Source: Thraustochytrium sp. TN22 (lineage: Eukaryota; Sar; Bigyra; Thraustochytrida; Thraustochytriidae). From it: 64,000 nt of DNA. Under the pieces are notes generated by a model. It was given only the letters and a program-made list of their open reading frames with translations, did not search any database and was not told the DNA's origin. A program made the position numbers and the translations under genes. The stretch spans positions 92,070-156,069 of the forward strand of contig JABLUY010000061.1 of assembly GCA_013306675.1 (NCBI GenBank). Direction: 5' to 3'. The first letter of the stretch is position 1, and the number at the start of each line of letters is the position of its first letter. Below, piece by piece: positions 1 through 64,000 of the stretch.

Positions 1-2911
1 CGCCTAGCGACTCCTTCGCCCGCCCGTCCAGCTCCATCGCGCCGTCCAAGCTGACGGACTCCAGCGCAGCCGCGCCGCCCGCCGCGGCAGCCGCCCGCGC
101 AGCTGCACCACGGGGCGACCGCGGCGGCGCGCTGGTCGCGCCTGGAGACGTGTTCGCCGCCGCCGCGGACGCCGCAAGATCGGCAACGACCGCCGCACCA
201 GAAGCGGCAGCAGGCGTGACCTGGGAGGCCTGCGAGCAGGACTCGGAGCTCGACGAGATGGACGTGTGCGTGGACTGAAAGCTGTCATAGGCCGTACCCT
301 TGGCGACGCGCGGCGCCTGCAAGAGCTCCAGAAGCTCGACAGACCCATGCATCTCCGCCAGCTCTGCCGGCGTCTGACCCGAGGCATCTAGAAGCGCCGG
401 GTCGCCGCCGGCCGCCAGCAGCTCGCCAGCCATCTCAAACTCGGCCGCCTCTGCCGCCAGGTGCAGCGGCGTGTCGCCGCCCGAGGTCGCCTTGTTCGGG
501 TCCGCGCCGTGCTTGAGCAGGAGCGAGACCAGCTGCACGTGGTTAAAGGCCACTGCGTAGTGCAGCAGGTTGAAACCGCTCTCGTCCAGCGCGTCCAGCT
601 CGCCCTGCAGGTCGCGCTCCTCTCGGCACATGTCCAGCAGGACCTTGACCACGCGCTGCAGGAGCGACTCCGAGAGCTCCGTAAGCTCGTCGTCGTCCAG
701 CTGGTCCATGTCGCGGTCGTCCAGGTCCTCGCCCTCACCGCCCACCGACGACCCGGGTACCGGTGACGGTAGTCGCCGGCTGCGCTTGCGCTTTAGAAGC
801 CGGCCCGCGCCGGCCTGCTGTGAGGTAGGCGTCCCGCCTGGGCTTGGCCCGCCCAGAGACCGCAGACTGCCGATGGAGGACCCATCCGAGCTGCGCGGCC
901 GCGTTCTCGCGACGTCCGTCACCACAGACGGAGGCGCTGCACGCAGCATCGACTGGCCCACAGCCGTCGGCGTGCGCACCTGCGGAGCCCGCAATGCCGC
1001 CGGAATGCCGACAAAGTCCACCATGGCGCCGCCGTTGCACAGGCTTGCTCCAAGGCAGATGCTCGTCCCATTGACCACTACGTTGAATGGCACGCGCGCA
1101 CCGGGACTCATGCGCGGAGTCGAGCACCGGACTACGCCGCTCGAGAGCATCTCGCCCAAGACCACGACCGAAGACCCGAAAACGACCTCCACGCGCTTCA
1201 CCTCCACGTCCAGCATCGACTTGGAGAAGGCCTCGCCACCGGCCTGCGACAGCGCGATCAGCATGCGCGTGCCGCCCTCGGCGCGCGCCATGTCCGGCGC
1301 GAAGTCCGCCACCTCCAGGCAGCCCAGGTCCAGCAAGGCCACGAGCTCCGGCGACTTGGGAAAGAAGCCGGTGTCCAGCGCGTCCGAGCTCGCGCTCATG
1401 CTGCCGCCGCCCTCCGGCGACTTGGGTACCTGCTTTGCGTGCACGTCCGGCCCATCCGTGGCCAGGGGCGCCAGCGGCGTCGTGCTTGGGGCGGGCAACG
1501 CCTGAGATGCTGGTGCTGCTGCTCTCGATGCCGCATCTGATGCTGCTGACTGTGCCGGGGGCGCAGGTACAGCAGGCGGCGACGAGGTGCCGAGCCGCAT
1601 ATCGTCCATGTCTACGTCGTGGAGGCCGTGCAGAAAGTCGTGCATAGCAGCTTCATCGGCGTGCGTCTGCGCCAAGCTCTCGGCCTCTGACAGTGGCTGG
1701 AAGCCCGTGGCATCACCAAGCGCGCCCACCGGCCCGTGGGGGTCTTCCGCGGTTTCGTCTTCCGTCTTAATGCCCTTGGAGCCGGCGACGCCATCGTCAT
1801 AGTGCGGCGGCAGGGAGACCAAGGACGTGGGCGAAGAAGGCGATTCGCTCTTGACACTGAGCGAACCCAGGCCGGCCGCCCGTGGCGCGCCCGGTGCGCC
1901 CTTGCCTCCTGGCCTGGACTCCGACGAGGACGAGGAGGACGAGGACGGCGCCCTCCCGTTTGCAGCAGCGGCATGGCCGCTACTGCCTGAGGCGCTGCAC
2001 ACGGAGCCTGAGCCTGAGCCTGAGCTCGCGCTGGAGCCCGGGCGTGAGGCGTCAAGGCCGGCAGCCACAGGCATGACGCCCTCCTCAGACTCGAGCTCCA
2101 TGGTGCAACCAATGCAGATGCAGTCTGCCGGGTGCGACTCATGCGCTGGGACGGCGCTGTCCCAATAATGCACGAGGATGAGGTTGTTACGGTTCTTGAG
2201 GTCCCAGTAGCTGCGCCGGTGCAGCGAGACCCGCTCCACCGAGTGCACGTGGCACGCGTAGACACGCTCCTCGTGAGCATACTTGAGCTTGACGTGGTCC
2301 TCACGCACGGCCGCGGCGTTGCCCTTCTTCTTGACGTACTCGTAGCCGTCCACGCGGAACTGTGGCGTGCGGGAGCGGTCGTAGAGAAAGAGCGACCCGC
2401 TGGGCGGCCGCATCTGCACCGTGTGCAGCGGCTGGATGTCGCCCTTGGCGCCCATCTCCAGCAGAAACAGCACGGCGCGAGCGTCCAGATACCTGCGCTT
2501 GGCCGAGTCGGCGATGAACTTGAGTTCCTCCTTGGAGGTGACAATACTGCTGCCTGGGATGACGAGCCTACCGTCCGGACCGACGCGGCCCTTGGCCGGC
2601 GACCCGCGCCGAGCGCCGCCCGGCCCGCGGTGGCCGCTGTTGCGGCTCGCGCGCTTCGTGCCGCGGCCAGCCGCACCGCCGGCCCCCGCGGCGCGCGACA
2701 TATTGGCGAGCGCCATCTGCTGGTGCGCGTGCATCATCTGTTGCTGCGCTGGGTGCATCGACATTGGGTACGGCATCATCGGGTACCCGTGCGGGCCCGG
2801 GTGGTGCATCTGCTGCGCCATGTACGCCGGGTGCCCGGGCGTCATGGGCGGCACGCCGTGCGCGCCGTACATGGTCGGGTACAGCCCGTGCGAGAGGTGC
2901 GAAGGGTGCAT
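1..2911 (-). CDS. CAMTA-like CG-1/TIG/ankyrin transcription factor, 3' end cut by window edge
   Basis: One continuous frame of 970 codons runs off the left edge, so the C-terminus, where CAMTA proteins carry calmodulin-binding IQ motifs, is not seen. The start is the first ATG of this frame (complement 2909-2911) and opens a His/Met/Pro/Gln-rich leader. A CG-1 DNA-binding domain lies at about residues 120-265, with the hallmark RPPSGSLFLYDR and HRRSYWDL stretches. A long acidic/Ser-Pro-rich linker follows. A TIG/IPT-like immunoglobulin fold sits around residues 545-645 and ankyrin repeats at about 757-860 (for example HYAVAFNHVQLVSLLLKHGA). This domain order is that of CAMTA calmodulin-binding transcription activators, which couple Ca2+ signals to gene expression in the nucleus. 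It is divergent from the MIT-AAA gene. The family call is firm; target genes are unknown. Confidence 0.9.
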   Translation of the reverse strand, partial: MHPSHLSHGLYPTMYGAHGVPPMTPGHPAYMAQQMHHPGPHGYPMMPYPMSMHPAQQQMMHAHQQMALANMSRAAGAGGAAGRGTKRASRNSGHRGPGGARRGSPAKGRVGPDGRLVIPGSSIVTSKEELKFIADSAKRRYLDARAVLFLLEMGAKGDIQPLHTVQMRPPSGSLFLYDRSRTPQFRVDGYEYVKKKGNAAAVREDHVKLKYAHEERVYACHVHSVERVSLHRRSYWDLKNRNNLILVHYWDSAVPAHESHPADCICIGCTMELESEEGVMPVAAGLDASRPGSSASSGSGSGSVCSASGSSGHAAAANGRAPSSSSSSSSESRPGGKGAPGAPRAAGLGSLSVKSESPSSPTSLVSLPPHYDDGVAGSKGIKTEDETAEDPHGPVGALGDATGFQPLSEAESLAQTHADEAAMHDFLHGLHDVDMDDMRLGTSSPPAVPAPPAQSAASDAASRAAAPASQALPAPSTTPLAPLATDGPDVHAKQVPKSPEGGGSMSASSDALDTGFFPKSPELVALLDLGCLEVADFAPDMARAEGGTRMLIALSQAGGEAFSKSMLDVEVKRVEVVFGSSVVVLGEMLSSGVVRCSTPRMSPGARVPFNVVVNGTSICLGASLCNGGAMVDFVGIPAALRAPQVRTPTAVGQSMLRAAPPSVVTDVARTRPRSSDGSSIGSLRSLGGPSPGGTPTSQQAGAGRLLKRKRSRRLPSPVPGSSVGGEGEDLDDRDMDQLDDDELTELSESLLQRVVKVLLDMCREERDLQGELDALDESGFNLLHYAVAFNHVQLVSLLLKHGADPNKATSGGDTPLHLAAEAAEFEMAGELLAAGGDPALLDASGQTPAELAEMHGSVELLELLQAPRVAKGTAYDSFQSTHTSISSSSESCSQASQVTPAAASGAAVVADLAASAAAANTSPGATSAPPRSPRGAAARAAAAAGGAAALESVSLDGAMELDGRAKESLG

Positions 2912-3907
2912 CGCGCCCGCCCGCCGCGCCGCCCGTGACGGCCGCTGCCGCCCGTGCAGGCGGCTGCGCGCCGCGCCGCGCCGCGCCGCGCCGCCGCGCC
3001 GCGCGCCGCCGCGCGCGCGCGCACCAGCCAGGCAGGCCGCGACCCAGAGGCGGCCAGGAACCAGCGCGCGCGACGAGGCGCGCGTTGAGCTCGGAACGAG
3101 GGAGCGCGCGCTGCCGGGCCGCTGCCGGCCGGCCCCGGCCCCACCGCCCCCGCGCGGTCCGCGTCGGCGCCGACGCGCGCGCGCCGCGCCTGCGCCGCCG
3201 CCTGCGCCGCCGCCTGCGCCGCCGCCCGCCGCCGCGCCGCGTTGCGCCTTTGCGCCTTGGCGCGCCGCGCCGCTCGGCGCCGCGCCGCTTGTTCAAAAAG
3301 TAGGTTTTGTAGAGAGCCCTTTCTCGCTCAACTTCAAGATCCTGCCTGCCTGCGTGCCTGCGTGCCTGCCTGCCTGCCTGCCTTGTCGAGGAAGCTGTCT
3401 GCGCTGCAGAGCCAGCCAGCCGGCCGCGCCGCCGCCCGCCTCGAGGCCGCGGCTTGGGCGCCTGGGCGGGCGCGGCTTGGGCGCCGCACGTCGTAAAGTT
3501 AGTTTTGTCAGTCGCTGATCACTGGCAGGCTGCAGCAAGTTCAAGTTCAACTTGAACAAATGGTCACGACTCGACGAGACTCGCAGGCGTGACGTGCTCG
3601 ACGAGTCTTGAAGCCCTGCAGACGAGCCCGGCCAGCGCGGACAGCGAGGCGGGCGCGGGGAGCGGGGGCGCGCCGCGCCGCCGGCGCGCCCGGAACGGCA
3701 CCGCGAGGCCCGTGGCGGGCCGCCGGCCAGCAGGCGGGGGCCAATCAGGCGCCGAGGCGCGGCCGGCCAGCGGGGAAGGAAGCCTGGGAGGGGCGCGGGC
3801 GTCGGTCACGTGGCTACCGCGGCGGAGGCGCGCACACCGTGGTTCGCTTTTGGAGCAGACCCCGTTTGCGTGGTCGGAGCGCGGCGGCGCGCGTGCCAGT
3901 GGTTGAG
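2912..3907. promoter_or_regulatory. Divergent spacer between the CAMTA-like and MIT-AAA genes
   Basis: This 1-kb spacer separates two divergent start codons. Its left part is extremely GC-rich (GCGCC/GCCGCC runs). A GCCT/TGCC microsatellite lies at about 3341-3382, and AT-richer sequence with the palindromic octamer element at 3520-3557 follows. No convincing gene was seen. The open frame running from 3608 into the MIT-AAA gene has Arg/Ala/Gly-rich, low-information sequence and is read as 5' UTR. Confidence 0.55.
3520..3557. promoter_or_regulatory. Composite element: CACTGGCA plus palindromic TTCAAGTTCAACTTGAA
   Basis: CACTGGCA occupies 3520-3527. TTCAAGTT (3540-3547) and its inverse AACTTGAA (3549-3556) follow, forming an inverted repeat about 350 bp upstream of the MIT-AAA start. 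The same octamer recurs in many other spacers of the window, next to CACTGGC also at 7628-7654 and 58773-58787. A regulatory role is inferred only from recurrence and position. Confidence 0.45.
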
Positions 3908-5215
3908 ATGAGTGGCGACGGCCTCCTGCTAGCGGAGCTGCGCGCGGCGCTGCGCGAGGATGAGCGAGGCCGCCTGCCGGAGGCGCTCGCGCTGTACGCG
4001 GACGCGGAGCGCGTGCTGGCCGCCATGGAGGCTGCCGAGGTGGACGCGGACGTGCGCGCGCTCGTCGCGCGGCCCTTGCAGCTCGTGCGGACGCGGCAAG
4101 CGGACGTGAAAGCGCGAATTGAAGAGCTGCGCGAGATCGGCAGCGAGGGCTCCAGCAGCGCTGCTGTCGCGACCGAGCGCACGCAACTTGAGCTGCCGCC
4201 CGTGTATGGGCTGCGGCGCGCCCAGAACTTCATGAGGGAGAACTTCATCTTACCAGCGCGCATGCCGGACCTCTTTCGCCGCAAGGTGCGGCGCTGGAAC
4301 GCAGCGCTCCTGTACGGGCCTCCGAGCTGCGGCAAGACGCACCTCCTGAGCGACACCTGGGCAAGGCTTGCCGCGCACGGCGACGGCGACGGAGATCAAC
4401 GCTTCGCGTGCGTGCGTTTGAGCTGCAGAGAGCTAGCTAGCACAGCAGTTGAGGACGGCACGGCAGTGGCACAGGAGGCGCTCGGGCGCGCCTTGCACCG
4501 TCACAGTCAGGGCTTGCCCACAGCGGTGCTCCTTGATGAGGTGGACCTGCTCAATCCGGACGATGCGGACTTCTCCAAGTCGCACGGCGTACGACGGGCT
4601 GGGAAAAAGCACAGGCCCTGCCGGGGCCGCGCTCGGGCCTTGCGCGCCGAGGTCCTGCGCCTCGCCGAAGCGGCTGCCTCCGGAGACTACTTCGGCGTCC
4701 TGGTCGCCGGTGCGACGAGTCGACCCTGGGCGCTCGACGATGGCCTACGCGCTTTCTTTGACAAGCGCATTCTGTGCCCGCCGTTGGACGAGCCCGAGCT
4801 CCTCACGGCATTGGATGACCTCATCATGGATACGCGCGTTCGCGCGGCGATTGAGGAGGAGGTCGTGGACAGCGCCGCGGGCCAGTCCACAGCTCGCGTA
4901 CTACACGCACTGCGGGCAGGCTTGCGCGCCCCGCTGCTCGAGGTGCAACAGGGACCACTCGTGGAGCTCGAGTCAGGCTCCTTCGCGGTTAGATCTGAGG
5001 AGGAGGAGGAAGAAGAAGAAGAGGAAGGAAAAGGAGAAGAAGGAAATGGAGCCTGCGCCCCACGACGCGAGTGCGATATTCTGGACGTGCCCGCGCATAA
5101 GATTTATGTTGCACCGGCGACCACGCAGCACATCATGGCCGCGCTCGCGCGCTTTCCTGAGCCTGACGTGCAGGACATGCGACAGTATGAGACTGTCTTC
5201 TTGCGCAAACAATGA
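3908..5215 (+). CDS. MIT-domain AAA ATPase, divergent VPS4/katanin-like
   Basis: 435 aa. The N-terminal helical region (about residues 5-85) fits an MIT domain. A single AAA module follows, with a Walker A-like GPPSCGKT near residue 138 (canonical VPS4 has GPPGTGKS), a Walker B LLDEVDLL near 205 and a sensor-like AGATSRPWALD. The VPS4 arginine-finger region RRRFEKR is replaced by RAFFDKR. An acidic Glu tract near residues 360-375 precedes a C-terminal segment resembling the VPS4 C-terminal helix. Family knowledge suggests ESCRT-III or microtubule remodelling. The altered motifs make activity and true orthology uncertain, and it could be a lineage-specific paralogue. The start chosen (MSGDG) is where the sequence becomes protein-like; the frame is open further upstream. 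It converges with the kinase gene, 114 bp away. Confidence 0.8.
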   Translation: MSGDGLLLAELRAALREDERGRLPEALALYADAERVLAAMEAAEVDADVRALVARPLQLVRTRQADVKARIEELREIGSEGSSSAAVATERTQLELPPVYGLRRAQNFMRENFILPARMPDLFRRKVRRWNAALLYGPPSCGKTHLLSDTWARLAAHGDGDGDQRFACVRLSCRELASTAVEDGTAVAQEALGRALHRHSQGLPTAVLLDEVDLLNPDDADFSKSHGVRRAGKKHRPCRGRARALRAEVLRLAEAAASGDYFGVLVAGATSRPWALDDGLRAFFDKRILCPPLDEPELLTALDDLIMDTRVRAAIEEEVVDSAAGQSTARVLHALRAGLRAPLLEVQQGPLVELESGSFAVRSEEEEEEEEEEGKGEEGNGACAPRRECDILDVPAHKIYVAPATTQHIMAALARFPEPDVQDMRQYETVFLRKQ

Positions 5216-5263
5216 GAGTCCAAAGAACAGGATTCTGCATGGTGGTGTTCATTTCTGATATTT

Positions 5264-5301
5264 AGAGAGAGAGAGAGCGCGAGAGAGAGAGACAAAGAGA
5301 G
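5264..5301. repeat. GA microsatellite between convergent genes
   Basis: An interrupted (GA)n tract lies in the 114-bp gap between the MIT-AAA stop codon and the stop codon of the convergent kinase gene, probably in 3' UTR sequence. Confidence 0.8.
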
Positions 5302-5329
5302 GCCGCACAAGGAACAAGTAATCACAAAG

Positions 5330-7285
5330 TCATGCGAGCGGGCGAGGCGCTTTCCCTTTGCGCAAGTACTCGCCGTGCTCGCCGGTGTTCTCGGCGCGTA
5401 TGTAAGGGTGGTAGATAAGCTTGGCCACGGCCGGACGCTTGAGCGGGTCGAGCTGGCAGCATTGGTGCAAGAAGTCGATGCCATCCTCGTGGATTCGGGT
5501 GTCGTCGACGACGGGCGGGCCGGATGCCTGGGCGATGGCAAACATCATGGCGGCCGGGTTGGAGAAGTTGTTCCACGGCGGCTTGCCCATGACCATCTCG
5601 ACGAGCGTGCAGCCAATGGACCATATATCAGCCTGCTTCCAGCCAGCGAGCCTGGCGGCCTCGTCCTCGGCGACCTTGCCAACCTCCTGGCGGATGACTT
5701 CGGGTGACATCCATGGAATGGAGCCCTGGATTGAGCTCGTGGGGCCCAAGCTGCGATCTGAGACCTTCTTGGCGCTGCCAAAGTCCGCCACCTTTAGCGT
5801 GTTGTCGCTGGCGAGCAGCAGATTTTGACACTTAATGTCGCGGTGTGCGATGCCTGCTGCATGTAGGGAGCGTACGCCGAGCAGGAGTTGGCGCATGTAG
5901 TTGCGCACGACGTCCTCGGGGAGCGCACCGCGCGACTCGAGTACGCTCGCGATGGACCCGTGCTCGACAAACTCCATGAAGACGTTAAACTGCTTGTTGA
6001 CAGCGCCCTCCCTGTCGAGGCCGTCGAGCGTCTGCACGGGCATGCCGAAGCGCTCCTCCTCGGATATGGCAGCGTTGGACATGTCGTCGGTGATGGACCA
6101 CCCCAGGCACTGCACGACGTTTTGATTGCGGAAGGAAGCGCGACACATGAGAACGACCTCATCGATCATAAGGTCCAGCATGGCGCGCGAGGAGATGCGT
6201 ACCTGCTTGACCGCGAGTTTCTCGCTGGTGCGCAGGTTCACCGCCTTGTACACGACGCCGAATTGCCCCTGGCCAATGACCTTCTCGCGCCGCCACGGCT
6301 CGAGGAACATGCCGTAGCCGTCGCCCAGCCGCGTGGTGGTGCCGGCGCCGCCCGGACCGGCCTCCAAGGCCGGTACGGCGTGTGGCCTCCGCGGGCTGTG
6401 CACGACGGGGTCCGGCCCCCCATGGAGTGCCGGCGCCGTGCCCAGGCGCTGTTGGAGGTTTGCCTTGCGGCGGCTGGTCTCCTTGGCCTGGCTCGCGAGC
6501 GCCGTGACGCTGTTGGCGGAAGTGGGCGAGCTCACCACGGCGGAACCCGTCGTGGGAGGCAAGATGTGCGGCGAGCGCGAAGGGGACATGAGACGATCGA
6601 GACCGAGGCGCGGCGGCCCGGCGTCGACGGCTACGGCGAGCGAGGGCACGGCCGGGATCCCGCCAGGGTTCTCGGGCACGTCGCCGCGGTAAAAGGGCTC
6701 GGGCAGGTCCATGAGCGCTGACGCTGTGCGCGTATGTGTGGGACTGCCAGTGCGCGCGGGAGGGCTGAAGGCCGGCGCGCTTAGCGTTGAGTGCGTCCGC
6801 GACACATCAGCGGAGGGCGAGGGTTGTAGGACTGCTGGGAGCGTGCGGATTCGCTCGAGTGAGTCGGGCGGAGCGTCTCTGCCGAGAGCGCCAGGACCGG
6901 CACCAGCATTTGCAGCACCGGCGGCACGGCTCTTGCCGTCGCCCGGAGTCATCGGCGAGAGCGCCGAAGGCGGGCTGACGGCGCGCACATCGGTCTTGAA
7001 GTGATGCAGCGGCGGCGGCGCCAGATGTGGAGGCAATTTACCGGGCGTGGGCGGCAGACCCTGCGGCGGTGGTGAGAGGCTGCCGTGGGCGGGGCTCAGA
7101 GGCGGCGCTCTTGTCTGCGGGCGCGAGGCCCTGGCGGCGAGCGGCTTGAGCTGGCCGGTGCTTGTGGCGTGCAACGGCGGCGACCCCGCGGGCCTGCTCT
7201 GCCCTTGCGGCGGCGGTGACATCGGTCGGGGGCGGCCATCTGCCGCGCCGTCGCTGGCCTGGTAGTCTTGGTGCGCGTTGCTCAT
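5330..7285 (-). CDS. STE11/MEKK-like serine/threonine protein kinase
   Basis: 651 aa. The first about 320 residues are Pro/Ser/Ala-rich and look disordered. The kinase domain spans about residues 328-630. It has a glycine loop (GQGQFGVV, about 335), VAIK-type LAVKQV, HRDIKCQN in the catalytic loop (about 478), DFG (about 500), and an activation segment ending GSIPWMSPEV, which is the STE-group signature. The subdomain pattern matches MAP kinase kinase kinases; exact partners cannot be told. The start chosen is MSNAHQ (complement 7283-7285). The frame stays open upstream into repetitive spacer sequence, which has low coding character and is left out. An insertion of about 20 residues lies between the N-lobe strands (around the GLDREGAV stretch). 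Confidence 0.88.
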   Translation of the reverse strand: MSNAHQDYQASDGAADGRPRPMSPPPQGQSRPAGSPPLHATSTGQLKPLAARASRPQTRAPPLSPAHGSLSPPPQGLPPTPGKLPPHLAPPPLHHFKTDVRAVSPPSALSPMTPGDGKSRAAGAANAGAGPGALGRDAPPDSLERIRTLPAVLQPSPSADVSRTHSTLSAPAFSPPARTGSPTHTRTASALMDLPEPFYRGDVPENPGGIPAVPSLAVAVDAGPPRLGLDRLMSPSRSPHILPPTTGSAVVSSPTSANSVTALASQAKETSRRKANLQQRLGTAPALHGGPDPVVHSPRRPHAVPALEAGPGGAGTTTRLGDGYGMFLEPWRREKVIGQGQFGVVYKAVNLRTSEKLAVKQVRISSRAMLDLMIDEVVLMCRASFRNQNVVQCLGWSITDDMSNAAISEEERFGMPVQTLDGLDREGAVNKQFNVFMEFVEHGSIASVLESRGALPEDVVRNYMRQLLLGVRSLHAAGIAHRDIKCQNLLLASDNTLKVADFGSAKKVSDRSLGPTSSIQGSIPWMSPEVIRQEVGKVAEDEAARLAGWKQADIWSIGCTLVEMVMGKPPWNNFSNPAAMMFAIAQASGPPVVDDTRIHEDGIDFLHQCCQLDPLKRPAVAKLIYHPYIRAENTGEHGEYLRKGKAPRPLA

Positions 7286-7861
7286 GGACGGCAGCTGCTC
7301 GTCACCATGGACAGCCGCAGAAGCTGCGCAGCGAGCGCACAAGGGCCCGCCCTGCAGCGGAGGCCTCGTCCGCGCGCCCCGCGCGCGGCCGGGCACCTCG
7401 CTGGCAAGGGCCGCGGCTGCGCCGGGCCGCCCGGCGCCGCCCGCGCCGCCTGCTAGGTTATATGTTCTGCTGATGTGAGTGGGAACGTTGCAACGGCAAG
7501 GAGAAAAGCGAGCCTTGTCGCAGTTTTGCGCGACCAAGAGCATGATAAGCACAGTGCCAATGCACTGCCAGTGCCAGGGCAGTGGCACTACTTCACGCAC
7601 TGCCAATGCCAGTGGCACAGGCACAGGCACTGGCATAGATGTGAGCAACTTGAACAAAGTGCCGTACGGACCGTGCATTCACCATGGGCCCTGGTGCGAT
7701 GATGGCACTGCCGGCGCAAGCAAGGGACGGAAGTTGACGAGCAAGCAAGCACGAGAGAAGAATCTTGATGGACGCGAAAACAGTCACAACATGCCTTGCA
7801 CTGCCAAGGACATGCGTGTGCGTGGACATCATGCTCAAAATCATCATGGTCATGCCTTCGA
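7286..7861. promoter_or_regulatory. Spacer upstream of the kinase gene with CCAGTGCC/CACTGGCA repeats and octamer
   Basis: A 576-bp gap lies between the kinase start and the argininosuccinate lyase stop. Between 7556 and 7636 short direct and inverted copies of (G)CCAGTGCC and its inverse repeat several times. CACTGGCA (7628-7635) is followed 11 bp later by AACTTGAA (7647-7654). These lie about 360 bp upstream of the kinase start. No gene was recognised. Confidence 0.45.
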
Positions 7862-9403
7862 TTACTTGGCGGCCTCGTACTCGTCGAGCCAAGCGGACAT
7901 GCGCTGGACCTGGTCGAGGACGGAGCGCTTGGACGTGGAGCCCTGGGCGTCGCGGCTCTCGACGGAGGCCTCAAAGGACCAAACGCCGGCGACATCCTCC
8001 TCGAAAGCGCTGTGGAGGGTCTTGAGCTCCTCAAGCGTGACGCTGGAGAGCGGCTTGTCCTGGGACTCGGCGATCTGCACGGCCTGGCCCGAGATGTGGT
8101 GGGTCTCGCGGAAGGGCACGCCCTTGCGCACAAGGTAATCAGCGAGGTCGGTGGCAAGCATGTCGGCAGAGAGGCCGGCGCGCATGCGGTCGACGTTGGG
8201 CGAGAGCGTGGCGAGCACGCCGGTGGCGATGGGCAGGCAGCCGAGCATGGTGTCGACAGAGTCGAAGAGCGGCTCCTTGTCCTCCTGCAGGTCCTTGTTG
8301 TAGGTGGAGGGCAGGCCCTTGAGCGCGACGAGCATGGTGGTGAGGTTGCCGATGTTGCGGCCAGACTTGCCGCGGAGCAGCTCACAGGCGTCCGGGTTCT
8401 TCTTCTGCGGCATGAGCGAGGACCCGGTCGAGTAGGCGTCAGACATACGAATGTACTTGAACTCGTTGGTGGAGTAGATGATGCAGTCCTCGGCGAACTT
8501 GCTCACGTGCACGCCGGTGAGGCTGGCCCAGAAGAGGAACTCGACGACAAAGTCGCGGTCCGAGGTGGCATCGAGCGAGTTCCAGCACGGGCCCTGCGCG
8601 AAGCCGAGGTCCTCGGCGAGCGCCGCGCGGTCCTCGGGGCCGAAGTATGAGTGACCGGCCAGGGCGCCCGAGCCGAGCGGCATGTGGTCGACGCGGCGCG
8701 CCAGGTCCTGGAGACGCTCCGCGTCGCGCTTCCACATGTTGCAGTACGCCATGAGCCAGTGGCCCCAGCGGATGGGCTGCGCCGGCTGCAGATGCGTGTA
8801 GCCCGGGAAGATGATGTCCACCTCGGCCTCGGCGCGCTTGGTGGCGGTGCGGATGAGCTGCACCATCTCGCCCTGGAGGTCCTTGATCTGCGCCTTGAGC
8901 CAGAGGCGCACGTCCGTGGCGACCTGGTCGTTGCGCGAGCGGCCGGTGTGCAGCTTGCCGGCCACATCGCTGCCGATGAGCTCCGTGAGCCGGCGCTCGT
9001 TGGCGCTGTGGATGTCCTCGTCGCTGCTCTTGATCTTGAACGTGCCCGAGGCCCACTCCTCGTGCACCAGCTTGAGGCCCTCCTGCATCTTGGCGCCCTC
9101 CGCCTCCGTCAGCAGGCCGGCGCGCACCAGCGCGCGCGTGTAGCACATCGACCCGAAGAGGTCCTCCTTCCACATGCGCTTGTCGAAGCCAATCGACGCG
9201 TTGAACTTCTCCATGAGCGGGTCCACGGCGCCCGTGAACCGCCCGCCCCACAGCTTCGGGCCCTCGTCGCCCGACGCGCTCCCGCTCAGCCGCTGCGCGT
9301 GCACCAGCGCCTGCGGCGCCACGCGCGCCCCGTGCCGCAGCTGCACCCGCGCCGCCGCCAGCGCCGCGCCGCCGCGCCCCAGCATCAGCTTGCCCGCCTG
9401 CAT
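7862..9403 (-). CDS. ASL: Argininosuccinate lyase
   Basis: 513 aa. It cleaves argininosuccinate to arginine and fumarate, the last step of arginine synthesis and part of the urea cycle. The body is strongly diagnostic: KLWGGRF near the N-terminus, SSDEDIHSANERRL, KLHTGRSRNDQVATD, a GYTHLQPAQP motif, and the fumarate-lyase superfamily signature GSSLMPQKKNP at about residue 325, with the catalytic Ser in the flexible loop. The start at complement 9401-9403 (MQAGKLMLGRGG) gives a 50-residue Arg/Ala-rich leader without acidic residues, which looks like a mitochondrial targeting peptide; targeting is inference. A longer in-frame extension exists but runs into CGCT-repeat sequence. Confidence 0.96.
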   Translation of the reverse strand: MQAGKLMLGRGGAALAAARVQLRHGARVAPQALVHAQRLSGSASGDEGPKLWGGRFTGAVDPLMEKFNASIGFDKRMWKEDLFGSMCYTRALVRAGLLTEAEGAKMQEGLKLVHEEWASGTFKIKSSDEDIHSANERRLTELIGSDVAGKLHTGRSRNDQVATDVRLWLKAQIKDLQGEMVQLIRTATKRAEAEVDIIFPGYTHLQPAQPIRWGHWLMAYCNMWKRDAERLQDLARRVDHMPLGSGALAGHSYFGPEDRAALAEDLGFAQGPCWNSLDATSDRDFVVEFLFWASLTGVHVSKFAEDCIIYSTNEFKYIRMSDAYSTGSSLMPQKKNPDACELLRGKSGRNIGNLTTMLVALKGLPSTYNKDLQEDKEPLFDSVDTMLGCLPIATGVLATLSPNVDRMRAGLSADMLATDLADYLVRKGVPFRETHHISGQAVQIAESQDKPLSSVTLEELKTLHSAFEEDVAGVWSFEASVESRDAQGSTSKRSVLDQVQRMSAWLDEYEAAK

Positions 9404-10277
9404 TTCGCTCGCTCGCTCGCTCGCTCCTTCGCGCTGCCGCCGCTGCCCGCTCCGCGCGCGCGCTGCTCCGCTCGCCCTCGCGCGTTCTCGCGCAGCGCAG
9501 TCGCCAATCCGAATTTGCGGCAGCCTGCGCGGTGGCCGCGTCGGCGCCTCTGCACTAACTAGTAGCAGTAAGCGCAGTGCCTGGAGCTGGCTGGAGGCCA
9601 AGGTCTACCTCTGCAGTGGTAGTGCTTAGTACTACTGGCTGACAAGCGCAGCCAGCACTTCACTGTCAGTCATCATCAGGCACTGGCAGGCTGCCACCGG
9701 CGTGCACACGCCTGGCGGCGAGCCAGGCACCAGTGGTCCCGCCGGGGCGTATCGATCGAGGAAAAGGATTTCGAGCCTGTGCTACCACCATGTAACTTAG
9801 GCCTGGTTTCGCTGACTGACTCGGACTAACCTGCTGGCAGCTGCGGCTGCAGCGGCGCAGCCGTGGGTGTGGCCGGGCCTGACAGAGATCGATCGCCACG
9901 TCGGCTCTGGCCAGCCCTGCGTGCGCCAGACTCCAAGTCTTTGATGAGACTGCAGCCGGGCCTGCAGTGAGGGCGAGCTCCTCGTGACCGCAGACTTTGC
10001 ACGTCTGGACCCCACTTGCGGAGGATGGTTTGGGAGAAAAAAGAAGCCTTACGGCACGCGTGAACTCGGCTTTGTGTCCAGAGGCTTGGCAGGGGGGTTA
10101 AGGTGGCAGGACGGAAAGGCCGCGTGTTGCGACTTTACGCGCGGCGCAGCGGCAGTCTGAGACGCTCCCGCGGCCGCGACGCAGACCGGGTCTTCGCGCG
10201 CGCCCCGCGTGACTGCTCCGCGGCGCCCTCGCGCTCGCCGCCCCGCCCGCCACCGGCCCGCTCCGCGGCCTAGCTAG

Positions 10278-10558
10278 GTACGTGCGCGCAGGCGAAAGAG
10301 AGAAAGAAAGAAAGAAAGAAAGAAGGGCAGCCGAGGCGGTGCGGTATCCTCTCGGCAAGCAAGCAGGGCAAAGCTATCCATCCCTCGCCTCCCTCCTCCG
10401 CCTCTGGCGCCGCGCCGCCCGCCGTACGCCGCGCCGCCGCCGTTCGCCGCTGCGGAAGGGCAGAGCGACTGACGCCGCGCCGCGCGCCCGCCCGCCCGCG
10501 CCGGTCGCCCCGCTTGCGCAGGAACAGGACAGCGAGAGCTCCCCCACCCCCCACCGAG
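10278..10558 (+). other. Candidate 5' leader intron of V-ATPase subunit G
   Basis: A donor AG|GTACGT at 10278 matches the donor used by most introns in this window. A C-rich tract ends in an AG (10557-10558), five bases before GCAAG-ATG. The V-ATPase c gene shows the same arrangement. There is no transcript evidence here. Confidence 0.4.
10293..10325. repeat. GAAA microsatellite
   Basis: Tandem GAAA units (about seven) upstream of the V-ATPase G start, inside the candidate leader intron. Confidence 0.85.
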
Positions 10559-10563
10559 GCAAG

Positions 10564-10914
10564 ATGGCGGACATGCAGAAGCTGAAGAAGGCCGAGGACG
10601 AGGCCACGAAGCAGGTGGAGGCCGCGCGCAAGCAGCGCGCCGCCACGCTCAAGCAGGCGCGCCAGGATGCGGACGCCGAGATCAAGGCGTACCGCGACAA
10701 GGTGACGGCCGACCTCAAGGACCTTGAGTCCAAGAACCAGGACGATGACACCACGGTCAAGGACCTCGAGCAGAAGGCGGCGCAGGACGTCGAGACGCTC
10801 AAGGCCGACGTGCAGAACAACTCGGACAAGATCGTCGAGATGATGCTCAAGGTCGTTACCGACGTCAACCTCGTTGTGCCCCCTTCCCGCAAGGGCGTCA
10901 AGACCAAGGTCTAA
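10564..10914 (+). CDS. V-type proton ATPase subunit G
   Basis: 116 aa, the usual size for subunit G, one of the peripheral-stalk proteins that hold V1 to V0. It is almost entirely a charged alpha-helix/coiled coil. It has the family pattern near the N-terminus (repeated Ala/Glu/Lys with EAARKQRAATLKQARQDAD) and ends in a short basic tail after VPPSRKG. The start follows GCAAG directly (GGCAAGATGG). An upstream in-frame extension over the GAAA repeat is rejected as leader. Subunits c and A of the same complex lie 8 and 11 kb downstream on the same strand. Confidence 0.93.
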   Translation: MADMQKLKKAEDEATKQVEAARKQRAATLKQARQDADAEIKAYRDKVTADLKDLESKNQDDDTTVKDLEQKAAQDVETLKADVQNNSDKIVEMMLKVVTDVNLVVPPSRKGVKTKV

Positions 10915-11222
10915 GCGTGCGCGCGTCTTTCTTTGGCGAGCCTCGGCCCCTTTGTCATCCTCCTCTTACTTATGCCCGTGTTGCTGCTGCCGTCCGTCCC
11001 GTGCTCTCGCCCTGGGAAAGAGCGCGTCTGTGCGGCCCGCGAGCCTACGAGCTCTTTTTCCTCTCTCGATCGTCGCCGCCCTGCTTTCGTCGCGTGGACG
11101 CTCGCATGCTCGCATCGCGTCGCATCGCGTCGCATCGTATCGTATCGCCGTCAGCATGAAAAGAAAAGCAAACAAAAATCAGGCAGGACTTCTTCTTTAC
11201 GTTGATCGCACTCGCTGGCTCG
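10915..11222. other. Convergent 3' spacer with TCGCA repeats
   Basis: 308 bp between the stop codons of V-ATPase G and SAE1. A short TCGCATCGCG/TCGTA repeat lies at about 11100-11150, followed by an A-rich stretch (about 11157-11180) that may belong to 3' processing. No gene was seen. Confidence 0.5.
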
Positions 11223-12365
11223 TCAGGCGCTTTCCGCAGCCGGAGTCAAGCGGCAAACCATGCCCGCACCGGAGATGCCGTCGAAGACGAAGAGGTTCTC
11301 AACTGGTGCGTCCTTGCCGCTCATAGCCTTGAGCAGCTCCTGGCCCACAATGCCACCCACAACCGCGCACGTGGGCGACAGCTCGGCACCCTCGCGCACG
11401 CCGCGCAAGTGCTCCAGAACGGCATCCGCCGAGGCCGCGTCTTCTTCCACATGCTGCGCGGAGAGAAGCGTCTCCACGATCTGCCGAGCCGCCGTCTCGT
11501 CCCAGGTCCCATCCGGCGCCCCCGCCTCTAGCGTCTGCAGCGTCTGCAGCGCCGCCACCTGCTCCGGCACGGCGCGTTTCGAGTCGCGCCCAGTCGCCGT
11601 GCGCCGCCGCTTCCGGTACAGCTTGGCCACCTCGGCCAGCGGCATGCGCAGCGCCTCTTCCAACGTGCAAAAGGAGGCCCCCTTGGGCTCGTACGTGGCC
11701 TCCTGCTCGCCATCCGAGTTCACCTTGCCCGACTTGACCTTGGCCAAGTACGTGTGGTTCTCGCCCAGATCCTGGAACATGAGCGCCGACCAGCCAAAGC
11801 TCCACGCCGACACGAAGCCGATCGACAGCGCCCTGCACAGTGCGTTCACAGTCAGGTGCGTCTGCAGACTGCCGTCCGTCATGCACACCTGCGAGTACGC
11901 CTTGAGGTCCTCCAGCGTCAGCGCCTCCGGCGCCTTGGCCAACGTCTTCACCTTGACCAGCGGGTTGAGCTCCTGCACGGCCGGCAGGGCCGCCTCGGCG
12001 CGCCCCTTGCCCACTGCCTCCGCCGTCAAGAAGAAGTTCCCGCCCAGATCCGCTGCCTCCACCACGCCCTCATCCAACAGGGTCACGCTCACGCCGGCCA
12101 GCACCACATTCTTGCACACCTCCGCGTTGAGCGTCCGGAAGCCAATGAAGAGCACGTGCGAGCTGCGCATACGCCGCTGCGCCTCCACGCCTGCGTCGCG
12201 TAGTCTCCGTCAGTCGGGTCAGCTCTTCGCGAGACCAAGGACGAGATTGAACGAAGCCCCTTGCCGCCGCCGCGATATCGAACGAAACCTACCCCAGAGC
12301 CGGATCTGCCGGTCGTACACGGCCGCCTCCTGCTCGGAGATCTCCGTCTCCCCCGCCTCCACCAT
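11223..12365 (-). CDS. SAE1: SUMO-activating enzyme subunit 1 (AOS1-like), two exons
   Basis: Coding exons are complement 12293-12365 and 11223-12190, with a 102-nt GT-AG intron at 12191-12292. Joined they give 346 aa, essentially the usual length of SAE1. Exon 1 encodes the diagnostic ISEQEAAVYDRQIRLWG with the conserved Arg. The intron falls in the next Gly codon, and exon 2 resumes with VEAQRRMRSSHVLFIG as in SAE1/AOS1. The protein is the catalytic-cysteine-lacking half of the SUMO E1 heterodimer; its partner would be SAE2/UBA2, not in this window. It has an adenylation-domain Rossmann fold at residues 30-170 and a C-terminal AVVGGIVGQELLKA helix typical of E1 subunits. Confidence 0.93.
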
Positions 12366-12567
12366 TGTGCTGCCCTCTCCGCCCCCCCCTTCCGCGCGCC
12401 GCCGCTCTCTGCCCGCCGCCGGCAGCTGCCGCCGTCGCCGCCGCGCCAGTAGTAGCTGGACTGCATGCAGACGACTGCCGCGAAACCGGGCTATAGCCGA
12501 GCTAACGACCGGCCAAGAGCCTGAGGACTCGGAGGGAGAGGTAAGGAAGCGCGCGCCCGCCCACGCG
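12366..12567. other. Short spacer upstream of SAE1
   Basis: The 5' flank of SAE1: C-rich immediately upstream of the start, then mixed sequence. A possible splice donor (GAG|GTAAGG) lies at about 12540 on the + strand ahead of the small ORF that follows. Confidence 0.3.
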
Positions 12568-12816
12568 ATGCTGGCAGCCGTGCATGAGGACGAAGCACTA
12601 CGTAAGGCTAACCTCTTGCGTCAAGACGTCTCGCAAGCGAAACGTTCTCTGCTTGCACTTCAAGGTGAGACCTCACTCAGGCTTTTGCTTGGCGAAGAGA
12701 TTGCGCGTCTCCGCGTGCGGGAGTCACAAGACCGAGAGGAGTGCTCTCTCTGCACATTGCGGAGGAGCCCAAGAGGCCAGCAGCCAGCAGCCTTGCCAGC
12801 CCGGCCCAGCCGGTAG
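12568..12816 (+). CDS. Small hypothetical coiled-coil ORF
   Basis: 82 aa, not recognised. The first about 55 residues form a plausible amphipathic helix rich in Leu, Arg and Glu (DEALRKANLLRQDV, LLGEEIARLRVRE). A CSLC cysteine pair and a low-complexity tail follow. A possible donor sequence just upstream suggests a preceding exon could exist. A T-rich stretch (TTTATTTTTTT) follows the stop. Chance open frames of this length are common in this GC-rich DNA, so the call is weak. Confidence 0.28.
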   Translation: MLAAVHEDEALRKANLLRQDVSQAKRSLLALQGETSLRLLLGEEIARLRVRESQDREECSLCTLRRSPRGQQPAALPARPSR

Positions 12817-12853
12817 CTGTTTATTTTTTTAAAGTGCCTCACTGTCTGTCAGC

Positions 12854-13579
12854 TCAGCTCGCATGCCTTCGCTTTCCCTTGGCCGCAGCAACTTTACGCT
12901 CCATTTTACGGTGCACGCAAAAGGCATCCGCAACAGGACCCGGCACGAGGCCGAGTCCAGCGAGGGTCTCGGTGGAGCACTGCGGCATGTAGCGGGGCTC
13001 CTCGCGCAAGCCGAGCGCCCGAATGGCCTGCGCGCGCTCGGGGAGCGTCTTGAGTTGATGCGCCTTGTGCACGGCCCGCGCCAAATGCGTAACGTCCTGG
13101 ATCTCGACCGCGCTCTCCACGTAGCGAATGGAGAGCGGACCGGATAGCCCGATCTGAATGGCACGCTGCCGGAGGCGCTTCGCCGGCTCGATCTGCTTTG
13201 TGCCGGACGCCGACAAGAGGTCGCGCTCCGGGTCCCACTGCACGCGGCCAGCAGCCCCACCGCCACCAGGCTTACAAACGCACCGCGAGAGCAGCTCGGC
13301 CACGTCTGCGTGAGATACCTTGACGCGCAGTACGCGCTCTTGATTGTGCTTCAAGCCGTAGCCGCATCGGTACAGCATCCATGCAAAGCTGGGCTTGATC
13401 CACGTCATGCGCTCGGGCTTAAATTCCGGGCCGCCGAACCGCTGGTGCTCGACGGCCCAGCTCGCGATGGATTCCTTGAAGGCCTGATAAAAGTACACGC
13501 CCTCCTCGTCGTGCTCCGCCCGCATTTCCAGCGGCGATGTGGACAAGTCTGGTGCGCGTCGTAGCTCGTAAAGTTGCAT
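12854..13579 (-). CDS. DUF4291 family protein
   Basis: 241 aa. It matches the DUF4291 pattern: a YQAF-type stretch near the N-terminus (VYFYQAFKESIASWAVE), the strongly conserved RMTWIKPSFAWMLYRCGYGLK at about residues 58-79, and VQWDPER further on. The DUF4291 family is common in bacteria and fungi and its biochemical role is not established to my knowledge. The start is the first ATG (complement 13577-13579). A C-terminal Lys/Arg-rich tail (MERKVAAAKGKRR) could be a nuclear signal, which is a guess. It lies between SAE1 and the myosin gene as a single exon. Confidence 0.85.
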   Translation of the reverse strand: MQLYELRRAPDLSTSPLEMRAEHDEEGVYFYQAFKESIASWAVEHQRFGGPEFKPERMTWIKPSFAWMLYRCGYGLKHNQERVLRVKVSHADVAELLSRCVCKPGGGGAAGRVQWDPERDLLSASGTKQIEPAKRLRQRAIQIGLSGPLSIRYVESAVEIQDVTHLARAVHKAHQLKTLPERAQAIRALGLREEPRYMPQCSTETLAGLGLVPGPVADAFCVHRKMERKVAAAKGKRRHAS

Positions 13580-13913
13580 GCTGCTGCTGTGAGGGACCGC
13601 CTCTGGCCGTTGCGCAGCGGCCTCCTGGCCGGTGACTGGCGCGCTGGCGGAAACTGGCGTGTTCGCCTGTGTTCGCTCTCTCCTCCTCCTCCTCCTCCTC
13701 CTTCTGCATTGGGGTCTGCTGCGCCCCAGGGCGCTGGTCTTCGCACCGCGGCCGCGCCGCGCGCCGCGATCCAGGAGCGCTCTGAGCGGGTTCCGTGGGG
13801 ACCTTGTAAACCAGTCCCCAGGCTCGAAAAGTCAGGCGAGATGATCAGATGGTTTACAAGAGGTCAAAGAGTCGCTCGAGAGTCAGCGGAGCGTGCAAAG
13901 AGTCGCTCAGAGG
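13580..13913. other. Spacer between DUF4291 gene and myosin 3' end
   Basis: 334 bp containing a short CTC repeat (about 13680-13702) and sequence around 13845-13920 in which GAGTCGCTC(G)AGAGTCAGCGGAGCGTG is repeated with variation (13866-13895 and 13901-13925). No gene was recognised. Confidence 0.45.
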
Positions 13914-16900
13914 TCAGCGGAGCGTGGCGAGTTCCTGGGGCGGCGGATTGCGGCGCACTCGGCGGCGCTGCTGGCCTTGCTGCTGGCGCTGGAGCTGTTG
14001 CTGCTGCTCGAAGGCAGCCCTGTTCGACTCGAACTGGTCCATCTCGTCCATGAAGAACTTGCCCACGCCGCCCACGGTGCGCAGGATGCTCTCACCGGAC
14101 GAGACAATGCCCTTGAGAATGAAGGAACCCGGCAGCGAGCCTGGGAGTTCCTCCTCCGCATCGAGGACGCCGCGCTGCGCTCCGTTCGCCTCGCGCGGCG
14201 CGTTCTCGCTGAGGTCGCGCGGCTGCAGCGAGCGCGGGGCGGCAGAGGCCGTCGAGGCCGTGAGCGGCGCAACCGAGGCGCGGAGCTGCGCGGCGAGCGC
14301 GGCATTCTCGTCCTTGAGCCGCGCATTCTCGCGGGAAAGACGCAACACAGCGGCCTTGAACTTGCGCGCCTTGGCTGCGGGGACCAGGACGTCGTCGCTC
14401 TCGCCCGCGGGCTCCGGCGCGGGCGAGGTTGAAGGGGGTGCATCAGGGGGCGCCACGGCGCGTGCAGCCCGTTCGGCGTCCAGCTCGGCCTGAAGCGCGG
14501 CGAGGCGCGCCTCCAGGGCCTGCACCTGGTTCTTCAGACCGCGCACAGACTGCGCCTCGCGATGCGCCGCCAGGCGCACAAGGAAGCGGCGCCGTGCCTG
14601 GCACGCACGAACACAGGCTTGCGTCCTGGCCACGACGCGACGCACGTGCGCGTAGGTCTTGGCGCACGACGCGGTACGCGCCCAGGACTGCAGGCGCAAC
14701 GCGGCGGCACGGCGACGGGCCCGCTCCGCCAGCCAGTTGCGCGCCTGGCGCTGCGTGAGGATTAGCGCAGCGCGCCAAACAAGGTACTCGCGGCGCTGCA
14801 CCCGCTGGCGCCACACAGCCTGCAGCTTAAGCACGGCCGTGCGAAGGCGCCGGTAGCCGGCGCGCACGAGGTAGCCTCGAGCGACGTGCTGCAGGCGCGC
14901 CGCGGCCTTGAGCGCCCGGACGCGCTCGCGCGCCAGGCGCGCGCGCGCTGCGGCCTGCAGACGCGTGGCTTGCTCGTGCAACAGGACTTGGTGCCGCTCC
15001 CGAAGGGTGCGTAGAATGCCCTGCGCGAAGAAGGTGCGCGTCTTACCAACGAAGAAGGCGTCGTCGGTGGCGGCGAGGTCAGCCAGGAAGTGGCGAGTAA
15101 CCTGGTCCGCGGCCTCTCGCGCGGCCTCGTCCTCGCCGCCCACACCACGGGCCGGAGGGCGCGGCGCAAGACCTGCGCCGAAGCGCGCCACAAGCGTCGA
15201 GTGCGGCAGGCGGTCCGCGTAGCCGGCGCGCGAGATGCGCAGGGCCTCGATCACGCCGCTGCAGCGGAGCTGTGAGCGAACCATCTCATGGTCGAAAAGG
15301 TCGGAGCGCATGTCCGCGTTGGGCTTGATGCACCGCACAAAGTGCGTGTCGGTGGCGCCGATGGCGCCCATGAGGTCGTCGAGCTGTGCGCGGAACTTGT
15401 GCGTGAGCGTGCGCGAGCCGGAGGTTGCGCCGTCGCGCTTGTCGCGCATGAGGCTGCAGAGCAGGCCGGCGCAACCGATCGCGTCCAGGCCCGGGCCCGC
15501 GTCCGAGCCAGCATCGGCGTCGCAAACGACCAGCGCGCGCAGATCCTCGCTGAGGTGGTCGAGGTTCTTCTCGAGGAAGCTCTGCGCGTGATATGGCACA
15601 GGCCCGGCGAAGTGCTGCACGGAGAAAACGAGCTTGTCGAAGCGGTCAGCGCGCAGCAGCTTCCCGCCCTGGCGTGCAGTCGTGAGCTTGGACACGAGCG
15701 CGGCCTCGGAACCGTTCGGACGTACGGACTCCTCGTGCAAGAGCGCGAACACGCTGGCGGCCTTGCCCTGAATCAGATCAATCACGGCTGCGCCGTCGTT
15801 GTGCTCGATGTGCGTCCACGGCACGCCCTCGCGCTCGTACTCGAGCTGGACCTGGCGCAGCACGCAGTCGTTGAAAGTCTGCTGCAGGCGCTCGTTGGTG
15901 AAGTTGATGCAGAGCTGCTCGAGCGAGTTGTGGGCGAAACACTCGAAGCCGAAGATGTCCAGGATGGCAATGCTCGCCGGCGCTGTTGCCGCCTCGTGCG
16001 GCTTGGCGTCGGCCCCGGGGCCCGCGCGCATGCTCTCGTTGACGCGCGCCACGAGCCAGTCGAAGAGCGCGGCGTAGACCGCCTTGGCTAGGGCCGGCGC
16101 GCTGGCCTGCGCCTGCTCCAGGGGCAGCGGCTTGGCGATGGTCTCACCGCCAATGGTCATCTGGCGGTGCGTCAGCGCGCGCTCGATGCGGGCCGCGGCC
16201 TCATTCTTGCCCTCGTCCTGCTCCCCGTTCTCGTCGTCGTCGGCGGCGGTGCCCATGGCTAGCGCCCGCAGGAGGCGCGGTACGACGAGCTCGCGGGAGG
16301 CGGGCGTGAGTCGCACGCCGACGTCCTGGTCCGCCTCGAGCTCGAGCTCCAGCAGCATCAGGACGACGGCCAGCACGCCGAGAATGCCCCGGAGCTGTGG
16401 GCCATCGCCAAGGCCCAGAGCGCGCAGCGCCGCCAAGGTGCGCGCGCCATGGGCCCGGTCCTGAGCAGCCTGCGTATTGTTGGCGAGCGAGTGCAGGGCG
16501 AGGTCACCTAAGGCTTCCTCGGCGAAGGCAGCATCGAGTCCGCCGTTGGCGAGCTGGTACAGCACGTGGAAGGAGCGCTCGCCCGGGCCCTGGTGCGTGA
16601 GACGACTCTTCTCGAGCAAATAGGTGGACAGCGCCGCGCCCTGCAGGCAGTGGCGGTCCTTGTCAAAGTGGAGCGCGATGAACTTGCCGAAGCGCGAGCT
16701 GTTGTCGTTGCGCGCGGTCTTGGCGTTGCCAAAGGCCTCGAGCAGCGGGTTAGACTGCAGCACACGTTCCACGGTGCCAGCACGCTCGGCCTCGGCGCCC
16801 GCGCTGCTGGCGCTCACACGGTCGCTCACGTGGGCCAGGTGGTCCATGAGGATCTTTGTGGACTCCGTCTTGCCGGCGCCTGACTCGCCGCTCACCAGGA

Positions 16901-17186
16901 TGCTCTGGGAGCGGCTGCCCTCGCGCAGCTGCAGGTAGCTCGCGCACGACGTCCTGTACAGGTGTGGGCTCAGCGTCGCCGGGTCGCGTGCCTCGACGAC
17001 GAGCTTGTCGGCGAAGTCGGCCTGGCACGAGCCCGAGTACAGGTGCTCATGCCTGAAGAAGGGGTTCACGGCGATGCACATGCCCACGGCCCACGTGTAC
17101 GGCTTGCCATCCTCGAACCGCGCCTGCAGGTTGCCCAGCACCGCCTCCTCGTCCAACTGCGGCAGCTCGTTCAGGTCCTCCGCCAT
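13914..17186 (-). CDS. Unconventional myosin heavy chain with IQ array
   Basis: 1090 aa in one exon. The motor domain occupies about residues 10-730: P-loop GESGAGKT (about 99-106), switch I NDNSSRFGKF (about 160), switch II DIFGFECF (about 407), an actin-binding-region match HFVRCIKPN, and a converter up to about 725. It starts almost directly with motor sequence (YTWAVGMCIAVNPF) and lacks the N-terminal SH3-like subdomain. About six IQ-like light-chain-binding repeats follow (about 735-880). Two short coiled coils (about 885-930 and 960-1000) and a Gln/Arg-rich tail finish it; no cargo domain was recognised. The class cannot be assigned without a tree. The ATG at 17186 is preferred over an upstream in-frame start. 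Confidence 0.92.
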   Translation of the reverse strand: MAEDLNELPQLDEEAVLGNLQARFEDGKPYTWAVGMCIAVNPFFRHEHLYSGSCQADFADKLVVEARDPATLSPHLYRTSCASYLQLREGSRSQSILVSGESGAGKTESTKILMDHLAHVSDRVSASSAGAEAERAGTVERVLQSNPLLEAFGNAKTARNDNSSRFGKFIALHFDKDRHCLQGAALSTYLLEKSRLTHQGPGERSFHVLYQLANGGLDAAFAEEALGDLALHSLANNTQAAQDRAHGARTLAALRALGLGDGPQLRGILGVLAVVLMLLELELEADQDVGVRLTPASRELVVPRLLRALAMGTAADDDENGEQDEGKNEAAARIERALTHRQMTIGGETIAKPLPLEQAQASAPALAKAVYAALFDWLVARVNESMRAGPGADAKPHEAATAPASIAILDIFGFECFAHNSLEQLCINFTNERLQQTFNDCVLRQVQLEYEREGVPWTHIEHNDGAAVIDLIQGKAASVFALLHEESVRPNGSEAALVSKLTTARQGGKLLRADRFDKLVFSVQHFAGPVPYHAQSFLEKNLDHLSEDLRALVVCDADAGSDAGPGLDAIGCAGLLCSLMRDKRDGATSGSRTLTHKFRAQLDDLMGAIGATDTHFVRCIKPNADMRSDLFDHEMVRSQLRCSGVIEALRISRAGYADRLPHSTLVARFGAGLAPRPPARGVGGEDEAAREAADQVTRHFLADLAATDDAFFVGKTRTFFAQGILRTLRERHQVLLHEQATRLQAAARARLARERVRALKAAARLQHVARGYLVRAGYRRLRTAVLKLQAVWRQRVQRREYLVWRAALILTQRQARNWLAERARRRAAALRLQSWARTASCAKTYAHVRRVVARTQACVRACQARRRFLVRLAAHREAQSVRGLKNQVQALEARLAALQAELDAERAARAVAPPDAPPSTSPAPEPAGESDDVLVPAAKARKFKAAVLRLSRENARLKDENAALAAQLRASVAPLTASTASAAPRSLQPRDLSENAPREANGAQRGVLDAEEELPGSLPGSFILKGIVSSGESILRTVGGVGKFFMDEMDQFESNRAAFEQQQQLQRQQQGQQRRRVRRNPPPQELATLR

Positions 17187-18334
17187 GGCGCCGTGCGCTC
17201 GTTCTCTCGAGTCGAGTTGTGCGTCGAGTGTCGACCCGACTTCGGCCGAGCCGAGCCCAGCCGAGCCGCCGGTGCAAGCGTGTTTGCCTGCCCGCCTCGC
17301 AAACCTCGCGCCGACGTTGTGCGGCTCAGGCTGCGGAATCATCGGCGCAGCCGTTGCGCGTCGTCAAGCACGCGCGTGCCCATGCCAGACAGAGTGTGCG
17401 ACTCGTCTCGTCCCGCGGAGCTCGACCGGGGACTCTTGCGCGCGCCCTGGGGCGGCAGAGGGACTCGAGCGGGCGCGGGGAGCAGCGTTTCACGTGCCTT
17501 GGTACGGCTCGAGACAAAAGCCAGGCCGCAATTCGCGAGCTTGCTTGAGCTTGCGGCGGATCAGCGAGCCCAGCGAGAGCGAGCAGGCGAGTGAGAAGGA
17601 GGCTCGACAACTTGAAGACACGACGGATTCCTCCTTCACGTGCAAGTTGTGCCTTGTACTTCTTTGGAATTTCGTTATCACAGCGACGCCTTGCCCTTTT
17701 CGCCGCAGCCAGATGTTTTCGTAGCTTTTGCGCGCACGCGATCAGGCGGTTTTCCCCTCGAGACGTCTCATCAAAGGCGACAAGACAAAGGGCTCTTGCA
17801 GACAGCACCTTGTGAACATTCCTCTGCTTGCTCTCTCAGGCTCAGGCTGTTCGACATGGCCGAGCGTCCCTTCAGGTTTCAGGCGGCTGCCCTGCACTGC
17901 ACTGCACAGAGCTGAGCGCGCAGTGCCGGCAAGAACTTGGCAAAGTCGCTCGTGACGCCTCATGACAGCGACGCTGCGACAGCGACAGCGTGAGCGACAG
18001 CGTGTAATTCACTTTCCGGTCTGTCCCCACTGACGCAGCTCATCCCCCGAATCCCCACTGGGCGCTCAGCTTCCCACCGCCCCCTCGAGCGGCACATCGA
18101 AGCGCGAGCTGCGGGATCCCCCTGGTGGTCAGAAAATCTTCCCCGCAGCCGCGCCGGCCTGCAGGGGAAGAGCGCCGAGACCCGCATGCCTTCTCCCCCT
18201 CGCGCGAAAAGATTCTCGCAGAGGCCCCGGGGGCAGGGGCGCGAGGGAGCGCGCCTCTGGGGCGGGCCGGCGAGGCGGCCGCGCGGCACAGAGCCGCATC
18301 CAAGACCTCCCTCCTTTCGCTCCGCCAAGTCCAG

Positions 18335-18878
18335 GTACGTCTCGGGCGATTGCGCGCGCGCGCGCGCGCGCGCGCGCGGGGGCGCACGGCGGCCGCCGCC
18401 TCTGCGCGCGGCCTGCCACCGCCGCCGCCGCCGCCCCCCGCGGCGCGCGCGAGGACGAGCGCGGCCAGCGGGATGGCTGGATGGCTGAAAGCGCGCAGGG
18501 CCGATGAGCTTATTACCGGCCACGCTTTGGCGCCGCTGTGCGGCGCGCGCGCCGGGGCTGCGCGCGGGAAGCTGCGCGCGCCGGGGCCAGCTGGCGGCGC
18601 GCGGCGCGCCGCCGCCGCCGCCACCCGCCGCCACCCGCCCCGTCGGCGCTAGAGCGCGTCGGCGGCGGCGTGTGCGGGGGCGCTTCATGCGGCGGAGCCG
18701 ACTGGCGCCACGCCACGGCTTGGCACGGCTCGGCTCGGCACGCTGCTTGATAGACGGAAGGCGCGAGAGACGGAGGTTCGGCTGCGCCGGACAAGGGCAG
18801 GAGACTGACAGCGCAAGCTTGGCGCGTGGCACGTAGACAGCAGGTACTTGGTCGGCCAGCTCCACCTCTCCCACACAG
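18335..18878 (+). other. Candidate 5' leader intron of V-ATPase subunit c
   Basis: A CCAG|GTACGT donor and a CCACCTCTCCCACACAG acceptor frame a 544-nt segment that ends five bases before the start codon. The downstream junction reads GCAAG-ATG, the same as at V-ATPase G. This is inferred from splice-site resemblance only. Confidence 0.45.
18352..18379. repeat. GC dinucleotide run
   Basis: About 14 uninterrupted GC units, potentially Z-DNA-forming, inside the candidate leader intron of V-ATPase c. Confidence 0.85.
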
Positions 18879-18883
18879 GCAAG

Positions 18884-19597
18884 ATGTCGACCGACACGGA
18901 GATCCTCAACTCCCTCACCGGCCCCTCGGCCTACTTTTTCGCCTACATTGGCGCGGCCATCGCGGTCGTCTTCGCCAACCTCGGCACGGCCTATGGCACC
19001 GCCAAGGCCGGCGTCGGCATTCTGTCCATGGGTGTCGTCTCGCCGCACCTGGTGATGAAGGTAAGTCGGGTCGAAGCGAAGCGAAGCGATGCGCAGCGCA
19101 GCGCGCCGTGGATCCTTCCTTGCTTGCAGGCACACTGACTTGCGTGCCTCCGCTCACGCGTGCAGAACATCATTCCCGTCGTCATGGCCGGTATTCTCGG
19201 TATCTACGGCCTTATCGTGGCCGTGCTGCTGAACGGCAGCATCACCGCGCCGCTGGCCCCGGTGAACGGCACCGTGTGCCCGGATGCCGACTGCTTCAAG
19301 TACTCGGACGGCTTCCGTGCCCTCGCGGCCGGCCTCTGCTGTGGCATTAGCTCCCTCGGCGCTGGCATGGCCATTGGCATCGTCGGCGACGCCGGTGTGC
19401 GCGCTGTCGGCCAGCAGGTACGTGATGAGCGCGAGGGAAAACCACCCCCATAATTGATTGGGGGAATAAGGACAAGACTAACAGGACTCGTACCGCGCCC
19501 GCAGGACCGCCTCTTCGTCGGCATGATCCTCATCCTCATTTTCGCCGAGGCTCTTGCCCTCTACGGCCTCATCGTTGCCCTCGTGCTGTCGATTTAA
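18884..19597 (+). CDS. V-type proton ATPase 16-kDa proteolipid subunit c, three exons
   Basis: Coding exons are 18884-19060, 19166-19417 and 19505-19597, all joined in phase 0 by GT-AG introns (donors GTAAGT and GTACGT). The product is 173 aa with four transmembrane helices. It forms the proton-carrying ring of V0. The essential carboxylate is Glu158 in [19 protein letters not shown] of TM4, and the [14 protein letters not shown] turn is typical. The loop between TM2 and TM3 is about 20 residues longer than in the yeast protein as I recall it. It carries two N-glycosylation sequons (Asn82, Asn93) and a Cys97/Cys102 pair. That loop faces the lumen in the usual topology. Confidence 0.95.
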
Positions 19598-21126
19598 ACG
19601 CGCTCTTCTCACCGAATCGCATCAAGTCTTCTTCGTCGCAAGTCGTCGCTGCTCTCTCGTCGCGCTAGCCTTCGACTAGCTAGTCTTCTCCCTCACCCTC
19701 TCACTCCTCTTCTCCACGCACGCGGGTTGCCCCGGCGATCCGGCGGCACGTCTCGGGCGCTGCCGCCGACCTCGCGTCGCAAGATGTTGAACATTCTCTG
19801 TCGCGCACGACTAGCCTAAGCTACATCCCATAACTTCGAGACTTTTTTAAGGAATGCCCCGCCCTTGTCCTTTTTCACCCTCCTCGTGACGGTGGCCGCT
19901 TGATGCCGCTCGCCCTCGCTCTGGCGGTCGCTAGCGAAGTCGCTCATGGTTGGGACGGTTTCAGCTCGCCTGATAGGTCTCTTCTACGAAGTATCTTCTT
20001 CGTCTCTCCCTTCCACAAGCAAGCCCTGCACCGGTTTCCCGCAGCTTAAAATTTTTGATCAGTGGGAAGAGGGGGGTTGCAGCCCCGCCTCCATCTCCAC
20101 GCGAGGGTCCCGCAGTCCGCCTCGGGGTCCCGCAGCCACCGCAGCCCGAAACCCGGCACCACTGCATCCAAAATCGTGTTCTTACCCACGTTGCCCCACT
20201 GCGCCATCCAGACGCAGAGGCGTCCCGTGCACTAGCGTATTGCCTAGCGAGGCCTAGCGCCCGCCGCGGCACGTCCGCTATTCTGAGGAGGCGTTTAGTA
20301 CGCTTGCCGTCCGCCACTGGTGCCTGCCTGCCTTGGCCGGTCCGAGCCCCCTGCCGGGCAGCCAGGCCGCCTGGCCGCGGCCATCGCTCGCTCGCAGCGA
20401 GCTCTCCGCCGACGCTGCGCAGTGCGCGCTCAGCACTTGCGCGCCGCGGGCGGCTCCAGGTCGGCAGGCAGGCAGGCAGGCAGGCGTGGCTTTTTCGCTA
20501 GGCTAGTAGGCTAGCAGCGCCTTGCTGCCAGCCACGGCACGCCGTAGCGCGCTCCGCTTTCCCTCCCTCCTTTCCTGCAGTCAGTCAGTCGGTGTGCTGT
20601 GGCTGTGGCTCCTGCGCTGCGATCTTTTGGCGCCGGGCGGCCGGGGCGGGCAGGCGGCACTGTGGCTGCGCCTCGCGGCCAGAGGAAAGGGCGCGAGAGG
20701 GCGCGAAAGGGCCGGCCGGCGCTTGCGCAGGCGAGGGCCGCCGCGGCGGCGCTGGGCTTGGCTGCCACTGGCCGCGGCAGGCTGCCCGCCCATGATGTGG
20801 AACATGTCACGGTGACGGCCCGGGTGTGCTGCGGCCTTGCGGCCCTTTTTCTCCCGCTATATCTCACTGTCAGGGTCAGTCAGGCTGGCTTGGCTCACTT
20901 GGCAAAGGCGCCTGGCCTGGCGTGGCTGCCTTGGCAGGCTCGCCTGCCTGCCTGTAAGGGCGCGCCGCGGCGGCAATCCAATCCGAGGCGCGCGCGGCAG
21001 AGAGCGGCGGCGCGGCGGCGGCGGCAGGGCGGCGGCGGCGGCAGCAGCGCGGCGGAAGGCGGCGTGCGGCTCGCGCCGCGGACCAGCGCGCTCGACCCCC
21101 GCGGGCTCCTGCGGAGCGGCAGCGCG

Positions 21127-21167
<41 letters not shown>

Positions 21168-21229
21168 AGAGGGAAAGTAAAGCGGCCGGCTGTATCTATT
21201 GCATCGCAGTGGAAAAGGAGGAGGAGAAG
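19598..21229. promoter_or_regulatory. Spacer between V-ATPase c and V-ATPase A
   Basis: 1.63 kb without a recognised gene. It begins with T/C-rich 3' UTR-like sequence containing CGACTAGCTAGTC (19671-19683). Further right are several CCTAGCG/GCTAGG copies (about 20240-20260 and 20498-20515), a GGCA repeat (about 20463-20484) and a GA tract just ahead of the V-ATPase A start. Open frames here have low-complexity Arg/Ala translations. Confidence 0.45.
21129..21178. repeat. GA microsatellite in the V-ATPase A leader
   Basis: (GA)16 grading into GGGA-rich purine sequence, about 50-100 bp upstream of the start codon. Confidence 0.85.
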
Positions 21230-23086
21230 ATGAGCGACCCGTACCAGGCCGGCGACTCCGAGTCGGACTATGGCTTCGTGCTGCGCGTGAGCGGTCCCCT
21301 GGTGGTGGGTGAGCGCATGGGCGGCGCGGCCATGTACGAGCTGGTCCGCGTGGGTAACGAGAAGCTGGTCGGTGAGATCATCAAGCTGGACGGCGACACC
21401 GCGAGTATCCAGGTGTACGAGGACACGAGCGGCCTGACCGTTGGCGACCCGATCCAGCGCACCAAGGCGCCGCTGTCGCTCGAGCTCGGCCCGGGCATCA
21501 TGAACCAGATCTTTGACGGTATCCAGCGGCCGCTGCAGACCATCTGCGAGATCTCGGAGGACAGTGTCTTCATCGACAAGGGCATCACGTGCAACGCCCT
21601 GGACCGCGAGAAGAAGTGGGTCTACAAGCCCAAGAACATCAGCAACGGCGATGTCATCACGGGTGGCGACATCTTCGCCGAGGTCTTCGAGAACGAGGTG
21701 CTCAACGCGCACTCCATCATGTGCCCGCCCAACATCCGCGGCACTGTCGTCGAGATGTACGGCGCCGGCACGGACAACAACGAGGAGGTCACCCTCAACG
21801 ACACCGTGCTCAAGGTCAAGGACGAGAAGGGCAAGGTGCACGAGATCAAGCCCTACCACCTGTGGCCCGTGCGTACGCCGCGCCCCATTACGGAGAAGCT
21901 CGCCGGCAACCAGGCGCTCGTCACGGGCCAGCGCGTCATCGATACGCTCTTTCCCTCGGTGCTCGGTGGTACCTGCGCCGTGCCGGGTGCCTTTGGCTGC
22001 GGCAAGACCGTCATTTCCCAGAGTCTCGCCAAGTTCTCCAACACGCAGGCCGTCGTCTACGTCGGCTGCGGCGAGCGCGGCAACGAGATGGCGGAGGTGC
22101 TCGCTGAGTTCCCGGAGCTCATGATGGAGAAGGAGGGCAAGGAGTACCCTGTCATGCTCCGGACCGTGCTGGTGGCCAACACCTCCAACATGCCCGTGGC
22201 CGCCCGCGAGGCCTCCATCTACACCGGCATCACGCTCGCCGAGTACTACCGCGACATGGGTCTCGACGTCGCCATGATGGCCGACTCCACCTCGCGCTGG
22301 GCCGAGGCTCTGCGCGAGATCTCCGGCCGCCTTGGTGAGATGCCCGCCGACTCGGGCTACCCGGCCTACCTCGGCGCTCGCCTCGCTGCCTTCTACGAGC
22401 GCGCGGGCCGCGTGCACTGCCTGGGCGGCCCCGAGCGCCAGGGCTCCATCACCGTCGTCGGCGCCGTCTCGCCGCCCGGTGGCGACTTCTCCGACCCGGT
22501 CACCTCGGCCACGCTTGGTATCGTCCAGGTCTTCTGGGGCCTCGACAAGAAGCTCGCCCAGCGCAAGCACTTCCCCTCGGTCAACTGGAACATCTCCTAC
22601 ACCAAGTACATGAACGTGCTCGGCCCCATGTTCGAGCGCATGGCGCCCGAGTACGGCGCGCTGCAGCAGGCCACCAAGCGCATCCTCTCCGACGAGGCCT
22701 CGCTCGCCGAGATTGTGCAGCTCGTCGGCAAGGACTCGCTCTCCGAGGACCAGAAGCTCACGCTCGAGGTCGCGCGCATCATCCGTGAGGACCACCTGCA
22801 GCAGAACGCCTTCTCCGACTACGACTTCACCTGCCCGCTCCACAAGTCCGTTGCCATCCTCAAGGCCATCGTCAAGTTCTACGAGATGGCCGTCAAGGCC
22901 ATCGAGGAGAGCCCGGCTGAGAAGCGCATCACCTGGGCCATCATCCGCAACACGCTCGACAAGGAGATTGTGCAGCTCACCGAGATGAAGTTCATCCACC
23001 CCAGCACCTCGCCCGCCGAGGTCAACGAGAAGACCGACGCCCTCCTCGCCAACATCGAGGCCCGCTTCGAGGCTCTTAAGAGCTAA
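21230..23086 (+). CDS. V-type proton ATPase catalytic subunit A
   Basis: 618 aa, the normal length of the nucleotide-hydrolysing V1 subunit. Key features are the Walker A GAFGCGKT at residues 253-260, the upstream non-homologous region characteristic of subunit A ([19 protein letters not shown]), [33 protein letters not shown] around the catalytic glutamate and arginine region, and a helical C-terminus. The start (ATGAGCGACCCG) follows a purine-rich leader; the frame is open upstream but repetitive. The gene is a single exon with very strong C/G-ending codon preference, consistent with high expression. Unlike yeast VMA1, no intein interrupts the P-loop region. Confidence 0.97.
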
Positions 23087-23102
23087 GCACGCCCTGCATG
23101 CA

Positions 23103-23123
23103 AGCGAGCGAGCGAGCGAGCGA

Positions 23124-23174
<51 letters not shown>

Positions 23175-23236
23175 AGCGAGCATGCTTCTTTGCTTGCTTG
23201 CTTGCTCGCTCACTCGCTCGCTCACTCGCTCGCTCG
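23103..23236. repeat. GAGC / GTGC / TGCT / GCTC tetranucleotide array
   Basis: About 130 bp of tetranucleotide repeats, changing unit along its length, immediately downstream of the V-ATPase A stop codon. Confidence 0.9.
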
Positions 23237-23504
23237 TCAGTTCACCCACCTCACCTCTGTGTGTCGCCTCTGACCATGAGCCATTCGGGTCTAGCCTCCT
23301 CTCCTTTTACTTCATTCATTTCCACATAAAAGTACGTATCAGATCAATTCGTGGTCTCCCTTGCTCTGTTATTAGACACCCGTCATTCCCGATGTCCATC
23401 AGCGAGCCAACGCACTCCCTGTTGCGCTCTGCTCGCTCGTAGCCGTGCACCTTCAGAAGCAGACCGCCAACACACGCGGGTGACGTCACAGTGACGAAGC
23501 AAAC
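23237..23504 (+). promoter_or_regulatory. Upstream region of the small coiled-coil gene with CRE-like palindrome
   Basis: The spacer carries TGACGTCA at 23481-23488, a perfect bZIP/CRE-type palindrome 16 bp upstream of the next start codon. A second copy lies at 27785-27792. Function is inferred from the motif only. Confidence 0.35.
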
Positions 23505-24028
23505 ATGACGGTCCCGGCGGAGCTCTCGCTCGAGGAGCGCCTGCAGCGTCTCGAGCTTCTCGGGCCCAAGTTTGCTGCTGCCGCGGCCGCCGCGCCAGAC
23601 GCCACGGACAGCGAGAAGAGCGTACGTTTTCGATGAGCACGCCGCCAGGCCAGGCCAAGGGCCCCAGCCATCCGCAAGCCCGGAGAGCACGGCGCTCCAC
23701 CGTCCGTACGCCGGTCGCTGCGGGCGGCGCAGGCCAGGTCTCTGTCTCCTCCAGGGCAAGCTCTCCACTCATCACGCCGCCGCGCGCCGGCGAGCCGCCA
23801 CGCCGCACGTATAGCGCAGCGCCGGCTTGCCCCGTTGGCTTGTAGCTCGTAGCTAGCTAACATAGAGACTCGACCCGACTGACCACACGGACCGTGGCGG
23901 ACACCAACGCGCAGGCACTGCTCGAGGAGAACGCCCAGCTCAAGGAGAAGGTGGGCAAGCTTGAGTACCGCATCAAATTCCTGCTGCGCGCCCTTGACGA
24001 GCGCGACGCTGCTACGGCTGCCAACTAA
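23505..24028 (+). CDS. Small two-exon coiled-coil protein
   Basis: Exons 23505-23621 and 23915-24028, joined in phase 0 over a 293-nt GTACGT...GCAG intron, give 76 aa. Exon 1 ends in an Ala-rich linker. Exon 2 encodes a leucine-zipper-like helix (LLEENAQLKEKVGKLEYRIK and LLRALDERD) resembling the N-terminal zipper of cytosolic arginyl-tRNA synthetase (ENxKLKYR pattern); no catalytic domain follows. The function is unknown. The clean splice sites and the coding-like helix on both sides of the intron support a real gene, but the intron is longer than the other coding introns here. Confidence 0.55.
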
Positions 24029-24400
24029 GAGTTCAAAGAGACATTTTGGTGCTGGTGATACCAGGTACTGCACATTCGAGGCGAAGGAGCTGAGCTTCCG
24101 TGCCCATGCTCGTCCTCCTTGCCCCGGCCCCCGTGCGCTCGTCCTTCTCACTGCTCGCAAGCTTCATCGACAGCTCCGTAGAGCCACGCGCTATGCTGAA
24201 GCCACGCTTCGATAGAACGCGCTGAAATGGGCGCAAAGAGGTTCATCCTTCAGGCGCCGTACCGCCTCGTGATGGCCTGGAACCTCTCGCGGCGAATCTC
24301 GCCGTCACCCTCTCCGCGCGTTCAATCAGTAAAACGCACGGAGGCGCAAACGAGGCCGCTGGGTGGCGTGACGTGGCGCTCAGAGACGCAGCAGGGTCTT
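24029..24400. other. Spacer holding a decayed copy of the centrin tail
   Basis: 372 bp between the coiled-coil gene and centrin. Apart from the centrin relic at 24250-24309 nothing is recognised. Confidence 0.5.
24250..24309 (-). pseudogene. Duplicated fragment of the centrin C-terminus
   Basis: About 58 bp aligns with the end of the centrin gene 151 bp away (24401-24458), including the stop codon. It would encode DGEIRRERFQAITRRYGA compared with [18 protein letters not shown] in the intact gene. The match covers only the last EF-hand half. It is most simply a tandem-duplication relic. An alternative last exon was considered, but no matching donor/acceptor pair was found. Confidence 0.7.
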
Positions 24401-24880
24401 TCAGGCGCCGTACTGCGTCATGATGGCTTGGAACTCCTCGCGACTGATCTCGCCGTCCAGGTCTTTGTCGAACTCGTCAATCATGGCCTGCAGCTCATGC
24501 TCCGACAGATTCTCGCCGAGCTCGCGCGTCACCTTGCGCAAGTCGCGCAGAGAGATCTTGCCCTTGCCCTGCTCATCAAAGAGCTCAAAGGCCTTGCCCA
24601 CCTCCTCGTCGGGGGTGCGTTGCGCGCGCTTGCGTGCCACGATGTTCAGAAAGTCCTCAAAGACCACGAGCCCCTCGTCGCGCACGTCGTACTCGCTCGC
24701 CAGTGCGATGACCTCCTTCTTGGTCACCGTGTAGCCCAGCGCGCGTAGGGCCACCTTGAGCTCATGATAGTCGATTGTGCCACTTCCCTCTGCGTCGAAG
24801 AGATCAAAAGCCTCCTTCAGCTCCCGCTCCTGCTCCTCCGTCAGCTTGGCGGCCCTGGGCCGCGCGGAGCGCGAGCTCAT
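24401..24880 (-). CDS. Centrin
   Basis: 159 aa with four EF-hands, a Ca2+-binding protein of basal bodies and centrosomes. After a short Arg/Ser-rich N-terminus, [16 protein letters not shown] is the typical centrin start of EF1. EF1 ([12 protein letters not shown]) and EF4 ([12 protein letters not shown]) look able to bind Ca2+. EF2 ([13 protein letters not shown]) and EF3 ([12 protein letters not shown]) are degenerate. The start is the ATG at complement 24878-24880. A CT repeat lies just upstream. It is a single exon. The duplicated tail fragment is downstream. Confidence 0.93.
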
Positions 24881-25140
24881 GCTTGTGTGTGTCTCTCTCG
24901 CTCTCTCTCTCTCTCTGTTGTTGCCGACGGCACGCGGCGGCCGCGCGGCCAGGATCAACAAGCCTGCTCGGCCCTCGTCGCGGCCACGCCGCCGCGCCGC
25001 ACCGCGAGCCGCCGCGCCGCCCTTCTCCGTGGGACCTCGAACCCAGGACTGTCTGCCCCTCCAAGTTGCGCGGTGCTCGCTGCATTGCTGCAAGCTCGCC
25101 GCTGCTCGCAGCAAACGGTTTCAGGGACAGTCCGTGCGTG
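24881..25140. promoter_or_regulatory. Centrin upstream region
   Basis: A CT dinucleotide tract (24894-24917) in the leader is followed by GC-rich sequence. Octamer copies follow further upstream at 25163-25170, 25280-25293 (two overlapping) and 25631-25638, inside the hypothetical ORF region. Confidence 0.4.
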
Positions 25141-25653
25141 TCACATTTGTCGAGTGCAAGGCTTCAAGTTAGTTAGCAGCCTCACAACCAAAGCCAGTCC
25201 TGCGCGACGGCAAGGCTCACACACGGGCAAGGCCCCGAGCCCATGAGCCTCGTGCTCACGTCCCGTGCGCACGTTGAGCTTCAAGTTCAAGTTCACTATC
25301 AAGTGCTTCTCCACATGGATGTCTGCCGAAAACTGACCCGCATTACCAGTCCTTGCAGGCACGCAGACCTCGAATCCATCGATGACGTCGACGAACTCGA
25401 CGACCTCTTCCAAGACCACCACGACCTGTACGACGACCTCAAGGAGCAGGCAGACCACATCGCCGAATGGGACGGTGGTGGCAGCTGAAGACGCAGGCGC
25501 GAGGGGGAGCCGGTCAAGCGTTGTGACAAACGTGAAGGAAGGTGCCAAGGCGATGCAGCCCACATGCAACCGAAGACCCAGGTCCTGCGTGAGCGACCTG
25601 CCGAGCAGATCGATCACACCAGTCCGCAGCTTCAAGTTATGTGTCTTGACCAT
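25141..25653 (-). CDS. Hypothetical ORF, doubtful
   Basis: 170 codons open from ATG at complement 25651-25653, starting MVKTHNLKLRTG. It has a Val-rich middle and a repeat-like NLNLKLNVRTG near the end; no family was recognised. The LKL stretches are encoded by the TTCAAGTT octamers that recur in spacers across the window. This suggests the region may instead be the regulatory flank of centrin. The opposite strand also has an open acidic frame (25243-25488). Third-position GC is moderately high on both strands, so coding status is undecided. Confidence 0.25.
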   Translation of the reverse strand: MVKTHNLKLRTGVIDLLGRSLTQDLGLRLHVGCIALAPSFTFVTTLDRLPLAPASSAATTVPFGDVVCLLLEVVVQVVVVLEEVVEFVDVIDGFEVCVPARTGNAGQFSADIHVEKHLIVNLNLKLNVRTGREHEAHGLGALPVCEPCRRAGLALVVRLLTNLKPCTRQM

Positions 25654-25768
25654 TTTTCCTGGAGCCGCGCGGCGGGTCCGAGCACCACATCGAGCTCGGT
25701 GGGCGATCTCCCATTTTATCAATCACATTGCCGTTTGTTGTGGTTTTTATGGTACCTGAGTTTTGAGT

Positions 25769-27571
25769 TCACATCTTCATGTCAGCGAGCGATTCATCGA
25801 GATCCTGCATCTGTTGCTTCTTTTTGCGACGCGCCTTGGCCTTGGCCCTTTCTTGTGCAGCCCGACGCAGAGCCTCAGCGTCGGGGCCGGGGGGGACCAC
25901 GGCCGGACGCCGCCGACCCTGGCTGTGATACTTGTCGGAAGGCGCGGGCCCGAGGTCGAGCAGAAAGGCACCCTGGGAGCGCTTGGCCATGACTATGGCG
26001 TCCGTGGCCGGGATGAAGGAGGTGCCATGCGCGCGCAGCGACACGAGCATGGGGCAGTCAGATATAATCTCCTCGAGCGAGAAGGCTGTCACAAAGGTGC
26101 ACCACGAGCAGTCCACATAGCGCATGGAGCGCATCCAGCGTGCGATCGCGAGAATACCCTCGTCCTTGAGCTTGCTGCACTTGGCAACAGACAAGCGCTC
26201 CAGGCGGCCACCAACGGGGCTTTGGGCGAGCGCCTTGAGCCCGTCGTTACTGATGAGCTTACAACCGGTGAGATTTAGCTCCCGAAGGGACGTCGAGTAC
26301 CTGGCCAGCGCGTGCAGGGATCCATCATCCACGAGCTCGCAGCCCGGGAGCTCCAAGCAGGCCAGCTGCGGACAGGATACAGCGGCGCTTCGCGTGGTGA
26401 TGGAGGTAAGTCCACCTGCACCGGACACCACGAGGCGCCGCAGCTTGGGCCAGCTAGCCATGAGCGGAGCCAGCCCTGTGTCTCCCAGTACTGGGCGCTC
26501 CAGGATGGCTAGCTCGCGCAGGTTGCCACAGTGCCGTGCAAAGTGTTCCAGAGGTGCTGGCGTGCCACGCCGGAACCCCACGATACGCAGCACCTCGAGG
26601 GCCGGGCCGCTCTCATGCGTTACGCCATGAATAATGCTGCTGTCCAGGCTCTCTCCACGGCACGCAAAGACGCGGAGGCGGGAGAGCGAGTACTGGAGCC
26701 CATTCCACATCATGTTGCGAAAGGCCTCAGTCGGAGCCGTCTCGCCTGGTGCGCTCTCGTCCATGTACAGCTCTTCGAGTCGATCTCGCAGCCGCCCCCC
26801 GGAGATCATTCGAGTCATCGCAAGCATCGTGAGCACCTCATTTGCCAGGTCTGGGTATGGCCGTACGCCGCGCAAGCGGATCACGCGCGGGTGCTCCACC
26901 AGGCCATGCAGGAGGGTCTGCAGGTTCACACGGTCGTACACGTGGTGCTCATCCTCGTGCGAGACCCGAATGCCGAGCTCACTCAGGCCCGGCAGTGCAG
27001 GCACGTTTTGGTTCCTAATCGCCTCGCGTGCCGCCGTGAACTCAGCCTCTCCGTCAGTACGCCTCGGTGGCATCATTCTGAGCACGTCAATATCGAAAAC
27101 GCGGAGGCAGGCTTGGAGCCGCTCGTTCTCGTGCAGCAGCTGCAGGAGGCCTGCGCGCGTGATGCCCGGGCACCGCAGCACGCGCAACTCCTGCAAGTGG
27201 CGCAAGTACAAGGGCTGCAGCACTGCGTCGCCGACGTGCGGGCCCAAGTCGCGCAGGTCCACAGCGCGCAGCGCCTCACAGCGTGCCAGTAGCTGCACCA
27301 GCGCGGCCACGTCCACCTGCGAGCCGGCGCAGCGCACCTCGGCGACGTGCTCGCGCAATAGCTGCGCCGTCTGTGCTGCCGTCCGCCGGCACGCGGGCGC
27401 GAGCCGCAGGAGGTCCTGCGCCGTCAGCCAGCCCAGGGCCGCCAAGTTGAAGAAGATGTCCACAACATCGCGCGTGAAGGCCAATGGCACGGCCAGCGGC
27501 GGCGGCGGCGTCAGCCCTCGCGGTGACAGCGCAGACGGCGACGGCGGGCCCGAGCTCGCCGCCGTCTCCAT
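25769..27571 (-). CDS. F-box-like/leucine-rich-repeat (AMN1-type) protein
   Basis: 600 aa. The N-terminal region (about residues 30-70, with DIFFNLAALGWLTAQDLLRLAPACR) resembles an F-box. Leucine-rich repeats of the cysteine-containing/AMN1 type spread over about residues 100-560 (for example LACLELPGCELVDDGSLHAL, LRELNLTGCKLISNDGLKAL, LERLSVAKCSKLKDEGI). The C-terminus is a basic, coiled-coil-like tail (ALRRAAQERAKAKARRKKKQQ). Such proteins usually act as substrate receptors of SCF ubiquitin ligases, which is inference here. The start is the METAASSG ATG; the frame is open upstream across low-complexity sequence. Confidence 0.82.
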   Translation of the reverse strand: METAASSGPPSPSALSPRGLTPPPPLAVPLAFTRDVVDIFFNLAALGWLTAQDLLRLAPACRRTAAQTAQLLREHVAEVRCAGSQVDVAALVQLLARCEALRAVDLRDLGPHVGDAVLQPLYLRHLQELRVLRCPGITRAGLLQLLHENERLQACLRVFDIDVLRMMPPRRTDGEAEFTAAREAIRNQNVPALPGLSELGIRVSHEDEHHVYDRVNLQTLLHGLVEHPRVIRLRGVRPYPDLANEVLTMLAMTRMISGGRLRDRLEELYMDESAPGETAPTEAFRNMMWNGLQYSLSRLRVFACRGESLDSSIIHGVTHESGPALEVLRIVGFRRGTPAPLEHFARHCGNLRELAILERPVLGDTGLAPLMASWPKLRRLVVSGAGGLTSITTRSAAVSCPQLACLELPGCELVDDGSLHALARYSTSLRELNLTGCKLISNDGLKALAQSPVGGRLERLSVAKCSKLKDEGILAIARWMRSMRYVDCSWCTFVTAFSLEEIISDCPMLVSLRAHGTSFIPATDAIVMAKRSQGAFLLDLGPAPSDKYHSQGRRRPAVVPPGPDAEALRRAAQERAKAKARRKKKQQMQDLDESLADMKM

Positions 27572-27875
27572 CTCGCGGTATTGGTCCTGCCTGACGCGGC
27601 GCGCAGCACGACTTGGAGTTGGCGAGGCGCAGCACAGTGCGACAACACCGCCACCACCCACACCACCTGCACTACCACGGTAGTAGTAGAAAGCGACTCG
27701 GATAACCCGGACTTGACTGCGAGGTTGAAGAAGACGAAGAAGACGAAGATGACGATGACGTGACTGACGTTTGTTGTTACCTCTTGACGTCACATCTTGG
27801 CAAAATGCAAAAAGGCAGAGATGGCAAAATCGGTTGGATCAGAGAGGACTTCAAAAACCTCGGCGCGGTCACAGC
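27572..27875. promoter_or_regulatory. Spacer between the LRR gene and the TYW1 3' end, with CRE-like palindrome
   Basis: 304 bp containing short GAAGAC/GACGAT repeats (about 27728-27762) and a perfect TGACGTCA at 27785-27792, 214 bp upstream of the LRR gene start. No gene was recognised. Confidence 0.35.
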
Positions 27876-30800
27876 TCACGCGGCGGCGCGGCGCTTGGCG
27901 CGCGCCTTGGAGGGCGGCAGGCCCACGGGCGGGCGCTCCGAGGCAGTGGTCGACATGGAGACGGCGTCCGCGTTGCTGCGCCGCTCCTTGCGGAAGCGAA
28001 CCTCGACCGGGTCGAAGCCCTCCTCGGGCGCGCCCCAGACGGCCCACTCGGGTGTATCAGCCAGGTAGTCGCGAGAGGTAAAGGTGGCGGTGCCGCCCGA
28101 GTCCTTGTAGGCTTGCGCCAGCTCGTGGAAGCGATCGTAATCGATCCAGGTGCGCCAGGTCTTGCCATCCTCCGCCAAATAGGTGTCGGTGCGTGCCAGC
28201 AGCGTGCAGCACGAATGCACGTGCTCCGAGGCGGTGCCGTAGGCGCCGTTGGTGCGCTCGCAAATGGCCTCGGCAAACTTGCGCACCTCGTGATGCCAAG
28301 GCACGTTCTCAATGGTCAGGTTGGAGGCGTCCGACTTGCCGCAGTACGTGACGGACTTGATCTCGATCAGGTCCGGCTGGCCGAGCTCGATAAGGCGAGC
28401 GTAGCCCTCGAGCTCCTCCTCCATCATGTTCCACTGCTTGACCAGCGTCAGACGGTACGTGGTGCGTTGGCCCTTGTCGCGCAGCGCCTCAAGGCTGCCC
28501 ACGAAGCGCTCCCAGAAGTCCTTGAAGAGCGGGCGATCCACCTCGCGCAGCGCGTCCTTGCTTGCCGCGTCCACGCTCACGTAGAGCTGGGTCACGGGCT
28601 GCAGGTCGCGGATCGCATCCGGGAACTGTGCATTCGTCACCAAAAACGTCGAGATGCGCCGCGCGTGCAGCTCGTCCACAAGCTCGTTGATGCGCGGGTA
28701 CATGATGGGCTCGCCCACCAGCGAGAGAGCGCAGTGACGCACGTTGAAGGCCTCCTCAAGGCGCTCCGGCTTGACGCCCGGCACGCCCTTCATCTGCTTG
28801 ATCATGCCGCGGTGCAGATCCACGGCCTGCTCCACAATTGCGCCCGGCTCATCCTCCTTCCACCGCCACTCGCGGCCCACCGGGTTCTTGTGATGCCGCC
28901 AGCAGTTGTGCACCACTACACCGTTCGCCACGAAGCTGCCCTCGCGGCTCTCAGGGAGCGGCACCGTCAGGTCGAAGACGCGCCGCGGCCCCGCCGGCCG
29001 CACCGCGAGCACCTCCAGCGCAAGCGTTGGCCACCCGGCCGCCTCGTCGCGCTCCGCCTCCTCGAGAAACGCGTCAAGGCCCAGGAGGTCGCGCACGAGG
29101 CGCGCTGTGGCGCTCGCGTCCGTGCGGGGCGTCCACGCCGCGAGCGCCGGATGCAGGTGGCCATCGCGCGCCGCGAGAGCCTCCTTGGCCTGCGCCAGTG
29201 CCGCGTCGGCATCCGCAGCGACATCCAACTCGGCCTCGGCCTCGGCCTCGGCCTTGGCGGCGGCGAGGCACGCCCGCAGCGCCGCCTCCTGGGCCCGCAC
29301 GAGCGAGAGCGCCCGCTCCAGCGTCGCGCCAGCTGCCAGCCGCAGCTGGGCCGCGCGACGGTGGCGCAGGCCGACGGACTCCGCCAGAGCGCGCGGCGCC
29401 GGCCGAGCCGGCCGCTGCACGCCGAGACGCTCCATCAGCGCCTGGACTTCCGGCAGGCACGCGGAGCTCAGGTCAATGATGCCGCCGAGCTCGGCGTCGA
29501 CGTGGGCGCGCTGGCCGAGGTAGGCGCCAACAAATTCGCGGAGCACGGGCGCCGGCGCACCTTCGACGAAGCCGGGCACCTGGGAGGCCCCGGCGCCGCA
29601 CGCGGACAGGGCCGCGGCAACGGGCGCTGGCATGCGCAGGCACCAGCGGCCGTCACGCGTGCGCCGGGCGACGCAGCGGGCTTCGGCAAAAGGCGCGGTC
29701 GCGGCCAGTAGCGCCTCCACGTCGCCGCGCAGCGTGGCCACGTCGGCGGCGGCGTCCAGGACCAGGTCCGCGTCGCGGACCTCGGCCTGCTGCGCGCAGA
29801 GCACACCTGCGACGCGCGCAAAGGCCAGCGCGAAGGCCGACGCTGCGCCGCCGTCCAGGCGCAGAGCGGGCTCGCCTAGGCCGTCTGCGCGCGGCAGCGC
29901 GAAGGTCCAGGTCAAAGAGGCCGCGTCCGGAGCGTTCAAGGTGCTGCCGCAGAAGTCGACCGTAGCCTCAACCTGTGCGCCAGGCGCGAGCTTGCCGGCC
30001 GGGACCCATGCAGCCGCCTCCGTGGGCGAGGCGGACACGCGGATGCGGTGGTCTGGCGTGCAGACGAGCGTGCGGCCGTCTACGAGGACAAGCTCCACGC
30101 AGTCCTTCGTACCGCTGTCCGTGAAGGCGGTGAGCTGCTGCGCACTGAGGCGCTCCACGTCGCCGGCGTCGAGCGCCAGCACGGAGCCGGCCGACACGCC
30201 GGCGAGCGGAGCGAGCTGCTCAATGGGCAGGGCAACGCCGGAGGCGAGGGCAACGAGCGTGCCCTCGGCAATGCAGAAGACGCACTTGTTCGCACACGCC
30301 AGGCTCGGCGTGGCCTCCATGCACTGGTACGAGGTGATGCCGTAGAAGGTGTGCTTGTAGCAGCCGCCGCGGCCTCGCAGCTGGTGCTTGGTCCAGCGGC
30401 ACAGCTTGACGGCCGAGTGCGTGCCAATGATCTTGTACCCCTCCTTGGTGAGCGCCGCACGCTGCGAGGTGGTCACCATCTCGGGCCGCTCGGCGCCGGG
30501 CTCCGTCGGGCCGCTGCTCGTGCCCACCACGATCATGTCTTCCATGTCGTCCAGCATCATCTCGTTCATGCGGTCCTCCTGCTCTTCCAGGGCCGAAATG
30601 GCGGGTGCCAGTTCGGAAGGTGCCTCGTTGGCCTGCTGCTTCGCCGTTGCCCCGCTGAGCTGTTGCTGCTGCTGCTGCTGCTGCTTCTGCTGCGGGGCGC
30701 CGCGGCCGGCAACAGCCTGCCGCGCCGGCAGCGGCACGACCTCGTCGCGCTCGATGGCCGCGCGCACTCGGCCGCCCAAGTTCTCAATCTTGGCGCTCGC

Positions 30801-31209
30801 GTCCGCATCGTCCACCAGGATGGGCAAGCACAGGCGTCGTGCGCCCAGCTTGCCCACCGTCTCGTCCAGCCGCCAGCCGGTACGGCAGAAGAGACCCTTG
30901 CCGTACGCGCGGCTGCCTAGCGCCACCACCGCAAAGCGAAGGTTGGCCAGAAAGCGCGACTTGTCCACACGAAAGTCCAGCACCATGTCCTCCAGCCAGG
31001 CCACGAGCGCCTCGCCGCTGCTGGGAGGCGCGCCATCCGTCCAGGTCGGCATCACGAAGATCACCACGCGTTCGTCCTCCAGCTCGTCCGCAAAGCTGTA
31101 GTCCGCGGCGTCCACCACGCGCGCACCCTCCACGCCGCCCGCCACGATGTCCGCAATTTTACTCGCGGTCCCGGTCGTCGTTGCGTACACGACCGTCACC
31201 GGAGTCGGG

Positions 31210-31254
<45 letters not shown>

Positions 31255-31532
31255 AGCTGCAGGCTGAGCTGCTCGGCGTCCACCGCGAGGTCCTCCTCCA
31301 GGGCGCCATCCTCGTCAGCGCCGGCCTTGCTCCTCGCGTTGGCCAGCGCCGCGCGCAGCCCGCCGCGAAAGGGCCAGGTGCTGCGCACCACCTGCTTGGC
31401 GCGCTTGGCGAGCGCGCTCGCCGTGCCGGGCTCCACCAGGGTGCCCCAGGCCGCCGCCACCACGGCCAGCGTCGCCGCCGCCGCCAGCGACGCGATGGCC
31501 GCCTCGCGCCATCCCGCCGCCGCCGCCGCCAT
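27876..31532 (-). CDS. TYW1: tRNA wybutosine synthase TYW1 (4-demethylwyosine synthase) precursor with intein
   Basis: 1218 aa in a single exon; removing the intein leaves 761 aa, close to the 732 aa I recall for the human enzyme. It makes 4-demethylwyosine from N1-methylguanosine-37 of tRNA-Phe using SAM and pyruvate. The order is: a hydrophobic N-terminal anchor (about 8-33), a Gln run (about 94-109), a flavodoxin domain (about 112-265, TVVYATTTGTASKIADIV), a second Gln run and acidic linker, then the radical-SAM domain. The iron-sulphur motif CANKCVF-C begins at Cys413 and Cys417. Its third Cys is residue 877, after a 457-residue intein (420-876). The C-extein continues CWRHHKNPVG, ending in the TYW1 C-terminal domain and a basic tail. 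It is divergent from uL2. Confidence 0.95.
28905..30275 (-). mobile_element. Intein inside TYW1, 457 residues, with degenerate endonuclease region
   Basis: The insert begins with Cys (block A: CIAEGTLVALASG) and ends VHN directly before extein Cys (block G: ANGVVVHN|C). Block B is VCTPDHRIRV (intein residues 71-80, Thr73/His76). Block F is RRVFDLTVPLPESREGSFVA (431-450). The flanking extein joins to CANKCVFCWRHH, the intact TYW1 motif. The borders are not GT-AG and the frame is open throughout, which excludes an ordinary intron. The 300-residue middle is long enough for a LAGLIDADG endonuclease. Candidate motifs at intein residues about 151-162 (AFARVAGVLCAQ) and 246-256 (REFVGAYLGQR) lack the catalytic acidic residue. 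GC content and codon use match the host, so the element is old or well adapted. Confidence 0.93.
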
Positions 31533-32196
31533 TCCCGCCTCCCGCCTCCCGCCCAGCCCGTGCGAGGCGCGCTCCGAGTCGAGTCCTCGTTCTGCCTCGG
31601 GCAGTGGTCATCAAGGTCCACAACCAGCCAGCCAGTTCCGAAGCCGGGCCCCTCATGACTCAGAACTGCGAGTCGCGACCGTGACAGACAGAGAACCGTG
31701 ACCGCTGAAGCCGCGGTGACGGCTGCGCTTTGCGTTTCGTCCTGGGCGGGCTGCGTCGCGCTCTCCCAGTCACGCTCGTCCACGTCGTGCACGTCATGTC
31801 CTGCCGAGCCCGCATCGCGCAGCCCATTCTCAGGCCGCGGTTCTGTGGCCAAGCCAACTTGAAGTCGAGGCCAACCTGAGCCGCCGCCCTCATCATCACT
31901 GCACGGCCACACCAGTGCGCCCCGCCGGCTGCGCAACGCATTCCCGCCCACCCCGACCGACCCTGCCCCGGCCGGCGCGCGGCGGCGGCCTAGCGCGGCC
32001 CTACGCGTTGCGCCTAGCGGCAGCCCTAACCCTAGCCGGTTTGGGCCGCTAAATTGGGGCGGCGGGGCGTGTGGCTGGCTATGGCGGCGCTAGGCGGTGG
32101 GTGGGTGGGCGGCGGCGGCGGCGGAGCAGGGCGCGGCAAAGCGCAGCGAGGCGGCAGTCTCTCTCGCTCGCGCAGAAGGAGGGCAAGGGCAGCAGG
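31533..32196. promoter_or_regulatory. Divergent promoter region of TYW1 and uL2
   Basis: 664 bp between divergent start codons. It holds AACTTGAA at 31856-31863 (324 bp from TYW1), a telo-box-like CCCTAACCCTAG at 32024-32035 (162 bp from the uL2 start) and several CCTAGCG/CTAGGCGG copies nearby. No gene was recognised. Confidence 0.5.
32024..32035. promoter_or_regulatory. Telo-box-like element upstream of uL2
   Basis: CCCTAACCCTAG. Telo boxes of this kind mark ribosomal-protein and translation-gene promoters in plants and occur in some other eukaryotes. Here the element lies at the expected distance from a ribosomal-protein start, but function is inferred. Confidence 0.4.
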
Positions 32197-33145
32197 ATGG
32201 GCCGCATCATCCGCGCGCAGCGCAAGGGCGCGTCGCCGATCTTTCGGGTACGTGGCGGGCGTGGTGGCGAGGCGAGGCGAGGCGTGGCGTGGCGTGGCGA
32301 GGGCATGATTGACGCGGAGGGCACGGCACGGCACGGCACGGCACGGCCGGCAAGGGCGCGGAGGGCGGCGAGGAGGACGCGCGCGGGGACGGGAGACTGA
32401 CGGATGAGGTGGGCTTGATGATGCGCAGTCGCACACGCACACCCGCAAGGGCGCGGCGAAGCTCCGGGTGTTCGACTACAGCGAGCGCCATGGCTACGTC
32501 CGGGGCGTGGTGAAGGACATCATCCACGACCCGGGGCGTGGCGCGCCGCTGGCGGTCGTCCACTTCCGCAACCCGTACAAGTACAAGAAGGACAAGGAGC
32601 TCATGATCGCCACCGAGGGCACCTACGTCGGCCAGTTCATCTACACCGGCGCCAAGGCCAAGATGGACGTGGGCAACATCCTGCCCCTGAGCGCCATGCC
32701 GGAGGGTACCGTTGTGTGCTGCCTCGAGCAGACCGCCGGTGACCGCGGCAAGATCGCCAAGGCCTCGGGCGAGTACTGCACCATCAAGGTGCACGACCAC
32801 GACAACGGCAAGACCCAGGTCGCCCTTCCCTCGGGCAACAAGAAGACCGTGCCCTCGGCCTGCCGCGCCATGGTCGGCCTCGTCGCCGGCGGTGGCCGCA
32901 TGGACAAGCCGCTGCTCAAGGCTGGCGCCGCCTTTTACAAGTACCGCGTGAAGCGTAACGAGTGGCCCAAGGTCCGTGGTGTTGCCATGAACCCCGTCGA
33001 GCACCCGCACGGTGGTGGTAACCACCAGCACATCGGCCACGCCTCCACGGTCAAGCGCGACGCGCCGGCCGGTAAGCGTGTCGGTCTCATCGCCGCTCGC
33101 CGCACCGGTCTGCACCGTGGCCGCACTGCTGCCAAGGACGAGTAA
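32197..33145 (+). CDS. RPL8: Cytosolic 60S ribosomal protein uL2 (L8/L2), two exons
   Basis: Exons 32197-32247 and 32429-33145 join in phase 0 to give 255 aa, the usual uL2 size. Exon 1 encodes [17 protein letters not shown]. Exon 2 resumes [13 protein letters not shown], in register with eukaryotic L8. The conserved peptidyl-transferase-centre loop is present ([21 protein letters not shown]). The 181-nt intron has a GTACGT donor and carries GGCGA/GGCGT and GGCAC short tandem repeats. Codon use is strongly biased, as expected for a highly expressed gene. Confidence 0.97.
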
Positions 33146-33808
33146 GCGAAAGCCTGGGACTACCTTTATTCTTTTTCCATCATCACCAACTCCTCCACCT
33201 CCACCACGTCTTCTCCCCTTTTCCCGCCGGCGACTTTTGCCCCATCGCGCCGCCATTGCTTTTGCGGCCGCCCAGCCGCGCGTCGCTTGCGCGCTGCGGC
33301 GTGAAGGGCTATTGCTTCTCCCACTCTTCTGGCTGCTGCTGTTGCTGCTTGAGCACATGCGCGCGGTGGGCGTCTGCTCCCCTCTGTTGCTGACTCCCCG
33401 CCGTCCTTGTCGTAGCTTTTAGAGTACCTGGAACGTAGCAAAGTGCAACTTTTCATCCAACAGACTCCCCACCATCGCCCACCATCATCCGTACGTCTGG
33501 GCAATCGAGTGGAAAACGTACGTTCATACCTTACTTCGTTCTTGGGTGTCTGCACTGCCCTCATGTTCAAGTTGCTGCAGTGCCTCTTGGGGCGCGGGTC
33601 CATGTTCAGGACGGTGTGCGGCAGGCAGCCTGGGTCCAACTTAAAGGAGATCCCAACAAAAGTAACACGAGACCCAAAATTCGTGGCAAGGAATGCATGC
33701 TTTATGATTTGTTCTTGAAGTCTGTCTGCTCTTCACTGGCTGGGCTGGCTGGGCTGGCTGGGCTGGGCTGGGCCGGCAGACAAGCTGCCTGCCTGCATGT
33801 CAGACTTG
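33146..33808. other. Convergent spacer between uL2 and dynein
   Basis: 663 bp of AT-richer sequence between two stop codons. It holds TTCAAGTT (33566-33573) followed by GCTGCAGTGCC, and a GGCTG repeat (about 33738-33775). This is the one octamer copy without an annotated start codon downstream. No gene was recognised. Confidence 0.4.
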
Positions 33809-36800
33809 CTACTGGTGCGGGTCCATGACCAGGACGGCCTGCAGCAGGACCCACTTCTGCGGCGGATGCAGTCTCGAAGGCAGACTCGCCGTGAAGACGT
33901 AGGTGCTCGCACGGGCCTGAGTTCGGTATACGGGCGCGTGGTAGACTTGCGCGCCGCGGCCCTGGCCATCCTGAGAGCGCACGGCGCGCACGTTGATGAC
34001 CGGCATGGGCTCAATCATCTGCTTCGGCTTGGCTGGCATGAGAGTGCCGCCATTCGTGTCCCAGGCAGCGCCCTCCAAGTAAAGGCCCATCACAAAGTGC
34101 CCATTGTGCGAGGGCTGGTCCACGTCCTGCGGCAAGCGCTTCGTGACTTCGGTCATGATGACCAGTTTGTCGAGCTCCGTCCCAGCGTTTCGCGCAAAAG
34201 ACTGCAGGATGGCCGTCAGGAACGCATTCGGATTGAAGAAACCCGGAAGCCATGTGCAGCGCATCTCCGCGTGCGGGTCCGCGCAAAAGTCCTGCAGCTG
34301 ACCAATGCGGGCCTGCAAGTCGGCGAGCCACGCGCCCAGCGGACGCTCCGTCGGGTAAGAAATCTGCTTCCAAGTCGTCGGCACGCGATCCTGATAGAGC
34401 GCCTGCATGAGAAGCTCCATGGACTCTGTCATGGTCAGTTCGCCTTTGAAGCCGCGCTCCAGCTCCGTCAGAGACCGCACCATCTCCGCCAGCAGCGCCT
34501 CCATTCGCACGCACTCTTGCAGGTACATGTTCTGGAATGGCGTGGCGTCCTCGTCCTCCAGCGCCGTCTTGGCCCCTGCAGTGTCCAAGTGCAGATCGCG
34601 GTAGGTGTCCAGCATATCCTGCAGCATCGCTTCCGCCACGTGCTGTGCCGAGTGCCCGTCACCCTCCTCCTCCTGTTCGTACTGCTGCAGCGACTGCAGC
34701 AGCCTAAACACGTGCGCGTTCGCGTCCGTGCGGAAACCAATCTCCGCGTTCGGGTGCAGGCCATACGCGAGCGGGTTGTCCTTGGGCGACAGCGTTGTCA
34801 ACACGTGCTCCAGGTAACGCTCGTGCGTCTGGAAGCTTGGCACCACGAAGCCCACGCCACTGCTGCCACCCCCGATGCCGCTGCCGCTGCCCAGCATGCC
34901 AGCGGAGGTTCCGTCAGAGTCCGCCGCCACTAAGCCGTAGTCGTCGCCGCCACCATCTGCCGCGCCGCCGGCCGCATTGCCCGCGCTGCTGCCGCTGCCG
35001 CTGCCGCTGCCGCTGCCGCCGCCACCTCCACCTCCACCGCGGCGGTCCAGGTACGGGAACATTTGCATGTCGTCGAAGAGCGCGTCGCGCATGTAAAAGT
35101 CCAGGTACGTCATGCACACACGACGGTCGAAATCGTCCACAATGTGCCCGCCGTACATGATCTCACCGAAGAGGTAGCGCAGGTCCTCCCACGGCACCTT
35201 GGAGGACGTGTGGCTCTCCATGTAGTTCCGCAGGACCATAGCGCACGCCGTCAGGTCCTGGCTGCTGAACGGGTACTGCAAGTTGAAGCCCTTGCTCAGA
35301 TATGTTTTGCGCTCCAGCAGGACCGCGTGAAAGTAGCACAGCCCGAACAAGATGCTGCGCGACTTGCTGTCCGCGCTGTCCACCTCCTCGGGGAGGAAGT
35401 GTGCCCATGCGCGCGTCAGGTTCGCCTTGAGCCCGCTCGGAGGCTCGCTGGTAAGACGGATCGACCGGTTGAGCAAACCCGCAGGGATGGCGCGGCTCGG
35501 ATCTGAGCTCAAGAAGAGCCGGAAGTTCTCGTGCTGCGCTGTGCGGCCCAGGACATCCAGGCGCTCCACCAGCGCATGCAGCCACGCTGGCATCAGATGC
35601 ACGTTGTTCAGAAACACCCAGCCGCCCTTACGGCTGGCCGTCTCCAGCGCGTCCATGGCCACCACATCCTGGCCCTGGCCCAGGCTAATGTTCACGTACA
35701 GTTGCGCGCCACTCTGCAGCATACCCTCCTGTGCTGCCAGCCTCTCCACGTCCGCAGCCACGTTCGACCCGGGCGACAGCACAAAGTAAATGGGCGTGTC
35801 CGGCCGGCTGTCCGCCCATGCCTGCTCCAGCAGCTGGTACGAGCTGAGCTGCGCGTCGCAGTCCACGAAGCGGTCGCCGTCAGGCAGCGTGCGCCGCACA
35901 AAGAGCTGCAGCGCGAACATGACGCGGTCTGGACGCAGCGCGCGAATAACCAGAATCTTCTGGAACGGTCGCTTCTCCAACTCGCGCCAGTCCAGCGGCA
36001 GCTTCTCCACCTCCGGGCACACACTGTTGTACCACTCCTGGAATCGCGGCGCGGACTCCACCAGGTCGTTCGGGAGCTGCTCGAAGCCCTCCTGGTCTGC
36101 CAGGGCGCACACCCGCTGCCACGCTGCGTCAGGCAGCCAGTCCAGCTCGTTCGGCATGTCGAAGCGCTGCGGCACGCGAAGCAAAAAGTTGAGGCCCTCC
36201 GCGTCGAAGCGGTCCTCCGGATGCTGCAACTGCACAATGCCGCGGCGCAGTAGGTTGAAGGTTAGCTGCACCAAGAAGACCAGGCGGTGCGTCTCGAACA
36301 GTCCGCGGGCCGCCATCGTGAAGATGGTCGACCGCACCGACCGTACCAGTTCGAGCACGCGCAGCTCTTCTGCGTTCAATTCGTCCTGCCCCTCGCCCGA
36401 ACTCTGCGATATAGACGCCGATAGGGCGGCGGCGTCGATGCGGTCCGCTTCGCTGGACGTGCCAGCCTCGGCGTTCTTGCTCGCCGCCTCCACGGCGCCA
36501 GCAGCCCCCGCTCCCGTTGCCGTCGTCGTCGTCGCCATCGCCGCCGCCGTCGCCGCCGTGGCGCGCAGCGCCTTCTCAAAGTACCGCAAGAAGACGTCCA
36601 GCGAGTACTGATACATGTGGTCCACGGAGGCAAGCTGCAGGAGCATAAAGTAGAGCATGCTAGCCTCGGCGGCGACGGCGCGGAAGATCTCGCGTGCCTC
36701 ATTGATGCTGCGCTCTGCCTCTTTGCCGCGCTCCACGGCGGACGCCACCTCGCTGGCCGTCGCCTTGGTCGCCTCGAGACTCTCTACGAGCGGGACATCC

Positions 36801-39800
36801 GAGAGAATGTCGGGCGGCGCCCTGGACAACTTCTCTAGCAAGGTGTCCTCCAGCTCCAGCAGCTGGATCTTGTATCGATTCGAGTCCAACTGCAGCTGCT
36901 GCTTCTCGCGCTCCAGCTCGGCTTTCTCGAAGCCCACCACGCGGGCAAGCAGCTGGTCCTCCAGCCCGCTCTCAGTGACCGTGAAGTCGATCAGCGTGCA
37001 CTGTGCCAGCAGCTCCGGCTTGAAGTGCGGGTTGCTCAACCGCGAGGTCACCAAGAGCCGGAACCCGGCATGGAACGCCACTTCGTGGCTGCCCAGGTGC
37101 AGGAACGGCTGCTGGCCCTTGAACACGAACGAACGCGACAGGAGCGGCTCCAATGCCGCGTCAGGCGTCTCGGGTACGTTTTCCAGAATCACGGTGCAGC
37201 CCTGCTTCACGGCGCGCGCCAGCATGTCGAGACAATCGGCCTGCGACGCCTGAAGCTCCACAAGCGCCGGGAGCGCCTCGTCGCTTAGGACGTCACGCCG
37301 GCTCGCCAGCTTGCGAAAGTCCTTGCCGCGGAACGTCGACCGCCGCGCCGCCATGGCGCGCGTGGACTCGCCCCTGACCGGCCGGGCCGCCGACGAGGGC
37401 GTCCCTACGGGCGTCTCCGCGCCCGATACTCCCGTTGCCGTCGTGGGCGTCATGGAGGGCGAGGGCGAGGACGAGGACGCCTTGGGTAAGGTGGCGGGCT
37501 TGCCCTGCTGTTGCTGCTGTTGCTGAAGCCTCGAGGTCGCCGCTGCTGCCGTCCCGGGCCCATTCTTGGTGCCGTCAAAGTGCTCACGCAGCCATGCAAG
37601 CGCTTGCATCTGCGGGTCGACAATGAGCGGCCAGCGGCCGCGCGCGCTCTGAATAATGGCACCGTTCTCCATCGAGAAGGGGTCCACGGGTAGGCCCTCC
37701 ATGGTCCACTGCGCCACATCCGAGGCGGTAGCCAGCACCGCTAGCGGTGTGACGCCCTCCGAGAGCGGGATCTCACGCGACAAGATATCATTGGTCCAGA
37801 TGTCACGCCACAGGCTGAGGCGATGGGCGCTGTCGAAGGCGCCAACATACGAGGCAAAGGCAGCCGCCAGCAGCGTGTCGCCCACGAGCGTCTCGCGGTG
37901 CGTCTGCAGCGCGTCCACCTGCTTCTCCCAGCGATCGTTCTCGCTCGCCAGGCCGGTCACCAGGCGTTCTGCAAGCGCAAGCCGGTCCGTGCAGGCGGCA
38001 GCCTCGGCCTCGACCTTGGACTTCTCGTTGGTGGCGAACTTGAAGTTCTGCTGCAGCTCGTCCAGTCGCGCCTCGGCGTCGCGCAGCGTCGCCTCAACGC
38101 GCGTCAGGTCCGCCATGGCCTGCTCCTTGGACTCGCGCGCCGCGTCCAGGCGGTCCATGAGAGGCTTCACCTTCTTGTAGATCTTGTTGTACTCGCAGAT
38201 GTTGAGGACCCAATTGGCCATGTTGGCGGCAGCCGAGGACTTCTTCGACAGTTTCTCAAAGGTGAACTCCGGGTCACTCAAGATCGGCGCGATGCGCTCG
38301 ATGAGGTCTTCCGGGATGTTCTTGGCGTCGTACTCTTCCAAGCTCTGTTTGAACTTGTCCGTGTTGTTCATCATGCGCTTCGCATTGTCCCACGAGAAGT
38401 TGCGCTTCTCGTTCTTGATCATCATGAGGACGCAGGTCGTCACCTTGTCTACGCCCGCCGGCGGCTTCGTGAGCGACTTGAGCTCCGTGAGGGATGCCTT
38501 CGTCAGGCAATTCACCGCCTCCTCCGCCTGGTCCATGGCCGGCTGCGCGGCCGCCAGCTCGGTCTCGGCGTCCTCCTCGATCTCCCGCGCCTCGCGCGCA
38601 AAATCCTCCGCGCGGATGCGTTCCTTGGATGCGATCGCCTGCTGCGCCTCCGCCTCGGCGCGCTGCTGCGCCATCTGCGCCAGCAAGCCCTCGGTCGCCG
38701 TCTTGCGCTCTTCCACTCGCGCCAGCGTCTCTTTGAGCTCCTCCTGCAGGGTCGCCACGTCCTGCGCCGTCCCGCGCAGCGTGTGCAGGCCGGCGCCCAA
38801 CCGGTGCAGGTCCGCGTCCAGCTGCCCGCGCTTCTCCTCCAGGAGTGCGCGGTAAAAGGTGAGCATTTCCAGGAAGCTCTTCGGGGTCACGTAGTTGTGC
38901 CGCTTGCGCGTCTCCAGATACCGCTGGCTCATCTCCGTCACGCTCAGATGCACCTCTGCGATGTGGTGCATTACGTTCTCCGCCACGTCTTCCGTTGCGA
39001 AGCCTGCGCCGCGCAGGAAACGCCCGGCTACTGCCACCAAGGCCTCGCGTGGCCAAGGGTGGAACCAGTCAATCGCGGTGCACGTGATGAGCCCCGGAAA
39101 CCGCCGCGCGCGCACGCGCAGGGCCTCGCCCACCGGCGAGTGGCACAGCACCACGTGCAGAGCGCGCTTCACGCGTCCGATAAAGAACTCCGTCATGTGT
39201 TGCTTGCTCGACGTCGGCACGCCCGCCAGCTTTGCCTCGGTCCGCAGCGACGCGAAGATGCCGTCCAGTTCGTCCGCCGTGAACAGGTCCGGGATAAACC
39301 CGCTCGCCAGCATGTCATTGATATACACCAAGAAGCGCTCGTCCTTGATCTGCGCGTCCGTCATGAGCAGGACCACTGGCGAGCCGACGCGCAGCCCGGC
39401 ACGGCGATAGAGCCCCTTTAGGTGCTCCTTAAAGTCCGCCAGCCCGTAGCCCGCCGTTGTCGGGATCTGCATTAGGTCGAAACCACAGATGAAGGCGGCC
39501 AGCCGCGACAGGCTCTGCTTGCCCGACCCGCCCACGCCCACCAGGAGCGCGTTGCCCCCCGGAGTGCTGATAATGCGCGCGATGCGGCAAACGTGCTCCG
39601 CAGCGAGTTCGAACAGCACAAGGTCCATCTTGGCCTTGCTCTGGTTGTACGCCTGCATGTGGTCCTCCAGGCAGGCCTGCACATCGCGCATCGAGGTGGC
39701 TCCGATGTAAGGGCTTGCACGCCGCGCTGCCGCACCTGGTCCGCCCGCACCACCCGATGCCAGAACATCACTGGGCCCGGCACCTGGTCCGCCCGGGCCC

Positions 39801-42800
39801 GAACCCGCCGCATCGCCCGTGGCGGCCGCGCTCAGCGCCGCCACGCCGCCTGCGGCGCTCTCCACAGCGCTTGCCGTGAGCAGCGCCTGCGAGGAGGGCC
39901 GCACGAAATCGGCAAAGATGAGGGGCTCCTCAAACATCTCGTCCTGCTCCTCCTCGAAGTGCTTCTTAGAGATCCCCACAAGGAGCGAGCGGAAGTTGCC
40001 CAGGTCCTTGTCGCTCACCAGCCGGTCGGAAAAGACGCGCATGGTCTCATGCAAAAAGAGCCGCACGAAAGAGAGAGAGGTGGTGTACGCACCGCTCGTC
40101 GCCCGGCACAGGCCCTGCACCACCGCAGACAGCGTGCGCATGTTGAAGTTGTAGTGAAACTTGGTCGCCGTAGGCTGAAATTTGGCGTGCATGACGGCGT
40201 GCACCTCCAGCAGCGCATCCGTGCACTTGGCCGCCTGCGACTGCACGGGAAGCACGAAGCTGTCAAGGTGCGAGGCGAGGATGGTGCCGTAGATGCGCTG
40301 CAGGTCGCCACGCGATGGCAGCTCGCATGCGAGCACCGCCATGTGCCGCTGCAGGCGCGGGTTGATGGTGAAGGAGCCCGCCTTATGGTTCATGGCCGCC
40401 AGTAGCTGGACGTCTCGCAGCTCCTTCTTCAGCGACAGATCGCCGCGGTCGAACCATTGCCCGTAGTCCACGAACTGCCGCAGCAGCGCAATGGGTGTCT
40501 GCGTCCCGTACGCCTCCACCAGCGGCATGTTCAGGTCGTCCACGAAGTACACCAGTGGCTTGTCGCCCGGCGGCCCGTAGATCCTCCCTGACCGCTTATC
40601 GACGTGCTGCTCGAGCTGCGCCTGCAGCGAAGCGGCGTCCGTGTAGTAGTTCATGTTCACCGTGGCGCTCGCCAGCTCGCCACTCATGCCGCGCAGGAAC
40701 TCGCGAACAACCGTCGTCTTGCCGGTGCCTGCCGACCCGACCAGGCACACCGGGTGCCGCTGCCGGACGAGCTTGTTCAGCATGTACGTGGTCCGCACCG
40801 AGTCGACCGTGGGCACGACAATGTCGCGAAAGTCAAGGTCCGCAAGTGGCGTGTTGCGTTCCAGCACGTCGGCCCAGGGCGCCAGCACCTGCGTCTCAGC
40901 GCAATAGTAGTAGTCGAAGACGTTCAGCTGGTGCAGCTGCTGGTCTGCTACCACAAGCACGCGCTTCGCGGAGACTGGACGGTCGACGCCGTCCGCTTCC
41001 ACGCCGCTCATCGCCTGGCTGCCGGTGTCCTCGCCCGAGGTGGGGCCGTCTGACCAGATCAAGCCTCGACCCGCGACCATCTTGAGCCAGGCGGCGGAGA
41101 ACTTCTTGCGGTCTGTCACGGCGCTTCCGACGCCCCAAATGACTGCGAATGCGAAGAGGTGCTCCAGCGCGCTTTTGTTCACCTTGCCGTCCGGTTCAAC
41201 GCGGGCACTGCCGGACTCCGTGCGCAGGAGGCAGTGCAGGAGCCGGCATGTCGCTTGAACAAGATCCACTGCTCCGCGAGGCACAATGTGCTGGAGGCCG
41301 GGCGTGTCTTCGAGGAGATCAAGCGAGGGCTGAAGATACGCGCTGAAGAGCAGCTGCAGGTGCGCCACGACTCCGGCGGGCTGGCCGCAAGACTGCAGCC
41401 ACGAGTCGACCAGCGGACCCCATCCGATGTCGTTCTCGTTGATGTATAGAATGCCGGCACGCGAGACCGTCGCGGGCGTCGCGTTCCTCAGCGTGCTCAC
41501 TTCGAAGAGAAGTCGCATCTTGGGCGTGAGCTGGATGCGCTCGTTGCTCACCAGCGTCAGCACCTTGTTGTCATCCATGACGGTGTTCATGGACTCGATC
41601 CACACGGCGTCGATGTCGCCATCCAGCACGATCCAGTGGTGACGCTGGAAAGGGTGGTATGGCGTCTCCTGCTTGGACATGTTGCGCATGATGATGCCGA
41701 GCGCGCCGTCGCGCCAGTCCCGCTGTAGCGTCATGTAGCCGTATAGCTCGTTGCTGGTCAGCGCCTTCGGGTTGAGCACCTCGGCGACGCACGTAGCCCG
41801 AGTTTCACCGCTGTTGTGCGCGTCGACCAGCGACTGCCAGATGGACGTCTTGCCGCACCCGGGCGGCCCGAGCAGCATCACCGAATGCCGCACATCCAGT
41901 AGCTCCTGCAGGTTCACCACCTTGTGCAAAAAGTCTTCCTCCGGCTGCAGGACACCCTGACGTGCCGCGCCCAGGTGGAGCGTTAGCGGTACCGGTGCGT
42001 CCTCGTCCCCGGCACCCTGCAGAGTCCCCGAATCCTCCTTTGCCTCCTCGGCCTTGTATTCTGACTTTGTTTGGGGGTCCTTTTGCGCCTCTGTCACCAC
42101 TTCCTCTATCTCCAACTCCATCTTCTTTTCTATCTCCTCCACGACCTCTTTCTCCTCTTCCTCCTCCTCCTCCTCCTGCTGCTGCTGCTGCTGCTGCTGC
42201 TGTTCCTGCTTCTCTGCGCGCGAGCCCACGGGTTTCGTCACGTTCGTCTCCCCGTCCTGCACGATAGAGAGCTTGTGACTGCCATACATGGACTCCATGG
42301 CAGACGCGGACGTGCCACTACTGCCCTGACGCGCAGCAAACTGCGCGGCGCGTCGCTCGCAGGCCGCCTTGGCCCTGGCCTTGAGGGTTTGGTCGAAGCG
42401 AGCTTCAATCGACAGCCCGGGGAAGAGGTCTTCGACAAGTTTGAGGAAGATGGGCAGGTCAAAGGTGGGGAGTTTGGGCACGTTGAAATCGCGCAGCGCG
42501 CGCATGAGGATGCAGGTCTCGTCCACCTCGAGCTCTGCGCGGCGCAGCATGCCGGCCACGCGCAAGACTGACTTGACGTTGCGCAGGCCCCAGTCGTAGT
42601 GAGGCTGCTGAGAAAGAAGCTCGGCGCTGAGCCTGTAGAGCGTGACAAACTTCACCGAGAGCGGCGCGGCCTCCTTGAAGCCCTCGGCCATGAGCATGTT
42701 CTGACAGATAGGCTGCAGGTCGGGCCGGATCATGGCGCACGAGCGAAAATGCGCCTTGAGGTTCTCCGGGAGCTCCGTGCGGCCCGCATAGCCCGGGTTC

Positions 42801-45800
42801 ATGGTGATGAAAAAGCCCGTGGTGGGCACGAGCCGCAACTTGGAACCCATGAAATCAAAGGAACCCACAACACATGGTGGCTTGCCGGACGGCGCCTCCT
42901 CGGCATACGGTGCGCTGCGGTTCGCCGGGTCCGCGAGGCGCCGCACGGCGTCCAGGATCGTGCGTACCTGCGTCGCGACCACGCTGAGCACCTCGATCGG
43001 AATGCGGTTGAACTCGTCAAAGCAGCCCCAGGCCCCGGTCTGAGAGAGGCCCTTGAAGATGTCGCCGATCGTCTGGTAGTTCATCTGGTCGCTGCAGTTG
43101 AATACGTAGCACGGCAAGCCGAGGCACTTGGCCAGGTCTTTGGTCGTCTCGGTCTTGCCCGTGCCGGCAGGGCCGGCCGGAGCACCGCCCAGGTTCAGCC
43201 GCAGCGCCATTGTCAGTGTGATGTAGCAGCGATCCGTCAGAGGCGTGATGACCAGGCGGTCCACGTTGCCTGCATACTCGAAGGAGTACTGCGTGAGAAA
43301 GTCGGTGATGCTCACGGTGCACGAGGCGTCCTCGTCACGCCATGCGTACTGCATCTGAGAGCGCCATGCAAAGTCGTCCACGGACTCAACGCGCCGCTTG
43401 ATGAGGTTCTCAACCACCTCTCTGGCGTGCATGTCGAGCGTCAGCAGGGAGATGACCTTGAGGCGCTCCCCCTGCGACAAAGGCCCCTGCACCAGCTCGA
43501 TGAGGCTATGCAAACGTTTTGTGCACACCTCCAGGCAGCGCTCCAGGGCGCGCTCCTGGCCGCTCTCGAGCTCCTCGATGGCGTTACGCACCTCGTCAGT
43601 CCACACGACCTGTGAGGCGAGCTGGACGACCTGCGCCGGGAACTCGAGCGCCCACTTCTCGCGCGGCAGCTCCGCGGCCCACCCGCTGGTGCGCACGAGC
43701 GCGGCGCCGACCAGTCCCCGCAGCGTGGCTCGCATACTTTCGGCCACGTCCTGCAGCCAGCGCTCCACCGGGCCCGTCAGCTCAAGATGCGAGACAAGGT
43801 CCACGCGCTCTCCGTCGCCGGCGATCATCGCCGTGACCGTCTCCCAGACCTGCCGGCCGCGGCCCGAGGTGCGCTTCGACTTGGGTCGCTTCGTCTCCGC
43901 GGAGCCCTCGCCGGAGCGCGCGCGCTCGACGGCGTCCTCGGCTGGGGCCTCCCTCGCGACGAAGTCAAGCGCGCTGATCCCGTGGAAGCAGGCGCACAGG
44001 TGCGGCGTGATCTTGCGCGGCTCGTTGCCGTTTGAGAGGATGTCGAGAAGCGCCAGGTTTGAGACAAAAAAGAAGCGCGGGAAGATGCCCTTCTTCTGGT
44101 CCAGGTACTCGTTGAGCGCGCGCTGGCAGCGCTCCAGCGAGCGCCACATGCCCTCCAGCGCCTCGTAGCGGCCGGCAGCCTGCGAGCAGGCCGCCTTGGC
44201 GTTTGGCACAAGGCTCGCCTGCGCCATGAGCGCGCGGAAGGCTGAGTTGAGCTCCTCGAAGCGCGCTGTATCCTCCGGCAGCTCCGAGCGAATGTCGGAG
44301 CTCGAGAGAAAGATGGCCTCTAGCGAGGCCCAGGACCGCTGCACGCGCAGCCACAGCGAGAGCGTTGCCTCAATGGTACCGAGCGTGCGCTGCCAGGCCG
44401 TGACGCGGTCGCGGAAGAACTCCACGAACTTTCCGAGGCCCGCCAGCGTCTGCAGCTGCAGCTGGTGCTCCTCGAGCGTCTCTACCGTGACCTCGGCCGT
44501 CGTAATGACCAGGAGCTCCGGGTCGGACGCCTTGTACGGTGCGAAGTGCAGCTCGTGCCGCGCCCAAACGTCGTCGATGGCCTTGAGCTTTTGGTCGATC
44601 TTGAGCTCCTTGTTGGCCACCTCGGCAATTTCCGCAACCGGGTCCACGAAACGGTGCAACTGCAGCTCTAGCACGTTGGCAAAGCAAAAGTGCGCGGTCT
44701 TCTCGACCTGCCCGCTCGTGATGCTTAGCACCTGCTTCCAGTGGCGCTCGCGCATCGCGGGCGACTGAAGGTCGTGCACGAGCGGGATGGTCGTCAGCAT
44801 GTTGGCCACGCGCTGGTGCAGGTCCAGGTAGACGCCCCACTCGTGGACCGAAGAGGGCAGCGTGTCCTCCACTGTGCGCATCAGGCCGCGCGCCTCGTCC
44901 TCCAGGGCGTCCGTGTCAATGCGGTCCCAGAGAGTAGGTTTCCAGGCTGCAAAGGCGTTGTCCACGAGCTTACTCGTGTCCCACACGCGGCGCAGGAGGT
45001 CCAGGTCCGAAAAGATCTCGTCCAGCTCTGCTGTCCGACTGACGTCCACCTCGAAGAGCTCCTCTAGTGCGCGCAACGAGGTCGCCTCGTTGCGCAGCTT
45101 GGCCGCCTGCGCGCCGTAGTCATCCAACGTCTGGTAGGCGGCGGCGAGTGAGAGCACGAGGTTGCCACCACCGCCAAAGGGCGCGTTGGCCAAAAAGTCG
45201 CGCCGAAATGCATGCAGTCGGCGCGCAAAGTCGGCCGACTGCGCCTTGACCTGGTTCGCCTTGACGGTCTGGCGTGGCTGGATGCGCTCACGCGCCTTAA
45301 AGGCGCGGTTCACAGTGTTGTCCCAGAGCTCTGGTGCGTGCTTGAGAAAGTCGATGATGGGCTGTTCGCCAATCTCGTCCGCCTCAAAGGAGATCCCGTG
45401 CTTGCGCAGGAGCGCCATGGTCTCGGAGAGCGGCCCAAAGAGGCGCGCGACCGAGCCCATGCGCTTGCGCACATTGGCGATGTGCCGCATCACGGTCATG
45501 AGCGCCTCGTCATCGAAGCTGGGGCTACTCAGGTCAAAGGTGAGACCCTGTTCCACCTCAACGACGAAGCTCTGCAGCCCCTGCAGCTTCTGGATCACGT
45601 CGTCGTGCAAGTACTGCGTGAAGAGGTATATCCACTTGGTCACCCATGTGGACAGCGCCTGTTTGATGGGCTGCGTGTTTACGCGCAAGAAGCCGACGTT
45701 TTTGCTCGGCGCGAGGTCAGAGATCTCCACGCGCAGAGCCTGGAAGTGGTTGATGCGCTCGTCGAACTTTTCCAGAATTGGCCGGTCGCCCTGGCTGGGT

Positions 45801-48800
45801 CCGACACCCGGGATGTCCTTGGCTTTGCGCGTCGGGCGGGGCGTGCTCACTTCAGAGCTGTCGTCGTCGTCGTCATCCTCGTTGCCCTCGTTTTCTTCGC
45901 TGTCGTGGTGAACGACGGAGGTCGGGGAAGCGGACGAGGAGGCCGCGGCAGGCTGGCCGGTCTGAGGCCCGGCCGCCGGCTGGCCCGGTGGCTGGCCCTC
46001 CGCGCTGTTCTGGCCAGCGCTCACAAGCGCTTCGGACGCTCGCTGCAGGTCGAAGCGCGTGCGGCGCGGCGGGTGGAAGGCGGAGCTGAGGAAGTGCGCG
46101 AACATCTCGTTCAGGTCGGTGGTCCACAGATACCGATACTCGTCGTACTCGCCTTGCAAAACCTCGGCGAGCTCCACGGTCTGGTCCAGGCTGCAGTGAA
46201 TGGCTGCCACGAGGCGCATGACCGCAGGGTCGCGCGTGAGCTCCTTGTTGTAGGTGCCCGAGGGCGAGTCGAGGCGCTTAAAGAGGCTACCAATGGCGAA
46301 AATGGAGTCAATCCACTTCTCCACCTCGTCACGAAGCCCGTCGCCCTTGGAGGTGGAATCGAGCGACGGCGAGAAGAGGACCAGGCGGCTGCTGAGGATG
46401 AGGTCGACCTCAATCAGTGGCAGCTTGGCCTCATTGCGAATGACCTCGAGGTCGATCTCATTGCTCAGGTACGCCAGACTGGTGCAAGCGGTCAGGGCAA
46501 GGCCGCCCACAACGATGTTGTTGACGAAGTCGACGTACGCCTTCCAGTCTGGCAGGCCAGCGCTGACTTTGAGCTTCTTGACGACCTCTTTGAGTAGCTT
46601 GTGAATCTCGCGACCGCCGTCTGTGATGGCCTGGTACTTGCCCATGAGCTCCCGCTTGGCGTTCAGGTTGAACTCCTCCACGGAGACCGCCTTGGCGACG
46701 CGGTGCATCATGGGAGATTCCTGCCAGCGGTCCAGTAGCTCCTCGATGTACTCCATGTTGTCCTTCATTGTGGTGATGATCTCGTCCGCCTCCTGCACTG
46801 TGCTGGTGGACTCGTTGATGAAGGACTCGATGCCGTGGCTCTTCCAGGTCAGCGTGCGCAGGCCCTGGCCCAGGACCTTGTCGATCTTGTTCAGGTGCTG
46901 CCGCAGCAAGGGCTGCTCCACGGGAAGAATGGAGGCATGGATCTTGTTGTATTTTTGCACGATGAGCTCCAGGTTGCCTGTTTCGCGCCGAAACTCCTCT
47001 ACCTTGAGGTAGATTTCCTGTGCGCCCGGTGGCACCTCAAGGTCCAGCAGCGTAAAGTACTTGACCTCGCGAAGCAGGTGCACGAGCGCAGGGTCGAAGT
47101 TGACCACGAGCTGCTGTGTCTCCTCGCTCCGCCGCAGCAGCGGCAGCTTCAGCTTGCTGATGGACGAGGCCTCAATGCTTGCCTCCCAGTCGCGTTTGAG
47201 CTGGTGCTCGTAGTCCGCGAGGTTTGCAATCAGCGCCGTGTAGGACTTGATGGTCTCGCGCGTGGTCTCGCGGTCCAAGACCGCCGTGTTTAGGTCGCGA
47301 AGCTTGGCCATGGGCACGCTAATGCGGTCCAGCAGGCCGCGGCACCAGGCGAGCGCGCCGGCCGTAGGGGGCATGTTCGCGCTAATGGGCGGCTCCTCGC
47401 GGCGCTCTTGGAACTCGATCTGCACAGCCTCGAGGTCCTTGGCGAAGGTCTCAAGCAGCACGATGTGCTTGTTCTCGAGCTCGTCTTGAATGACAGGCCG
47501 CTCAAGAAACTGATCGAAGGATTCAAGTAGCTTGAAGCGCGTGTTGATGCTCGCGCAGTCCTCAAAGCCCTGCGCGAGCACCGATGCGACGCGGCGGTCC
47601 AGCTCCTTGACCTTGACGCGAAACTCGTAGAAATCGTCGTCGAAAGCCTTGGCGTCCACGTCCATGACGTCGTACGAGACCTCCTTGATGGCGCGCACGC
47701 AATTCTCAAAGTCCGCGTGCACCTGATGCACCGAGGTGGTGAGCGTCTTGCCCTTGGTGCCGCCGATCTCCACCTTGTTGAGGCGGCTGAAGTGCCCGAT
47801 GGTCTGCGTCAGGTCGAGCAAGTCGTGACAGCGCTCCAAAAAGGCGTCGAGGCGGCCAAAAAGTGCCGCGTTCTGCACGCGCCAAGGTGTGGTGATGCAC
47901 TCCGCATTGGCGCGCGCCTTGTAGTCGAAGTAGGTGGACTTGAAAGCGCCGATGATGCGCAGCACGGTCTTGAGCATGTCATTGGCTTTGGTGTGCTCGT
48001 CGCTCTCCATGAGCGTGAAGAGCGCAGGCCCATCTAGGAAGCGCACACAGCGCTCGATGACAGCATTGGCCAGCTCGCGCATGAGCACGACGAGCCGTGG
48101 CAGCGTGTTGTAGTATTCGGAGTTCTTCCAGATGAGCAGGATCGTGTGCATGATGGGCCGGAACAGCTTGGGTAGCTGCTCAAAGTCGTCTGCGCTCGAG
48201 AGGCGCTCCAGCCATTGTCGCAGAGGCCGCAGGTACTGCACGTTGCTGTTGGCCTCGTCGCGCGCTTGGAAGGCCTCTTTGCAGAGCCGTGCGAAGGGCT
48301 CGTTGTAGGACGATCGCGAGACATCCAAGTAGCGCAGCACCTTGCGCACGCGCGGCGCCTGCAGCTGTGCAAAGATGGAGTTCAGGTTGGCGGCCTTGGA
48401 TTTCCAGAACGCGAGCTCCTCCAATGGGCCAGGGCTCTCGCCGTGCTTCAGCTTGGCCTCGGGTTCCAGACGCAGCACATTTTTGATCTGTTTGGTCCAC
48501 GCGATGAGGCAGCCCTCAAAAACATGGATGCGCTCCTTCTGGCGCATGGCGTCCACTTCTTCGACAGACACCGTCGAGGCTGCGGACTGCGTCTGGCCTC
48601 GGAAGGTTGGCAGCGTTGGCGCGCTCGCCGTGAGCTTGGGGGAGCGCGGCCCTCCGCCACCCACCATGCTCAGAAACTTGTTCCCGGCGCCGCCTGCTTT
48701 GCGTTCCTGCTCGCCGCGGCCCTCGGGCGAGGCTTCGTCACGACGGGGCGCGAGAGTGCCGTCCCCACCGCCCGCGATGGGGCTCCCCGCCGGCCCCTCT

Positions 48801-49456
48801 GTGGACGTCTCGTCCTCCTCGCTCGGCAAAAGCGCGAGGTTCGGCAACGGGAGGAATGTCTCGCCGCGCATGAGGCCCGAGGTGATCTGCGCGGTGGACA
48901 CGAATCCGTGGATGCTGTCCATCATGTCCTTTCGCGTGGCGGCGGGCCAGGCCTCCTGGTTGGCGACGTTGCTGAGCAGTGGCATGAAGACATCCTGCGT
49001 GACAATCTCGAGCTGCTGCACAGGGTCGATGCTGCAATCGCCGACCATGACCTCGCGCATGAAGTTCTCGGTGCTGACGGCACCATCCACGAGCTTTGTG
49101 AAGTAGAGCATGCGCGCCCCGCGCTGCTCAGTGGAGGGCGGCTCCGCCACGATGCGCAGCGTGGGCCCATGTTCCACCACGTAGAGGGTCTGCACACCGT
49201 CCGTGTCCAGCAGGCGGCGGAGGCTGCGCAGGGTGCCCTCGTCCTGCACGAAGTCGTCCAGCGTGTGTGTCCTGAAGAAATCCGTCACGAGCGCCAGCAC
49301 CCAGTTCACGCGAGCATCCGCCACGCGCGACGCGCTGGGCTTCCTCGCCTCTGCCTCGCGTTGCTGCCTTCGTTTCATGGACCGGTTCTTGTCCTTGAAG
49401 GACCTCGTTTTGAACGAGCGCTCCTTGAACGAGCTGCCTGCTTCGGACCCGTCCAT
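33809..49456 (-). CDS. Axonemal dynein heavy chain, outer-arm (DNAH5/8-like) type
   Basis: 5215 aa from one uninterrupted 15.6-kb exon. The N-terminal tail and linker fill the first about 2050 residues. P-loops follow: AAA1 GPAGTGKTETTKD (about 2095), AAA2 GPPGCGKTS (about 2529), AAA3 GSAGTGKTTV (about 2906) and AAA4 GVGGSGKQSL (about 3306). Next are the coiled-coil stalk with microtubule-binding tip (about 3550-3850), AAA5-6 and a C-terminus ending near QKWVLLQAVLVMD. The AAA1 region (YVFNCSDQMNYQTIGDIFKGLSQTGAWGCFDEFNRI) is of outer-arm alpha/gamma type; this subclass is a judgement without a tree. Low-complexity inserts interrupt the motor: Gln/Glu-rich between AAA1 and AAA2 (about 2410-2470), a Gln/Ser/Pro insert near AAA5 (about 3960-4050) and a Gly/Ser insert near 4800-4860. 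Start chosen at MDGSEAGSS. It drives flagellar beating. Confidence 0.94.
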   Translation of the reverse strand: MDGSEAGSSFKERSFKTRSFKDKNRSMKRRQQREAEARKPSASRVADARVNWVLALVTDFFRTHTLDDFVQDEGTLRSLRRLLDTDGVQTLYVVEHGPTLRIVAEPPSTEQRGARMLYFTKLVDGAVSTENFMREVMVGDCSIDPVQQLEIVTQDVFMPLLSNVANQEAWPAATRKDMMDSIHGFVSTAQITSGLMRGETFLPLPNLALLPSEEDETSTEGPAGSPIAGGGDGTLAPRRDEASPEGRGEQERKAGGAGNKFLSMVGGGGPRSPKLTASAPTLPTFRGQTQSAASTVSVEEVDAMRQKERIHVFEGCLIAWTKQIKNVLRLEPEAKLKHGESPGPLEELAFWKSKAANLNSIFAQLQAPRVRKVLRYLDVSRSSYNEPFARLCKEAFQARDEANSNVQYLRPLRQWLERLSSADDFEQLPKLFRPIMHTILLIWKNSEYYNTLPRLVVLMRELANAVIERCVRFLDGPALFTLMESDEHTKANDMLKTVLRIIGAFKSTYFDYKARANAECITTPWRVQNAALFGRLDAFLERCHDLLDLTQTIGHFSRLNKVEIGGTKGKTLTTSVHQVHADFENCVRAIKEVSYDVMDVDAKAFDDDFYEFRVKVKELDRRVASVLAQGFEDCASINTRFKLLESFDQFLERPVIQDELENKHIVLLETFAKDLEAVQIEFQERREEPPISANMPPTAGALAWCRGLLDRISVPMAKLRDLNTAVLDRETTRETIKSYTALIANLADYEHQLKRDWEASIEASSISKLKLPLLRRSEETQQLVVNFDPALVHLLREVKYFTLLDLEVPPGAQEIYLKVEEFRRETGNLELIVQKYNKIHASILPVEQPLLRQHLNKIDKVLGQGLRTLTWKSHGIESFINESTSTVQEADEIITTMKDNMEYIEELLDRWQESPMMHRVAKAVSVEEFNLNAKRELMGKYQAITDGGREIHKLLKEVVKKLKVSAGLPDWKAYVDFVNNIVVGGLALTACTSLAYLSNEIDLEVIRNEAKLPLIEVDLILSSRLVLFSPSLDSTSKGDGLRDEVEKWIDSIFAIGSLFKRLDSPSGTYNKELTRDPAVMRLVAAIHCSLDQTVELAEVLQGEYDEYRYLWTTDLNEMFAHFLSSAFHPPRRTRFDLQRASEALVSAGQNSAEGQPPGQPAAGPQTGQPAAASSSASPTSVVHHDSEENEGNEDDDDDDSSEVSTPRPTRKAKDIPGVGPSQGDRPILEKFDERINHFQALRVEISDLAPSKNVGFLRVNTQPIKQALSTWVTKWIYLFTQYLHDDVIQKLQGLQSFVVEVEQGLTFDLSSPSFDDEALMTVMRHIANVRKRMGSVARLFGPLSETMALLRKHGISFEADEIGEQPIIDFLKHAPELWDNTVNRAFKARERIQPRQTVKANQVKAQSADFARRLHAFRRDFLANAPFGGGGNLVLSLAAAYQTLDDYGAQAAKLRNEATSLRALEELFEVDVSRTAELDEIFSDLDLLRRVWDTSKLVDNAFAAWKPTLWDRIDTDALEDEARGLMRTVEDTLPSSVHEWGVYLDLHQRVANMLTTIPLVHDLQSPAMRERHWKQVLSITSGQVEKTAHFCFANVLELQLHRFVDPVAEIAEVANKELKIDQKLKAIDDVWARHELHFAPYKASDPELLVITTAEVTVETLEEHQLQLQTLAGLGKFVEFFRDRVTAWQRTLGTIEATLSLWLRVQRSWASLEAIFLSSSDIRSELPEDTARFEELNSAFRALMAQASLVPNAKAACSQAAGRYEALEGMWRSLERCQRALNEYLDQKKGIFPRFFFVSNLALLDILSNGNEPRKITPHLCACFHGISALDFVAREAPAEDAVERARSGEGSAETKRPKSKRTSGRGRQVWETVTAMIAGDGERVDLVSHLELTGPVERWLQDVAESMRATLRGLVGAALVRTSGWAAELPREKWALEFPAQVVQLASQVVWTDEVRNAIEELESGQERALERCLEVCTKRLHSLIELVQGPLSQGERLKVISLLTLDMHAREVVENLIKRRVESVDDFAWRSQMQYAWRDEDASCTVSITDFLTQYSFEYAGNVDRLVITPLTDRCYITLTMALRLNLGGAPAGPAGTGKTETTKDLAKCLGLPCYVFNCSDQMNYQTIGDIFKGLSQTGAWGCFDEFNRIPIEVLSVVATQVRTILDAVRRLADPANRSAPYAEEAPSGKPPCVVGSFDFMGSKLRLVPTTGFFITMNPGYAGRTELPENLKAHFRSCAMIRPDLQPICQNMLMAEGFKEAAPLSVKFVTLYRLSAELLSQQPHYDWGLRNVKSVLRVAGMLRRAELEVDETCILMRALRDFNVPKLPTFDLPIFLKLVEDLFPGLSIEARFDQTLKARAKAACERRAAQFAARQGSSGTSASAMESMYGSHKLSIVQDGETNVTKPVGSRAEKQEQQQQQQQQQEEEEEEEEKEVVEEIEKKMELEIEEVVTEAQKDPQTKSEYKAEEAKEDSGTLQGAGDEDAPVPLTLHLGAARQGVLQPEEDFLHKVVNLQELLDVRHSVMLLGPPGCGKTSIWQSLVDAHNSGETRATCVAEVLNPKALTSNELYGYMTLQRDWRDGALGIIMRNMSKQETPYHPFQRHHWIVLDGDIDAVWIESMNTVMDDNKVLTLVSNERIQLTPKMRLLFEVSTLRNATPATVSRAGILYINENDIGWGPLVDSWLQSCGQPAGVVAHLQLLFSAYLQPSLDLLEDTPGLQHIVPRGAVDLVQATCRLLHCLLRTESGSARVEPDGKVNKSALEHLFAFAVIWGVGSAVTDRKKFSAAWLKMVAGRGLIWSDGPTSGEDTGSQAMSGVEADGVDRPVSAKRVLVVADQQLHQLNVFDYYYCAETQVLAPWADVLERNTPLADLDFRDIVVPTVDSVRTTYMLNKLVRQRHPVCLVGSAGTGKTTVVREFLRGMSGELASATVNMNYYTDAASLQAQLEQHVDKRSGRIYGPPGDKPLVYFVDDLNMPLVEAYGTQTPIALLRQFVDYGQWFDRGDLSLKKELRDVQLLAAMNHKAGSFTINPRLQRHMAVLACELPSRGDLQRIYGTILASHLDSFVLPVQSQAAKCTDALLEVHAVMHAKFQPTATKFHYNFNMRTLSAVVQGLCRATSGAYTTSLSFVRLFLHETMRVFSDRLVSDKDLGNFRSLLVGISKKHFEEEQDEMFEEPLIFADFVRPSSQALLTASAVESAAGGVAALSAAATGDAAGSGPGGPGAGPSDVLASGGAGGPGAAARRASPYIGATSMRDVQACLEDHMQAYNQSKAKMDLVLFELAAEHVCRIARIISTPGGNALLVGVGGSGKQSLSRLAAFICGFDLMQIPTTAGYGLADFKEHLKGLYRRAGLRVGSPVVLLMTDAQIKDERFLVYINDMLASGFIPDLFTADELDGIFASLRTEAKLAGVPTSSKQHMTEFFIGRVKRALHVVLCHSPVGEALRVRARRFPGLITCTAIDWFHPWPREALVAVAGRFLRGAGFATEDVAENVMHHIAEVHLSVTEMSQRYLETRKRHNYVTPKSFLEMLTFYRALLEEKRGQLDADLHRLGAGLHTLRGTAQDVATLQEELKETLARVEERKTATEGLLAQMAQQRAEAEAQQAIASKERIRAEDFAREAREIEEDAETELAAAQPAMDQAEEAVNCLTKASLTELKSLTKPPAGVDKVTTCVLMMIKNEKRNFSWDNAKRMMNNTDKFKQSLEEYDAKNIPEDLIERIAPILSDPEFTFEKLSKKSSAAANMANWVLNICEYNKIYKKVKPLMDRLDAARESKEQAMADLTRVEATLRDAEARLDELQQNFKFATNEKSKVEAEAAACTDRLALAERLVTGLASENDRWEKQVDALQTHRETLVGDTLLAAAFASYVGAFDSAHRLSLWRDIWTNDILSREIPLSEGVTPLAVLATASDVAQWTMEGLPVDPFSMENGAIIQSARGRWPLIVDPQMQALAWLREHFDGTKNGPGTAAAATSRLQQQQQQQGKPATLPKASSSSPSPSMTPTTATGVSGAETPVGTPSSAARPVRGESTRAMAARRSTFRGKDFRKLASRRDVLSDEALPALVELQASQADCLDMLARAVKQGCTVILENVPETPDAALEPLLSRSFVFKGQQPFLHLGSHEVAFHAGFRLLVTSRLSNPHFKPELLAQCTLIDFTVTESGLEDQLLARVVGFEKAELEREKQQLQLDSNRYKIQLLELEDTLLEKLSRAPPDILSDVPLVESLEATKATASEVASAVERGKEAERSINEAREIFRAVAAEASMLYFMLLQLASVDHMYQYSLDVFLRYFEKALRATAATAAAMATTTTATGAGAAGAVEAASKNAEAGTSSEADRIDAAALSASISQSSGEGQDELNAEELRVLELVRSVRSTIFTMAARGLFETHRLVFLVQLTFNLLRRGIVQLQHPEDRFDAEGLNFLLRVPQRFDMPNELDWLPDAAWQRVCALADQEGFEQLPNDLVESAPRFQEWYNSVCPEVEKLPLDWRELEKRPFQKILVIRALRPDRVMFALQLFVRRTLPDGDRFVDCDAQLSSYQLLEQAWADSRPDTPIYFVLSPGSNVAADVERLAAQEGMLQSGAQLYVNISLGQGQDVVAMDALETASRKGGWVFLNNVHLMPAWLHALVERLDVLGRTAQHENFRLFLSSDPSRAIPAGLLNRSIRLTSEPPSGLKANLTRAWAHFLPEEVDSADSKSRSILFGLCYFHAVLLERKTYLSKGFNLQYPFSSQDLTACAMVLRNYMESHTSSKVPWEDLRYLFGEIMYGGHIVDDFDRRVCMTYLDFYMRDALFDDMQMFPYLDRRGGGGGGGGSGSGSGSGSSAGNAAGGAADGGGDDYGLVAADSDGTSAGMLGSGSGIGGGSSGVGFVVPSFQTHERYLEHVLTTLSPKDNPLAYGLHPNAEIGFRTDANAHVFRLLQSLQQYEQEEEGDGHSAQHVAEAMLQDMLDTYRDLHLDTAGAKTALEDEDATPFQNMYLQECVRMEALLAEMVRSLTELERGFKGELTMTESMELLMQALYQDRVPTTWKQISYPTERPLGAWLADLQARIGQLQDFCADPHAEMRCTWLPGFFNPNAFLTAILQSFARNAGTELDKLVIMTEVTKRLPQDVDQPSHNGHFVMGLYLEGAAWDTNGGTLMPAKPKQMIEPMPVINVRAVRSQDGQGRGAQVYHAPVYRTQARASTYVFTASLPSRLHPPQKWVLLQAVLVMDPHQ

Positions 49457-49952
49457 GTTGGCTCGTGCCGCCGGCTCCGACGCCGCGCGTCGCGCCTGGC
49501 GGCCCGCCCGCCCGCTCGCTGGACGTCCGGCCGCCTGCCTGCCTGCCTGCAGGCCTGCCCGCCTGCCTGCCGCGCGCCCTCGCGCGCGCCGCGGGCTCCG
49601 CGCGAGCCCTCGATTCCATTCCACTGCATTCCGTTGCGCGCTTTGGGCCCTTTTCGGCCACGGCCCAACGGTCCCGAGCCCTCAGCTCAGGCTCGGCTTA
49701 GCTTGGCTCGCATTGCAGGCATGCATTCACGGTCGAGTTCTCCAGGGCAAGCCTTGGCCCGCGCGACGCGCGGAGCAGCGCCAGGCCAGGCCGGAGCTCG
49801 CGCGGCGCAGAGCGCGGCGCAGAGCGCGGCGCAGAGCGCGGCGCGACGCTAGCTTTCGCTTGCCTTCGGACGGCGCCCGGGGCAGACTGGGCCCGGAGGG
49901 AAAGGGGCGGGCGCCGGTCGGGTTCGTCTGACGCACGAGGTTGGCGAGCACC
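49457..49952. promoter_or_regulatory. Shared head-to-head promoter of dynein heavy chain and IFT139
   Basis: 496 bp separate the two ATGs. The spacer has a CCTGCCTG repeat near the dynein side and an AGAGCGCGGCGC tandem repeat (49802-49846). A palindrome-like GCTCGG/AGCCGAGC-rich stretch sits at about 49675-49712. No RFX X-box was found by eye. A bidirectional promoter coordinating two flagellar genes is inferred. Confidence 0.55.
49802..49846. repeat. 12-bp tandem repeat (GCGGCGCAGAGC)
   Basis: About 3.5 direct copies in the dynein/IFT139 intergenic region, nearer the IFT139 start. Confidence 0.85.
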
Positions 49953-52900
49953 ATGAGCGACCTTGACGCGCTGGTGAACTACTTCGCCGGGGAGGGACTG
50001 TACAGGCATGTGCAGGCCGTGTGCGAGGAGGCGGCACACAAGCGTGGCTGGGAGGGTAAACTGGTGTTCTGGAAGTGCTTTGGGCTGGCGCAGGAGGGCA
50101 GCGTGAACCAGGCGATCCGCGAGCTGGAGACGCTCCGGCGGAAGCGTGACTTCGAGTTCGCCGCCATCGAGGCCCTTTTGCACCTTCACACCGGCGTGAA
50201 GCTGCAGGACCATGCGGCCATTGCCGACCTCGAGGCGGCGCGCGGCGGCGCCCAGGAGCGCGCTTCAGACGTGGCCACGCTGCTGGCCGCCTCCTTCCTT
50301 GTGCACACTGGCGAGTCGGGGCGCGCGCGCCGCCTCGTGGACCGCGTTCTGGACAAGAATCCGATGAACGTCAAGGCCGCGACGCTGCGCGGCTGGATCG
50401 AGATCTTTAGCCAAAGGGAGCAGGCGCAGCAAAACCCGGTCGAGGCGGCGGCGGCGGCGCAGCATCAACAGCAGCAGCAGCAAGTGAAGCGGTCGGCGGC
50501 GCTACAGTACTTCGAGCAGGCGCTTAACAGCGATCGGACGGGCAAGAAGGACCTGGACGCGCAGATGGGCCGCGCCGTGGCGTTGCGGGCCGAGGGCAAA
50601 ATGGCCGAAGCCCTCGAGATGCTGGACCAAGTGGCCATCGTACACGCCTGGTTCTTGCCGGCCCTCGTGGAGAAGGCGAAGCTACTCATGCTGCAGGGTA
50701 GCTGGGACCTGGCGCTCGAGATCGCCGAGCGCGTGCTGGGCGAGGACCGCACCAGCATCGCGGCGCTGCGCATTGTGGCCACCTACAAGCTCGCCCAGAG
50801 CAACGATGTGTCTGGCACGTGCATGGCGATCCAGAGCCTCGGCGACGCGCTGGAGCAGCAGGAGCCGGAGAACCCGGAACTGTGGCTCGAGGTAGCCAAG
50901 CCGCTGGCGAGGCTCGCAGAGCGCAATGAGGAGGTGCTCCGCCGCACGCTGCGCATCGTTGAGAAGGCGAAGCGCAAGCGCCCGGAAAGCCTCCCCATGG
51001 CCACCGAGTACGCCTATGTGCTTGCGCTCTCGGGCAAGCTGGATGCGGCTTTCTCCGCGTACGAGCAGGCGTCGCAGCTGGACGAGTCCGACAGCCTGGC
51101 GCTCTTTGGGCAGATCTACTGCCTCGTGCAGCGCGGCGATCTCGAGGAGGCTGCCCAGCAGCTCGAGTTTCTCGCGGTCCTGCAGGAGACTATCGGTCGC
51201 AGCGCGCAGATGGCCTTTCTCGAGGCGCTTCTGGCGTGGAAGCGGGACCATAAGCAGAAGGTCTCGCTCAAGCTCCTGAATGAGACCGTGCAGATCCACG
51301 TGCGGGCCTTTCAGGCGCAGCGCGCCTCGAGCGTGTACGATAGCATGGTGCGCTTCAACCCGGACTTTGTGCTGGAAATCGCGCGCGAGTATCTGCAGCA
51401 CGCCGGCACGGAGCCTCTCGGCGCCAACGAGGCGACGCCGCAGTATCTCCTGAATGGCATCAAGCTGCTCGAGAAGCTGATCCGCTTCGTGCCCTGCATG
51501 ATGACGGCCCAACTCGCGCTGGCACGTGCGCGCTACGTGGCCAACAACATGGAGGCCGCCACCAAGACCGCGGCGCACTGTCTACGCCTCGATCCGGCCT
51601 GCGCCGAGGCGCACTTGATCATGGCCCAGATCCGGCTACAGGATGACGATCACCTCGCTGCGCAGTCTTCGCTGGAGCAGGCGCTCTCTCTCGACTTCCA
51701 GGTCCGCGAGACGCTCACGTACAAGCTGGTTAAGGCACGCTGCCTGCACGCGACCGGTGACCTAGGCGAGGCGCGCCAGCTGCTCGAGGCGGCCCTGCAG
51801 GCGCCCGGCGTCCGTACTGAAGCGACGGCCGGCGACGCGGACCTGGACCGTGTTGGCGCAGTCGATCCGAGTGCCGGCGGCGCAGGCAGCAAGCGACGCA
51901 GCTCAAGCCGAATGCGCGCGGGCGCCGCGGTCCGCGAGGCGGTGGCGAGCCTGAACGACCGGGCCTCGGTCTTTGTCGACCTCGCGGCGGTCTACGTGGC
52001 GCTCAAGATGATGCGCGAGGCCAAGGTGGTGATCCGCGGCGCCCGCAAGGAGTTCAAGGGCACCTCGGAAGAGGTCCGCGTCCTCATTTCCGACGCGCAG
52101 CTTGCGCTGAAGCGGAACGACGTCAAGGGCGCGCTGCGCATGCTTTCGGACGTACCGCCGGAGTCGGCGGCCTTCACCAAGGCGCAGCTTTTCAAGGCCA
52201 AGATTCACCTCACGCACCGCAACGACAAGGACGCCTTCGTGCAGTGCTACGCGGAGCTCGTCGACCACAGCCCCTCGGCACAGGGCCACGTACTTCTCGG
52301 CGAGGCGTACATGCGCGTGAACCGCGCAGACGACGCCATCGCGGCTTTCAAGGAGGCGCTCAAGCGCAACCCGAAGGACGCGGCGCTGGCGCAGCGCATC
52401 GGCAAGGTTCTCATCGCCACGCATGACTACGCGCGCGCCGTCGAGTACTACAAGTCGGCGCTGCGCAGCAGCGAGGCCAGCGCCGGCCGCCACTCGCTGC
52501 GCTACGACCTCAGCAAGCTGTACTTTGACCTGAAAAAGTTCGCCAAGGCGGAGAAGGAGTTGCAGGCCTCGCTGACCGAGCTGGAGGGCGAGGCGGCCGA
52601 CGAGGACGGCGAGGAGTCGAAGAACGGCGGAGCCTCCTCGAGCCGCCGCAGGTCCAGCGCCACGGGCGCCGCCGGTGCGGCCGCCATCGGCGCTCTCACC
52701 GCGCAGGTTCGTGCACTCAAGCTGCTTGCCAAAGTGCACGAGGCGGACGGCGAGCAAGAGCGCGTGGTGGAGGCGCTGAACCAGGCGCGCAGCGTGCAGA
52801 ACCGCGTTGTGGATGCGAGCCGTGGGGTTGTGGGGGCGGAAGCGATGCAGCGCGCCAAAAACGAGCTGGCCGGCATCACGATGCTCATTGCGGGGCACTT

Positions 52901-54146
52901 CGAGCTCGAGCAGCGCGACGCGGACCAGGCCGTGGCCCTCTACAACGAGGCCCTCCGGCACGAAAGCAACAATGTAGCGGCCATGCTGGCGCTTGCCAAG
53001 CTGCATTTACGCGCGGGCGACCTGGAGCTCTGCCACGCACAGTGTGTGACGATTTTGCGTGTGGACGAGAGCAATGCGGAGGCGTCCATGATGCTGGCGG
53101 ATCTCATGTTTCAGCGTAACGAGGTCAAGGTGGCCATCTACCACTACCAGCAGCTGCTTGAGCGAGACCCGGCCAACTTTCCGGCTCTCGCGCGCCTGGT
53201 ATCCCTTCTGTACCGGGCGGGCGAGCTCGAAACCGTGACCCGGTACTTCCAACAGGCCGAGTTCAAGGCACCGCACGTGGTGCACTCGCCGGGCTTTGCC
53301 TTTTGCAAGGGCCTCAGCCTGCGCTATGGTAACTCGATCAACGACGCCATCACACAGTTCAACAAGGCTCGCCGAGATGTTGCGTGGGGCGAGCGCGCGC
53401 TAGAGAACATGGTGGAGATCTACCTAAACCCGGACAACGCGAACCTCTGGGAGGGCGAGGTGTCGATTGAAGACGCCGCCGACGACATCGCTCAGCAGGA
53501 GGCGGTTCGCACCGCCGAGAAGCTGCTCGAGGAGTACCCGAACAAAGACAGCCTGACGTACAAGCTGCTGCAGTGCTACGCGACCATGTCCACCAAGCAG
53601 CGTGCCGACGTGGAACGCGCCTTCCAGCAGCTTGTGGAGATCGTGCAGGACAACCAAGACCACGTGCCCAGCGTCCTGGCGCTGTCCACTGCGCTCATGA
53701 TGATGAAGCAGACACCCAAGGCGCGCAACCAGCTGAAGCGCATCGCCAAGATGAACTACCACCAGGACCAGGCCGACGCCTTCGAAAAGTGTTGGTTGCT
53801 GCTTGCCGACATCTACGTGAGCGGCGGCAAGTATGACTTGGCCCAGGAGCTCTGCAAGCGTTGCCTCCAGCATAATCGCTCCTGTGCCAAGGCCTGGGAC
53901 CTTATGGGCGTCATCATGGAGAAGGAGGCGTCCTATGCCTCGGCGGCCGAACACTATGAGCAGGCCTGGAAGTACGAGGGGATGGCCTCGGCCACTGTTG
54001 GCTATAAGCTGGCTTTCAATTACCTCAAGGCGAAGCGCTACGTGGAGGCGATTGACATTTCCCAGCAGGTGCTCAAGCAGTATCCACAGTACCCGAAGAT
54101 CCGCAAGGAGATTCTCGAGCGCGCGCAGAGCTCCATCCGGGCCTAA
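49953..54146 (+). CDS. Intraflagellar transport protein IFT139 (TTC21B-like)
   Basis: 1397 aa, slightly longer than the human TTC21B protein (about 1316 aa as I recall). It is a continuous superhelix of tetratricopeptide repeats. The N-terminus follows the TTC21B pattern (LDALVNYFAGEGLYRHVQAVCEEAA). Clear TPR units recur (for example LLGEAYMRVNRADDAIAAFKEAL) and the C-terminus ends with FNYLKAKRYVEAIDISQQVL. IFT139 is a component of IFT-A, which drives retrograde transport in the flagellum. Gln-rich (about 168-180) and Ser/Gly-rich (about 620-660 and 885-915) loops interrupt the repeats. The ATG at 49953 is preferred; upstream there is only a TTG-started extension. It is divergent from the dynein heavy chain. 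Confidence 0.94.
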   Translation: MSDLDALVNYFAGEGLYRHVQAVCEEAAHKRGWEGKLVFWKCFGLAQEGSVNQAIRELETLRRKRDFEFAAIEALLHLHTGVKLQDHAAIADLEAARGGAQERASDVATLLAASFLVHTGESGRARRLVDRVLDKNPMNVKAATLRGWIEIFSQREQAQQNPVEAAAAAQHQQQQQQVKRSAALQYFEQALNSDRTGKKDLDAQMGRAVALRAEGKMAEALEMLDQVAIVHAWFLPALVEKAKLLMLQGSWDLALEIAERVLGEDRTSIAALRIVATYKLAQSNDVSGTCMAIQSLGDALEQQEPENPELWLEVAKPLARLAERNEEVLRRTLRIVEKAKRKRPESLPMATEYAYVLALSGKLDAAFSAYEQASQLDESDSLALFGQIYCLVQRGDLEEAAQQLEFLAVLQETIGRSAQMAFLEALLAWKRDHKQKVSLKLLNETVQIHVRAFQAQRASSVYDSMVRFNPDFVLEIAREYLQHAGTEPLGANEATPQYLLNGIKLLEKLIRFVPCMMTAQLALARARYVANNMEAATKTAAHCLRLDPACAEAHLIMAQIRLQDDDHLAAQSSLEQALSLDFQVRETLTYKLVKARCLHATGDLGEARQLLEAALQAPGVRTEATAGDADLDRVGAVDPSAGGAGSKRRSSSRMRAGAAVREAVASLNDRASVFVDLAAVYVALKMMREAKVVIRGARKEFKGTSEEVRVLISDAQLALKRNDVKGALRMLSDVPPESAAFTKAQLFKAKIHLTHRNDKDAFVQCYAELVDHSPSAQGHVLLGEAYMRVNRADDAIAAFKEALKRNPKDAALAQRIGKVLIATHDYARAVEYYKSALRSSEASAGRHSLRYDLSKLYFDLKKFAKAEKELQASLTELEGEAADEDGEESKNGGASSSRRRSSATGAAGAAAIGALTAQVRALKLLAKVHEADGEQERVVEALNQARSVQNRVVDASRGVVGAEAMQRAKNELAGITMLIAGHFELEQRDADQAVALYNEALRHESNNVAAMLALAKLHLRAGDLELCHAQCVTILRVDESNAEASMMLADLMFQRNEVKVAIYHYQQLLERDPANFPALARLVSLLYRAGELETVTRYFQQAEFKAPHVVHSPGFAFCKGLSLRYGNSINDAITQFNKARRDVAWGERALENMVEIYLNPDNANLWEGEVSIEDAADDIAQQEAVRTAEKLLEEYPNKDSLTYKLLQCYATMSTKQRADVERAFQQLVEIVQDNQDHVPSVLALSTALMMMKQTPKARNQLKRIAKMNYHQDQADAFEKCWLLLADIYVSGGKYDLAQELCKRCLQHNRSCAKAWDLMGVIMEKEASYASAAEHYEQAWKYEGMASATVGYKLAFNYLKAKRYVEAIDISQQVLKQYPQYPKIRKEILERAQSSIRA

Positions 54147-54190
54147 CGACTTGCCAGCGAAGGGAGAGAGATGAGCCGGAAAGACATCAG

Positions 54191-54262
54191 GTCTCTCTTT
54201 CATTCTCTTTCATTCTCTTTCATTCTCCTTCTTTCTCTCTCTCTATCTCTATCTCTATCTCT

Positions 54263-54304
<42 letters not shown>

Positions 54305-54315
54305 CTCTCTCTCTC
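54191..54315. repeat. Polypyrimidine CT microsatellite
   Basis: About 125 bp of CATTCT, CTATCT and (CT)n units directly after the IFT139 stop codon, between it and the stop codon of the convergent small gene. Confidence 0.9.
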
Positions 54316-54368
54316 CGGCCCGCTGGCGGTCAACACGTAGTCATTGCTTGAATCATTTTTGAGTAAAG

Positions 54369-54757
54369 CTAGCCGCGATGCGGGTATGCCGGCTTGAGCA
54401 AGTTGGAGGACTTGACCTTGAACGGGCTTTCAAAGGTCTCGAGCTCGACCTTGCTGCGCGCCTCCTGGATCGTTCGGCGCTTCGCGTCGAGCTCAGCAGC
54501 ACGGCGCGCTAGCTCGGCCGTGCGGTCATCCACGGAAGTCGCCTTCTCGCCAGGGAAGAAGACATCGCTCCAGTTCTCGAACCACTTGTCGGACATGGTC
54601 TGCGCAGAGGTCAACGTCGTCGTGAGCACGCATCGTCATGGACGCCCGGCGGGCCCTTGTCACGTACCAGCTCCTTCTCGCAGTGTGCCGCCCACTGCTT
54701 CATCGCGTTGATTGGGTTCGGCTGCGAGCTCGACCCGCCCGCATTGTTGCGCGACAT
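54369..54757 (-). CDS. Small two-exon protein of unknown function
   Basis: Exons complement 54668-54757 and 54369-54599 with a 68-nt intron (GTACGT donor, CTCTGCGCAG acceptor), joined in phase 0, give 106 aa. Exon 1 is MSRNNAGGSSSQPNPINAM followed by KQWAAHCEKEL. Exon 2 has WFENWSDVFFPGEK, a basic helix (RTAELARRAAELDAKRRTIQEARS) and ends FKVKSSNLLKPAYPHRG. No domain was recognised. It sits between IFT139 and the LRRC43-like gene, and its start codon is 517 bp from the LRR gene start, divergent. A flagellar role is a guess from neighbours only. Clean splice sites and coding-like composition in both exons support a real gene. Confidence 0.7.
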
Positions 54758-55274
54758 GACTCGGCCTCGCCCGCCCGTGTCAACCCGCGGCGCCAGCGGA
54801 AGCTTGCTCCTTTCCCGCCCCCACGCGCGCGCCCGCAAGACTGCCCGCGTGCCGGAGCGCGGCAGGCTGAGCGCGACGATCGAAGTGAGCCGAGCGCGAG
54901 CGAGCGCCCACTGGCCACGCACGTGTGAGCTCGTGCGTTCTCACAGCCAGGCGCCTGGCGCAGGCTTGATTCGGGTCCGAGTGGAAGTTCTCGCCGCCGT
55001 GCCAGTGAACGGATCGTTTTTCTCCAAAAGTAACATGCGTCGGCGCTCGATGCCGGCGGGCCGCCATTGCCGCTGCTCCTACTAGCTGGTCTCTGAAGGG
55101 TAATTGTGAAGGCGTCGCGCGTCTTTGTCCTGATTTTGCTGCGCTTGGTGCTGCCGTTGCGCGGCCGATTTTGCGCGTACACGCGCCACGAGGGCGCGAG
55201 TCGCGCAACCCCAGCAAGACGGTGGCGGTCACGGCACGCGTCTCGAAGGTGAGGTGCATCTGTCCATCAGCATC
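54758..55274. promoter_or_regulatory. Divergent spacer between the small gene and the LRRC43-like gene
   Basis: 517 bp; GC-rich near the small gene, more mixed towards 55100-55200. An AAGGTGAGGT sequence at about 55246 and CCATCAG ahead of the LRR ATG could be splice signals of a leader intron, but this is weak. No gene was recognised. Confidence 0.35.
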
Positions 55275-57086
55275 ATGGTGGCCGTCTCGGACGCATTGCG
55301 GCGCAAGGTTGATCTCACCGTCGGCCGCCCAGAGACGCTGCGCGAGGAGCTACAGGAGCACGCCGCAAGCGTCGCTGAGAATGTAAGCCTTCGCGACCCT
55401 GGGTTCGCGAGCGACCTTGCGAACGCGCAGGAGCGCGCGCTCGCGCGGCGGCACCAGGCAGAGTTCGAGCGGAGGCTGAAGCAGATGCGCCAAGCTGCGC
55501 GGCGGACAGGCGCAGCGGACCAGAGCTCCGACGTGGACTCGTCTTCGGACGAGGACGAGGGCGTTGAGGACGTCGAGGTGAACGCGCCGCGACCTAGCCC
55601 GGTGCCTAAAGGCAGGGTCGCGGCGGACCTCGAATGGAGCGAGGAGGCGGCAGACTTGGACTGGATGGCCAAGAGCCAGCGGCTGCGCGGCCGCACCCGC
55701 TTCAGTGAGATCTGCCGCCGCCTGCGCACGCTCCGTCTCCGCAACTGCGGTATTTCAGAGATGGATGAGGCGCTTGGCCGAATGAAGGCGCTCAAGGAGC
55801 TCAACCTGAGCCGCAACGCGCTGCGCGTGGTGCGCAACCTGCCGCCGGCGCTCGTTTCTCTGCAGGTCTTTGACAATGCCGTTTCGCGCTTGGAATTGAG
55901 CGACTCGGCGGCCGCACGCCAACTCTTCCACCTCGGCCTTGGCTACAACCAGCTCACAAGCGTCCTGCCGTGGCTTCAGGACTGCCCAGAGCTCTGCTCG
56001 CTCGATCTCAGCTTTAACGAGCTGACGGACCTCCAGGGCACGCTCCACGCGCTGCGTGAGTTTGCACCAAAACTCGTTGTGCTCCACCTGCAGGGCAACC
56101 CGCTGGCGTTGCTCCCGCAATATCGCGAGGCGGTGCGCGCGGCCCTTCCGCAGCTCGTGTCTCTCGACGAGGAGCCTTTCGAGGAGGAGACCAAGAGCAC
56201 GCTCGGGTCCGAGACCGGGTCCGAGGGCAATCTCGAGGCCGCCGCGTCCAGCGCCAGCCCCGAGCCCCCAGGCGACAGTCCCACGCCTGCACCAAGCTCG
56301 CGGAGCCAGCACAATGTTGTGACACTCACGGTACGCGTGTCTGCGCTCACGGTCACGGATTCGCCACCCCTTGTCATGCTTGGCGTCAGCGATGAGGAAG
56401 AGGCGGCGGACGTCGCTGGAAACGAGAGCACCGAGGAGGACCCGGACGCTGAGCCTGGGACGACGCGCGAGCCGCTGACGCGCCGGGAGCGCTTCCTCGT
56501 CGTCCGCGCACGCCTTCCCGGCGGCGACGCCCTGGAGACAGACTTCCTTCCTTGGCCTCGGCTTGAGGCAGCCGCAGAAGCGTCGGTCGGTGAGGAGCAA
56601 GATGAGCCCAAGGAGACGGGCTTCGCGCTATGCCTGGAGACCGAGCGCGAGTACGCTCCGACTGTGACCCTCCGCGATGCGCTCGATCTCCAGGGTCTGC
56701 CTGTGGACCTCCTCGTCATTGAACGTGAGAGCGTGGAGGTGAGAGAGGAGGTCGCCAGGCCGGACGCCGACGCCGATGACGCCGAGATTGATGCCAACGC
56801 CGGCGAGGAGGAGGAGAAAGGAGCGCAGGAAGATGAAGACCCTGTTTTCCGGGTTGTAAATGAGACCACAACGCTCGCTGCCTCGGGGGTGCTGGAGACG
56901 AGCTCTTGCATCGACCCTGTGCAGCACGGACGCCTGATCGTGCTGGACAGAAAGCTGCTCCTGGAGCCCAGGCTGCCCAGGCTGAAGCGCGAAGTGCAGT
57001 CCGTGTCCGCGGCCTCCGTGACGCTCTCGTTGAGTGTGAACACACCCATGCAATCGGCCAACTCTGCTGCTGCAGACTCGGAGTAG
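55275..57086 (+). CDS. Leucine-rich repeat protein, LRRC43-like
   Basis: 603 aa. The N-terminal charged helical part (1-140) has an acidic Ser/Asp/Glu patch. Leucine-rich repeats cover about residues 150-290 (LRTLRLRNCGISEMDEALGRM, LKELNLSRNALRVVRNLP, LFHLGLGYNQLTSVLPWL, LDLSFNELTDLQGTL), capped by LHLQGNPLALLPQYREAVRAALP. The remaining half is acidic and low in complexity, with beta-like strands. The repeat order and the LPPALVSLQVFDN segment recall LRRC43, an axonemal LRR protein; this resemblance is from memory and moderate. The gene lies in a cluster with dynein and IFT139. The start is the ATG at 55275; a GTG-started extension is ignored. Confidence 0.75.
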   Translation: MVAVSDALRRKVDLTVGRPETLREELQEHAASVAENVSLRDPGFASDLANAQERALARRHQAEFERRLKQMRQAARRTGAADQSSDVDSSSDEDEGVEDVEVNAPRPSPVPKGRVAADLEWSEEAADLDWMAKSQRLRGRTRFSEICRRLRTLRLRNCGISEMDEALGRMKALKELNLSRNALRVVRNLPPALVSLQVFDNAVSRLELSDSAAARQLFHLGLGYNQLTSVLPWLQDCPELCSLDLSFNELTDLQGTLHALREFAPKLVVLHLQGNPLALLPQYREAVRAALPQLVSLDEEPFEEETKSTLGSETGSEGNLEAAASSASPEPPGDSPTPAPSSRSQHNVVTLTVRVSALTVTDSPPLVMLGVSDEEEAADVAGNESTEEDPDAEPGTTREPLTRRERFLVVRARLPGGDALETDFLPWPRLEAAAEASVGEEQDEPKETGFALCLETEREYAPTVTLRDALDLQGLPVDLLVIERESVEVREEVARPDADADDAEIDANAGEEEEKGAQEDEDPVFRVVNETTTLAASGVLETSSCIDPVQHGRLIVLDRKLLLEPRLPRLKREVQSVSAASVTLSLSVNTPMQSANSAAADSE

Positions 57087-57139
57087 CTCTTAACTAAAAG
57101 CTAGCCGTAAGTACTTCGGCTGACTACCTTTACTTCATG

Positions 57140-57147
57140 TTCAAGTT
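57140..57147. promoter_or_regulatory. TTCAAGTT octamer upstream of the C2 gene
   Basis: A copy of the recurrent octamer (TTCATGTTCAAGTTGTT context), 187 bp before the start codon of the C2-domain gene. The context TCATGTTCAAGTTG is shared with 33561-33574. Confidence 0.4.
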
Positions 57148-57326
57148 GTTTTGGTGCATTTGGTGCATTTGGTTGCGTTGCCTCTGACACCGTGGCAGCG
57201 CCAGCGTATCTTCGAATCGAATGTTGTGAAGGGCCGGGACACGCCGCGCGCGAGCCCTGCCAAGGGCAGACGCCCGACGCAGCAGGACGCGCGCGCGAGT
57301 AACGACTGCGCGGCGGACACGCCACG

Positions 57327-58580
57327 ATGCAGGTCGCGGAACACGGACGCTCCCTGTTTGTGCAAGCCCTGGGCGCGGGCGCTGGCGCGGGCAGCGGGAT
57401 GGAGGAGTGGATCGCGGGCGTCCGCGTGGTGGGCGCCTTCGACCTGCCCAAGGCGGACGGCTTGTTCGGCAAGATCGACCCGTACGCGATCCTCAAGGGC
57501 GACCTGCCCCTGGGCAAGGAGGCACGAACCAGGACGGTGCAGCGTGACTACCACCCGGTGTGGAACGAGGACGCGGTCATCGTGAGCACTGACGTGGGCG
57601 CATCGCTCGACGTGTGGGATGCGGATTCCATGTCGAACGACGACAAAGTGGCCACAGTACGGCTGCCCGCGCTGCACACGATGCCCATTGGGCAGCCCGT
57701 GACGCTAAACCTCGCACTTCTCAAGGGCAAGCCCCGCGGCGGCACGCCGCGCGTCGAAGTAGTGCTTCTGTGGCGCGTGCGTACGCCGGCTGCGATGCAG
57801 CGCCTCGTGCCGGGTGCCATGCTAGTCAAGCCGAACGTGGTGACGATGCCGCTGCCACAGGCGCCGGCGCCCATGTTCTTGAGTATTGAGGTCGAAAAGG
57901 GCGGTAAGCGCGCGGACATCAGGGTACTGGAAACGACGCAGGACCAGCGGTGCTGGGTGCAGTTGCTTGGCGCGCCGGGCGAGTCCTATGACAAGATCCG
58001 GTACCAGTCCTTCAAAGGCTCGCCGAAACAGATCTGCGGCGTGCCGAGCTGGCGTGAGACCAAGCTGGATGACGTCCCAATGCAAGCGCTGCCCTACATC
58101 TACGTGGAGCTCTTTACCGTAGGCCAGATCATGTATCAGAGCTCCTTGGATCACTTGGCGCAGGAACACGGCTGGCGTGGCGCGCTCTCGTATCCGGCAG
58201 CCAAGAAGACGCTCCGGAACTGCAAGTTCGATGATGATCACCAGTACGCGTACTTTGTGGAGGGTGACAAGGGCTTCGCCTTCCAGAATGACTGGGACTC
58301 GGACAACTGCGACATCAGCACCATGGCTTTTGAGAGCTGGGTGCGCGCGGGCTATCTGGTGGACATGTCGCATCGCGAGACCACGAAGCGCACGCACAAG
58401 GTTTACCGCCCGGGCTATCCGAAGCTGGTCAAGTGCCTGGAGGGCCCGATCGGCCAACTCGCCAGCATCGACGACCTCCCGCTGCCCATGCGACTCGCCG
58501 ACGTCCAGATCACCGTCATGTATGTCCAGCGTGCCGTGGCGAACCCGCTCACGCTCGCGTCGCTCGTCCCCCTTGCATGA
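57327..58580 (+). CDS. C2-domain protein of unknown function
   Basis: 417 aa. After a short Gly/Ala leader, residues about 25-150 form a C2 domain: GVRVVGAFDLPKAD, KIDPYAILKGD, HPVWNEDAVI and LDVWDADSMSNDDKVATVRL. Asp residues occupy the usual Ca2+-loop positions, so Ca2+-dependent membrane binding is plausible. The C-terminal 230 residues are well ordered, with many Trp and Tyr (for example SWRETKLDD, FQNDWDSDNCD, AFESWVRAGYLVDMSHRE), but match no family I can name. The first ATG of the frame (57327) is used; Met25 is an alternative. It is a single exon. Confidence 0.78.
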   Translation: MQVAEHGRSLFVQALGAGAGAGSGMEEWIAGVRVVGAFDLPKADGLFGKIDPYAILKGDLPLGKEARTRTVQRDYHPVWNEDAVIVSTDVGASLDVWDADSMSNDDKVATVRLPALHTMPIGQPVTLNLALLKGKPRGGTPRVEVVLLWRVRTPAAMQRLVPGAMLVKPNVVTMPLPQAPAPMFLSIEVEKGGKRADIRVLETTQDQRCWVQLLGAPGESYDKIRYQSFKGSPKQICGVPSWRETKLDDVPMQALPYIYVELFTVGQIMYQSSLDHLAQEHGWRGALSYPAAKKTLRNCKFDDDHQYAYFVEGDKGFAFQNDWDSDNCDISTMAFESWVRAGYLVDMSHRETTKRTHKVYRPGYPKLVKCLEGPIGQLASIDDLPLPMRLADVQITVMYVQRAVANPLTLASLVPLA

Positions 58581-58983
58581 TTGGCAACAAAACAGCAAAA
58601 CATACCAGGCAAAAAGTGATGCTCGAATGCATAAAAAGCAAAAGAGCGTGCATTGGACTGCGGCATCCCACTGCTGTCAGCACTCGAGCTAGTGCTGGAT
58701 GGCGCTGGCAGGGAAGTCGCATTCGCGGTCGGATTTTGACTCCGACGCGACTCGGACTCGTCGTCGCCTTGCAACTTGAAGCCAGTGCCACAGTGAACTA
58801 GGCCTACTGTCAGTGAGCGCTTTGCCGGCTGCACGCACTGCCCAAAGACTCAACCGAGCTACGCCCTGGCTAAGACGCGCGCGCGTGAATCCCGGGGCCG
58901 GCGCCAAGACGCGGGGCGTGCGGAGCTTGTGGAGCGTGTGGAGCGTGGCGCGACGCTCGCGCGGCGCAGAGCCGCAAGGCGCC
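58581..58983. promoter_or_regulatory. Spacer with composite octamer element upstream of the FSH1-HAD gene
   Basis: 403 bp. AACTTGAA (58773-58780) is immediately followed by GCCAGTGCC (58781-58789), the inverse of GGCACTGGC, about 200 bp before the next start codon. Further CTAGTGCTGG/CGCTGGCAG variants lie at 58690-58715. No gene was recognised. Confidence 0.45.
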
Positions 58984-60534
58984 ATGCGCATCCTGGGGCT
59001 GCCGGGATGGCGCACGAACGCTGATGTGCTGCGATTCCAGCTGGGCGGGCTGTGCCGCGCGCTCAAAGAGGCGGGCGAGGAGCCCGAGCTGGTGTGCATG
59101 GACCCTTCCCGCGCTGCGACCGGACAGCCGTACCCGGCCGTGACACGCGTCTTTGGCGAGGAAGGCCCATACTTTGAGTGGTGGACGGCCGAGACGCAGG
59201 AGGACGGCTCCAAGGTGTACCACGGCGTGGAGGAGGCCCTGGATCACGTGCTCAAGTACGTGCAGGAAAACGGGCCCTTTGACGCATTGCTGGGCTTCTC
59301 GCAGGGCGCCGCCGTGGCCTCCTACGTACAGGCGCGCGTGGAGGATGACCCGTCGCTGCTGCCGGTGCATTTGCGCTGGCGCACCGTGATCTTTGTGGCG
59401 GGCGTCGCCATTGCCGACCCGCAGCGTCGGCCGCGCTATTTCGACTCGGAGGAGGCCACTGCGCGCCGCGGCCGCTGGTGCTCCACTTTACACCTCGTTG
59501 CAGAGCTAGACGAGCACCGGCCGCGCTCTGAGGACCTCCACGGCCTGTACGCCAAGAGCGCGCCTGAGAAAACGCATCTCATCACGTACCCGGAGCCGCA
59601 CATGCCGCCAACCTGGCGCAAGTCTTCGACGCAGCTCATTCGCGCAGCGCGCTACCTGGCACGCGTCTCGAAAGCGCCCCTGTGGTGGGCCTTTGACTTT
59701 GATGGCGTGCTCTGCCACAGCGCCCGCGAGACCTGTCTCTCGGGCCTGCGCGCGGGCAAGGCCCTCCTGCCAGACGTCTTTACCGACGAGGAGTGCGATG
59801 ACAACCAGGCGCTAGTGGACAGCTTCGTGAACGGCACTAGGCCACTGCTGGAGCACGGCTACCACTCCATCGTGCTCTCCTACATGATGCTTGAGCGACT
59901 GCGCGGGACCGATGCAGCCTCGCGGGCCGCGGCGCTACCCGAGGCGCAGCGCGCGGTCACCGAGGCAGTGCGCAGCCAGGGCTTCGAGCCAACGATCGCG
60001 GAGCTCGCTCAGCTCGGCGTCACGGAGGACGACCTCAAGCGCGAGATGCGCGCGGCCCGCGATGCCTGGATCGAGAACGACTTCGACGGCTGGCTCGCCG
60101 CTAACGACTTCTACGAGATCGCTGTGCAGGCCGTGTCCAAGCTCTGTGCGGCAGGCGAGCCCGTCTACATCATCACCACCAAGCACCAAGACTATGCGCT
60201 GCGCCTGCTGCAGCGGGCGGGCATCGATGTTCCCGCGTCGCGCGTCTTCGGGGCCGGCATGGGTGCCAAGGAGGACGTGATCGAGCAAATTGCGGCGGAG
60301 CACCGCGACAGGGTCGCCTTCTTCATCGAGGATCGCGTTGGCACGCTCGAGCGCGTTGCCCTCCGCCTGCCCTGCCCCTCGCGCCTCGCCTTTGCCAAGT
60401 GGGGCTACAACGACGAGGTGGACGCCACAGCCGCGGAAAACGCCCGCTTTGAGGTCCTCACGGACCAAATTGCGCTCGCCAACCTGATTCGCCAGCAGCT
60501 GCGTCTGCGTCGCGAGGCCAACAAGGCGGCATGA
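58984..60534 (+). CDS. FSH1-type serine hydrolase fused to a HAD-superfamily hydrolase
   Basis: 516 aa with two enzyme modules. Residues 1-225 are an FSH1/OVCA2-like alpha/beta hydrolase: RILGLPGWRTNADVLRFQL at the start, nucleophile elbow GFSQGAAVAS, and a catalytic His in TYPEPHMPPTW. Residues about 230-516 are a HAD-like domain: motif I WAFDFDGVLCHSARET, motif II around IITTKHQDYA and motif IV FFIEDRVGTLE. The HAD part resembles the plant/cyanobacterial WALDFDGVxCDS group. The substrates of both halves are unknown; the fusion suggests coupled ester and phosphate-ester hydrolysis, which is inference. The ATG at 58984 is the first in frame. It converges with RAD54 (167 bp gap). Confidence 0.87.
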   Translation: MRILGLPGWRTNADVLRFQLGGLCRALKEAGEEPELVCMDPSRAATGQPYPAVTRVFGEEGPYFEWWTAETQEDGSKVYHGVEEALDHVLKYVQENGPFDALLGFSQGAAVASYVQARVEDDPSLLPVHLRWRTVIFVAGVAIADPQRRPRYFDSEEATARRGRWCSTLHLVAELDEHRPRSEDLHGLYAKSAPEKTHLITYPEPHMPPTWRKSSTQLIRAARYLARVSKAPLWWAFDFDGVLCHSARETCLSGLRAGKALLPDVFTDEECDDNQALVDSFVNGTRPLLEHGYHSIVLSYMMLERLRGTDAASRAAALPEAQRAVTEAVRSQGFEPTIAELAQLGVTEDDLKREMRAARDAWIENDFDGWLAANDFYEIAVQAVSKLCAAGEPVYIITTKHQDYALRLLQRAGIDVPASRVFGAGMGAKEDVIEQIAAEHRDRVAFFIEDRVGTLERVALRLPCPSRLAFAKWGYNDEVDATAAENARFEVLTDQIALANLIRQQLRLRREANKAA

Positions 60535-60628
60535 GGCGCTGCCACTGCCGAGCGTTGACACTCCTTGGCGGACGCAGACTGCCATGCCCGCATCGGCAAA
60601 GGATCAAGCTCAGACGAACAATCAAGTT

Positions 60629-60664
60629 AGACAGAGATAGACAGACAGACAAACAGACAGACAG
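60629..60664. repeat. GACA microsatellite
   Basis: Interrupted (GACA)n in the 167-bp gap between the convergent FSH1-HAD and RAD54 stop codons. Confidence 0.85.
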
Positions 60665-60701
60665 TTGTGTACATGACAGGTCGAGTGGCGCCTTCTTACA
60701 G

Positions 60702-63700
60702 CTACAGCAGATTTTGGATGTCTTCGAGCTTGCGCCGCGCGACATCGCTTGCAGCAACCTTCCCGGACGTGGCACGTAGCGATGGACTGGCGCTGCCATT
60801 CTCCTCGTCGGTGCCACGGCGCTGCTTTTCCTCGTTGTCGTCATTTTCGACAACTTCGACCACGTCTTCATCAGCCTCTTGCTCTCCGACATCGCCATCG
60901 TCGTCGTCGTCGTCGTCGTCATCATCATCGTCGTCCTCCTCATCCTCCTCGCCGTCATCTTCGCCGTCCTCGCTCTCGCTTCCATCCTCGTCCTCATCCT
61001 GACGCTCTTCCTCCTCGCCGTGCTCCTCCTCATCATCAGAGTCGGCCTTGGCGGCCTTCTCGATGGCCTTCTTGGCGGCCTTGGGCCGTTGGGGCGAGGC
61101 AAGCTTGGCGTCAACGTCCTCGGCGGTGGAGTCGCTCTTGGCATCCTCAAGGGCCTTCTTCTTGGCGTCGAGCGCAGCCTTGCGCGCGAGAGACTCGCCG
61201 TCGATGGCTTGGCCGAAGACGAAGGACACGATGCCGGCGCCGGCCTTGCGCAGAATGACGTCGTCGACCGATGCGCTGCCAATGTGGTGGGACCACTCGA
61301 TAAGGTCGCCCTCGTTGGGCAGGCTGATCTGTTCGGCGTCGACAGGAATGTCGGGCCGCGGGTTGACGGCCTCGCCCTTACCGGAGACGCAAGCACGCTT
61401 CATGGTGCTGCGCGCGAGCGGACGGCGCCGCGCCTCGGACTGTCCGCTGTGCGAAGGAGCAGCCTGGTCGCGCTGCTGCGCCTTGGCAGCGGCCTCCTTG
61501 GCGTCCTTGGCGTCGACGGCGGCGGCCTCGTCGAGGTTGATTTTGCAAGTCTGCGCGGCGAGGCGATCCGGGTCGCAGCGGTCGCACTTGTACTTGTCGT
61601 GTGTGTCAGAGATGGTGTCCTCGCGCAGCGTAAAGAGGTCCTTGAGGTCGTTGACAGAGATTGCGCTCTCCAGCGATTGCTCCTCAGCTACGACACTCTG
61701 GAGGCCCTCCTTGGAAAGCTGGCGCTGGAAAACCTTCTCCTCGATGGAGCCAGTAGCCAGGAAGCGGTACACGTAGCAGCGCTTCTTCTGGCCGTCGCGC
61801 CAGACGCGCGCCGCCGCCTGCTTGTCGGTGGCTGGGTTCCAGTCCGGATCGAAGAGGATGAGGCGGTTGGCGCCGATGAGGTTGAGGCCGCAGCCGCCGG
61901 CCTTGGAGCTGAGCAGAAAGACAAAGACGTCGTCGGTTGGGTCGTTGAGGCGATCCACCATGGCCTGGCGGCGTTTGGCAGAGCACGTGCCGTCGAGGCG
62001 CACATATGGGAAGGCGTTCTCCTCGCACATCATCGAAAAGAGGTCGAGCGTCTGCGTGTAGTTGGACACGATGACCATACGGTCGCTCGTGTCGCTGCGC
62101 AAGCGCTGCAGCAGGCGCAGGCACAGCAGGAACTTGCCCGACCACTCGCAGTTAGAGTGCTGGCAAGAGTAGCCGGGCGTCTCTTGGCCGCCGCCGCTGC
62201 GGCCGACGCGACGGCGGCCGCCGCCGCCGTTGCCGAAGCCCTCCGGGAAGAACTGGTTGATGTCGTCCAGGCCGTAGGCGGCCTTGCGCGCGCGCGCCGT
62301 CTCCTTGTAGACGGACTGCTTCTGATACAGGAGCTGGGGGTGGTTGCAGAGCTTCTTGAGCGCGTTGATGGAGGCGAGCGCCTGCGCCGAAACCTTGGCC
62401 TGGCCATTGGCCCCCGCAGCGGCCGCCGGCTGGCCGTCGGCGGTCGCGACCGCCGCGGCCTCGGCGGCTGCTGCGGCCGTTTTCATCTCGTCCATCTGGC
62501 TCAGCTTGCTGTAGATCATGTGCCGGTACATCTTCTTTTGCATCTCGGTCATGTGCACGCAGACCACCTGGGTGAGCTTGGGCGGCAGGTGCTGCGAGAG
62601 GAGCGAGTTGGTGCGGCGCAAAATGAAGAGGTTGACAATGTCCGAGAGCTCCTGGCTACGCTCCTCGGACTTCTTTACCTCCTCGTCCGTGGCGTCTGGC
62701 TCGCGCCCGATGAGAATCGGGTTCTGGTATTTGCGGCGGAACTGCGAGACCGTGCCGAGCACCTCCGGGTTGCAAAAGTTAACCATGGCAAAGAACTCCT
62801 CCAGGTCGTTCTGCATGGGCGTGCCGCTCAGCAGCACGCGGCGGCGCGTCTTGAGCTTGTCCAGCGCCTGGCTCGTCTGCGTCTGATCGTTCTTGAGCCG
62901 GTGCGCCTCGTCGCAGATGAGGAGGTCGCAGGCCGACTCGCCCGTGAAGCTCGACGCGTTCAGACGAAAGGTGTCATAGCTGATCACCAGGACGTCGTAG
63001 GCGCGCGTCTCCGTGAAGGCGCGGATGCGCTTCTCGTTCTCGCTCTTGGACGACTCCGCCAGCGCCAGGCAGCGCACGCGGCCCTTGAGCCACTTCTCCA
63101 CCTCGTTGTCCCAGTTGCGCACCAGACTGGTGGGCGTCACCACGATGACGCGCCGCGCCAGGGGCGCCTCCTTGGTCAGGCCCTGGCGGAGCACCGTGTA
63201 CAGCAGCGTGATGGACTGCAGCGTCTTGCCGAGGCCCATGTCGTCCGCCAGGATGCAGCCGCAGCCATTGTACTCGCGCAGACCCGCGATACACTCGAAG
63301 AGGAACTGAATGCCCTCGCGCTGGTGCTCGCGCAAGTACTTGCCCACGATGGGCTCCACCTCCACCTTATGCCCGGTAGCCTCGTCCTCATACAGCACAA
63401 CTGGGTCCTTCTCGTACTTGAGGAAGAGCTCGTCCTTTTCGTCCGCAAAAGTCGGCGAGCCCCCGTCGCTGCCGTCCTCGCTCAGGGGCCGCAGCGGCTT
63501 GAACTTGCCGCCTGCGCCGATGGCGATGGGCTTCATGCGCCGCATGCCCAGGGACCTGCGCCCGGCGTTGCGCTGGCCGAGGCCCACCTCCGTTGCCGGC
63601 ATGCGCCACCCCTTGGGGCACGGCGGCCGGAACGCCTGCTTGAGCGCGCCCTGCGGCACCGCCAGGAAGCGCAGCACCGGCGCGCGGTGCACCACCACGT

Positions 63701-63833
63701 CGCCCGACTGCATCGCGCGCTCGTTGAACTGCCGCGACGCCTCCTGGCTAAGCCCGCCGCTCCCGCCGCTCTGCGCGTCGCCATCCTCGTCCGCGCGCCG
63801 CTTCACCGCGCTCGGCGCGCCGGACCGCCTCAT
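60702..63833 (-). CDS. RAD54: DNA repair and recombination ATPase RAD54
   Basis: 1043 aa. A Swi2/Snf2 translocase that stimulates RAD51 strand exchange in homologous recombination. The start MRRSGAPS matches the conserved RAD54 N-terminus. The ATPase core has motif I DDMGLGKT (about residue 198), motif II DEAH (about 305; animal RAD54 has DEGH), GTPMQNDLEEF, then the helicase C domain with YTQTLDLF, LSSKAGGCGLNLIGANRL and ARVWRDGQKK (about 565-700). RAD54-specific DTHDKYKCDRC and a C-terminal WSHHIGSASVDD region follow. Odd features are an Ala/Gly insert near residue 460-480 and a roughly 160-residue acidic tail (about 885-1043) with an uninterrupted Asp run. Confidence 0.96.
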   Translation of the reverse strand: MRRSGAPSAVKRRADEDGDAQSGGSGGLSQEASRQFNERAMQSGDVVVHRAPVLRFLAVPQGALKQAFRPPCPKGWRMPATEVGLGQRNAGRRSLGMRRMKPIAIGAGGKFKPLRPLSEDGSDGGSPTFADEKDELFLKYEKDPVVLYEDEATGHKVEVEPIVGKYLREHQREGIQFLFECIAGLREYNGCGCILADDMGLGKTLQSITLLYTVLRQGLTKEAPLARRVIVVTPTSLVRNWDNEVEKWLKGRVRCLALAESSKSENEKRIRAFTETRAYDVLVISYDTFRLNASSFTGESACDLLICDEAHRLKNDQTQTSQALDKLKTRRRVLLSGTPMQNDLEEFFAMVNFCNPEVLGTVSQFRRKYQNPILIGREPDATDEEVKKSEERSQELSDIVNLFILRRTNSLLSQHLPPKLTQVVCVHMTEMQKKMYRHMIYSKLSQMDEMKTAAAAAEAAAVATADGQPAAAAGANGQAKVSAQALASINALKKLCNHPQLLYQKQSVYKETARARKAAYGLDDINQFFPEGFGNGGGGRRRVGRSGGGQETPGYSCQHSNCEWSGKFLLCLRLLQRLRSDTSDRMVIVSNYTQTLDLFSMMCEENAFPYVRLDGTCSAKRRQAMVDRLNDPTDDVFVFLLSSKAGGCGLNLIGANRLILFDPDWNPATDKQAAARVWRDGQKKRCYVYRFLATGSIEEKVFQRQLSKEGLQSVVAEEQSLESAISVNDLKDLFTLREDTISDTHDKYKCDRCDPDRLAAQTCKINLDEAAAVDAKDAKEAAAKAQQRDQAAPSHSGQSEARRRPLARSTMKRACVSGKGEAVNPRPDIPVDAEQISLPNEGDLIEWSHHIGSASVDDVILRKAGAGIVSFVFGQAIDGESLARKAALDAKKKALEDAKSDSTAEDVDAKLASPQRPKAAKKAIEKAAKADSDDEEEHGEEEERQDEDEDGSESEDGEDDGEEDEEDDDDDDDDDDDDDGDVGEQEADEDVVEVVENDDNEEKQRRGTDEENGSASPSLRATSGKVAASDVARRKLEDIQNLL

Positions 63834-64000
63834 CCTCGCCGTGCCCTCGCCTGCTCGCGGGCCAACCACCTCGGCGCCGCCGGGCCCAGGCGCCCCTCGC
63901 CGCGCCGCGCCCTGCGCTGCCGCCGCCGCCGCCGCCGCCGCTGCTGCCGCCGCCGCCGCCGCCTCCGCCGCCGCGCCTCGCGCCGCGCGCCGCGCGCCGC
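63834..64000. repeat. GCC-rich leader of RAD54 with triplet repeats
   Basis: Extremely GC-rich sequence with CCGCCG triplet repeats (about 63908-63975) up to the window edge. The RAD54 frame stays open but reads as Ala/Arg/Gly runs, so it is taken as 5' UTR or promoter. Confidence 0.5.

Follow-up and report, generated by a model that had tools for sequence, protein, structure and literature searches.

How can TYW1 of Thraustochytrium sp. TN22 assemble its radical-SAM motif when 457 codons separate the second and third cysteines? TYW1 is the enzyme that starts the modified base in phenylalanine tRNA. We analyzed the stretch of 64,000 nucleotides that carries the gene (the window), and we conclude that the insert is very probably a class-1 cis-splicing intein with an apparently decayed endonuclease, housed in the sole TYW1 found in the nuclear genome.

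The interrupted TYW1 gene

The gene and its parts are as follows.

27876..31532, minus strand: TYW1 precursor open reading frame, 1,218 aa plus stop, 131 kDa (reading frame and domain matches)
30276..31532, minus strand: N-extein, aa 1-419, with the flavodoxin domain, the start of the radical-SAM domain and polyQ runs
30789..31193, minus strand: Flavodoxin_1 domain, aa 114-248 (PF00258, E 1.4e-24)
30276..30296, minus strand: CANKCVF, cysteines 1 and 2 of the radical-SAM CxxxCxxC, adjoining the intein (sequence)
30282..30284, minus strand: Cys at extein position -3, the second cluster cysteine (read from the sequence)
28905..30275, minus strand: intein, 457 aa, precursor aa 420-876, 1,371 nt, 46.9 kDa (sequence and profile searches)
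27876..28904, minus strand: C-extein, 342 aa plus stop (sequence and domain matches)
28902-28904, minus strand: Cys+1, the third cluster cysteine and first residue of the C-extein (sequence)
28413..28754, minus strand: C-extein part of the Radical_SAM domain, aa 927-1040 (PF04055, E 8.2e-12)
28191..28382, minus strand: Wyosine_form domain, aa 1051-1114 (PF08608, E 3.2e-21)

The reading frame combines flavodoxin, radical-SAM and Wyosine_form domains with a CxxxCxxC motif, as in a eukaryotic-type TYW1. The TYW1 model TIGR03972 matched it in two stretches (E 5e-85), and the score of 285 bits falls under the cut-off of 317.95 because the insert splits the match. One copy of TYW1 was found in the genome, and TYW3 is also present (E 3.3e-48). 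The neighboring genes are eukaryotic, encoding by Pfam a V-ATPase, a ribosomal L2-type protein, TTC21 and an SNF2 helicase. We note by eye a 5,271-aa dynein heavy chain among the neighbors and a hydrophobic N terminus on the N-extein. The contig is 156 kb long, with the TYW1 gene at its end.

The insert is in frame, and its last residue immediately precedes the third CxxxCxxC cysteine. It had been described as 457 codons that start with Cys and end with HN before another Cys, and both the coordinates and the residues are as described. Removal was also said to restore the radical-SAM motif, and the joined flanks indeed read CANKCVF followed directly by CWRHH in a protein of 761 aa. Moreover, the archaeal TYW1 structure 2yx0 aligns to both exteins with its residues 87 and 88 contiguous and nothing between them. 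The open frame alone is weak evidence, because the stretch is 70% GC and an antisense reading frame of 646 aa overlaps that of TYW1. Codon use was 0.587 for the insert and 0.65 to 0.67 for the exteins, and random codings of the same protein averaged 0.096 and did not exceed 0.235 (n = 300). Such host-like codon use suggests that the insert has probably been resident for a long time.

Splicing blocks and intein homology

Whether the insert is an intein was addressed with profiles. A profile of 35 viral inteins, hand-picked out of 48 candidate ends that were fetched with patterns from an alignment including the insert, matched the TYW1 reading frame with an E value of 8.5e-26. The alignment covered positions 1 to 348 of 348, from Cys1 to Asn457; TYW1 was the sole match among the 619 reading frames of at least 60 aa in the window, and none of 500 shuffles of the insert reached the score. 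Because ends were picked only if they had an initial Cys, Ser or Ala (afterwards Cys only), T/GxxH and a terminal HN, the columns of the start Cys, T/GxxH and HN are conserved by construction. The match persisted at E 2e-25 (best single domain 4.3e-14) when the four rows with an insert-like block B were left out. The two splicing parts of the insert scored 57.6 and 36.1 bits, in each case unreached by 500 shuffles. Shuffling the middle alone barely lowered the score (mean 85.9 versus 90.2, with 4 of 500 reaching the original), and thus the middle adds little to it.

Published models agree in part. TIGR01443, the NCBIfam model of the intein C terminus, matched above its cut-off (27.5 bits against 15.6; E 2.3e-4), and its single match in a scan of the 37.9-Mb genome was the TYW1 insert. 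PF14890 spanned residues 40 to 457 (E 6.5e-4), but its 20 bits lie under the cut-off of 35.8, and TIGR01445 likewise gave 21.2 bits under a cut-off of 24.5. A PF14890 scan of the organism's own genome returned no matches at E 10 and missed the TYW1 locus, and a narrow profile from ten archaeal inteins found nothing. In a phmmer search of the PDB, the insert matched the Mtu RecA intein (E 0.0011) by its N-terminal part, with the C-terminal end aligned in place at only 1.1 bits, and did not reach the VMA1 intein. In hhalign comparisons, similarity to seven related archaeal inteins was not significant (9 of 150 shuffles reached the score), and for three other archaeal sets no shuffle out of 150 did so. 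A single-sequence structure model was too poor for use (pLDDT 42).

The blocks named in the initial annotation (A, B, F and G) are all present with class-1 residues, and a further region may descend from an endonuclease.

30237..30275, minus strand: splicing block A, CIAEGTLVALASG, with nucleophile Cys1 at 30273-30275 (intein profile alignment)
30048..30059, minus strand: block B, TPDH, Thr73 and His76 of the intein (intein alignment)
28905..28982, minus strand: blocks F and G, RVFDLTVPLPESREGSFVANGVVVHN, with Asp435, His456 and Asn457 (TIGR01443 and alignment)
29388..29579, minus strand: what probably remains of the region around the second LAGLIDADG motif, intein residues 233-296 (weak signal)

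The insert therefore combines Cys1, TxxH (73-76), Asp435, His456-Asn457 and Cys+1 with exact removal at a conserved host site and profile similarity over the splicing domain, as a class-1 intein does. The block F Asp occurs in 34 of 36 aligned rows, the insert included. We propose that the TYW1 precursor is translated whole, intein included, and that Cys1 would convert the Phe-Cys bond to a thioester. The N-extein would then pass to Cys+1, Asn457 would cyclize, and ligation of the exteins would give a TYW1 of 761 aa whose CxxxCxxC is unbroken. Spliced TYW1 would coordinate its [4Fe-4S] cluster and form 4-demethylwyosine on tRNA-Phe. With its cluster motif divided by the insert, a precursor that has not spliced is expected to lack activity.

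Probable endonuclease decay and competing readings

What the middle of the insert once encoded is suggested by faint resemblance. Where relatives read CDGYV in the second LAGLIDADG motif, the insert reads QRAHV, such that the catalytic acid is replaced; the first motif is not recognizable. PF14528 (LAGLIDADG_3), which matches 19 of 36 aligned inteins, did not match the insert. The pair of LAGLIDADG motifs with catalytic acids that marks a mobile intein was not found. The middle looks, weakly, like a decayed LAGLIDADG endonuclease, so the element is probably a splicing-only intein. With its catalytic acids apparently lost, it is probably no longer mobile and would persist through splicing.

Splicing might in addition be a switch. 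As a tentative and rather unlikely extension of the splicing intein, a disulfide between Cys-3 and Cys1 might block splicing when oxidized, such that TYW1, with its oxygen-sensitive cluster, would be freed under reducing conditions only. The two cysteines are spaced as in the Pyrococcus abyssi MoaA intein, in which a native Cys-3/Cys1 disulfide blocks splicing under oxidation according to excerpts of PMC3922620 and PMC10663303, and apparent decay of the endonuclease while the splicing residues persist would also suit a switch. The radical-SAM motif, however, itself demands a Cys at -3, seen in 80 of 80 archaeal TYW1 loci, and to find one in the N-extein thus does not indicate adaptation. Moreover, the cytosol is normally reducing.

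Alternatively, the intein may no longer splice, and TYW1 may be a dead or precursor-only protein. The scores of PF14890 and TIGR01445 under their cut-offs and the decayed look of the middle would fit, but we consider this very improbable: intact class-1 residues with a lost endonuclease acid are the pattern expected with splicing under selection, TYW1 models match both exteins, and TYW3 is present. An active endonuclease in a still mobile intein is very improbable. At 457 aa the insert is as long as a full intein, and a faint trace of the second motif region can be recognized, but the replacement of CDG by QRA, the unrecognizable first motif and the lack of a PF14528 match speak against activity, as does the host-like codon use, which points to long residence.

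An intron is extremely unlikely. The motif is restored by exact removal and the host gene is eukaryotic and nuclear, as would suit removal from RNA of an intron that bore intein sequence or a dead intein. None of the five equivalent placements of the insert, however, has the GT-AG, GC-AG or AT-AC ends of a spliceosomal intron; moreover, 457 codons are open with host codon use and the splicing residues are retained. Profile searches, splicing residues, the exactness of the site and the missing intron borders all support the reading of a nuclear TYW1 gene with an intein. Finally, contamination or an artefact of this draft assembly of 453 contigs can be dismissed almost entirely, as the gene has eukaryotic neighbors on a contig of 156 kb and the insert has host codon use.

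Hosts, insertion sites and nearest relatives

Both the host and the site had been put forward as possibly new, and TYW1 as possibly the first tRNA-modification enzyme to house an intein. As far as our searches show, TYW1 is a new intein host protein, and labyrinthulomycete stramenopiles are probably a new lineage for nuclear inteins. All 80 archaeal TYW1 loci retained from 579 have an uninterrupted CxxxCxxC, but the keep-best rule by which they were retained favors uninterrupted genes. In the phylum centered on Methanosarcinaceae, TYW1 matches were found in 346 of 392 genomes; 338 with a best E of 3.3e-108 or better were taken as uninterrupted on E value, six of the remaining eight crossed model position 65 (the cluster Cys) in one piece, and two (G178 and G435) gave a match without the N-terminal part. 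In the Thermococcus-centered phylum, 112 of 115 genomes matched, 110 of them across position 65 in one match, and in two (G013 and G116) that position lies outside the match. A TYW1 interrupted at the cluster Cys was not seen in the archaeal genomes sampled. Excerpts of a 2018 survey of eukaryotic inteins (PMC5784728) name no TYW1 as host, and its Table 1 gives the most common hosts only. The parts available of PMC3087415, PMC3655853, PMC3322345, PMC4031507, PMC7765530, PMC8779196 and PMC11951076 held nothing on point.

The element itself is of a known kind in a new host, and its position is shared with other radical-SAM enzymes. The claim to a new site is tempered by the Rv2578c-family intein, whose NCBIfam model (NF038136) is broken at the same point as TYW1, immediately ahead of the last CxxxCxxC cysteine, in a different radical-SAM enzyme. 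Of the 10 best rows for intein-less archaeal relatives, 9 start their match at model position 335, and at all nine loci the first matched residue is the third Cys, preceded by CxxxCxx. NF038136 positions 68 to 148 align to precursor aa 412-497 across the junction (ungapped, position 76 is Cys420). The insert alone did not match the model, and a shared origin of the two inteins is therefore not established. A plasmid search with an Rv2578c-like protein gave 77 records; the 40 listed each match in one piece across the motif, and these 40 therefore contain no intein. The MoaA intein of P. abyssi also has a host of radical-SAM type, by its name, but an archaeal one and another enzyme than TYW1. 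An archaeal MoaA model matched 103 of 115 genomes of the Thermococcus-centered phylum, with no room for an intein among the matches listed, and an intein-bearing MoaA was thus not recovered from that phylum with this model.

Together with the MoaA case as reported and the Rv2578c-family model, TYW1 suggests that the radical-SAM cluster motif is a repeated landing site for inteins, and it provides a eukaryotic example. This opens the idea of redox-gated splicing to test, with the modified base in tRNA-Phe as a simple read-out. A broader proposal, which we think doubtful, is that a domesticated intein gates wyosine formation by redox or cluster supply and that the same cysteine was independently colonized in several radical-SAM families. 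Lying between two cluster cysteines, the intein might release active TYW1 only when a [4Fe-4S] cluster can be loaded.

Where might the intein have its relatives? Known nuclear inteins of fungi and protists (PRP8, VMA1, RNA polymerase, ThrRS, GLT, CHS and eIF5B) likewise occupy conserved sites in nuclear genes, but their hosts differ from TYW1 (PMC5784728 Table 1, in excerpt). Direct searches with the insert found no relative on viral contigs (600 stretches), no PHROGs family, and only three plasmid records (E 7 to 9); the TYW1 C-extein and a TYW1 alignment found nothing useful on viral contigs. The whole precursor gave 46 phage records at E up to 10, and the best intein-like one among the 10 matches listed was Vibrio phage EniLVp02 (E 8e-3). 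Closest in sequence among 45 inteins compared are those of DnaB-type helicases of phages and mycobacteria, which differ from the TYW1 intein in host and site (after GK, before T); the nearest of them retain the Asp of the second endonuclease motif that it lacks. The nearest is a viral intein with a DnaB_C C-extein (E 5.3e-12 in that small set), and among NCBIfam models the insert alone again scored best with a replicative DNA helicase, PRK07773 (E 1.3e-5).

An in-frame insert in a nuclear TYW1 gene

The host gene is read from the minus strand as a single open frame, and domain models identify its outer parts as a eukaryotic-type TYW1.

31532-27876 (-): TYW1 precursor, 1218 aa
30275-28905 (-): 457-residue insert, between aa 419 and 877 of the precursor
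Outer part of the frame (-): flavodoxin (PF00258, E 1.4e-24)
Outer part of the frame (-): radical SAM (PF04055, E 8.2e-12)
Outer part of the frame (-): Wyosine_form (PF08608, E 3.2e-21)

TIGR03972 also matches the frame (E 5e-85), in two stretches. The insert begins with CIAEGT and finishes with VVVHN, followed by Cys, and its removal restores the cluster motif as CANKCVFCWRHH. In an alignment with 2yx0, an archaeal TYW1 of known structure, consecutive residues of that protein (87 and 88) flank the insert directly, and Cx3Cx2CWR is intact in all 80 archaeal TYW1 loci kept. A genome search found one TYW1, and six further matches (E 0.013 to 0.19) cover the low-complexity N-terminal part only; TYW3 is also encoded. 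CAG-type runs encode polyglutamine in the N-extein, the TYW1 part before the insert (31212-31253 and 30660-30683). An antisense open frame of 646 aa (27771-29711, +) runs over the C-extein and a portion of the intein; the GC-rich codon pattern probably gave rise to it.

That the insert is an intron can be rejected: it could be excised in five equivalent ways, and none has GT-AG, GC-AG or AT-AC ends. Curated intein models gave positive but mixed results in the profile check that the annotation had called for. TIGR01443, for the C-terminal splicing region, scored above its cut-off and has its sole match in the 37.9-Mb genome here (E 2.3e-4), while PF14890 (E 6.5e-4) and TIGR01445 (E 4.5e-4) matched below theirs. 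The Mtu RecA intein was matched by PDB phmmer at E 0.0011, mostly via the N-terminal part. Among 48 candidate ends found in viral contigs, 35 inteins were selected by hand to build a profile, and PF14890 matched all 36 rows (these 35 and the insert) at E 0.001 or better. Among 619 window ORFs, the 35-intein profile matched only TYW1, at full length (E 8.5e-26), with the caveat that the patterns fetching the viral inteins derived from an alignment that contained the insert. The extraction rule required T/GxxH and a terminal HN and kept Cys starts; it required neither Asp435 nor the overall score. Leaving out four rows whose block-B letters resemble those of the insert changed E to 2e-25, with 4.3e-14 for the best single domain. 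The score comes from the splicing parts (57.6 and 36.1 bits; 0/500 shuffles each) and not from the middle, which gave 1.8 bits against at most 0.3 in 500 shuffles. The profile match, TIGR01443 and the restored motif bear out the earlier reading of an intein interrupting nuclear TYW1.

A probably decayed endonuclease domain

The middle of the insert shows a weak similarity, above shuffles, to the second LAGLIDADG region that related inteins have. Residues 230-296 score 2.5 bits on the profile (0/500 shuffles), and none of 150 shuffles reached the hhalign score against L114, an intein comparison partner. Against L088, a group of seven related archaeal inteins, hhalign was not significant (9/150 shuffles). 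Shuffling of the middle alone lowers the whole profile score little, and 4/500 reach the real score. The first LAGLIDADG motif is not recognizable in the insert, the profile scoring that region at nothing, and QRAHV stands where relatives have CDGYV. PF14528 matches 19 of the 36 rows and not the insert; we take these regions as LAGLIDADG motifs from our reading of the relatives, those 19 rows included. We infer from these sequences that the endonuclease is dead. Codon use in the insert (0.587) is host-like (exteins, 0.65-0.67; random codings, at most 0.235), which fits a long stay in the genome.

Insertion site and predicted splicing

Class-1 intein splicing chemistry is standard, and the insert and its junction carry Cys1, Thr73/His76, Asp435, His456, Asn457 and Cys+1, residues by which standard class-1 splicing would proceed. 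TxxH and the block-F Asp are also given in PMC10663303. The third cluster cysteine is Cys+1 and the second is Cys-3. Because 457 residues split the motif, the precursor should not bind its cluster normally. In the Pyrococcus abyssi MoaA intein, a Cys-3/Cys1 disulphide blocks splicing under oxidation, according to reviews (PMC3922620, PMC10663303), and the Cys-3/Cys1 spacing of the TYW1 intein is identical. By analogy, a redox switch is possible, and we rate it no higher because Cys-3 is dictated by the enzyme.

NF038136, which models intein-containing Rv2578c-family radical-SAM proteins, is broken at the same cysteine as TYW1. Matches of intein-less archaeal relatives start at its position 335 in nine of the best 10 rows, the first matched residue being the third Cys, after CxxxCxx, in 9/9 of those loci. 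Its N-terminal part aligns with aa 412-497 of the TYW1 precursor, across the junction. These alignments place the TYW1 and Rv2578c-family inteins at a common site. Their common descent is possible, but we do not claim it because the insert alone has no match to NF038136 and is closer to replicative-helicase inteins than to that model. In Vibrio phage EniLVp02 (1811-4244), a homing endonuclease lies between two apparent pieces of a recombinase-like gene, a DNA repair protein and a recombinase, as in fractured genes with split inteins.

Host novelty and genomic setting

The initial annotation had suggested that TYW1 may be a new intein host. Scans of 392 and 115 archaeal genomes, with TYW1 matches in 346 and 112 of them, gave no TYW1 that is interrupted here; 338 of the 346 were taken as uninterrupted from E-values of 3.3e-108 or better, and in four genomes the site lies outside the match. 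The viral contigs searched gave no TYW1. Open-licence literature on inteins with TYW1, wyosine or thraustochytrids gave no TYW1 intein among the matches listed, and other proteins are the common hosts in a 2018 survey of eukaryotic inteins (PMC5784728). We therefore regard TYW1 as a new intein host, and the organism probably as a new lineage to carry this known kind of element, although being first is not proven.

The 156-kb contig carries V-ATPase, ribosomal L2-type, TTC21 and SNF2 genes by Pfam and, read by eye, a 5271-aa dynein heavy chain; the locus is therefore nuclear. About 5 kb from TYW1, a V-ATPase catalytic-type subunit with a barrel-sandwich extension (20837-23086, +) is an uninterrupted ORF; it is a homologue of VMA1, a classic nuclear intein host. 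The window has 66% GC and long uninterrupted ORFs, and these features, taken with the acyl-carrier array described next, suggest that the organism is a thraustochytrid. Elsewhere in the genome (C124:29160-32300, -), one 3044-aa frame holds ten tandem ACP domains at an exact 327-base spacing, nine with the same score. PUFA synthase subunits are built in this way, and PMC9702510 gives 6-13 tandem ACPs for eukaryotic PUFA synthases.
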